Positions 1 to 35,168 of a stretch of DNA of 35,168 nt are shown here, in pieces. Origin of the DNA: Treponema sp. (GTDB lineage: Bacteria; Spirochaetota; Spirochaetia; Treponematales; Treponemataceae); NCBI GenBank assembly GCA_012520945.1, contig JAAYNH010000041.1, positions 1 to 35,168 of the forward strand. The letters are read 5' to 3'. Position 1 is the first letter of the stretch; each line of letters starts with the position of its first letter. The translations under genes were made by a program, and so were the position numbers. The notes under the pieces are model-generated. The model saw only the letters and a list, made by a program, of their open reading frames with translations, was not told the origin of the DNA and did no database searches.

Positions 1-52
1 CCCCCAAAAAAATATTTTGAAGAGATTTTCAAATCTCGATAAATATTTTTTA

Positions 53-80
53 GTGCTTTTGCAACGAAGTGAAAAAGCAC
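53..80 (-). terminator. Possible terminator hairpin after aspartate kinase
   Basis: An 8-bp perfect inverted repeat (GTGCTTTT at 53-60, AAAAGCAC at 73-80) lies just past the stop of the minus-strand aspartate kinase gene. On the minus strand it is followed by an A/T-rich stretch rather than a clean T-run. A second short hairpin (GAGATT/AATCTC, 22-37) is followed on the minus strand by a run of seven T within 20 nt. Together they could end minus-strand transcription. The evidence is structural only. Confidence 0.4.
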
Positions 81-89
81 ATTTAATAA

Positions 90-1418
90 TTAACCCCAAA
101 AAGCTTTATGTAAAACTGTAATTACACGCTTTGATTCTTCTTCTTGACACATCATGGAAATATTTACCTTTGAAGCACCTTGACTTATCATCTGCACATT
201 TATACCGACATTATTTAATGCTGTAAAACACGTTGACAAAATTTCAGAAGATCTATGAACGTCGCAAATTATTGTAATAATAGCTTTCTCATGATGAACT
301 TCAACATCAGCAACATTTGAAAGATCTGCACATAAAGGAGACAAATCTTTATCTGTTTTTACTGTTGAAGAAACAGAAACTTCACTCGTTGCTACTACAT
401 CTACACTAATATCGTGTTTCAAAAATTGATTAAAGATATGTGCCATAAAACCGGAAGCTCCAAGCATACGTGTTGAACAAATATCAATAACAGAAACACC
501 CTTTACAGCTGTTATGGCACGAACCGGTGGCGGTAAAGAACCGTGTCTTTCTACAATTAATGAACCGGGACTTTCAATATTGTATGAGTTTTTGACACGA
601 ACCGGAGTGCCGGTTTTGCGACATGGCATCATAGAACGCGGATGTAAAACCTGACTTCCAAAAAATGCTAACTCAGCTGCTTCTTCATAAGTTACAATAG
701 GAACGGTTTTTGCGTCTTCTACAATTCGCGGATCAGTCGTCAAAATTCCATTTACATCTTTCCATGTCTGAATTTCATCTACCCTTAATGTGGCACCTAA
801 CATTGTTGCAGTTAAATCACTTCCACCTCGTCCAAGAGTCGTAATATTTCCCGCTTTATCTTTTGCAATAAATCCGGTAACAATAGGTATTTCCTGTTGT
901 TTACCAGAAGTATAATCCTTAAAAGCGTTAGGAATTTTTGTCCACACTTCATCTAAAAGTTCGGCACTCATAAATTGACTGTCAGAAATAAAACCTGCGT
1001 CCCATGCATCATAAAACTTGGATTTGGTACCAATCGAATTTAAAAAGGCACTCATCATACGAACAGACAGTCTTTCGCCAAAAGATACAAGATAATCACG
1101 TGTACGCTTTGTTAATTCTTTAAGCATTGAAATACCGGTTAAAAGACTTATCAATTCTTCAAACAGCTCATCAACTGCCGGAATATCAATTTTTAATTCC
1201 TTTGCAGTGTCACGATGTAATTTTTCAACACCTGAAATATCAACAACACCGGTCTTTTGAGCCAATTCAGCAGCTTCAAGAAGATGGTCCGTTGTATCTC
1301 CCATTGCTGAAAGTACCACTAACGGTTTTTTTTCCGCATAAGATGTAATTATTGAAGCCACATGGTTCATTCTTTCTGCATTTGCCACAGAAGAACCGCC
1401 GAATTTCATTACAATCAT
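90..1418 (-). CDS. lysC: Aspartate kinase
   Basis: This 442-residue protein is an aspartokinase, which phosphorylates L-aspartate with ATP in the first step to lysine, threonine and methionine. The N-terminal KFGGSS nucleotide-binding motif starts at residue 5, and a kinase core follows with LGRGGSDLTA around residue 197. The last ~150 residues hold two ACT-like regulatory domains (around VKGVSVIDICS and KAIITIICDV), so feedback inhibition by an end-product amino acid is expected. Length fits a monofunctional enzyme with no homoserine dehydrogenase fused on. An AAGGA lies 11 nt before the first ATG. The second Met (codon 4) is a possible alternative start. It follows the CHASE2 cyclase gene on the same strand after 65 bases with no obvious hairpin, so read-through is possible. 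metA and thrC of the same pathway family are elsewhere in the window. Which paralogue (lysC or a thrA-type kinase) it is cannot be settled from sequence alone. Confidence 0.93.
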   Translation of the reverse strand: MIVMKFGGSSVANAERMNHVASIITSYAEKKPLVVLSAMGDTTDHLLEAAELAQKTGVVDISGVEKLHRDTAKELKIDIPAVDELFEELISLLTGISMLKELTKRTRDYLVSFGERLSVRMMSAFLNSIGTKSKFYDAWDAGFISDSQFMSAELLDEVWTKIPNAFKDYTSGKQQEIPIVTGFIAKDKAGNITTLGRGGSDLTATMLGATLRVDEIQTWKDVNGILTTDPRIVEDAKTVPIVTYEEAAELAFFGSQVLHPRSMMPCRKTGTPVRVKNSYNIESPGSLIVERHGSLPPPVRAITAVKGVSVIDICSTRMLGASGFMAHIFNQFLKHDISVDVVATSEVSVSSTVKTDKDLSPLCADLSNVADVEVHHEKAIITIICDVHRSSEILSTCFTALNNVGINVQMISQGASKVNISMMCQEEESKRVITVLHKAFWG

Positions 1419-1483
1419 AATTCTAAAATTCCTTATTTTTATAATTTATTAAAACTATAATTAACTCATATCATATTGTTAAA

Positions 1484-4324
1484 CTATTTGCTAGTCATAT
1501 TTACAACACCTGTCCAATCTTCACCAACACCTTTTTTGATTAACTCATCACATCGATCTGCAAAAACCAAAGCAGGACCATCATCAGAAAATGTATTATG
1601 TGAAAGATTAAACAATTTTTTTGCATTAACAAAATCTCTTTGTAAATATCTATCCATACCTTGATGAAAAATCTTAACCGATTCAAGTTCTTCATTCGAC
1701 ATTTCACTTTTTAATCCAACAATATTATATAACTGAACCGGTTGTTTTATTCCAACTACTCTAACTTTATCCAAACGACGTGCCACAAGCTTACCTTCAT
1801 TTTCTCCAGAGTTTGCTAAATTCCATGTAAACTCACTTGCTAAAATCCATGAATTATATATTTTATTTACACCTTCTAAACGTGCGGCAAGATTAACATT
1901 TGTTCCCATCATCGTATAGTTTTTCTTATTTTCAGTTCCCATATTTCCAACAACCATTTCACCGGAATTTAATCCAATGCGTGTAGAAATAGGCATAACA
2001 ATTTTATTTAGCACTTTATTATCACCGTTTTCATTTATTGGAGGCACATTACCGGTAATAATTGTACCGTTTTCAACCATTTTATCATTAAAAGCTTTTT
2101 CTGCTTGCTTCATGCGAACTGCAGACAAACATGCTCGCCAAGCATGGTCTTTTTGTGCAATTGGAGCACCCCAAAAACCGATAATTGCATCTCCTTCATA
2201 TTTATCGATTGTGCCGTCTTTTTCTAAAATTACATCTGAAAGTAATGTTAAATATTCGTTCAAAAAATTAACTAAATATTCAGCATCAACTCGTTCTGCA
2301 ATTGTAGAAAAACCGCGAATATCCGTAAAGATAGCTGTACAATCCATTGTATCACCACCTAAACGTAATTTTGACGGATCTTTAACAATTTCATCTACAA
2401 CAGTTTTAGAAACGTATGTTGAAAGAGTGCTTCGCAAAAATCTTTTATCTCTTTCTGCCATCACAAAGCGTAAAATCGTAGTTATAATATAAATTAATGT
2501 CATTATTAATGTTGGAATAATCAATGGCATATAAATTCTTGGTAAAACCATTAATAAAATAGAAAGTACGGGAAAAAGAAAAATGCCTGAAATTCCAAAG
2601 ATATTTTGTAATCGGTATCGTTTATTTCGCATAAAAGCAGTCATTAACAAAGCTAAAACAGATGCAATAGCAAAACCAACATACCATGGTAAAGGTACAA
2701 TAAACTGGTTTTGAATAATCATATTGTAAACATTTGCGTGTGTACCGACATTAGGATATCGTTCTTCAAAAGGCATAATTCCAAGATCAGTAGAAGCTGA
2801 AGCGGTGTTACCAATTACACAAACTGCATTTTCATAACGAGATTTCATTTCTGAAAATCTTGTGTTATATAAAGCTAAGTCGCTTGCAAAATCATCGAAC
2901 TTTTGTTTAACTGCTTCTTTAATTTCAATTATTTCTTGTGCGTTACCGATGTTCTTTATGGACGATAATAAAGATAAAATTTCATCAATGTAGGCAGAAT
3001 CAGTTAATTCAGAGCATTCACTAAAAAAGATTTTACGTTTTTCAAAATAATCATCAAAATTATCCGCTTCACCTTTGAGTAATGCATCTTTATTCTGAGC
3101 TAAAATATCATATTCTGCTAAAAGATATTGGACAGCATCATAATAACTAAGCATTTCACCTTCAGAATTTCCCAAACGGAAACTTCCAATTAAAGTTAAT
3201 TTTTCAATTAAATGTTCTTCAATTTCATCAATATCTTTTAAAAAGAAAACACTTTCATATTTAAAACTGTCAATATAACTTGTTGAAACCCAATTTATAA
3301 GCATTCGTCCATGTTCATCCAATGGAATACGAATATCGCGACGTTTTGTCTCTCCCGGAAATAAAGCATCTTTAACAATAAGACGATTTTTTGTGCGTAT
3401 AATTTCACCTGCATCAAACATATCCAGCATTGGTGCAAAAATTAACTGACCAATATATTGTCCATCGTATTCTCTTAAAAGTTCAATACGACGACGACTA
3501 CCATCAGAATCTATAACAACATTTGTAAATCCTGCTCCTTTTGCATTGTCCATAAGTTTTTTCAATGCCGGAGTAGCTCCGCCTTCAGCATTATGTTTAA
3601 TATTGTAATGAGCATTATCTAAAGGAATACGATTATGTACATCTTTTACATTATTAAGCAAAAATCTCTCTTTAACTAAAGCTATTAAATCATCAGGTAC
3701 TTTTTCTGTAACTTTAGTTGAATTTATTGTGAGCCACGTATTACCAAAATAACGAATTGCATTTGAAAAATACATATCATTATCGCGCAAAACTTTTTCT
3801 GCAGTATTTTCATAAATTTTATCAAATTCAGGGCTGAGATAAGAAGAAATTAAATCATCGGCAACTTCATTAGCATATTCAAGCGGTAAAGAGCCGTCAA
3901 CTATAGCACTTGATAATTCTTTTATCATGCCGGCTATATTTTCTTTTCCTTCTGCAAAAGTTTCCGGCATTTTTTGTACAATTTTTGGGTCAATTCCTAA
4001 AGGTGCTTCTTCAATATATTCAATATCGAAAACAGCAATTTTTGCACCGAATTCTCTCATGCGAATAATTGCATCTGCCAAAATATCACGGCTCCATGGC
4101 CAAACTCCAATTCGTTCCAAAGAAGCATCATCAACATTTACTGTCATAATATCTTTGTTTTGAGGCGTTTCAGGTTTTATGTGCATCAACATATCATACA
4201 CATTATGTTCTAATTTCTCAAAAACACCTAAGGAGCTTAGTATTCCGATAATCAATATAACTAATAAAGTTATCCAAAAATCAGGTTTTATAAAAGAAAT
4301 TAATTTTTTTACTGTACTTTTCAT
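1484..4324 (-). CDS. CHASE2-domain class III adenylate/guanylate cyclase
   Basis: This 946-residue membrane protein combines an extracytoplasmic CHASE2 sensor with a cytoplasmic class III nucleotide cyclase. There is one membrane helix at about 17-32, a long CHASE2 region to about 540 (WPWSRD at 75-80, GTHANVYNMI near its end), then three hydrophobic segments between about 545 and 622. The catalytic domain spans about 660-870. Metal-binding Asp668 (FTDIRGF) and Asp712 (KYEGDAI), base-selecting Lys708 and Thr808, and transition-state Asn811 and Arg815 (NLAAR) are all present, so the enzyme should be active. Lys plus Thr/Asp fits ATP and a cAMP product. Residues ~385-500 look like a helical insertion within CHASE2. 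The start codon has no Shine-Dalgarno sequence, but a TATACT box ends 7 nt before the ATG. The divergent neighbours are a small exported protein, a barrel and a FecR protein, which suggests an envelope-sensing module. Confidence 0.92.
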   Translation of the reverse strand: MKSTVKKLISFIKPDFWITLLVILIIGILSSLGVFEKLEHNVYDMLMHIKPETPQNKDIMTVNVDDASLERIGVWPWSRDILADAIIRMREFGAKIAVFDIEYIEEAPLGIDPKIVQKMPETFAEGKENIAGMIKELSSAIVDGSLPLEYANEVADDLISSYLSPEFDKIYENTAEKVLRDNDMYFSNAIRYFGNTWLTINSTKVTEKVPDDLIALVKERFLLNNVKDVHNRIPLDNAHYNIKHNAEGGATPALKKLMDNAKGAGFTNVVIDSDGSRRRIELLREYDGQYIGQLIFAPMLDMFDAGEIIRTKNRLIVKDALFPGETKRRDIRIPLDEHGRMLINWVSTSYIDSFKYESVFFLKDIDEIEEHLIEKLTLIGSFRLGNSEGEMLSYYDAVQYLLAEYDILAQNKDALLKGEADNFDDYFEKRKIFFSECSELTDSAYIDEILSLLSSIKNIGNAQEIIEIKEAVKQKFDDFASDLALYNTRFSEMKSRYENAVCVIGNTASASTDLGIMPFEERYPNVGTHANVYNMIIQNQFIVPLPWYVGFAIASVLALLMTAFMRNKRYRLQNIFGISGIFLFPVLSILLMVLPRIYMPLIIPTLIMTLIYIITTILRFVMAERDKRFLRSTLSTYVSKTVVDEIVKDPSKLRLGGDTMDCTAIFTDIRGFSTIAERVDAEYLVNFLNEYLTLLSDVILEKDGTIDKYEGDAIIGFWGAPIAQKDHAWRACLSAVRMKQAEKAFNDKMVENGTIITGNVPPINENGDNKVLNKIVMPISTRIGLNSGEMVVGNMGTENKKNYTMMGTNVNLAARLEGVNKIYNSWILASEFTWNLANSGENEGKLVARRLDKVRVVGIKQPVQLYNIVGLKSEMSNEELESVKIFHQGMDRYLQRDFVNAKKLFNLSHNTFSDDGPALVFADRCDELIKKGVGEDWTGVVNMTSK

Positions 4325-4331
4325 GAAAAAT

Positions 4332-4360
4332 AGTATATCATGTATTATAATATTTGCTAA
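4332..4360 (-). promoter_or_regulatory. Leaderless promoter of the CHASE2 cyclase
   Basis: On the minus strand an extended -10 TGA-TATACT (-10 at 4332-4337) lies 17 bp downstream of a TTAGCA -35-like box (4355-4360). Only 7 nt separate the -10 from the ATG at 4324-4322, so the start point should fall on or next to the ATG. The plus-strand promoter of the divergent gene (TATAAT, 4346-4351) sits inside this spacer, so the two promoters interlock. Confidence 0.6.
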
Positions 4361-4362
4361 GG
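4346..4362 (+). promoter_or_regulatory. -10 box and ribosome binding site for the 150-residue exported protein
   Basis: A consensus TATAAT at 4346-4351 is followed by AAGG at 4359-4362, which is 7 nt before the ATG at 4370. This gene therefore has a short leader with a Shine-Dalgarno sequence. No convincing -35 is seen. Confidence 0.5.
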
Positions 4363-4369
4363 GTATATT

Positions 4370-4822
4370 ATGAAAAAAATCACTAATTTATTTGTAATTG
4401 CTTTTTTCACGATTAGTTTTGTATCCGCTCAATCCGCTGATGCAGTAACTAAAGCGTTAGAAGCAAAAAAAATTACTTATGGTCAAGGTGCATACTTTGT
4501 GGCAACGGCTTTATCATTAATTTCCGACGCGGATTCTGAAGAAATGGCAATTAATGCTCTCGTAAATTCAGGTTACATTGACTCAGAATACAAAGCAAAC
4601 GAAATAATGCGCAATGATGATTTTAGTTTGTTATGCATGAAAGCCTGGAATATTAAAGGCGGACTTTTTTACACATTAACTAAGTCACGTCGTTATGCTT
4701 TTCGTGAATTCAAATCCTTAGGTTTTTTACCTTTTTCTGCAGATCCTTCATATGGAATTGCCGGCAGAAATGCACTTAATATAATGTCAGAATGCTCGGA
4801 ATTAAAAGGAGAATCAAAATGA
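4370..4822 (+). CDS. Small exported protein of unknown function
   Basis: This is a 150-residue protein with a clear cleavable signal peptide (KK, hydrophobic core, then SAQS around residue 20-22). The mature part is mostly helical in appearance, with ITYGQGAYFVATALSL near 35-50 and repeated Asn/Ala-rich helices. I do not recognise the family with confidence. It has a superficial resemblance to spirochaetal exported proteins that travel with FecR and CHASE2 genes. The stop codon overlaps the next start (ATGA at 4819-4822), so it is translationally coupled to the beta-barrel gene and probably works with it in the periplasm or outer membrane. The start is supported by the AAGG upstream and the complete signal peptide. 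Confidence 0.8.
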   Translation: MKKITNLFVIAFFTISFVSAQSADAVTKALEAKKITYGQGAYFVATALSLISDADSEEMAINALVNSGYIDSEYKANEIMRNDDFSLLCMKAWNIKGGLFYTLTKSRRYAFREFKSLGFLPFSADPSYGIAGRNALNIMSECSELKGESK

Positions 4823-5994
4823 AATCCATAATTAAATTTATTTTTTTGACAGTTTTCATTTTTCTCTTTGCAAATGCTTTTACGCTTGACTATGGTGGTA
4901 CACTTTCAAACTCAACCGGTATTAAAGGTGCTTTTAATGCACTTGAATTAGATCAAAATAACAAAGCCACATTATGGTTAAAATCTCCTTTTAATGAATC
5001 ACAAAATATGTATTTTGCAGCAGAAGGTTCTTATAAATTCAGCTATACCGGTGGCAATAATAATATAATTACAAATGAATTGGAACTGGGTTTATTTAAG
5101 TTTAGCATGATTTTACCTATGGAAAACAATTCCAGAATTAGATTGGATATTGGACGCATTAGTGCCTTTGATACTACAAGCTTAATCTTTGCACAATCAT
5201 CCGATGGAGCACAGTTTGCCATTTCAACTCCAAAATTCGTATGTTCTGTTTTAGCAAGCTATACAGGTCTGTTAAGTGCACATTCATACACTTATTTTGG
5301 GTACAATTATACGTATAATAACAATATTCTCTATCCTTTAGCACAAAAATTTTTCATTGTTGATGCTTTAATTAAATTACCTACACTTTTTGCAAAACAA
5401 GACTTAACTGCAGAATTTTTAGGATTTTTCAGTGGTGAAAAGGCAGTTTCAGACTATCACAGAATGTATGCAACACTCGGTTTAAACGGCGGTATTGCTA
5501 AAAATTTATTTTATATTTTTTCAACAACGTTTGGCTTTAACACCTCAAACGATCCATATAAAGGTTTTTCTAACTTATCAAATTTTGAGCTGTCTTATTA
5601 TCCTTCTTTTATGTCATCATCTTTCGCATGGATAACAACATATGCATCCGGAAATTCAGATAATGGATTAAAACGATTTATGCCATTTAACAAAATAGCT
5701 CCTGATATTAGTGGACATAAAGCATACAGTGGTCTTTTCAAAACAGGTTTTATGGCAACAATTCAGCCTATAACGAATTTTTTACTTGTTGCAGCAACGG
5801 ATTTATTTTTTATTTCCGATCCTGAATCCGGTACTAGCTTTGGGCTTGACGGTTTTCAATGGTCATTTAATGCACGTTGGCAAATTCTTAGCGATATTCA
5901 GCTATCATTAATTGCGGGACAGTTTTTGCCACTAATTAATAGTACTTCAGATGCAGATTTTTTTGCAACACTGAAGTTAGTTATTTCTTTTTAA
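4819..5994 (+). CDS. Putative outer-membrane beta-barrel protein
   Basis: This is a 391-residue exported protein. The start is placed at 4819 because AAAAGGAG lies just upstream and the signal peptide (MKSIIKFIFL... FANAF) begins exactly there. An in-frame ATG 27 nt earlier would only add a charged tail before the signal peptide. The mature sequence is rich in alternating polar/hydrophobic segments, Gly, Asn and aromatic residues, and ends in ...LKLVISF with a C-terminal phenylalanine, the usual sign of a BAM-inserted barrel. There are no cytoplasmic-type motifs. It lies between a small exported protein and a FecR protein, in one operon by spacing (ATGA overlap upstream, 18 nt downstream). 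Its function is unknown. A porin or a structural barrel are both possible. Confidence 0.78.
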   Translation: MKSIIKFIFLTVFIFLFANAFTLDYGGTLSNSTGIKGAFNALELDQNNKATLWLKSPFNESQNMYFAAEGSYKFSYTGGNNNIITNELELGLFKFSMILPMENNSRIRLDIGRISAFDTTSLIFAQSSDGAQFAISTPKFVCSVLASYTGLLSAHSYTYFGYNYTYNNNILYPLAQKFFIVDALIKLPTLFAKQDLTAEFLGFFSGEKAVSDYHRMYATLGLNGGIAKNLFYIFSTTFGFNTSNDPYKGFSNLSNFELSYYPSFMSSSFAWITTYASGNSDNGLKRFMPFNKIAPDISGHKAYSGLFKTGFMATIQPITNFLLVAATDLFFISDPESGTSFGLDGFQWSFNARWQILSDIQLSLIAGQFLPLINSTSDADFFATLKLVISF

Positions 5995-6012
5995 TTTTTG
6001 GAGGAGTGATTT

Positions 6013-6858
6013 ATGAAACGATTTTTTTTAATTTTAGTTCTAGTTGCAATTGTATGTAATGCATTTGCATTGGAAGCAACAGTAGTTTCTGTTTCAGGAA
6101 AAGTTGAAATTCAAGACGGTGAAACATGGAAACCTTTAACAAAAGGAGCATCAATAAAAAAAGGTGCTGTTATTTCTACCGGTTTTAAATCTGAAGCTAT
6201 TTTCAAAATTGGTAACTCAAATGTTACAATGAAACCACTTTCAAGACTAACACTGGAACAATTAGCTGACCTTAATGGAAATCACAAGTCACAAGTTTAT
6301 TTAGATTGTGGCTCCATTAAGGCAAATGTTAAAGCTGCAGAAAATAAAAAAGTTGGTTTTACGGTAAAAAGCCCTGTTGCAACCGCTTCTGTACGTGGAA
6401 CCGATTTTGATTTTAACGGAGAAAATCTAACTGTTAAAAATGGCATTGTTGCACTTTCTGCACCTCTTCCAAAGCGAATTGAAAATGATATTACCGCACC
6501 AGCAAATGATAGTGATATAAATCATGAAATGCTTTCAACAAATGGTGCAGGAAATCAACATTTTGCTACAGCAGGACAAAGCATTTCTCTCGGTCAAAAT
6601 GGTATTTTTAGCAATGCACACGCAAATGCAAATGCTGCTGCAATGGCTAACACAATGACGAGTTTGAGCGACTATGAATCCGCAGTAAATTTCCTAGAAA
6701 AAAAACCTTCAGTTTCAAACTCATTTGATAACTCTCAAGTTAACACAAATAAAATGACAGGTAATATCCATTTTGACTTTATTCTAACAGGGAATGTAAT
6801 TGTAGAAGGTGGTTTTGGTTCAACTTATTCAAGTTCGCCTGCACCTAGTATTAAATGA
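6013..6858 (+). CDS. FecR-domain exported protein
   Basis: This is a 281-residue protein with an N-terminal signal peptide (cleavage near NAFA-LE, residue ~19-20). A FecR domain follows at about 25-150: VSGKVEIQDG, then KKGAVISTGFKSEAIFKIGN, and the typical SPVATASVRGTDFDF ending near residue 137. The C-terminal half is Asn/Ala/Ser-rich and low in complexity, and it lacks the transmembrane anchor of sigma-factor-regulating FecR proteins, so it is probably a periplasmic or surface FecR rather than an anti-sigma regulator. GGAGGAG lies just before the ATG. It is the last gene of the three-gene exported operon divergent from the CHASE2 cyclase. FecR and CHASE2 cyclase genes are, from general knowledge, often neighbours, but the biochemical link is not established. 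Confidence 0.88.
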   Translation: MKRFFLILVLVAIVCNAFALEATVVSVSGKVEIQDGETWKPLTKGASIKKGAVISTGFKSEAIFKIGNSNVTMKPLSRLTLEQLADLNGNHKSQVYLDCGSIKANVKAAENKKVGFTVKSPVATASVRGTDFDFNGENLTVKNGIVALSAPLPKRIENDITAPANDSDINHEMLSTNGAGNQHFATAGQSISLGQNGIFSNAHANANAAAMANTMTSLSDYESAVNFLEKKPSVSNSFDNSQVNTNKMTGNIHFDFILTGNVIVEGGFGSTYSSSPAPSIK

Positions 6859-6880
6859 TGTTTTTTATTTGATTAATTTA

Positions 6881-6930
6881 AAACCAGCTGTTGGAAATTT
6901 ATAATTTTTTACATTTCTAACAGCTGGTTT
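6881..6930. terminator. 18-bp stem hairpin between fecR-like gene and TPR gene
   Basis: 6881-6898 pairs with 6913-6930. Twelve outer pairs are perfect (AAACCAGCTGTT with AACAGCTGGTTT), and the next six include one G-T pair. The loop is 14 nt. No T-run follows on the plus strand, so it is not a textbook intrinsic terminator. The 3' arm overlaps the likely -35 of the next gene (TTTACA, 6928-6933), so it may instead or also be a protein-binding site. Confidence 0.6.
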
Positions 6931-6956
6931 ACACTAAAGCAAAAAAGTGTTACTTT
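6928..6956 (+). promoter_or_regulatory. Leaderless promoter of the TPR gene
   Basis: TTTACA (6928-6933), 17-bp spacer, then an extended -10 TGT-TACTTT (-10 at 6951-6956). The ATG at 6963 is 6 nt further on, and there is no Shine-Dalgarno sequence. A second AT-rich match (TATAAT, 6956-6961) is too close to the ATG to start a transcript that includes it. Confidence 0.5.
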
Positions 6957-6962
6957 ATAATT

Positions 6963-9512
6963 ATGCTTTCAATTTTTAAACGTTTTTTTAAAAAAAAGGT
7001 TGTTCATGCCGAGTCGGATGTTTTAATTGCCGACTTTACACAAAATAATTTTAATTTATTTCCTCAACACAATGGAGACGGCTATAATACTTTTTATGAT
7101 AATGGTTTTATATTAGAACTATATCGAAAAGATTTATTTGCATGGAGTGTTAGTGAAGAAAACCAATTTAAAGATTCGGTTATTGAAGCTATAATTGATT
7201 TTTCTCAAATAAATGTGTTGATTCCCGATAATTCTGAAAATTTAAATTCTCAAGAAAATGCAGGTTTTACTTCATTAGGCCTTTTGTTTCGTTATATTAA
7301 TGAAGGAAACTTTTATTCTGTTTTAATTTCCGATCATGGTTTTTTTAGAATAGATACAATTTTTAACAATAATCAAATGCCTATTATTGGTTGGACTAAA
7401 ATTCCTAAAATTAATGAAAATCCTAATCAAATAAATTTAAAAATTGTTGCAAACGGTACAAAGTTTTCTTTAATAATTAATAATAAGACTGCAATTAATT
7501 TTGAGGATGACACAATTCAAAGTGAAGGTTACATTGCTTTTGCCGCACAAAATTATAATATGTTTGAAAAAATACGCGGAAAATTAATTTTTTTAAGTGT
7601 TGATCCGCGTGATATTTTTATTGATGCTGCATATAGACAGTGGTCTAATATAAATGAAATTTCTGCTGACACTTGCAGAAATAATGCACATAGTTATTCT
7701 GCTGTTGGAAATTATGTGGGTGCAATGCTTGAGTTAGAAAATATTTGGAAAAAAGAAGAACCCTCAATTGATGACTTACTTTTTGGTACGAGACTTTATT
7801 TAGCAAAAAATATGTTTGACAATGCTGAAAAATTAATTTTACAAGCTTTGAAAATTGATTCTTCAAGCATATCCGTTCAGGAACAATATGCTTCTTTTTT
7901 ATATTTAAGCGGTAAAAATGTTGCATTGGAAAAATATCTTTCACAAATTGATATTGAAAAATCCAGTTTACTTTTAACTTTTGCCGGACATAGTTTTTTT
8001 GCGTTAAATGATTTTGAAAAAGCACTTGACAATTATTCTAAAGCAAGTGTTTTAGAAAAAAATCAAGGTATGCATAAAATTAATTGTGCATTATGTTATG
8101 AAAAATTAAATAAAAAAGCAAAATCATTTGAGTTACGATATGAGGCGGCTCATTTATTTTTGGAACAAAAAAAATTCAATGATTTTTCTACAGAAATAGC
8201 TATATTAGAAAATTCAAAACTCACAACATCACAAATAACTCAACTAAAATTTTTAAAAGGAAAATTTTTCTTTTTACAAAATAATTTTACCGAATCAATT
8301 ATTTTTATTGAAGACTTCTTGAAAGAAGCAAAAAGCAATAATAAGAATTTTTTTTCACAATCTCATTTTATGCTTTCAAAAATTTATTGTGAACAAAACA
8401 ATGCTCAAAAAGCTATAGAACATGCAAAATTATCTTGTGATTTTAATGACGCATCTAGCAAAATTATTTTAAATTATGCTGAGTTGCTTTTTGCTACAAA
8501 TAAATTAGATGAAGCAAAAAAAATTACACAAAAAGCGTGTGATGCAGACAATCAAAACGCTCATGCATGGAATTTACTTTGTTCCATTGAATTAAAACAA
8601 GGCAATTTAGATAATGCATTTGAAGCTGTATTCACTGCTCTTTCTATTTTACCGGAAGATTTAAGTGTCTTAAAAAATTATATTTTCATCATGCAAAAAA
8701 AAGAACGCTTTGAAGAAGCAATAGGTGTTTTAGATGCTGTTGCAAAACATAGTGGCTATGGTTCAGATTATCGTTCTCAAGCATTACATTTTGCAGGAAA
8801 TTTGTTACGTGACTGTGAGAAATATGATGAAGCAGAATCTTACTACAAAGAAGCATTAACATTGACACCAAAAAATCAACAACTTTTAGTAGACTATGCC
8901 TCTTTATGTATACAAACAGATAGACTTAACGAAGCAGACTCAATTTTAAGTTCTACAATTTCTGATGATACAACTCCTAGTGAATATGTTGTTCGTTTAT
9001 TAGCTTCAATTTCCGTGAAAAAAGGTGACTATTCGCGTTCAGAAGTTTTATTACGTAAAACAATTGAAATTACAGAAAGTAATAATGCAAGTTGTGGAAA
9101 ATTATATTTAGATTTAGGAAACTTATATCTAGGAATTAATAAAATTGATAAAGCCGAAGAAATTTTAAATATTTTATCTGAAGACGGTTATACAGACGAA
9201 TTTAATGAATTACAACTTTCAATTAATGAAAAAACAAAAGATAAAATTTCTTGTTTTAATTGTAATGAAACTTGGTTTGTTCCAAAAAATATTAGTGAGA
9301 TGGGAAAATTACAATTAACTGCACAACCGCCTGATAATTTACCTGCAGGTAACTGTCCTAAATGTGGTAAAGTTTTTTGTATCGGTTGTGCAAAAAAAAC
9401 ATTAGATAATAATGGCAGATTCCGCTGTATGGAATGTAATGAATTTTTAAAATTACAAAATAAAAGTGTTGCATATTTACTATATCATTGGATGCGAAAC
9501 GAAACAAAATAA
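6963..9512 (+). CDS. TPR-repeat protein with N-terminal LamG-like domain and C-terminal zinc-binding cysteines
   Basis: This is an 849-residue protein without a signal peptide, so probably cytoplasmic. Residues ~20-215 read as a beta-sandwich of the LamG/DUF1080 type (SLGLLFRYINEGNFYSVLISD, then KFSLIINNKTAINFED and GYIAFAAQN). Residues ~220-755 are tandem tetratricopeptide-like helices (repeated A-x-x-x-Y/F and E-A-x-x-Y patterns). The C-terminus has eight cysteines in four CxxC pairs (764/767, 798/801, 806/809, 822/825), enough for two zinc ions in a RING or treble-clef-like fold. It is likely a scaffold for protein-protein contacts. The actual role is unknown. It is separated from the WYL regulator by 17 nt and probably co-transcribed with it. 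The start has no Shine-Dalgarno sequence, but a -10 lies right upstream. Confidence 0.82.
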   Translation: MLSIFKRFFKKKVVHAESDVLIADFTQNNFNLFPQHNGDGYNTFYDNGFILELYRKDLFAWSVSEENQFKDSVIEAIIDFSQINVLIPDNSENLNSQENAGFTSLGLLFRYINEGNFYSVLISDHGFFRIDTIFNNNQMPIIGWTKIPKINENPNQINLKIVANGTKFSLIINNKTAINFEDDTIQSEGYIAFAAQNYNMFEKIRGKLIFLSVDPRDIFIDAAYRQWSNINEISADTCRNNAHSYSAVGNYVGAMLELENIWKKEEPSIDDLLFGTRLYLAKNMFDNAEKLILQALKIDSSSISVQEQYASFLYLSGKNVALEKYLSQIDIEKSSLLLTFAGHSFFALNDFEKALDNYSKASVLEKNQGMHKINCALCYEKLNKKAKSFELRYEAAHLFLEQKKFNDFSTEIAILENSKLTTSQITQLKFLKGKFFFLQNNFTESIIFIEDFLKEAKSNNKNFFSQSHFMLSKIYCEQNNAQKAIEHAKLSCDFNDASSKIILNYAELLFATNKLDEAKKITQKACDADNQNAHAWNLLCSIELKQGNLDNAFEAVFTALSILPEDLSVLKNYIFIMQKKERFEEAIGVLDAVAKHSGYGSDYRSQALHFAGNLLRDCEKYDEAESYYKEALTLTPKNQQLLVDYASLCIQTDRLNEADSILSSTISDDTTPSEYVVRLLASISVKKGDYSRSEVLLRKTIEITESNNASCGKLYLDLGNLYLGINKIDKAEEILNILSEDGYTDEFNELQLSINEKTKDKISCFNCNETWFVPKNISEMGKLQLTAQPPDNLPAGNCPKCGKVFCIGCAKKTLDNNGRFRCMECNEFLKLQNKSVAYLLYHWMRNETK

Positions 9513-9529
9513 ATTTTTAGGATTTATTT

Positions 9530-10465
9530 ATGAGTCAAACTGAAAGAATTTTATATCTAGATCGACAAATGAGAAGAAATAAAAAGATTACCGTTGAAAA
9601 AGTAGCTGAACACTTTGAAGTTTCAACCAGACAAATTAAAAGAGACATTGAATATTTGCGAGATAGATTTAATGCACCGATTATTTATGATAGACAGATA
9701 AAAGCATATCGATATGAAGATATTTTTGAAACACTTGTTTTTGCAGATCAAAAACTTATAATGTTTTATGTTGCAATGAAAAGTTTAACTGAAAGTGGTC
9801 ATTATATTCCTGTATATTCAGATGAAATAATTGGTAAATTATCAAACGATGTTCCAAAAGATTATAAAAGTATTTGTAACAAAATATCATATCAACTTCC
9901 ACGTAGTGACACAATTAATGCTGATTTTTTCATTGATATTTGTGATTCAATGCGCGAAAAAAAATGCTTAAAAATTACATACATAAATATAAAAGGAGAA
10001 ACAAGCGAACGAATTATTGAAATTGAGCAATTAATTAATTATGATGGCAGTTGGTACATTGTTTGCTTTGATGAAAAAAGAAAAAATTTGAGAACGTTTA
10101 ATATCGCAAGAATCAAAAAAACAAATTTAACAAATATTTCTTTTCAAAAACATGATGAAAATTATGAAAAAGAATTATCCCAATATTTATCTGACAGTTT
10201 TGGCATATTTAAAGGTAAAATGAAAAATATTGCCATAATTCATTTTTATGATACTGCTTCAGAAATTATTAAAACTCAAAATTGGCATCCAAATCAATTA
10301 TTAAAAGTTTTTGAAAATTACACAGAATTAAGATTACCGATTGCTGATTATACGGAAGTTTTATCACGAATTATAGCATTTGGCTCAAAGTCAAAACCAA
10401 TTGAACCACCTGAACTTGTTGAACTTTGGAAAAATGAAATTATAGAAATGTCAAAAAATATATAA
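9530..10465 (+). CDS. WYL-domain transcriptional regulator (YafY family)
   Basis: This is a 311-residue DNA-binding regulator. Residues 1-60 form a DeoR/HTH_11-type winged helix (LYLDRQMRRNKKITVEKVAEHF, then STRQIKRDIEYLRD). The central and C-terminal part holds a WYL domain: KCLKITYINIKGETSERIIE, then GSWYIVCFDEKRKNLRTFNIARI, carrying the W-Y-hydrophobic motif and the Arg residues that in this family bind ligands such as nucleotides. The WCX-like C-terminal extension (KGKMKNIAIIHFYD ... PELVELWKNEI) is present. AGGA about 8 nt before the ATG supports the start. It follows the TPR gene closely, so it may control that gene or itself. The ligand and targets cannot be read from the sequence. Confidence 0.9.
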   Translation: MSQTERILYLDRQMRRNKKITVEKVAEHFEVSTRQIKRDIEYLRDRFNAPIIYDRQIKAYRYEDIFETLVFADQKLIMFYVAMKSLTESGHYIPVYSDEIIGKLSNDVPKDYKSICNKISYQLPRSDTINADFFIDICDSMREKKCLKITYINIKGETSERIIEIEQLINYDGSWYIVCFDEKRKNLRTFNIARIKKTNLTNISFQKHDENYEKELSQYLSDSFGIFKGKMKNIAIIHFYDTASEIIKTQNWHPNQLLKVFENYTELRLPIADYTEVLSRIIAFGSKSKPIEPPELVELWKNEIIEMSKNI

Positions 10466-10473
10466 CATATATA

Positions 10474-10502
10474 TTGTAGAAAATTTATAATTTTGATAAA
10501 AT
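10474..10502 (+). promoter_or_regulatory. Leaderless promoter of prfA
   Basis: TTGTAG (10474-10479), a 17-bp spacer, and an extended -10 TGA-TAAAAT (-10 at 10497-10502). The prfA ATG at 10510 follows after 7 nt with no Shine-Dalgarno sequence, so transcription should begin at or beside the ATG. Confidence 0.65.
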
Positions 10503-10509
10503 AATTTAC

Positions 10510-11580
10510 ATGATTAAGAAGCTCGAACAAATGGCACTTCGATATGCAGAAGTAAATGAACTAATTCAAGATCCTGAATTAATTAAAGATCAAAAAAAAT
10601 ACAAAGATATTATGCGCGAACATTCGCATCTAACTTCAATCATGGAAGCTTTTGAAGAATATAAAAATGTTTTAAATGGTATTGAAGAAGCAAAGCAAAT
10701 CATTACAGAAGAAGATGACCATGACATGAAAGAAATGGCTCGTGAAGAATTAAAAGAACTTGAAGAAAGACAACCGCAGCTTGAAGATAGTATTAGAATG
10801 ATGTTAATTCCACCTGATCCATTGGAAGAAAAAAATATTATTATTGAAATTCGCGGTGGAACAGGAGGAGATGAATCTTCACTCTTTGCTGCAGATCTTT
10901 TTAAAATGTATACAAGATATGCTGACATAAAAGGCTGGAAATATGAAGTGCTGGATGCTAATGAAACTGAGGTTGGCGGTTACAAAGAAATTTCTTTTTC
11001 AATAAGTGGCAAATACGTTTATGGAAGTTTACGTTATGAAAGTGGCGTTCATCGTGTTCAGCGTGTTCCTGAAACAGAAAGTCAAGGTAGAGTTCATACT
11101 AGTGCTGTAACAGTTGCAGTTTTACCGGAAGCTGAAGAATCCGAAGTTGAAATTCGCCCTGAAGATTTACGAATTGATGTTATGCGTGCAACCGGTCCCG
11201 GTGGTCAAAGTGTAAATACTACTGACTCTGCTGTTCGTTTAACTCATATACCAACAGGATTGGTAGTTATTCAACAAGATGAAAAAAGCCAAATTAAAAA
11301 TAAAGCAAAAGCAATGCGTGTTTTAAGAGCTCGCCTTTTTGAATTGGAAGAGTCAAAAAGAAATGCAGAACGTGCCGCTGCTCGTAAATGTATGGTTGGT
11401 TCCGGCGACAGAAGTGAACGCATTCGTACGTATAATTTTCCTCAAAACCGTCTAACAGATCATCGCATTAATCTAACTCTTTATAAACTCGATATAATTA
11501 TGCAAGGATACATTGATGAAATTATTGATGCATTATGTATTTATGCAAAAGAAGAACAGTTGAAAAATTCAACTATATAA
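10510..11580 (+). CDS. prfA: Peptide chain release factor 1
   Basis: This 356-residue protein is the class I release factor that recognises UAA and UAG stop codons and triggers peptide release. The PxT codon-recognition tripeptide typical of RF1 (not SPF of RF2) is Pro187-Glu188-Thr189, in [13 protein letters not shown]. The peptidyl-transferase GGQ motif is at 231-233, in [17 protein letters not shown]. Length is normal and the domains are complete, from the N-terminal coiled coil (1-95) to the C-terminal tail. The next gene, prmC, encodes the enzyme that methylates the GGQ glutamine, a common pairing. The start is the first ATG, lying 7 nt after a -10 box. Confidence 0.98.
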
Positions 11581-11607
11581 TTTATTTTTTTACAAAGCGA
11601 AAAGCAC

Positions 11608-12507
11608 ATGACTATAAAAAAAATTAGAATTAATTGCAAGGATTTCATTCAACTTGAATCTACTCCTTCGCAAAATATAAATCATCTTTTAGATTGTGAT
11701 GTGCTTTTATGTTTTTTATTAAATAAAGAACGTTCCTGGCTTTTTGCACATGATGATACAACACTTACACCAAAGCAATATAATAAATTTTTAACTTTAT
11801 GTAAAAAACGTTCAACAGGTTTACCTATCGCATATATTACAAAAAAAAAAGAATTTTTTGGTTATGATTTTTTTGTTAATAAAAACGTATTAATTCCAAA
11901 ACCCGATACAGAAATATTAATCGAACAAGTTTTAATAGAAATTTCGCAAAACTCAAATTACTCATCTTTTGCAGACATTTGTACAGGGAGCGGTTGTATT
12001 GCTCTTTCAATATTAAATGAATTCAAAAAAATTAAACATAACAATTTTAAATTTTATGCAACAGATATCTCAAAGAAAGCACTTTTTGTTGCAAAAAAAA
12101 ATGCAATGAGTTTAGCAAAAGATGAATTTAATAATAAACAAATAATTTTTTTACAAGGAGACTTATGTATTCCAATATTAAAAAAAGAAATTAATGTTGA
12201 TATGATTGTAACAAATCCACCGTATGTTCCAACAAAAATTGCAAAAGAATTATTAAAAGACGGACGAAATGAACCTAGAATTGCTCTTGATGGAAAAATA
12301 AATAATGAAGATGGTTTAAAAATAATTCGTCGTCTTATTCCACAATGTTATAAATTATTAAATACAAATGGAAAACTTTTTATGGAGGTGGGTGAATATC
12401 ACGCAGAAAAAGTTGCAAAAATTTTTGATAACATTGGTTTTAATAATATTGAAATTATTTATGATTATGCAGGACTACAAAGAGTGGTCAAAGCGACAAA
12501 ATTATAG
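11608..12507 (+). CDS. prmC: Release factor glutamine N5-methyltransferase
   Basis: This 299-residue SAM-dependent methyltransferase modifies the Gln of the GGQ motif in release factors. The N-terminal helical domain is followed by the FFGYDFFVNKNVLIPKPDTE segment (83-102). The SAM-binding loop is DICTGSGCIALS (123-134), and the catalytic NPPY is at 203-206 with the downstream NEPRIALDG typical of PrmC. It lies 27 nt after prfA in the same direction and 12 nt before the RSH gene, so it is probably co-transcribed. No recognisable Shine-Dalgarno sequence precedes the ATG and no -10 lies close by. It is an exception to the two start types seen elsewhere here. Confidence 0.96.
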   Translation: MTIKKIRINCKDFIQLESTPSQNINHLLDCDVLLCFLLNKERSWLFAHDDTTLTPKQYNKFLTLCKKRSTGLPIAYITKKKEFFGYDFFVNKNVLIPKPDTEILIEQVLIEISQNSNYSSFADICTGSGCIALSILNEFKKIKHNNFKFYATDISKKALFVAKKNAMSLAKDEFNNKQIIFLQGDLCIPILKKEINVDMIVTNPPYVPTKIAKELLKDGRNEPRIALDGKINNEDGLKIIRRLIPQCYKLLNTNGKLFMEVGEYHAEKVAKIFDNIGFNNIEIIYDYAGLQRVVKATKL

Positions 12508-12513
12508 TATATT
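12485..12513 (+). promoter_or_regulatory. Possible leaderless promoter of the RSH gene
   Basis: TGGTCA (12485-12490), 17 bp, TATATT (12508-12513), then 6 nt to the ATG at 12520. It lies within the 3' end of prmC and the short gap. The -35 is weak, so an internal promoter is possible rather than certain. Confidence 0.4.
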
Positions 12514-12519
12514 AAAAAT

Positions 12520-14334
12520 ATGGCAATTAACTTTGAATTAAATACTGAAATAACAGATCCACAAAAATTGCTTGATGAATTTTTTAAAACTTTTCCTTCA
12601 TATTCTATAAACATTGATAAAAAAAAATTAATTGAGGACAGTTGGCAATTTTTAATTGATAAATCTAAAGACTATGAACGTGATAAAGGAACACAATTTC
12701 ATTTGCATCCAATGCGTATTGCAGCAATTCTCGCCAGAAATAATTTAGACACAGAAACAATAGTTGCTTCTTTTTTACACAATATTCTATCGCTACCTAA
12801 TGTTGAAGAAGAAGAACTAAAATCAAAATTTAATAAAAGCATTTTTAGAATTATTAAAGGAACGACAAAACTTAAATCATTAAAAATTCAAAACAAAACA
12901 TTACAAGAAGCTGACAATATAAAAAAAATGCTTTTTGCAATGGTTGATGATATAAGAATAATTTTAGTAAAACTTGCAGATCGATTAGACCGTCTTCGAA
13001 ACATAGCATTCATTGCTCCTGAAGAACAAAAATCAATTGCAAATGAAGCCATAGATATTTGGGCACCCTTAGCCGGACGATTAGGTATGTCCAATATAAA
13101 AAGTGAATTTGAAGATTTAAGTTTGAAATTTACTAATCCAGATGTTTTCCAATATTTAAAAAAAATTGTTGATATGAAAAAAATAGAACGTGCAACATAT
13201 CTTGATAAAGCACAAAAAGAAATTTATAAAGCGGCAACTCGTGCCGGAATTGAAGTTACGGTAAATAGTCGTGCAAAACATTTTTATTCAATTTATAAAA
13301 AAATGAAAAAACGTAACAAGCCCACTGAAGAACTTTTTGACTTACTTGCAATTCGAATAATTTGTAAAACAGATGCAGAATGTTACACAACAGTTGGCCT
13401 TGTACATAATTTATGGAAACCATTAGAAGGTCGTTTCAAAGATTACATTGCCATGCCAAAGGCAAACGGATACCAAAGTTTACACACAACAGTTCAATGC
13501 GATGGTAAGCCACTTGAAATTCAGATTCGTACTGAACAAATGCATAATGTTGCAGAATATGGAATTGCAAGTCATTGGCTTTATAAAAAAGGTATGACGA
13601 ACGATATTGTAAATATCGATAACTTAAGCATAATTAATCAGCTGAAAGAATTAAAAGAAAATCATTTGGCAGATACGAATTTTTTCAATGAAATTAAAAA
13701 CGAACTTTTAGGCGACTCAATTTTTGTATTTACTCCTCAGGGAGATGTAAAAGAACTACCCAAAGGTGCAACTGCAATTGACTTTGCATATCAAATACAT
13801 AGTCATATTGGTGAAAAAATAATTGGTGCAAAAGCAAATGGAAAAATTATTCCATTATCATCACCGTTAAAAAATACACAAATTATTGAAATTCTTACTA
13901 GCACAAAAGCACATCCAACAACAAATCAATTACAAATTGCAAAAACTGCAAAAGCACGTAGCAAAATTCGTAGTTGGCTTTTACAAAACATGCCGGAAAA
14001 AATAGCAGAAAAAGAAAAAGAAGATCGCCTAAAGGCAGAAAAATTAACTTTACGTTCAAGTCAATCACATCGTTCCGGTAAAGATGAGATAGAAAAACAA
14101 CATCGCACTTCAACAACAAATAATTTTGATTCGGTAAAAATCAGAATTGGAGATACAAACAATTTTTTAATTACTATTGCACGATGTTGCTCTCCGGTTG
14201 TTGGTGATGAAATTGTCGGTTATGTTTCACGCGGACGAGGTATAATAGTACACAAAGCAAACTGCAGAAACTTTAGTCGCATTGCAAATATTTCTGAGCG
14301 TACAATAAATGTTATTTGGGACAAAACGCACTAA
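12520..14334 (+). CDS. rel: RelA/SpoT-type (p)ppGpp synthetase with degenerate hydrolase domain
   Basis: This 604-residue RSH protein makes the stringent-response alarmone. The N-terminal HD-type domain keeps His63, His87 and Asp154, but the HD pair reads His87-Asn88 and the catalytic ED pair is replaced by Ser91-Leu92, so (p)ppGpp hydrolysis is probably lost. The synthetase is intact: SRAKHFYSIYKKM (250-262), RFKDYIAMPKANGYQSLHTT (305-324) and LEIQIRT (332-338). A TGS domain follows (401-460). A linker leads to a zinc-finger-like domain with Cys556, Cys557 and Cys582 (ARCCSP, HKANC). The chain ends there and lacks the C-terminal ACT/RRM domain of full-length RSH (~720-740 residues). It is convergent with the next gene, the two stop codons overlapping. 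Calling it relA-like or a rel with a decayed hydrolase is a matter of naming. Confidence 0.93.
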   Translation: MAINFELNTEITDPQKLLDEFFKTFPSYSINIDKKKLIEDSWQFLIDKSKDYERDKGTQFHLHPMRIAAILARNNLDTETIVASFLHNILSLPNVEEEELKSKFNKSIFRIIKGTTKLKSLKIQNKTLQEADNIKKMLFAMVDDIRIILVKLADRLDRLRNIAFIAPEEQKSIANEAIDIWAPLAGRLGMSNIKSEFEDLSLKFTNPDVFQYLKKIVDMKKIERATYLDKAQKEIYKAATRAGIEVTVNSRAKHFYSIYKKMKKRNKPTEELFDLLAIRIICKTDAECYTTVGLVHNLWKPLEGRFKDYIAMPKANGYQSLHTTVQCDGKPLEIQIRTEQMHNVAEYGIASHWLYKKGMTNDIVNIDNLSIINQLKELKENHLADTNFFNEIKNELLGDSIFVFTPQGDVKELPKGATAIDFAYQIHSHIGEKIIGAKANGKIIPLSSPLKNTQIIEILTSTKAHPTTNQLQIAKTAKARSKIRSWLLQNMPEKIAEKEKEDRLKAEKLTLRSSQSHRSGKDEIEKQHRTSTTNNFDSVKIRIGDTNNFLITIARCCSPVVGDEIVGYVSRGRGIIVHKANCRNFSRIANISERTINVIWDKTH

Positions 14335-15179
14335 AATTTTTTATATGTTATTTGCGTCTCAGATTGCCTCTCATCAATTGTAATAATTAACCTTGAATTA
14401 CTTGCAGCAAAATTTGTATTTGAAATTTCAGCAAATGTTCCATAATCAGAATAATAATTTTCATGACAATGTGCAGTAACTAAATATTCAACATTATTTT
14501 TTGAATACTCATCAATTAAAACTGCTCTTTCCATATTATTTGTTAAGACAAACATTAAATGGCCTTCTGCATAATGAGGATAATGAGTAAATATAATTTT
14601 TTTATTATCATCATTACGCAAAACTTTTTTAAAATCTTTTAATTGATTTTTTCCAAGAGTACCATTTCCTGTATCTAAAAAATATAATGATGTTTTTTCA
14701 GTTTGTAAATAATAATATGAAGTATATGGTTTAATTTTTGAAAGAAAAATACTAACACCACTGTTACATAAATCATGATTACCTAATGTAGATAAAACAG
14801 GAATATCAAATTCATCTTCAATTTGTTCAGTAAACTCAATATATTTTTCATAATCTTCGGATGTTCCCGTATCTGTTAAATCTCCATTTATTATACAAAG
14901 TGCAATTTCATTTTCTTGTGTATATGTATCAATCCAAGAAAAAAATTTTTCTTTAGCTTCAATAAAATTATATTTTCCAACGTGAGTATCATTAATAACT
15001 AAAATAGAAAAAACTTCATTAGAATTAATTTTTTCATAATTATTAATATCCAATTTAGAAATATTAACTGCACGTGTTTTAACATTATTGTCACGACTAA
15101 AAAATTCATGCATTCCAAATTTGCAACTTGAAAAAAATAAAACAATTAAAAATAAATAAACATATTTTTTAAAATACAT
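14331..15179 (-). CDS. Lipoprotein calcineurin-like metallophosphoesterase
   Basis: This is a 282-residue predicted lipoprotein. The signal peptide ends in FFSSC with the lipidated Cys at 19, a serine-rich box like those of spirochaetes. The metallophosphoesterase motifs appear in order: NDTH (63-66), NGDLTD (98-103), GNHD, THYPHY and AHCH (for GHxH). All five metal-binding blocks are present, so it should be an active dinuclear metal phosphoesterase outside the cytoplasmic membrane. The substrate is unknown. Its start overlaps the end of the upstream barrel gene by 11 nt, suggesting coupled translation. Its stop overlaps the stop of the convergent RSH gene. Confidence 0.88.
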   Translation of the reverse strand: MYFKKYVYLFLIVLFFSSCKFGMHEFFSRDNNVKTRAVNISKLDINNYEKINSNEVFSILVINDTHVGKYNFIEAKEKFFSWIDTYTQENEIALCIINGDLTDTGTSEDYEKYIEFTEQIEDEFDIPVLSTLGNHDLCNSGVSIFLSKIKPYTSYYYLQTEKTSLYFLDTGNGTLGKNQLKDFKKVLRNDDNKKIIFTHYPHYAEGHLMFVLTNNMERAVLIDEYSKNNVEYLVTAHCHENYYSDYGTFAEISNTNFAASNSRLIITIDERQSETQITYKKF

Positions 15180-15900
15180 AACTTACCCCACATTTTACAC
15201 TAAAATAATCGAAAAATGCTGTCATGGAATATAAATCCGTAAATCTAGCATATAAGCCTAATGACATTTCAAATTTTGGATTGATTTTCCAAAATCCTTC
15301 AAAAAATAAAATTGCATTTAAACTAACCGGATAACGAAACATTTCATATGTTTTTAAACCTGCAAGAAGTTTCCAATCATCTAAAATTATTTTTTTAAAT
15401 GCCATAGAAAATCCAAATCCTCCTTGAGGTAAATATTTTTTTCCGGGTGATAAAGAATAAATAACACAGCCTTTGTGACTTAAAGATAAATCTAAAATAA
15501 AAAATAATTTTTCTTTAGAACCAAAAACTAAATTCGCAATTCCAATTATATCATGTTCAAAACAAACATTAAATAAAAAAAGTGTATGATATATACCTGA
15601 AAATCCTAAAGTAAATTTTGGTAACGATAAAAAATAACAGGTAGATTTTAAAAGTAAATCAATATTTTTTGTAGTTGCTTGAAAAGCATAAGTATTAAAA
15701 GAATTAAATTTATTCACATTAAAAAAATTTAATTCATATTTGTGAGAAAAACCGCCTCCAACAGAAACTACTGTACCATCATAAAATGTTCCACCTTCAG
15801 TTCCTAAAACAAAGGTTAGTTTTTCTTCTTTTGCAAAAACAAAAGTGAACAAAAACAAAGTTAAAAAAATTAAAAAACTTTTTTTTAAAATAAATTTCAT
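15169..15900 (-). CDS. Putative exported beta-barrel protein
   Basis: This is a 243-residue protein with a signal peptide (MKFILKKSFLIFL ... FTFVFA, cleavage near 23). The mature part consists of short alternating hydrophobic/aromatic strands with Gly and turn residues and ends in KCGVSYVF, a terminal phenylalanine as in outer-membrane barrels. The family is not recognised. A strong AAAGGAGG lies 8 nt before the ATG. It is upstream of, and overlaps, the lipoprotein phosphoesterase gene, so the two probably act together in the envelope. Confidence 0.75.
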   Translation of the reverse strand: MKFILKKSFLIFLTLFLFTFVFAKEEKLTFVLGTEGGTFYDGTVVSVGGGFSHKYELNFFNVNKFNSFNTYAFQATTKNIDLLLKSTCYFLSLPKFTLGFSGIYHTLFLFNVCFEHDIIGIANLVFGSKEKLFFILDLSLSHKGCVIYSLSPGKKYLPQGGFGFSMAFKKIILDDWKLLAGLKTYEMFRYPVSLNAILFFEGFWKINPKFEMSLGLYARFTDLYSMTAFFDYFSVKCGVSYVF

Positions 15901-15913
15901 AGCTTCTGCCTCC

Positions 15914-15955
15914 TTTAATTAATTAAAAAAAATTTAATCTTTTAAATTAATTAAA
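15914..15955. repeat. AT-only inverted repeat upstream of the barrel gene
   Basis: TTTAATTAATT at 15914-15924 is repeated inverted at 15945-15955 (perfect 11-bp arms, 20-nt loop). It lies in the 124-base gap between the U32 gene and the 243-residue barrel gene. The left arm lies next to the Shine-Dalgarno sequence, so a folded leader could affect ribosome access. Because both arms are A/T only, chance is a real alternative. Confidence 0.4.
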
Positions 15956-16024
15956 TTTATTATATAATGCAGTAAAAACAATAGATGATAAAAGTTTACA
16001 ACGTAAATTCTAAAACATATATTT

Positions 16025-17431
16025 TTAATATGAATTTATATTAAATCTAACAATCCAGTTTTTTTCTATTTTTTTATTTGTATAAATTAAACATTTATGA
16101 TTATGACAAACCCAATCCATTTGTGTTCCATCTTCCGGATTAATCAAAATAAAACTATCATCTTTAATTGAAAGAATGTCCGGTCCCACATATTCAATTT
16201 TCATATTTTTATAAATTTTATTCAATGGTTCAAAACTATAAAACTTATATCCTGCTTTTGGCTCAAGAAAAAATTTAGACATTTCTTTTTGTATATTTTC
16301 AATTTTTCCAATAGCATTAGGATGAAGTAAAGAAATTTCAATTTGTTTTTGTTCATAATTATTTTTAGCAAGTTCAAAAATCTTTTTTGTATCTTCATCT
16401 GTTAATACATGAGAAATGGTTCCCGCCATTTCATAATCGGAATTAGATTCTCCTCGCGTTGTTTTGTTTGCTTCACTTCTATTGAAATAAAAACCTGTTG
16501 TAAATTCTCTGTGATTAGTTTTATATAATTCATCAATATAAGGTTTAGCATCTGTTTCAGAAATTTTCCCATAAAGAGAATCTATTGCCTTTCTATATGC
16601 TCTAGTTACTAACGCACAATAATATAAACTTTTCATGCGTCCCTCTATTTTTAACGAATCAATTCCGGCATCTTTCATTGTATCTAAATGCTCAATCATA
16701 CATAAATCTTTGCTGGATAAAATAGCTGTATAATCTTCACCTTCAAAAACTGGAAAAAATTCTCCTTTACGTTCTGCTTCTTCTAAAACAAGCAAACCAC
16801 TTTTTGCAATATCTTTTGTACTAATATGGGATCTAAAATTCCATCTACATGAATGAGAACAAAAACCTTTATTTGCACTACGTCCTGTTAAGTATGCACT
16901 CATCAAGCAACGTCCTGAATACGCAATGCACATTGCTCCATGAGCAAATGCTTCTAATTCCATTTGCGGAACATAATCTTTTATTGCTCTAACTTCTTTT
17001 AAAGATGTTTCACGACCTAAAACTACTCGTGAAAAACCTTGGTTCATATAGAATTTTACGGCTTCTTTATTTATACAATTTGCCTGAGTACTTAAATGTA
17101 ATTTTACATTTGGAAAATATTTTTTCAGAATATTAACCATACCCATATCTTGAATAATAAAAGAATCAATTGGATAGCTTTTAAAATAATCTATGTCGGA
17201 TATAAATTGTTCAATGTCTGAATTATGAAAACTTATATTAAGTGCACAATAAAGTTTTTTATTTGGATGTTGTTTTTTTATTTCATTAATTTTTTTATAT
17301 TCATCTTCATAAAAATTATCTGCTTTAATTCTTAGTGAAAATTTTTTTAAACCAATATAAACAGCATCAGCACCATACTCATATGCATATAAAAGTTTTT
17401 CAATATTTCCTGCCGGTGAAACTAATTCCAT
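16025..17431 (-). CDS. Peptidase U32 family protein (TrhP/RlhA-like)
   Basis: This 468-residue protein has the U32 signature in ELEAFAHGAMCIAYSGRC with cysteines at 168, 175, 191 and 195 (SGRC ... GFCSHSC), the pattern that holds an iron-sulfur cluster in family members. The N-terminus begins MELVSPAGN, with GADAVYIG at 20-27, as in TrhP (YegQ) and RlhA. Despite the peptidase name, characterised relatives act in prephenate-dependent hydroxylation of tRNA (TrhP) or 23S rRNA (RlhA). The single-U32 length (~450) is closest to TrhP, so tRNA U34 hydroxylation is the best guess. AAGG sits 7 nt before the ATG. It lies 18 nt after the alpha/beta hydrolase gene, in one operon by spacing. Confidence 0.87.
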   Translation of the reverse strand: MELVSPAGNIEKLLYAYEYGADAVYIGLKKFSLRIKADNFYEDEYKKINEIKKQHPNKKLYCALNISFHNSDIEQFISDIDYFKSYPIDSFIIQDMGMVNILKKYFPNVKLHLSTQANCINKEAVKFYMNQGFSRVVLGRETSLKEVRAIKDYVPQMELEAFAHGAMCIAYSGRCLMSAYLTGRSANKGFCSHSCRWNFRSHISTKDIAKSGLLVLEEAERKGEFFPVFEGEDYTAILSSKDLCMIEHLDTMKDAGIDSLKIEGRMKSLYYCALVTRAYRKAIDSLYGKISETDAKPYIDELYKTNHREFTTGFYFNRSEANKTTRGESNSDYEMAGTISHVLTDEDTKKIFELAKNNYEQKQIEISLLHPNAIGKIENIQKEMSKFFLEPKAGYKFYSFEPLNKIYKNMKIEYVGPDILSIKDDSFILINPEDGTQMDWVCHNHKCLIYTNKKIEKNWIVRFNINSY

Positions 17432-17449
17432 ATATATACCTTAAAAAAA

Positions 17450-18346
17450 TTATTCTGCTTTTATATATTTTCCTATTTTTTCAATAGCGAGATGTGCTTC
17501 AGGTAAAAATTCATCCGCCATTTGAAAAAGATGAATCATATCAGTCCAAACATCTAATTCATAGTCTATATTTGCAAGACGAAGATTTTCAGAAAAACGT
17601 AAAATCTCAGGATAAAACAATTCACTACTTCCACACTGAATATATACCGGTGGAAATTTTTGTAATACTGAAAATTCACAATAAATCGGCGACACAAGTG
17701 GATTTTGTAAATTACTTTCATATGTATAAACATCCGCTTGTCTCTTAATACAATCACTTGAAACAACTTCATCTTTTGCACGTCGAACAGAAAAAATTAA
17801 TGAATCTTTCGAAATATTTACTATGGGTGAAATTAAAATAATTTGTGAAAAAGTATTTGTATTATTATTAGAAATTTCATCTTGTACTAATGCTAATGCT
17901 AAGCTGGCACCACTAGAATCTGCCACTAAAACAATTTTTTTATCTTTTTCTTTTTTTAATTCATTTAAAATTTTTTTCAGATCATCAAAACCTTTTGGAA
18001 ATGGATATTCAGGTGCCAAAGAATAGTTTGGAACAATAGTTTTTGTTGATGTAGCATTTGCTAATGATGCACAAAAACCACGGTACGCTTTTGCAGAACC
18101 GCCAACAAAAGAACCTCCATGAATATAAAGCATAACTCTTTTTTTTGAACAAACATCAGGAATTAATTTTTCACATGAAACATCTGCTATTTCCGTAATT
18201 ATTCGTTCTACGTTATTAGGAATGTCAACAATGCTGAAAGTATCTTCAATGATTTTTCTAAATTTAAGAGTATCAGACTTAGGCGTATAAATTAATTGCT
18301 TAATTTTTTTTACCGCAGAACGACGGTCAGTTGTTTGAATTCCCAT
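17450..18346 (-). CDS. Alpha/beta hydrolase (hormone-sensitive-lipase-like esterase)
   Basis: This is a 298-residue esterase/lipase of the alpha/beta-hydrolase-3 type. The oxyanion motif HGGSF is at 76-80 and PNYSLAPEYPFP at 106-117. The nucleophile is most likely Ser144 in ADSSGAS. The family's acidic residue is probably Glu242 (CGSSELF) and the histidine His272 (MIHLFQ). No signal peptide is seen, so it is cytoplasmic. The substrate is unknown. It is the first gene of a minus-strand run with the U32 protein. The start has AAAGG too close to the ATG to act as a ribosome binding site, but TATAAT ends 7 nt upstream. Confidence 0.87.
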   Translation of the reverse strand: MGIQTTDRRSAVKKIKQLIYTPKSDTLKFRKIIEDTFSIVDIPNNVERIITEIADVSCEKLIPDVCSKKRVMLYIHGGSFVGGSAKAYRGFCASLANATSTKTIVPNYSLAPEYPFPKGFDDLKKILNELKKEKDKKIVLVADSSGASLALALVQDEISNNNTNTFSQIILISPIVNISKDSLIFSVRRAKDEVVSSDCIKRQADVYTYESNLQNPLVSPIYCEFSVLQKFPPVYIQCGSSELFYPEILRFSENLRLANIDYELDVWTDMIHLFQMADEFLPEAHLAIEKIGKYIKAE

Positions 18347-18353
18347 AACCTTT

Positions 18354-18386
18354 ATTATAGCATAAAAAAAAATTATGTGCTATACT
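18354..18386. promoter_or_regulatory. Back-to-back extended -10 promoters of the hydrolase gene and metA
   Basis: On the minus strand TGC-TATAAT (-10 at 18354-18359) lies 7 nt before the hydrolase ATG (18346). On the plus strand TGC-TATACT (-10 at 18381-18386) lies 9 nt before the metA ATG (18396). The two boxes form an inverted repeat (TATAGCA at 18356-18362, TGCTATA at 18378-18384). Both genes lack a spaced Shine-Dalgarno sequence, so leaderless transcripts are predicted. The -35 regions are weak. Confidence 0.6.
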
Positions 18387-18395
18387 AACGCTATT

Positions 18396-19310
18396 ATGCC
18401 TATTAAAATTCAATCAGATTTACCTGCACGCAGTGTGCTTGAAACAGAAAACATTTTTGTAATGACAAATGAAAGAGCTTCCACACAAGACATTCGTCCT
18501 TTAAGAATTGCAATTGTTAATTTAATGCCTACAAAAATCGCAACTGAAACTCAACTTTTACGTCTTTTAGGTAATACCCCTTTGCAAATTGAAATTTCAC
18601 TTGTACATATGGAAAATCATCGCTCAAAAAACACTGGACAAGATCATTTAGAAAGATTTTATATCACTTCTTCAGAGGCATTAAAAACTAAATTTGACGG
18701 AATGATTATTACAGGTGCACCTGTGGAACAACTTTCATTTGAAAATGTTGACTACTGGAATGATCTATGTGCTATCATGGATTATGCAAAAAAAAATGTA
18801 TATTGCACTTTATATATTTGTTGGGGTGCTCAAGCGGCACTTTATCATTATTACGGAATTGAAAAATATAATTTAGAAAAAAAACTTTCCGGTATTTATC
18901 AGCACTATAAAACAACACCGGCAGAACCTTTGCTTCGTGGCTTTGATGATATTTTTCCGTCTCCTGTTTCTCGTTATACTTCTGTTTGTGAAAAAGATAT
19001 CGAAACAAATAATAATCTTAAAATTTTAGCATCAAGTGAGGAGAGCGGTATTTTATTAATTAAATCTAAGGATAACAGACAAATTTTTATGACAGGACAC
19101 TTAGAATACGACACCGAAACATTAGAATTAGAATATAGACGTGATATCGAAAAGGGACTAAATCCTCAAATGCCCATAAATTATTTTCCAAATGATGATC
19201 CTATGAGTCGCCCGCGTTCAACATGGCGTAGTCATGCACATTTGTTTTATTCAAACTGGCTTAATTATTATGTATATCAAGAGACTCCATATATAATTGA
19301 CGATTTGTAA
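18396..19310 (+). CDS. metA: Homoserine O-acyltransferase (probably acetyl)
   Basis: This 304-residue enzyme acylates homoserine in methionine synthesis. The start is placed at the ATG of MPIKIQSDLPAR, the standard MetA N-terminus, not the in-frame ATG 21 nt upstream, which lies before the predicted -10. Catalytic Cys142 (ICWGAQAAL), His235 and Glu237 (TGHLEY) are at the canonical numbers. Residue 111 is Glu (GAPVEQ). In characterised MetA enzymes Glu111 goes with acetyl-CoA use and Gly111 with succinyl-CoA, so acetyltransferase is the better prediction. It is divergent from the alpha/beta hydrolase gene and convergent with the antiporter, with 34 bases between. Confidence 0.96.
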   Translation: MPIKIQSDLPARSVLETENIFVMTNERASTQDIRPLRIAIVNLMPTKIATETQLLRLLGNTPLQIEISLVHMENHRSKNTGQDHLERFYITSSEALKTKFDGMIITGAPVEQLSFENVDYWNDLCAIMDYAKKNVYCTLYICWGAQAALYHYYGIEKYNLEKKLSGIYQHYKTTPAEPLLRGFDDIFPSPVSRYTSVCEKDIETNNNLKILASSEESGILLIKSKDNRQIFMTGHLEYDTETLELEYRRDIEKGLNPQMPINYFPNDDPMSRPRSTWRSHAHLFYSNWLNYYVYQETPYIIDDL

Positions 19311-19344
19311 AATATTTTTACAATACATAGGTATAACTGCATCA

Positions 19345-21426
19345 TCATACATTTTTTGAAAAACGTTTAATTTTATCTATCATAACTTGTGATGATTTCG
19401 AATCTACAATATCATTAACTATTTCATCTTTATTTAAAAATGATGCAAAAGATGACAAAAATTGTATATGAGGAGATGATGTTTTTTTAGGAGAGACAAC
19501 AAGAACAAACAGCTTTGACGGTTTTTGATCTAATGAATCACAATCAATGCCTTCTTTTTTTATACCAATAGCAATACACACCGATGTTACACCGTCAGAT
19601 TTTGCATGAGGTAATGCTATACCGTGTTGCATTGCAGTACTCATAGATTTTTCTCTATTCAAAACATCTTGCAAAACAAGCTCCCAATCATGAACCATAC
19701 CCGAATTAGTTAGTAAAAGCACAAGCTCCTTAATAATTTCTTCTTTTGTAGAACCTTTAAGATCAGTTGTAACAGTCTTCGTATTAAGAGTTTTAATTAA
19801 AGATGTATCCACACGAACTTTACCGTCAGCCATTTGTTTCTTTAAAGCAATGGCATCAAAGTCAAGCGATAAACTTTGCAAAGATTCTATTAATTTTAAT
19901 ACTACCTCATATATTGATGTTTTTATAAATGCACTATCAGCTTCTGAAGTTTCAATAGTAACGATATTTTCCTGTTCTTTTATAGAAAGAACAATATCAT
20001 TTTTTCGAGCCTGAGAAATACCCTCATCAATATTCATCATCTGAACATAAAAACCTTCTGCTTTTAAATCCTTAAGAAGAATATCAACAACAAGATCGGC
20101 AATTTCATCATTTTTAAAATCCCAACTAAATGAAACTGAAGTAGATGCTTTAGATTCTTTTCTGGTTCCACGACCTTTTATACTTAAAGTGGCATTAAGT
20201 AAAGGAGCGGCAAGCAATGTTGTAATAAGTGTCATCATAATTACAACACCGAATAATTGTTCATTCAGAATTCCTGCTGTTATTCCTATGCCTGCAATGA
20301 TAAGTGCAACTTCACCTCGTGGAACCATACCTACTCCAATGCGAAGAGCTCCTTTAAGATTGAAACCAAGAGCGAGAGTTGGTAGACCGCAACCGATAAC
20401 TTTTGCTAAAATTGCCACAATGGTATAAATGAGACCAAAAAACAGAATTTCCTTATTCATCATCTCACCAATATTTACCATCATACCCATGACACAGAAA
20501 AATATTGGTACAAAAAATTCATATAAACCGTGAATTCGTTCTTGAATAACTGCAGCAATATCTGTTTTTGAAAGAGATAAACCTGTAACATAAGCGCCGA
20601 TAATCATTGCCAAACCTTGTTTTTCAAAAAAACCGGCAAGTAAAAAAGCAATTCCTAATGAACATATTGAAAAGTCATATGAATTTTTAAATATTTTCAA
20701 AAATTTTGCAATTTGCTTAGAAAAAACAAGACCTAATACGGTAAATCCAAGCCAAATTCCAAAAGATTTTCCTGCAATAAATAATATAGTTTTACCATTT
20801 ATTGAACCACCTTCTGTAGAATTAAGTATGGAAACAATTCCTAGTACTACTGCTAATAAAACAATACCTAAAACATCATCAAAAACTGCAGCAGCCAGTG
20901 TTGTAACTCCTTCAGGAGTATCCATCTTTTTTTTGTCAGATAATATTCGAGCAGTAATTCCTACAGAAGTAGCAGTTGAAAGAATACCTAAAAATAAACA
21001 ACGTGGATCAAAAAAAGATGTTTTTAATAAAATTACACCAACAATTGAACCAAAGGCAAAAGAAAAAATAACACCAAAAATTCCAACAATTCCACCGGTT
21101 ACTGAATATTTTAAAAACATTCCTAAATCAGTTTCTATTCCTGAAGCAAATAGAAGTATAATAGATGCTACCATTGAAAATGCATAAAGCTCAGGACTAA
21201 CCGCTAAAGATTCACTATAAAGCGGGAAAAGTCCATTAGGGAAACCAGGAATAGCTAGACCACCTAACGCATAAGGACCTATAATAATTCCAGCTAAAAG
21301 CTCTCCTAAAACAGATGGAATACCAATTTTTGTAACTAAAAAACCGCCTACTCTTACTGCAAACACAATAATCCCAATTTGTATAACCAAATTGGTAACA
21401 ATTTCCATAATGGATTCGCCTTCCAT
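19345..21426 (-). CDS. CPA2-type cation/proton antiporter with C-terminal PTS EIIA domain
   Basis: This is a 693-residue protein if started at the ATG with AGAGG 7 nt upstream. Longer starts (TTG at 21453, ATG at 21444) and a shorter one (21408) exist. The first ~410 residues are a 12-or-so-helix Kef/NapA-type sodium or potassium/proton exchanger (GVPSVLGELLAGIIIGP-like start, then LLFASGIETDL, AAVFDDVLGIVLLAVVLG and GMVPRGEVALIIAGIG). A ~110-residue linker domain follows. The C-terminal ~140 residues are a PtsN-like EIIA domain with the phosphorylatable His at about 607 (GIALPHAKSDG). The fusion implies control of ion exchange by a PTS phosphorelay. EIIA domains fused to such antiporters are known in several bacteria. 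Confidence 0.9.
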   Translation of the reverse strand: MEGESIMEIVTNLVIQIGIIVFAVRVGGFLVTKIGIPSVLGELLAGIIIGPYALGGLAIPGFPNGLFPLYSESLAVSPELYAFSMVASIILLFASGIETDLGMFLKYSVTGGIVGIFGVIFSFAFGSIVGVILLKTSFFDPRCLFLGILSTATSVGITARILSDKKKMDTPEGVTTLAAAVFDDVLGIVLLAVVLGIVSILNSTEGGSINGKTILFIAGKSFGIWLGFTVLGLVFSKQIAKFLKIFKNSYDFSICSLGIAFLLAGFFEKQGLAMIIGAYVTGLSLSKTDIAAVIQERIHGLYEFFVPIFFCVMGMMVNIGEMMNKEILFFGLIYTIVAILAKVIGCGLPTLALGFNLKGALRIGVGMVPRGEVALIIAGIGITAGILNEQLFGVVIMMTLITTLLAAPLLNATLSIKGRGTRKESKASTSVSFSWDFKNDEIADLVVDILLKDLKAEGFYVQMMNIDEGISQARKNDIVLSIKEQENIVTIETSEADSAFIKTSIYEVVLKLIESLQSLSLDFDAIALKKQMADGKVRVDTSLIKTLNTKTVTTDLKGSTKEEIIKELVLLLTNSGMVHDWELVLQDVLNREKSMSTAMQHGIALPHAKSDGVTSVCIAIGIKKEGIDCDSLDQKPSKLFVLVVSPKKTSSPHIQFLSSFASFLNKDEIVNDIVDSKSSQVMIDKIKRFSKNV

Positions 21427-21442
21427 ATTAAAACCTCTTGCC

Positions 21443-21522
21443 ATATGAAGCAATTTATAAATATGAAGTTATACTGCAAACGAACACACAGTTTTTAATT
21501 ACAATATATTCTATCTTCATAT
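21443..21522. repeat. Short repeats ATATGAAG upstream of the antiporter and nothing else until the tRNA promoter
   Basis: The 317-base gap 21427-21743 holds no credible gene. ATATGAAG occurs at 21443-21450 and 21461-21468 (18 bp apart), and inverted as CTTCATAT at 21515-21522, in the region where the minus-strand antiporter promoter should lie. A TATAAA (minus, 21454-21459) is a possible -10. The rest is A/T-rich until the tRNA promoter at 21687. Confidence 0.35.
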
Positions 21523-21686
21523 TAAAATTATCTGTGATTATAATGTTTATTTTAAGTTTATGCAAGATATATAATTGACAGATATATCATTGCATCTGAC
21601 AAAAATTGTATCATGTAGTATCTATGATTGGAAATATAATTTTTATTAATTTTTAGATTTTTTCTAGTTTTTGTTAGATTTTACTA

Positions 21687-21715
21687 TTGACATTATTTTT
21701 ATTAAGATGTATATT
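21687..21715 (+). promoter_or_regulatory. Promoter of tRNA-Val
   Basis: Consensus TTGACA (21687-21692), 17-bp spacer, TATATT (21710-21715). The tRNA begins 28 nt after the -10, leaving a short 5' leader to be processed. This is the closest match to the standard vegetative promoter in the window together with the rubredoxin promoter. Confidence 0.8.
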
Positions 21716-21743
21716 GTTATAGTCAGTTTGATGATATTGTATC

Positions 21744-21816
21744 GGGCGATTAGCTCAGCTGGGAGAGCACCTGGTTTACACCCAGGGTGTCGGGGGTTCG
21801 AACCCCTCATCGCCCA
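21744..21816 (+). tRNA. tRNA-Val (anticodon UAC)
   Basis: A 73-base cloverleaf. The acceptor stem GGGCGAT pairs with ATCGCCC. The D arm contains AGCTCAGCTGGGAGAGC. The anticodon stem CCTGG/CCAGG encloses loop TTTACAC with anticodon TAC. The T arm is GGGGGTTCGAACCCCT. The discriminator base is A. The CCA end is not encoded (AAA follows). A promoter lies upstream and a strong terminator directly follows, so it is a single-gene unit. Confidence 0.98.
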
Positions 21817-21851
21817 AAAGCGTTAGTTTTAAAAACTAACGCTTTTTTTTT
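21817..21851 (+). terminator. Intrinsic terminator of tRNA-Val
   Basis: AAGCGTTAGTTT is followed by its inverted copy AAACTAACGCTT and a run of about nine T (21843-21851). The stem starts directly after the tRNA discriminator base. The preceding A-run may also let it work for minus-strand transcription. Confidence 0.9.
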
Positions 21852-21947
21852 ATTTAAATATATTTATACATAAATTTATTTAAATAAAAAACATATAAAA
21901 TATAAATAAAAATAATGTCTAAACTAAATAATAAACGTATTTTGTTT

Positions 21948-22604
21948 TTATTCTATAAAGAGACGGTTTTGTAATGCTAGACATGTATCATATGATTTTT
22001 TTAATAACACAGAAAAAATAGTAACAAAACATAAACTAAAATTTTTTAATAAAACAAATATATTTTTTTCAGTACCGCTTCGTACTTTTAGTGTCATAAA
22101 CACTTTCTCAAAAGTTTCAAAACACATTGGAATAAATCTTAATGTTATGCAAATATAAACAGAAAATTTTAGTTTTTTAAAAAATGGAATTTTATCCAAT
22201 GAAACTAAAAGTGAAAAACTACTTGTTGTTGTTAAAAATAAATTTGAAAACATTATTGTTGCAAATAATTTTAATATATAAACAAAAGATGATTTTATTT
22301 GTGAAAAATCAATAATAATATTAAAACTCGGTTCAAAGGATACATTAATTATTTTAACAAACGTAACAAAAATACTAAAATAAAAAACAAATAAAAAAAA
22401 TTTTAGATCTTTTATTTTTTGTTTTATTATAAAAAAAAGCACAAGTGAAATTATTGCAAAAAAAACACTACCAAGCATTTCTAAATTTTTCGGACACATA
22501 AATAAAAAAAGAGAAATTCCACAAAGTAAAATTAACTTTAATAAAGAATTTGTTTTATGCAAAAAACTTTTTCCATGAGAATATTGAAAAATATTTATTT
22601 CCAT
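21948..22604 (-). CDS. bioN: Biotin ECF transporter transmembrane protein (EcfT/BioN)
   Basis: This is a 218-residue integral membrane protein. The start at MEINIFQYSHGKSFLHK is chosen because it matches the EcfT N-terminus (S/F-x-H-x-L/P) and overlaps the ATPase gene by 10 nt. An earlier ATG (22658) would overlap by 64 nt. It has four or five hydrophobic segments and, near residues 173-180, KVRSGTE, which corresponds to the Ala-Arg-Gly coupling motifs of EcfT proteins that contact the ATPase, with a second Arg motif near the end (QNRLF). It forms an ECF-type importer with the two upstream genes. The order bioY-bioM-bioN identifies the substrate as biotin. Confidence 0.85.
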   Translation of the reverse strand: MEINIFQYSHGKSFLHKTNSLLKLILLCGISLFLFMCPKNLEMLGSVFFAIISLVLFFIIKQKIKDLKFFLFVFYFSIFVTFVKIINVSFEPSFNIIIDFSQIKSSFVYILKLFATIMFSNLFLTTTSSFSLLVSLDKIPFFKKLKFSVYICITLRFIPMCFETFEKVFMTLKVRSGTEKNIFVLLKNFSLCFVTIFSVLLKKSYDTCLALQNRLFIE

Positions 22605-23326
22605 AATAAATCCTGTATTTTTTTTGCAACGGATGATAGAGGATTTTTTATTCCCCATTTTTCTAAATTTTGTTTTAAAAAATCTTCTGTATTACCATCA
22701 AAACATATTTCGCCTTTATGCAAAACAATTCCTCTATTTGCCAGGGCTAAAATTTTTTCAATTTCATGTGTTAAAATAATTATTGTCTTACCTCTTTCTT
22801 TTAGATTTTCCAGGATCGTACAAACTTGTTTTACTCCATCATAATCAAGATTAGCAAAAGGTTCATCAAAAATTAATATATCAGTATTCATCGCTAATGT
22901 AGTTGCAATGCAAAGTCTGCGTTTTTCACCACCGGACAAAAGACGGCTAGGACTGTATTTTTTTTCAATTAAAGCAAAATCTACTAAAATATTTTCAGCA
23001 ATATTTGTCATTTCTTCTTTTGAAACTTTTTTTGTTTGTTCAGAATTTTTCAAAGTAAATAAAACATCTTCTAATGGAGTTTCTCCTAAAATTTGTGTAT
23101 CGGAATCCTGAAAAATAACACCAACATTTTTTGCATCAATACTTCCTGAAGTTGGTTTATTTATTTTAGCTATTAATCCCATTAAAACAGTTTTCCCGGA
23201 ACCGTTTGAACCGGCTAGAACAACAAAATCATTTTTATTAATTTCTAAAGAAACATTTTTTAATGCAACAGTTCCATCAGAAAAAGTTTTTGAAACATTT
23301 TCAATATTTATTACAACTTCACTCAT
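22595..23326 (-). CDS. bioM: Biotin ECF transporter ATPase (EcfA/BioM)
   Basis: This 243-residue ABC ATPase powers the ECF biotin importer. Walker A is GSNGSGKT (39-46), the Q-loop Gln is at 73 (FQDSDTQI, typical of EcfA/CbiO proteins), the signature is LSGGE (130-134), Walker B is LIFDEP (151-156), and the switch His is at 187. Its first codon overlaps the stop of bioY (ATGA at 23323-23326), and it overlaps bioN downstream, so the three are translated together. A single ATPase gene, rather than an EcfA1/A2 pair, fits a dedicated biotin system. Confidence 0.92.
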   Translation of the reverse strand: MSEVVINIENVSKTFSDGTVALKNVSLEINKNDFVVLAGSNGSGKTVLMGLIAKINKPTSGSIDAKNVGVIFQDSDTQILGETPLEDVLFTLKNSEQTKKVSKEEMTNIAENILVDFALIEKKYSPSRLLSGGEKRRLCIATTLAMNTDILIFDEPFANLDYDGVKQVCTILENLKERGKTIIILTHEIEKILALANRGIVLHKGEICFDGNTEDFLKQNLEKWGIKNPLSSVAKKIQDLLWK

Positions 23327-23871
23327 AAATAATTTCTCACAATTGGCTTTAATTTTTGTGTAATAAACACACTCAAAATAATTTTAAATATATTTCCGGG
23401 TATAAAAGGAAAAACACAAATAGCAAAAGATTTTGAAAAACTTGATTCGGTAATTTTCATAAATCCTAGAATGCCAAAAATAAAAAGTACAATAGTTGAA
23501 ATTATCGAAGCAAATAAATATTGAACAAAAGTTTGCCAAGACATATAATTTTTATATTTAATAAATTGCTTAGATAAAAGTCCTGCAAAAAAGGATGCAA
23601 AAATATATCCAAAAAGAAAACCACAAGTTGGTGAAAAAAGTAAAATCCCAATTCCACCCTTTCCTGTAAACACAGGTAATCCAAGACTTCCCATAAATAA
23701 AAATAAAAGTACACTTAATGTGCCATAAAACGGTCCAAGTAACATACCGGAAAGAATTACAAGCATATCTTGTACCGAAATGGGTACACCAAAAAAAAGA
23801 GGTATCTGAATAAAAGAGCCAGAAGCAATTAATGCTGCAAATAAACAAACCAAAATATTTTGAATTTTCAT
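23323..23871 (-). CDS. bioY: Biotin transporter substrate-binding protein BioY
   Basis: This 182-residue membrane protein is the biotin-binding S component. The family pattern is clear: FIQIPLFFGVPISVQDMLVILSGMLLGP in the N-terminal third, then GLPVFTGKGGIGILLFSPTCGFLFGY, with six hydrophobic segments. It is the first gene of bioYMN, so the organism can import biotin. The start has no Shine-Dalgarno sequence. A TAAAAT box (minus, 23880-23885) ends 8 nt before the ATG. The gene is divergent from thrC with 59 bases between. Confidence 0.94.
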   Translation of the reverse strand: MKIQNILVCLFAALIASGSFIQIPLFFGVPISVQDMLVILSGMLLGPFYGTLSVLLFLFMGSLGLPVFTGKGGIGILLFSPTCGFLFGYIFASFFAGLLSKQFIKYKNYMSWQTFVQYLFASIISTIVLFIFGILGFMKITESSFSKSFAICVFPFIPGNIFKIILSVFITQKLKPIVRNYL

Positions 23872-23879
23872 TTTTCAAT

Positions 23880-23921
23880 ATTTTACAATATATTGAAATA
23901 AAATGCTACTTATGATAAAAT
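23880..23921. promoter_or_regulatory. Divergent leaderless promoters of bioY and thrC
   Basis: For thrC (plus): TTGAAA (23893-23898), 17-bp spacer, extended -10 TGA-TAAAAT (-10 at 23916-23921), then 9 nt to the ATG at 23931. For bioY (minus): TAAAAT at 23880-23885, 8 nt before the ATG, weak -35. Neither gene has a Shine-Dalgarno sequence. The thrC box and following bases closely resemble those of prfA (TGATAAAATAAT in both). Confidence 0.6.
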
Positions 23922-23930
23922 AATCTAATT

Positions 23931-25343
23931 ATGATTTATACAGATACAAGAAACAAATCGGTAAGAACCGATTTTAGAACTGCTGTCATAAATGGAATGA
24001 ATGAACAAACAGGCGGACTATATATTCCATTATCTTACCCAAAGTTAGACAGTTCTTTTATAAATAAAATTCCGGAACCTTCTTTTAGAGATATTGCATT
24101 TGAAATGGCTAAACCTTATGTTGAAGGTGAAATCCCCGATGATGATTTACAAGCAATCATTATTGATTGTTATCCTTTTAATGCACAAGTTGTACCAATT
24201 GATCAAGTAACGTATATTTTAGAACTTTTTCATGGACCTACATGTGCTTTTAAAGATTTTGGTGCCCGATTTATGGCACGCACTATGTCATATTTTAATC
24301 GCAATGAAACAACCCCTCTTCACATTTTAGTTGCTACGTCCGGTGATACCGGTAGTGCAGTAGGAAGTGCATTTCACAACGTACCTGGCTTAGACGTTAC
24401 AATTTTGTATCCAAAAGGAAAAATAAGTAAACTTCAAGAAAAACAACTTTCAACATTTACAGGAAATGTACGTGCTTTATGTGTTGAAGGTACGTTCGAT
24501 GATTGCCAACGTTTAGTTAAGACTGCTTTTACAGATGAAGAACTTCGTCGTAAATTTCGTCTATCTAGTGCAAATTCAATTAATATTTCTCGCCTTTTAC
24601 CACAATCTTTCTATTATATGTATTCATCTTTAGTAGTAAAAAACAGAGCACAAACAGATAGCAAAATTGATTCTCCCGATATTATTTGTGTTGTACCTTC
24701 AGGAAATTTCGGTAATCTTACTTCCGGATTGATTGCTCGTGAAATGGGTGCACCGATTAAAGGTTTTGTAGCAGCTACAAATGCGAACCGCACCTTTCCT
24801 GACTGGATTGCTACAGGTGAATATAAAGCACGTCCTAGTGTACAAACATATTCAAATGCTATGGACGTTGGTTCTCCAAGCAATTATGAAAGAATTACAT
24901 CAATGTATTCTTTAGAACAAGTGCGTGAACTGTTTGCTTCTTATTGGTTAGATGATGAAGGTACAATTCAAGCAATTCGTGACTGTAACACTCGTACCGG
25001 TTATATTATTGATCCACATGGAGCTATTGGTTGGAAAGCTTGGGATGATATGAGAAAATCCGCTATGAGCAATTTATTAAACGGTTTTAAAAATCCAATT
25101 GATCAACCAGGACTTACTCCAAATATCCCGTCATGGGCACAAAATGTTGCAGATAAAAAAGCAGTTGGTATTATTTTAGAAACAGCACATCCGGCAAAAT
25201 TCGGTGAAGTTGTTCAAACAGCTATAGGTCGTGAATCTTCTATTCCTCATAGACTAGAAAAAGTTTTGTCATTACCTGATTTATCCATTCCAATGACTAA
25301 TGATTATAGTTCTTTTAAAGAATGGTTAATAAATAATTTGTAA
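23931..25343 (+). CDS. thrC: Threonine synthase
   Basis: This 470-residue PLP enzyme converts O-phosphohomoserine to threonine. The PLP lysine is Lys108 in HGPTCAFKDFGARF, and the phosphate-binding stretch is ATSGDTGSAV. The N-terminus (TDTRNKSVRTDFRTAVINGM, then GGLYIPLSYP) is of the long, fungal/E. coli-like type. A C-terminal ILETAHPAKFGEVV is also typical. It ends before a good intrinsic terminator that separates it from carB. Start: the only nearby ATG, 9 nt after an extended -10. Confidence 0.97.
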   Translation: MIYTDTRNKSVRTDFRTAVINGMNEQTGGLYIPLSYPKLDSSFINKIPEPSFRDIAFEMAKPYVEGEIPDDDLQAIIIDCYPFNAQVVPIDQVTYILELFHGPTCAFKDFGARFMARTMSYFNRNETTPLHILVATSGDTGSAVGSAFHNVPGLDVTILYPKGKISKLQEKQLSTFTGNVRALCVEGTFDDCQRLVKTAFTDEELRRKFRLSSANSINISRLLPQSFYYMYSSLVVKNRAQTDSKIDSPDIICVVPSGNFGNLTSGLIAREMGAPIKGFVAATNANRTFPDWIATGEYKARPSVQTYSNAMDVGSPSNYERITSMYSLEQVRELFASYWLDDEGTIQAIRDCNTRTGYIIDPHGAIGWKAWDDMRKSAMSNLLNGFKNPIDQPGLTPNIPSWAQNVADKKAVGIILETAHPAKFGEVVQTAIGRESSIPHRLEKVLSLPDLSIPMTNDYSSFKEWLINNL

Positions 25344-25350
25344 TTTTTTT

Positions 25351-25386
25351 AGCTGAACTTTTCATTGAATTGTTCAGCTTTTTTTA
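25351..25386 (+). terminator. Intrinsic terminator or attenuator between thrC and carB
   Basis: AGCTGAAC (25351-25358) pairs with GTTCAGCT (25372-25379), followed by TTTTTTT and another T-rich run. A small inner pairing (TTCA/TGAA) may extend the stem. carB starts only ~24 nt beyond, without an obvious promoter of its own in the gap, so some read-through is expected. Confidence 0.75.
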
Positions 25387-25409
25387 TTTTTTTTTTAAGG
25401 AATATTAAA

Positions 25410-28400
25410 ATGAAAAACAATAACATCAATAAAATTTTGATTATTGGTTCAGGTCCGATTGTGATTGGTCAAGCATGTGAATTTGACTATTCAGGAACTC
25501 AAGCATGTAAAGCATTACGCGAACAAGGTTACAAAATTGTTTTAGTAAACTCAAACCCTGCAACAATTATGACAGATCCTGTGATGGCAGATGCAACATA
25601 CATTGAACCGCTTAATGTTGAACGATTAAGTCAAATTATAGAAAAAGAACGCCCTGATGCACTTTTACCTAACCTTGGTGGACAAACGGGTTTGAACATG
25701 GCTTGCGAATTAAATAAAGCCGGTGTTTTAGATAAATACGGTGTCAAAGTTATTGGAGTAAATTTAGAAGCTATTGAACGTGGAGAAGACCGTGAAATTT
25801 TTAAAGCAACTATGCAAAGTTTAGGTATTGATACACCACGCTCAGGAATCTGTCACACAGTAGAAGAAGCAGAAAAAATTGCAAGTGAAATTGGTTTTCC
25901 GTTAGTTGTTCGCCCTGCTTTTACAATGGGTGGTCAAGGTGGTGGCTTTTGCTACAATATAGAAGAACTGCGAACAATTGTTTCAAATGGATTAGATTTA
26001 TCCATGACGCATCAATGTTTAATTGAAGAGTCAATTCTTGGTTGGGAAGAATTGGAAGTAGAAGTTGTTCGTGACAGTAAAAACCAGATGATTGCAATTT
26101 GTTACATTGAAAACATTGATGCAGTAGGTGTACATACAGGCGACTCTTTTTGTGCCGCACCATTTTTAACTATAAGTAAGGATTTAGAAGAAAGATTAAA
26201 AAAACTTGCTTTTAAAATTGTTGAATCTATTGGTGTTATTGGAGGAACCAACGTTCAGTTTGCACACAACAAAGAAACAGACCGTATTGTTATAATCGAA
26301 ATTAATCCGCGAACATCTCGCTCATCTGCATTAGCTTCAAAAGCCACAGGTTTTCCAATTGCACTAATTTCTGCAAAACTAGCTTGTGGTATGACATTAG
26401 ATGAAATCCCTTATTGGAAAAATGGCACATTGGAAAAATATACTCCAGGAGGTTCACCTGATGGAGATTATATTGTCTTAAAATTTCCACGATGGGCTTT
26501 TGAAAAATTTCCGGATGCCGAAGATTCGCTTGGCACATCAATGAAGTCTGTTGGCGAGGTAATGGCTATTGGAAAAACTTTTAAAGAAACATTTCAAAAA
26601 GCAATTCGCGGATTGGAAAATGGCAGAGCAGGTTTAGGATTTGCAAATGATTTCAATAAAAAATCCGCAGATGAACTATGTGATATGTTAAAAACACCAT
26701 CAAGTGAAAGATATTTTCAACTTTATGAAGCAATTCGTAAAGGTGTATCATTAGAAAAACTAAATTCCATCACACATATTAATTTATATTTCTTAAAAGA
26801 AATGCAAGAGTTAGTTAAACTTGAAGAAAAACTTTTAAAAACAATTGCACAAATGCCTTCAGATGAACTTTTAAAACAAGCAAAAAAAGATGGATTTAGC
26901 GATAAATATTTATCTAAAATTTTAAAAATTTCTGAAAAAGATATTCGTAAAAAACGTTACGAACTTGACATAAAAGAAAGCTATCATGCAGTACCTGTAA
27001 GCGGTGTTGAAAATGCACATTATTATTATTCAACCTATAATAGCACCGACAAATCAATTGTAAGTAATAATAAAAATAAAATCATGATTCTTGGAGGCGG
27101 ACCGAACAGAATTGGACAAGGAATTGAGTTTGACTATTGTTGTTGTCATGCAACCATGCAATTAAAAGAAATGGGTTATGAAACAATTATTGTAAACTGT
27201 AACCCTGAAACTGTTTCAACAGATTATGATACTTCAGATAAACTTTATTTTGAACCAATCACAACTGAGGATGTTTTACAAATTTATGAAAAAGAAAAAC
27301 CGTTAGGTGTAATTGTTCAATTTGGTGGACAAACACCATTAAATATTGCACGTGAATTACAAGAAAATGGTGTCAATGTTTTAGGAACATCGATTGATTC
27401 AATTGACGCAGCTGAAGATCGTGATATTTTTCGTCATATGATGGAAAAACTGGAAATTCCGATGCCGGAAAGTGCTATGGCAGTTGATTTTTATGAGGCA
27501 AAAAACTTTGCAGATAAAATCGGCTATCCAATAATGATTCGACCCAGTTTTGTTTTGGGTGGGCGTGGAATGGAAATAATTTATGATGAAATTACATTGA
27601 AAGAATATGTAGACAAAGCAGTTGGTGTAACACCTGACAGACCTCTTTTAATTGATAGATTTTTAAAAAATGCACTCGAATGTGAAAGTGATGCTCTCAG
27701 TGATGGAATAAATGTTTTCATACCATCTGTAATGGAACACGTTGAATTAGCGGGAGTTCACTCAGGTGACTCCGCTTGTGTAATTCCTCCAATTTCAATA
27801 AGCGATGAAAATATTATTACAATAAAAAATTATACGCGTAAAATTGCCCAGTCATTAAAGGTTTGTGGTTTAATGAATATGCAATATGCAATTGAAGATA
27901 ACAAAGTTTATGTTATAGAAGCAAACCCAAGGGCAAGCCGCACTGTTCCGCTTGTCTCAAAAGTATGTAATACACAAATGGCACGATTAGCAACACAACT
28001 TATGCTTGGAGAAACATTAGATAGTCTAAAATTAAAAAATAAAAATATTCCATACTATGGAAGCAAAGAAGCCGTTTTGCCTTGGTCACGTTTTCCGGGT
28101 GTTGATCCTATTCTTGGACCTGAAATGCGTTCTACAGGTGAAGTTTTAGGCATTGCAGATGACTTTGCCTTAAGTTTTTATAAATGTCAAGAAGCAGCTG
28201 GTTCAGCATTACCTCATGCTCCTGCGGCATGGGAACATAAAAAAGTTCTTATTAGTTTAAGTGATAAAGAAAGCCAAAAAGCACAAGTACTTTTCATTGG
28301 CAACACGTTAAAAAACTTAGGATTTACTTTGATTGCCACAGAAGGTACAGCAAATTTTTTTAATAAAAATTCGATTAAATGTGAATATGTTAATAAAATT

Positions 28401-28658
28401 GGAGGCGGACGGCCTGATGTTTTAGACATAATTATGAACAAAGAAATATGTCTCGTAATTAATACACCAAAAGCAAAACGAAACCATGCCGAAGATCGTA
28501 AAACAATACGAAAGGCTTGCTTAAAATATAAAGTGCCATACATTACAACATTGGCAGGTGCTATAGCTTCAGTTCAAGGTATTCAAAGTGTAAAACATGG
28601 TAACGGAGGAGAAGGAGGAGTTAAATCTCTTCAAGAATATCATGCAATGATCAAATGA
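25410..28658 (+). CDS. carB: Carbamoyl phosphate synthase large subunit
   Basis: This 1082-residue subunit makes carbamoyl phosphate from bicarbonate, ammonia and ATP for arginine and pyrimidine synthesis. The start is the ATG at 25410, with AAGGA 8 nt upstream. A TTG-started extension would begin inside the terminator hairpin. Two homologous halves each carry an ATP-grasp unit (IGSGPIVIGQACEFDYSGTQ at the start; GGGPNRIGQGIEFDYCCCHA at about 553), and ATP-grasp signatures such as RPAFTMGGQGGG and RPSFVLGGRGM. The C-terminal ~140 residues are the methylglyoxal-synthase-like allosteric domain (VLISLSDKE ... NKIGGGRPDVLDII). The small subunit carA, which supplies ammonia, is not in the window. 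Confidence 0.97.
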   Translation: MKNNNINKILIIGSGPIVIGQACEFDYSGTQACKALREQGYKIVLVNSNPATIMTDPVMADATYIEPLNVERLSQIIEKERPDALLPNLGGQTGLNMACELNKAGVLDKYGVKVIGVNLEAIERGEDREIFKATMQSLGIDTPRSGICHTVEEAEKIASEIGFPLVVRPAFTMGGQGGGFCYNIEELRTIVSNGLDLSMTHQCLIEESILGWEELEVEVVRDSKNQMIAICYIENIDAVGVHTGDSFCAAPFLTISKDLEERLKKLAFKIVESIGVIGGTNVQFAHNKETDRIVIIEINPRTSRSSALASKATGFPIALISAKLACGMTLDEIPYWKNGTLEKYTPGGSPDGDYIVLKFPRWAFEKFPDAEDSLGTSMKSVGEVMAIGKTFKETFQKAIRGLENGRAGLGFANDFNKKSADELCDMLKTPSSERYFQLYEAIRKGVSLEKLNSITHINLYFLKEMQELVKLEEKLLKTIAQMPSDELLKQAKKDGFSDKYLSKILKISEKDIRKKRYELDIKESYHAVPVSGVENAHYYYSTYNSTDKSIVSNNKNKIMILGGGPNRIGQGIEFDYCCCHATMQLKEMGYETIIVNCNPETVSTDYDTSDKLYFEPITTEDVLQIYEKEKPLGVIVQFGGQTPLNIARELQENGVNVLGTSIDSIDAAEDRDIFRHMMEKLEIPMPESAMAVDFYEAKNFADKIGYPIMIRPSFVLGGRGMEIIYDEITLKEYVDKAVGVTPDRPLLIDRFLKNALECESDALSDGINVFIPSVMEHVELAGVHSGDSACVIPPISISDENIITIKNYTRKIAQSLKVCGLMNMQYAIEDNKVYVIEANPRASRTVPLVSKVCNTQMARLATQLMLGETLDSLKLKNKNIPYYGSKEAVLPWSRFPGVDPILGPEMRSTGEVLGIADDFALSFYKCQEAAGSALPHAPAAWEHKKVLISLSDKESQKAQVLFIGNTLKNLGFTLIATEGTANFFNKNSIKCEYVNKIGGGRPDVLDIIMNKEICLVINTPKAKRNHAEDRKTIRKACLKYKVPYITTLAGAIASVQGIQSVKHGNGGEGGVKSLQEYHAMIK

Positions 28659-28682
28659 TGCAATGGTTAAATAAAATTTTAC

Positions 28683-28711
28683 TTGACAAATCAAATTTTT
28701 ATTATTATTAT
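28683..28711 (+). promoter_or_regulatory. Promoter of the rubredoxin-like gene
   Basis: Perfect TTGACA (28683-28688), 17-bp spacer, TATTAT (28706-28711). The start point should be near 28718, inside the palindrome at 28714-28732. The leader is about 50 nt and includes AAGGGG 7 nt before the ATG. Confidence 0.8.
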
Positions 28712-28713
28712 AA

Positions 28714-28732
28714 ATTTGTAATCATTACAAAT
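28714..28732. promoter_or_regulatory. PerR-box-like operator (19-bp perfect palindrome)
   Basis: ATTTGTAATCATTACAAAT is a perfect 9-1-9 palindrome centred on C28723. Its core TTGTAATcATTACAA matches the PerR box TTATAATnATTATAA at all but one symmetric pair (G/C for A/T). It covers the predicted transcription start of the rubredoxin-like gene, so binding would block initiation. A PerR-type gene lies 130 bases downstream of the regulated gene. Confidence 0.75.
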
Positions 28733-28769
28733 ACTATGATTATTATTTTATTTTACAAGGGGTATTAAA

Positions 28770-28883
28770 ATGAAACAATGGGTATGTGTTGTTTGTGGAT
28801 ATGTTCATACGGGAGACGAACCGCCAGATATTTGTCCAGTTTGTCATGTTACAAAGGAAAATTTTGAAGAAGTGGTAGAATAA
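28770..28883 (+). CDS. Rubredoxin-like protein (37 residues)
   Basis: This very small protein carries one iron-binding rubredoxin knuckle pair: CVVCG (6-10) and CPVCH (22-26), spaced as in rubredoxin, with YVHTGDEPPDI between. It lacks most of the classical ~52-residue rubredoxin and looks like the isolated rubredoxin domain of rubrerythrin (KWVC..CGYVH.G...P..CP.C). It probably carries electrons to a rubrerythrin or other peroxide or oxygen reductase encoded elsewhere. AAGGGG lies 7 nt before the ATG. The promoter overlaps a PerR-box-like palindrome and a PerR homologue follows, so peroxide induction is likely. Confidence 0.88.
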   Translation: MKQWVCVVCGYVHTGDEPPDICPVCHVTKENFEEVVE

Positions 28884-28965
28884 TAAATATTCTTATAAAA
28901 ATGAATTAAATCATCTTTTACACAACTTATTTTTATTGATGTGTAAATTAGCGAATTTAAGTTTG

Positions 28966-28979
28966 TATAATGAATTATA
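28966..28979 (+). promoter_or_regulatory. Possible perR promoter -10 and half-operator
   Basis: TATAAT (28966-28971) overlaps TATAATGAATTATA (28966-28979), a 6-2-6 inverted repeat resembling a PerR box with one extra central base. It could serve autoregulation. No good -35 is seen, and the site is weaker than the one at the rubredoxin gene. Confidence 0.35.
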
Positions 28980-29014
28980 TTTTGTACAAATTATTACGTA
29001 TGGATTTGTAGCCA

Positions 29015-29416
29015 ATGAATATCTCTGATTTACTTTTATCCAATGGTATAAAACCATCTATTCAAAGGCTACAAATTTTTAATTTTTTATTTGAAAATAG
29101 AATACATCCTAGCGTTGATGAAATTTTCATTTCTCTTTGTTCCCAAATTCCAACCCTTTCAAAAACAACTGTATATAATACACTTAAAATCTTTGAAAAA
29201 AAAGGGCTTATTCAAACATTAAAAATTGAAGATGATGAATTAAGATTTGATATTGATATTTCAGACCATTATCATTTCAAATGTACAAAATGCAAAAAAA
29301 TTTTTGATATTTATGATAATAATACCAATACTACTCCTACTCTACCTCATGGTTTTATCTGCAAAAAAAAGCAAATTAATATGTGGGGTTTGTGCAAAAA
29401 TTGTTCAAAAAATTAA
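29015..29416 (+). CDS. perR: PerR-type Fur-family regulator
   Basis: This 133-residue metalloregulator has a winged-helix N-terminus (KPSIQRLQIFNFL, then SKTTVYNTLKIFEKKGLI) and a C-terminal metal domain. The five regulatory-metal ligands of B. subtilis PerR (His37, Asp85, His91, His93, Asp104) align with His31, Asp79, His85, His87 and Asp98. The structural zinc cysteines are 90/93 and 127/130. Asp79 (RFDI, not Glu) and Asp98 are the residues linked to iron-based peroxide sensing, so PerR fits better than Fur or Zur. It probably represses the rubredoxin-like gene upstream. No Shine-Dalgarno sequence or close -10 precedes the ATG. Its stop overlaps that of the convergent chemoreceptor gene. 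Confidence 0.88.
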   Translation: MNISDLLLSNGIKPSIQRLQIFNFLFENRIHPSVDEIFISLCSQIPTLSKTTVYNTLKIFEKKGLIQTLKIEDDELRFDIDISDHYHFKCTKCKKIFDIYDNNTNTTPTLPHGFICKKKQINMWGLCKNCSKN

Positions 29417-31578
29417 GAGAACGATGCAACAGTTCCTTCCATAATCATTGTTAATTCAATTAATTTTTCAGTACGACTTGCCATATCATCAAACATTTTT
29501 GACATTTTATTAAATTCAGCACTAACAGTTTCAATAGTTTTTGTATTGATATTTGAAATTTCCAAAGTACCTGACATAACATTATTTATACTTTGTGCAG
29601 ATTTATGCATCTCATTAAAGCTATTATTATTTGTTTCAACAACTTCTTGAACTTGATTAATAGCTTCAAGCAAACTACCGGATAATATTGACAATTGTTC
29701 AGCTGCTGTACTTACAGATTGAACTTGCTCATTTACAATATCCAACATATGTTGATTAGCTTCAATTCCTTCCGTAACCGCACTACGCATATTTGTTATT
29801 AAGTTTGTAATATTTGATGTAGATTCAACCGATTTGTCTGCAAGACCACGAATTTCTTGCGAAATAACCTTAAATCCCTTACCCCATTCTCCTGCATGTG
29901 TTGACTCGACTGCGGCATTAAATGCAAGCAAATTTGTTTGTTCCGTAATTCCGTCAATGATTCCAATAATCGATTCAATATTTTCACTATAATTTTTTAT
30001 TGCTTCTGTTTTTTGTGCTGATTTTTTTACTTGTTCGCCCATTATTTTTAATCCGGCAACTTGTGCTTCAAAAACACTAACCATTTGCGATAACTGATTT
30101 CCAATTTCTGTAGTTTCACGTACCGTTTTTAATTGAAATTCTTCAGCTTCAGCAGTTTTGTCAATTGATTCTGTCAAAAGTGCAACTGTTTTTGCACCAT
30201 AATCAACCGATTCATTTTGTTCATTTGATCTTTCAACAACCGTGTCCAAAAAAGCAAATACATTTTTTTGCATATCATAAACTTCCGTAAATCCGCTTTT
30301 ATATATATCCGAAAAATTTCTGAGTTGATTTGTACTCATTAATACCCATTCAATCATACTACGTAAACTCAGTGGTTCTGAATTGAATGTTGTAATTGCA
30401 ATGCCTTGAGATGCATATTGATTTAATATAGGTACAAATTCAGCAAAACCGACAAATGAACAAATACCGTTTAATCCTTTATTCATCTCTTGTATGATTG
30501 CCATATCTGCTTCATAAGCAACTTGACGAACAGTTTTTTTCATTTGATTAAGCACTTTTACAACAACTTCACAATTCATATTTAGTAGTTCTTTTTGTGC
30601 TTTTTCAATGCCTACTTTCATCTGGCAAAATGCAGTATTCCAATCTTCACACAAAACTAAAATACGAACCGGTTTTTCGGCTCTACCCATAGGTTTTGTT
30701 CCGGAATTATGAATATCTGCCATTTTATTATGTTCACGTAAATTATCGTTCCAATAATAATTTAAATCTTCTACAGTAATGGTTTTTAACGGTTGCATAA
30801 GTCTTGGTTGTGAAGGTTTCCAACTAAAAGCAATATGATTAAAAAGATGAACAACCGAATCGTAACCTTGTGCAAATGTGCTACAAATAACAGAACCTGA
30901 AACCAATCCATTACGCATTGCAATTGCAATATTTTCATCTAAATCATGACAAATTACAAATACTTGTCCTTGTTTATTAGATTCGGACAATCCTTTTGTA
31001 ACTCCAGAAACAGCAGAATTTCCTGTAATGTATACAGCATCAATTTTATCAGCTACTTTTCGAATATATTCACGAGCATTTTCTTGATTTGCATGAGCTT
31101 CAAAAGTTTCAATAATTTTAATTTTTGGAAAATCTTTTGTAATGGTATTAACAAAACTTCTGTGACGTTGTGCCATGATTAAAGCATTTAGCGATGAAGT
31201 AACTACTATAACAAGTTTACCGCCATTTTTTAATTTTTCACCGATATGTCGGGCACAAGCAATACCTTCAAACCAAGCATCCGTTCCAACATAGGCAACA
31301 CGCTTTAATGGTTCGCTAGTAACTTTATTAAAAGCCCTTTTCATACCATCAATTGATTCTTGCATAATTTTTGAAACACTTAGCTTTCTAACATCTAAGC
31401 GTTGGTCTAACATTCCAAAAGAAAACTTTGTTAAAATATCAGAAACATTATTCATTTCAAGAGCTAATTCATCTTCACATTTTTTATTTTTATTTTTTTC
31501 TTTTAAATATAAAACTACAAGAAAAAACAATGCAATTAATAATAAAGCAGAGAGTAAAATAAATAAAGCTAAAAACAT
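29413..31578 (-). CDS. Methyl-accepting chemotaxis-like protein with a lobe-swapped binding-protein sensor
   Basis: This is a 721-residue receptor. One membrane helix at about 3-25 is followed by KEKNKNKK, so by the positive-inside rule the rest is cytoplasmic. No second helix is evident. Residues ~92-275 resemble the C-terminal lobe of a type 1 periplasmic binding protein (VAYVGTDAWFEG ... KLVIVVTSS ... AVYITGNSAV ... TITVEDLNYY). Residues ~303-400 resemble its N-terminal lobe (VRILVLCEDWNTAFCQMKVG ... GIAITTFNSEPL). The normal order is reversed. The MCP signalling domain fills ~440-721, with the hairpin tip near 541-580 (ITEQTNLLAFNAAVESTHAGEWGKGF), slightly diverged from the usual EAARAGE. 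GAGGTG lies before the ATG. It would signal to CheA/CheW in response to an internal ligand. Confidence 0.88.
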   Translation of the reverse strand: MFLALFILLSALLLIALFFLVVLYLKEKNKNKKCEDELALEMNNVSDILTKFSFGMLDQRLDVRKLSVSKIMQESIDGMKRAFNKVTSEPLKRVAYVGTDAWFEGIACARHIGEKLKNGGKLVIVVTSSLNALIMAQRHRSFVNTITKDFPKIKIIETFEAHANQENAREYIRKVADKIDAVYITGNSAVSGVTKGLSESNKQGQVFVICHDLDENIAIAMRNGLVSGSVICSTFAQGYDSVVHLFNHIAFSWKPSQPRLMQPLKTITVEDLNYYWNDNLREHNKMADIHNSGTKPMGRAEKPVRILVLCEDWNTAFCQMKVGIEKAQKELLNMNCEVVVKVLNQMKKTVRQVAYEADMAIIQEMNKGLNGICSFVGFAEFVPILNQYASQGIAITTFNSEPLSLRSMIEWVLMSTNQLRNFSDIYKSGFTEVYDMQKNVFAFLDTVVERSNEQNESVDYGAKTVALLTESIDKTAEAEEFQLKTVRETTEIGNQLSQMVSVFEAQVAGLKIMGEQVKKSAQKTEAIKNYSENIESIIGIIDGITEQTNLLAFNAAVESTHAGEWGKGFKVISQEIRGLADKSVESTSNITNLITNMRSAVTEGIEANQHMLDIVNEQVQSVSTAAEQLSILSGSLLEAINQVQEVVETNNNSFNEMHKSAQSINNVMSGTLEISNINTKTIETVSAEFNKMSKMFDDMASRTEKLIELTMIMEGTVASFS

Positions 31579-31589
31579 ATATCACCTCA

Positions 31590-31640
31590 TAAAAAAAAAG
31601 CCATATCAAAATATACAATATTTTAACATAGCTTTTTTAA
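31590..31640. terminator. Bidirectional terminator hairpin
   Basis: The imperfect stem 31599-31614 / 31618-31633 (AGCCATATCAAAATAT with ATATTTTAACATAGCT, three mismatches) is flanked by an A9 run on the left and TTTTTT on the right. On the minus strand it follows the acyl-CoA ligase gene and precedes the chemoreceptor gene. Confidence 0.65.
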
Positions 31641-31680
31641 AAACACAAGAATTTAGTTTTATTAGCCAAAATTTTACTAA

Positions 31681-33663
31681 TTAATCAATAAAAAGACTAT
31701 CAATTTCTGCTTTATATTTTATAGTAATTTTATGTCGCATATATTCTTGCTTACCGGAAAGTTCTTCACCAACCTTAAAACTTTCCGCAAGTAATGCAAA
31801 GCGGAAAACTTTTTCACAAGGCCTAAAACCTGTTTTAACATTTACTCTATCATCAATTTCTTTACGAATTAAATCTTTTATAAATTGCTCATCTAAAAGT
31901 TTTTCATAATCTAAAAAAGCCGGTCCGTTTTCTTTTGCATATTCAAGAATTGCATCACGTGATGGCACAATTAATGCACAAACATAACGCTTGTCTTGTC
32001 CTAAAAGCACAGCGGATTCAATATAATCGCTACCACAAATTGCAAATTCAATGGCTATAGGTTCAATATTTTCACCACCTAGCAAAACAATAGTGTCTTT
32101 TGCACGCCCAGAGATTTTAATTTCATCATCATATGTCATGATTCCTAAGTCTCCGGTGTTAAGCCAACCGTTAGAATCTATAATTTGTTCTGTTAAATCA
32201 GGTCGTTTATAATAACCTTTCATTACTTGATCACCTTTTGTTACAATGATGCCTTGTTTTCCCGGTTTTAAGGCTTCCATGGAAACTATCTTTCCATTTT
32301 CTTCCGGAACAACTTTTAATTCCATACTTGGAATAATTGAACCTACACAACCCGGACGAGGAAAAGTATAATCACGAACAGAAAGAATCGGTGCTGTTTC
32401 AGTCATACCATAACCTTCCAACAAAGGAAAATTTATCGCTCTATAAAATGCATCAGTTTCAGGTTGTAATGCTCCGCCACCGGAAATTCCTGCTACAAAC
32501 TTTCCACCAAGTTTTGAACGAATATTTTTATAAACTAATTTTTCACCTAAAGCATATAATGGAAATAATAAAATCATAGGAAAAAAACCGACAATTGTAT
32601 CAATAAAACGCGGTTTTTTATTGAATCTACAAACTTGTCCTTTTACATGTTCTTTTGCCCAAACATATTTTTTCCCAACGCTTATAAAAAATTTGAACAT
32701 AACGAATTTTATACCACCAGTTTTTTTCATTGCACGAAATACACCGTTTGCTAACGTTTCCCATAATCGCGGAACACCACACATCATTTCAGGTTTAATT
32801 ACTGCCATATCTGCAAGCATAATTTGACCGACAGGTTTTGAATATACTAAAGCACTTTGAAATGTTAATACAATATATTGTATGGCTCGTTCAAAACTGT
32901 GCCAAACAGGTAAAACAGTTAACCATTTTTGATTAGGTTTACCCGGCAAAAGATAATGAACGGTTTCCAATTGAGCTATGTAGTTTCTGTGAGTAAGCAT
33001 TACACCTTTAGGAATTCCTGTTGTTCCGGATGTATAAATTAAAGTAGCGGTATCATTTGGAAGAATCTCACTCATAATTTTTTCAATTTCAGTTACTTTG
33101 ACAGGATTTTCCGTAATAATCTTTTTTCCTTCTTCCAATAGTGATGCAAAAGAATAAATTTTAATTCCTACTTCATTTGCTTTAGCCTCAATTATTTTTG
33201 CATCTTCTCCTGTAGGCATATCAAAAAATATAGCTTTTTTCAAAAGAGAAATTTCTTTATCATTATTTAATACATTTAGAAGTTGTCTTGAAGTTTCAAA
33301 AAAACAGATTTTTGCTTCTGAATGTGAAATAATAAAACTAACTTCACTTGCAGTTGAATCACAACCACGTGGCACATCAGCACCACCTAAAGATAAAACA
33401 GCTAAATCTGCTAAAAGCCATTCTCTACGATTGTCAGAAATTAATGCAACGTGACTATTTTTTTCAACACCAAGTTTTTGTAAACTTATAGCTAATGCAA
33501 TAATTTCATTATACACACTTTCATAACTATACTCTTGAAAATTACCATTTACATCTTTTGCATATTGGGCAATATTTTTCGGACATGTTTCTTTGAGTGA
33601 TTTAATTAACATTGGCAAAGTTTGTGGCAAATTATCATTTTTCACATATTTACGTCGTCTCAT
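31681..33663 (-). CDS. Long-chain fatty acid-CoA ligase (AMP-forming)
   Basis: This is a 660-residue ANL-superfamily enzyme. The AMP-binding P-loop is LIYTSGTTGIPKG (208-220), the adenylate motif is EGYGMTET, and the C-terminal hinge region is GWLNTGDLGIMTYDDEIKISGR followed by AKDTIVLLGGENIEP, as in long-chain acyl-CoA synthetases of the FAA1/FadD15 type. It activates fatty acids taken up from the surroundings for lipid synthesis, which fits host-dependent spirochaetes. Chain-length preference cannot be read. CGGAG lies 6 nt before the ATG. There is no signal peptide, so it is cytoplasmic or membrane-associated. Confidence 0.93.
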   Translation of the reverse strand: MRRRKYVKNDNLPQTLPMLIKSLKETCPKNIAQYAKDVNGNFQEYSYESVYNEIIALAISLQKLGVEKNSHVALISDNRREWLLADLAVLSLGGADVPRGCDSTASEVSFIISHSEAKICFFETSRQLLNVLNNDKEISLLKKAIFFDMPTGEDAKIIEAKANEVGIKIYSFASLLEEGKKIITENPVKVTEIEKIMSEILPNDTATLIYTSGTTGIPKGVMLTHRNYIAQLETVHYLLPGKPNQKWLTVLPVWHSFERAIQYIVLTFQSALVYSKPVGQIMLADMAVIKPEMMCGVPRLWETLANGVFRAMKKTGGIKFVMFKFFISVGKKYVWAKEHVKGQVCRFNKKPRFIDTIVGFFPMILLFPLYALGEKLVYKNIRSKLGGKFVAGISGGGALQPETDAFYRAINFPLLEGYGMTETAPILSVRDYTFPRPGCVGSIIPSMELKVVPEENGKIVSMEALKPGKQGIIVTKGDQVMKGYYKRPDLTEQIIDSNGWLNTGDLGIMTYDDEIKISGRAKDTIVLLGGENIEPIAIEFAICGSDYIESAVLLGQDKRYVCALIVPSRDAILEYAKENGPAFLDYEKLLDEQFIKDLIRKEIDDRVNVKTGFRPCEKVFRFALLAESFKVGEELSGKQEYMRHKITIKYKAEIDSLFID

Positions 33664-33684
33664 ATTTTCTCCGAAAATTGCTTA

Positions 33685-33731
33685 AAATAAATTAATAAAA
33701 GATACTTTGACAATATCACATATTTTGTCAA
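33685..33731. promoter_or_regulatory. Promoter region of the acyl-CoA ligase with inverted repeat
   Basis: On the minus strand TTGTCA (33708-33713), 17 bp, TTATTT (33685-33690) is a plausible promoter. TTGACAA (33707-33713) and TTGTCAA (33725-33731) form a 7-bp inverted repeat with an 11-bp centre that overlaps the -35, as an operator would. The repeat is short and the region A/T-rich, so this is tentative. Confidence 0.4.
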
Positions 33732-33804
33732 TATGCAAGTAGTTTGTTATATACAAGGTATTAAATATATTTATAAATCTCTTTTATTTATTTTATATTT
33801 TTAT

Positions 33805-33810
33805 TATAAT
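33805..33810 (+). promoter_or_regulatory. -10 box of a leaderless thiI promoter
   Basis: Consensus TATAAT ends 7 nt before the thiI ATG (33818), with ATTTTTT between and no Shine-Dalgarno sequence. The -35 region (around 33782-33787) is weak. Confidence 0.55.
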
Positions 33811-33817
33811 ATTTTTT

Positions 33818-35047
33818 ATGAAAATAATCACCTATCTAGCTAAACTCGGAGAACTTACATTAAAAGGCTCAAATTTAAAAGAATTTGAAATGCGATTAAT
33901 TGAAAATGCACGTCTTAGTTTAGAAACAGTTGAAGCAAAAATTTCATTACGTGCAGGCCGTATGTATATTGATTGTCCGGAATCTTCGTGTGATGCTGTA
34001 GAATGGACACTAAATCACCTTATTGGAATTACAGGTTGGGCTAAAACTATTGTTTGTGAAAAATCAATTGAATCGATAAAAGAAGTAGTTATGAAATTAG
34101 CAATTGATGAAAAAGAAAAAGGTGCTAAATCTTTTAAAATCGAAACAAAACGAGCCGATAAATCTTTTCCATTAAATGCATATGAAGTTTGTTGCAAAGC
34201 GGCAGAAGATGTTTTTGAAAAAAAAATTCTTACAGTGGATGTCAAAAAACCAGACACAATAATTTGGATTGAAATTCGCGAACGATGTTTTATTTATTCA
34301 TATGCCTCCGTTGGACATAGAGGCTTACCTGTTGGAACAAGTAGTCGCGGTTTGCTTTTACTTTCAGGTGGAATTGACAGTCCTGTTGCCGGTTACAGAA
34401 TGATGCGACGCGGGATGAAAATTGACTGTTGTTATTTTCATGCCTATCCATATACGTCTGATGAAGCACAAAAAAAAGTTGAAGAATTAGCAAAAATAAT
34501 TGCTATGTACGGTGTAAAAACTAACATTAATATTATTCCATTTACAGAAGTTCAAATGAAAATAAAACAAACGTGTGCTAATGTGAAAAGTGCTAGTGGA
34601 TTTCCTGCGAATTCTTATACAACACTTTTACTAAGAATGTGTATGATGAAATGTGCTTCTATTTTAGCAAAACATATAAAATGTAAATGCTTGGTTACAG
34701 GAGAAAGTCTTGGACAAGTTGCAAGCCAAACAATTGAAAATATGAATGTTACGGAAAGTGCTTGTGACTTACCTTTACTCAGACCATGCGTTGGCTTGGA
34801 TAAAGAAGAAATTGTTGACACTGCAAAATTTATTGGTACATATGAAACTTCAATACTACCATATGAAGACTGCTGTGTATTATTTTCACCAAAACATCCA
34901 ATTTTACGAGCAACACATGAAGATGCATGGGATCTTTACAACTCAATGAATATAGATAATTTAATTCAAGAAGCATTTGAAAAGCGTGAAGTGAAAACAT
35001 TTTCTACACGAAATTATGTCGCTGAAAATTTTAGTAAAACAAATTAA
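33818..35047 (+). CDS. thiI: tRNA 4-thiouridine sulfurtransferase
   Basis: This 409-residue ThiI places sulfur at U8 of tRNA and can feed thiamine thiazole synthesis. The N-terminus has the ferredoxin-like/THUMP region (~1-165). The PP-loop SGGIDS is at 183-188 for ATP-dependent adenylation. EDCCVLFSPKHP near 351 carries the conserved cysteine of the PP-loop domain. The rhodanese domain of the E. coli enzyme is absent, as in many bacteria that rely on a separate sulfur donor, so the sulfur carrier is probably an IscS-type desulfurase elsewhere. It is divergent from the acyl-CoA ligase. Confidence 0.96.
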   Translation: MKIITYLAKLGELTLKGSNLKEFEMRLIENARLSLETVEAKISLRAGRMYIDCPESSCDAVEWTLNHLIGITGWAKTIVCEKSIESIKEVVMKLAIDEKEKGAKSFKIETKRADKSFPLNAYEVCCKAAEDVFEKKILTVDVKKPDTIIWIEIRERCFIYSYASVGHRGLPVGTSSRGLLLLSGGIDSPVAGYRMMRRGMKIDCCYFHAYPYTSDEAQKKVEELAKIIAMYGVKTNINIIPFTEVQMKIKQTCANVKSASGFPANSYTTLLLRMCMMKCASILAKHIKCKCLVTGESLGQVASQTIENMNVTESACDLPLLRPCVGLDKEEIVDTAKFIGTYETSILPYEDCCVLFSPKHPILRATHEDAWDLYNSMNIDNLIQEAFEKREVKTFSTRNYVAENFSKTN

Positions 35048-35064
35048 TTCTTTTTCATAAGTAT

Positions 35065-35168
35065 CTAGTAAACATATTTAACTGAAAACTTAAAATAATG
35101 TGAACATATATTTGTTAATTTGTTTTTCCATTCAGAAATTGCTTTTTGAACATCAGTTTCTGTTGCAG
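35065..35168 (-). CDS. 3' end of an unidentified gene (partial)
   Basis: An open frame enters from the right edge on the minus strand and ends at a TAG (35065-35067). Its last 33 residues read ATETDVQKAISEWKNKLT, then NICSHYFKFSVKYVY. The lysine/glutamate-rich helical look suggests real coding sequence, and it is convergent with thiI. It is too short to name. Confidence 0.5.
   Translation of the reverse strand, partial: ATETDVQKAISEWKNKLTNICSHYFKFSVKYVY

Follow-up and report, generated by a model that had tools for sequence, protein, structure and literature searches.

A Treponema chemoreceptor whose sensor, predicted to face the cytoplasm, is a circularly permuted type I binding-protein domain

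The sensor of a 721-residue chemoreceptor encoded in the window (the whole 35,168-nucleotide stretch of Treponema sp. DNA analysed here) contains the two halves of a type I binding protein in reverse order, and profile, structure-prediction and comparative evidence supports its identification as a circularly permuted type I binding-protein domain. The ORF list places the receptor gene on the minus strand at 29413..31578 (721 aa plus stop), and the Pfam profile MCPsignal (PF00015) matches residues 514–667 with 98.3 bits against a cut-off of 34.6. The protein is a methyl-accepting chemotaxis protein (MCP), and the ORF and the MCPsignal match confirm the chemoreceptor of this length that had been proposed from the sequence (the original prediction). 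Its sole membrane helix is N-terminal (aa 5–23, 31510..31566, minus strand; hydropathy 3.31, within AF2 helix 2–53) and is followed by a linker (aa 24–86, 31321..31509, minus strand) defined by the hydropathy scan and AF2, with an F..G.L motif and a helix at 70–86. We assign this linker only tentatively to HAMP: a G-[DN]-L motif is seen repeatedly in the relatives, and the HAMP profile PF00672 matched only one of 27 family members at E<0.01 between the membrane helix and the sensor. The MCP signalling hairpin (aa 405–720, 29419..30366, minus strand), based on Pfam and AF2, comprises helix 405–561, the tip at 562–566 and helix 567–720.

The reversal of the lobes is most directly seen in matches to Peripla_BP_4 (PF13407), for which the sensor segments were searched separately. 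The first segment (aa 88–247, 30838..31317, minus strand) matches profile positions 90–252 and corresponds to the C-terminal half of a type I binding protein, that is, the C-lobe and crossovers. The second (aa 303–403, 30370..30672, minus strand) is the N-terminal lobe according to both profile and AF2, ending at the hinge sequence TTFNSEPL; within it, residues 309–403 match positions 4–92, at 19.6 bits alone, which is weak for a single sequence. The two pieces are complementary and meet at position ~90 with nearly no gap or overlap, so that the receptor covers the full profile, but in reversed order. Between them (aa 248–301, 30676..30837, minus strand), family comparison and AF2 place the end of the C-terminal half, with conserved W/P and N..YW motifs, and a new linker that connects the former C-terminus with the former N-terminus. 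The motifs VAYVGTD (aa 92–98) and TITVEDLNYY (~266–275), from which the reversal was originally proposed, are both present. When the sensor sequence was un-permuted, a single PF13407 stretch spanning positions 5–252 was restored, with 98.6 bits; the sensor in its native order scores 83.6 bits, split over two stretches. Similarly, in a search of PDB sequences the best XylFII stretch of the native sensor covered only the C-half (query 9–169), but the un-permuted sensor aligned to XylFII collinearly and at near full length (16–262). The same relationship is found with a family HMM built from un-permuted sensors: permuted receptors match it as two blocks in reverse order, while soluble ABC binding proteins match it as one collinear block (the best being L070, L071 and L072, with 243, 217 and 215 bits, respectively). 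Profile annotation that depends on order detects only half of such permuted sensors.

Structure prediction yields a similar picture. The original prediction had proposed modelling residues 85–410; AF2 applied to residues 81–406 (326 residues, 11 sequences) modelled the sensor well, with a pLDDT of 89.6 and a pTM of 0.85, and was confident across both lobes. The last sensor strand (ITTF, aa 394–399) is equivalent to strand 4 and is kept with the moved N-lobe. Alignments by Foldseek to ordinary sugar-binding proteins (GanP, AraP and others) mostly span ~180–220 columns, and VIA-align superposes the sensor on ordinary binding proteins with Z of 20–24 over 176–212 residues, mainly model residues 1–213. 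In the full-length model, which was run as a monomer and has lower confidence at the MCP tip, helices 2–53 and 70–86 precede the sensor, and an unbroken helix (405–561) leads from it into the hairpin.

The permuted order is found in at least 35 distinct bacterial proteins, counted after dropping loci retrieved twice, from Spirochaetota, Bacteroidota/Ignavibacteriota MAGs and a Chloroflexota MAG lineage. Fixation of the order across these 35 proteins rules out an assembly error. The search for orthologues in other Treponema genomes suggested at the outset recovered relatives with the same order at 60 and 52% identity; the order recurs in other Spirochaetota, in Bacteroidetes-labelled and Melioribacter MAGs, and in a Brevefilum-labelled (Chloroflexi) MAG. 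Matches at E≤1e-40 occur in 3 of 345 genomes of the phylum of the Melioribacter MAG and in 4 of 301 genomes of that of the Brevefilum MAG. The canonical order, N-lobe before C-lobe, is absent from the window protein and from all permuted family members. Based on Pfam, 27 full proteins, a set that includes one truncated by its contig end (L051), carry Peripla_BP_4 in 27 cases, MCPsignal in 25 and GAF-GGDEF in one. This last protein (L047, ORF 3665–5848 of a Treponema MAG, on a contig shared with L012) has the permuted sensor on GAF-GGDEF, with no MCP domain, and is a predicted diguanylate cyclase.

In a tree that contained no TpMglB-2 homologue, the nearest normal-order relatives are the ABC lipoproteins L070–L072, which are placed among the permuted proteins, though not with strong support. 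The topology test does not reject one clade of all permuted sensors (p-AU 0.62), and we therefore do not claim re-permutation or multiple origins from this placement.

We consider it unlikely that the two segments are independent half-domains without a common cleft, or that a decayed fold now serves only as a spacer or dimerisation element. The weak match of the N-lobe alone would fit such a reading, as would the alteration of several sugar-contact positions in the clade of the window protein. However, the profile pieces are complementary rather than overlapping, both segments occur together in 35 of the 35 proteins, and the AF2 model is confident over both lobes. Conservation of pocket residues also argues against decay. 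We mapped the pocket using RbsB and MglB sequences, with the numbering checked; in the family alignment the equivalent of RbsB R141 is kept in all rows, that of D215 in nearly all and that of Q235 in most. Retention of these residues makes a cleft ligand likely for the permuted sensors. In the window clade, Q235 is replaced by C, N190 by G and F15 mostly by A, and the window protein has A at F15. These replacements suggest that the putative ligand of the window protein probably differs from ribose or glucose, and binding in this clade could be altered or lost.

The orientation of the permuted sensor can be deduced from its position between the membrane helix and the MCP domain. The MCP tip is necessarily cytoplasmic. 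Hydropathy scans of the window protein and its relatives predicted no membrane segment between sensor and MCP; thus, a cytoplasmic sensor is supported, by inference from established MCP biology. The window protein has one strong hydrophobic segment (aa 5–23), as originally predicted, directly followed by KEKNKNKK, which is positive and hence inside, and hydropathy reveals no second membrane helix before the signalling domain. An in-frame stop lies one codon 5′ of the ATG (MFLAL start), so no further helix is concealed in this frame. Members of the permuted family have one or two membrane segments, N-terminal only (a single helix or a two-helix hairpin), with no further clear membrane helix before the MCP tip in a scan in which the sequence of L047 begins at a run of unknown bases, leaving its N-terminus unseen, and L051 stops before the tip. 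It is very improbable, in our estimation, that the sensor instead lies outside, as a periplasmic or surface binding protein joined to an MCP, and that a membrane helix between it and the hairpin was missed. Most type I binding proteins are extracytoplasmic, and borderline hydropathy peaks do occur inside the N-lobe segment of two relatives (L039, 1.54; L049, 1.56–1.7), but these peaks fall in strand or helix segments of the fold and are missing in the window protein and the rest. Further points against an outside sensor are the unbroken course of helix 405–561 into the hairpin, the positive cluster directly after the only membrane segment, and the presence in the same genome of another cytoplasmic type I sensor on an MCP.

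That second protein (L111; G000:C19:7000-11000) is a soluble MCP whose N-terminal, LacI-like type I sensor has the normal order, and thus the window receptor is not the only MCP with a cytoplasmic flytrap sensor. The genome also encodes CheA and CheW domains, as well as a protein (L112; G000:C77:24000-28500) with a LacI-like type I sensor and a C-terminal AraC-type DNA-binding domain. Within the window, a small ORF (29015–29416, plus strand), which by eye resembles a Fur/PerR-type regulator, converges on the receptor gene with a 4-bp overlap. A gene 102 bp upstream of the receptor gene and in the same direction (31681–33663, minus strand) resembles, again by eye, a long-chain acyl-CoA synthetase; a similar neighbour was not evident at the other permuted-receptor loci inspected. 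No transporter genes adjoin the receptor gene among the window ORFs, and the gene neighbourhoods of permuted receptors, inspected for ligand clues, differed between the loci examined, with none conserved.

The sequence SEPL occurs at both ends of the sensor in the window protein (aa 88–91 and 400–403), as the original prediction had pointed out in proposing a tandem duplication followed by loss of the outer lobes. This observation does not extend to the family: EP is found at the N-end in 7 of 24 members, and only the window protein and its relative L040 have full SEPL at the two ends. In a family-wide profile comparison of N-end with C-end, the hinge repeat ranked 5567th of 47278 segment pairs, which is not above background, and we dropped the repeat as evidence for duplication. 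Duplication and outer-lobe loss are compatible with the observed order; since SEPL is restricted to two proteins and the family test was negative, this origin is plausible but unproven. One 616-aa frame elsewhere (L097; G511:C36:33000-37500), beside an RbsA-type ATPase gene, contains two near-identical complete type I domains in tandem; it could represent the kind of duplication able to precede permutation, or a MAG assembly artefact.

We think it probable that the protein, a chemoreceptor anchored in the membrane, uses a permuted Venus-flytrap domain to sense a small molecule of the cytoplasm, with hinge closure moving the attached helices. The permuted domain would be spliced in after the HAMP-like helix and before the MCP hairpin. 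Since the chain is re-cut at the inter-lobe hinge, entry to and exit from the sensor lie at the same hinge: helix 70–86 would join the sensor where the C-lobe half begins, and where the N-lobe half ends the chain would run straight into MCP helix 405–561. Binding of a ligand in the cleft, for which a sugar or sugar-like metabolite is the likeliest candidate, would cause the lobes to close or twist about the hinge; this movement would displace the two attached helices against each other, change the packing of the receptor dimer and thereby alter CheA activity. The analysis shows the permuted order, the predicted fold, the lack of a predicted membrane segment between sensor and MCP, the conserved pocket positions and the presence of CheA and CheW domains in the genome; from these we infer ligand binding, the closure mechanism and the signal's direction. 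In protein engineering, binding proteins are permuted to let the motion of the hinge drive a reporter fused to them, and the receptor, if this mechanism is true, would be a natural use of the same trick, with a flytrap wired into a receptor coiled coil. On balance, we lean towards the broader view that an independent natural permutation, cut at the inter-lobe hinge, converted the binding protein of a transporter into an insertable module for cytoplasmic signalling; this module would have spread across several phyla and at least two outputs (MCP and GGDEF) because a coiled coil can be driven directly from its two ends, both of which exit at the hinge.

The closest solved relatives of the sensor by sequence and structure are GanP, AraP, XylFII and the T. 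maritima glucose-binding protein, all of which differ from it in having normal order, in being secreted and in lacking a signalling domain. The LacI-type MCP of the same genome (L111) resembles the receptor in feeding a cytoplasmic type I sensor into an MCP hairpin, but its sensor is in normal order, N-terminal and of the Peripla_BP_3/Peripla_BP_1 type, and it has no membrane anchor. A literature search for permuted flytrap receptors, with a minority of subscription papers within its coverage, found a sole natural case, TpMglB-2 (Tp0684), a T. pallidum lipoprotein termed 'Type Ic' that is a natural permutation of a type I binding protein (PMC4990184) and a functional flytrap in vitro (PMC4990184; PDB 5jx2, 6bgc, 6bgd). 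The novelty implied by the original prediction is thus limited, as a permutation of this fold in Treponema has been published, but the site of the cut is different. In both proteins the N-lobe strands are at the C-terminus; however, the TpMglB-2 N-lobe strand order of 5-4-6-1-2-3 places its cut between strands 3 and 4 (PMC4990184), while the cut in the receptor follows strand 4, at the hinge, and so lies one strand further on. Moreover, TpMglB-2 is an exported ABC-transporter lipoprotein with no signalling domain, whereas the receptor is an MCP fusion behind a membrane anchor. We regard it as quite unlikely that the sensor descends from the 'Type Ic' lipoproteins, by transfer of the same permutation event into a receptor. 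Both occur in Treponema and have a permuted type I fold, and Foldseek aligns the sensor model to TpMglB-2 end to end (375–381 columns for 6bgc, 5jx2 and 6bgd), but the sensor is only 10–13% identical to TpMglB-2, compared to 23–26% for normal-order GanP, and its nearest normal-order relatives, in the tree without TpMglB-2 homologues, are L070–L072. Based on the different cut and the lower identity, a separate permutation event is the simpler reading, and the hinge-cut permutation is apparently distinct from that of TpMglB-2 and undescribed. If so, the type I fold would have been permuted a second time, at another cut, and the receptor would offer a system in which to test how closure of the flytrap is relayed to a chemoreceptor.
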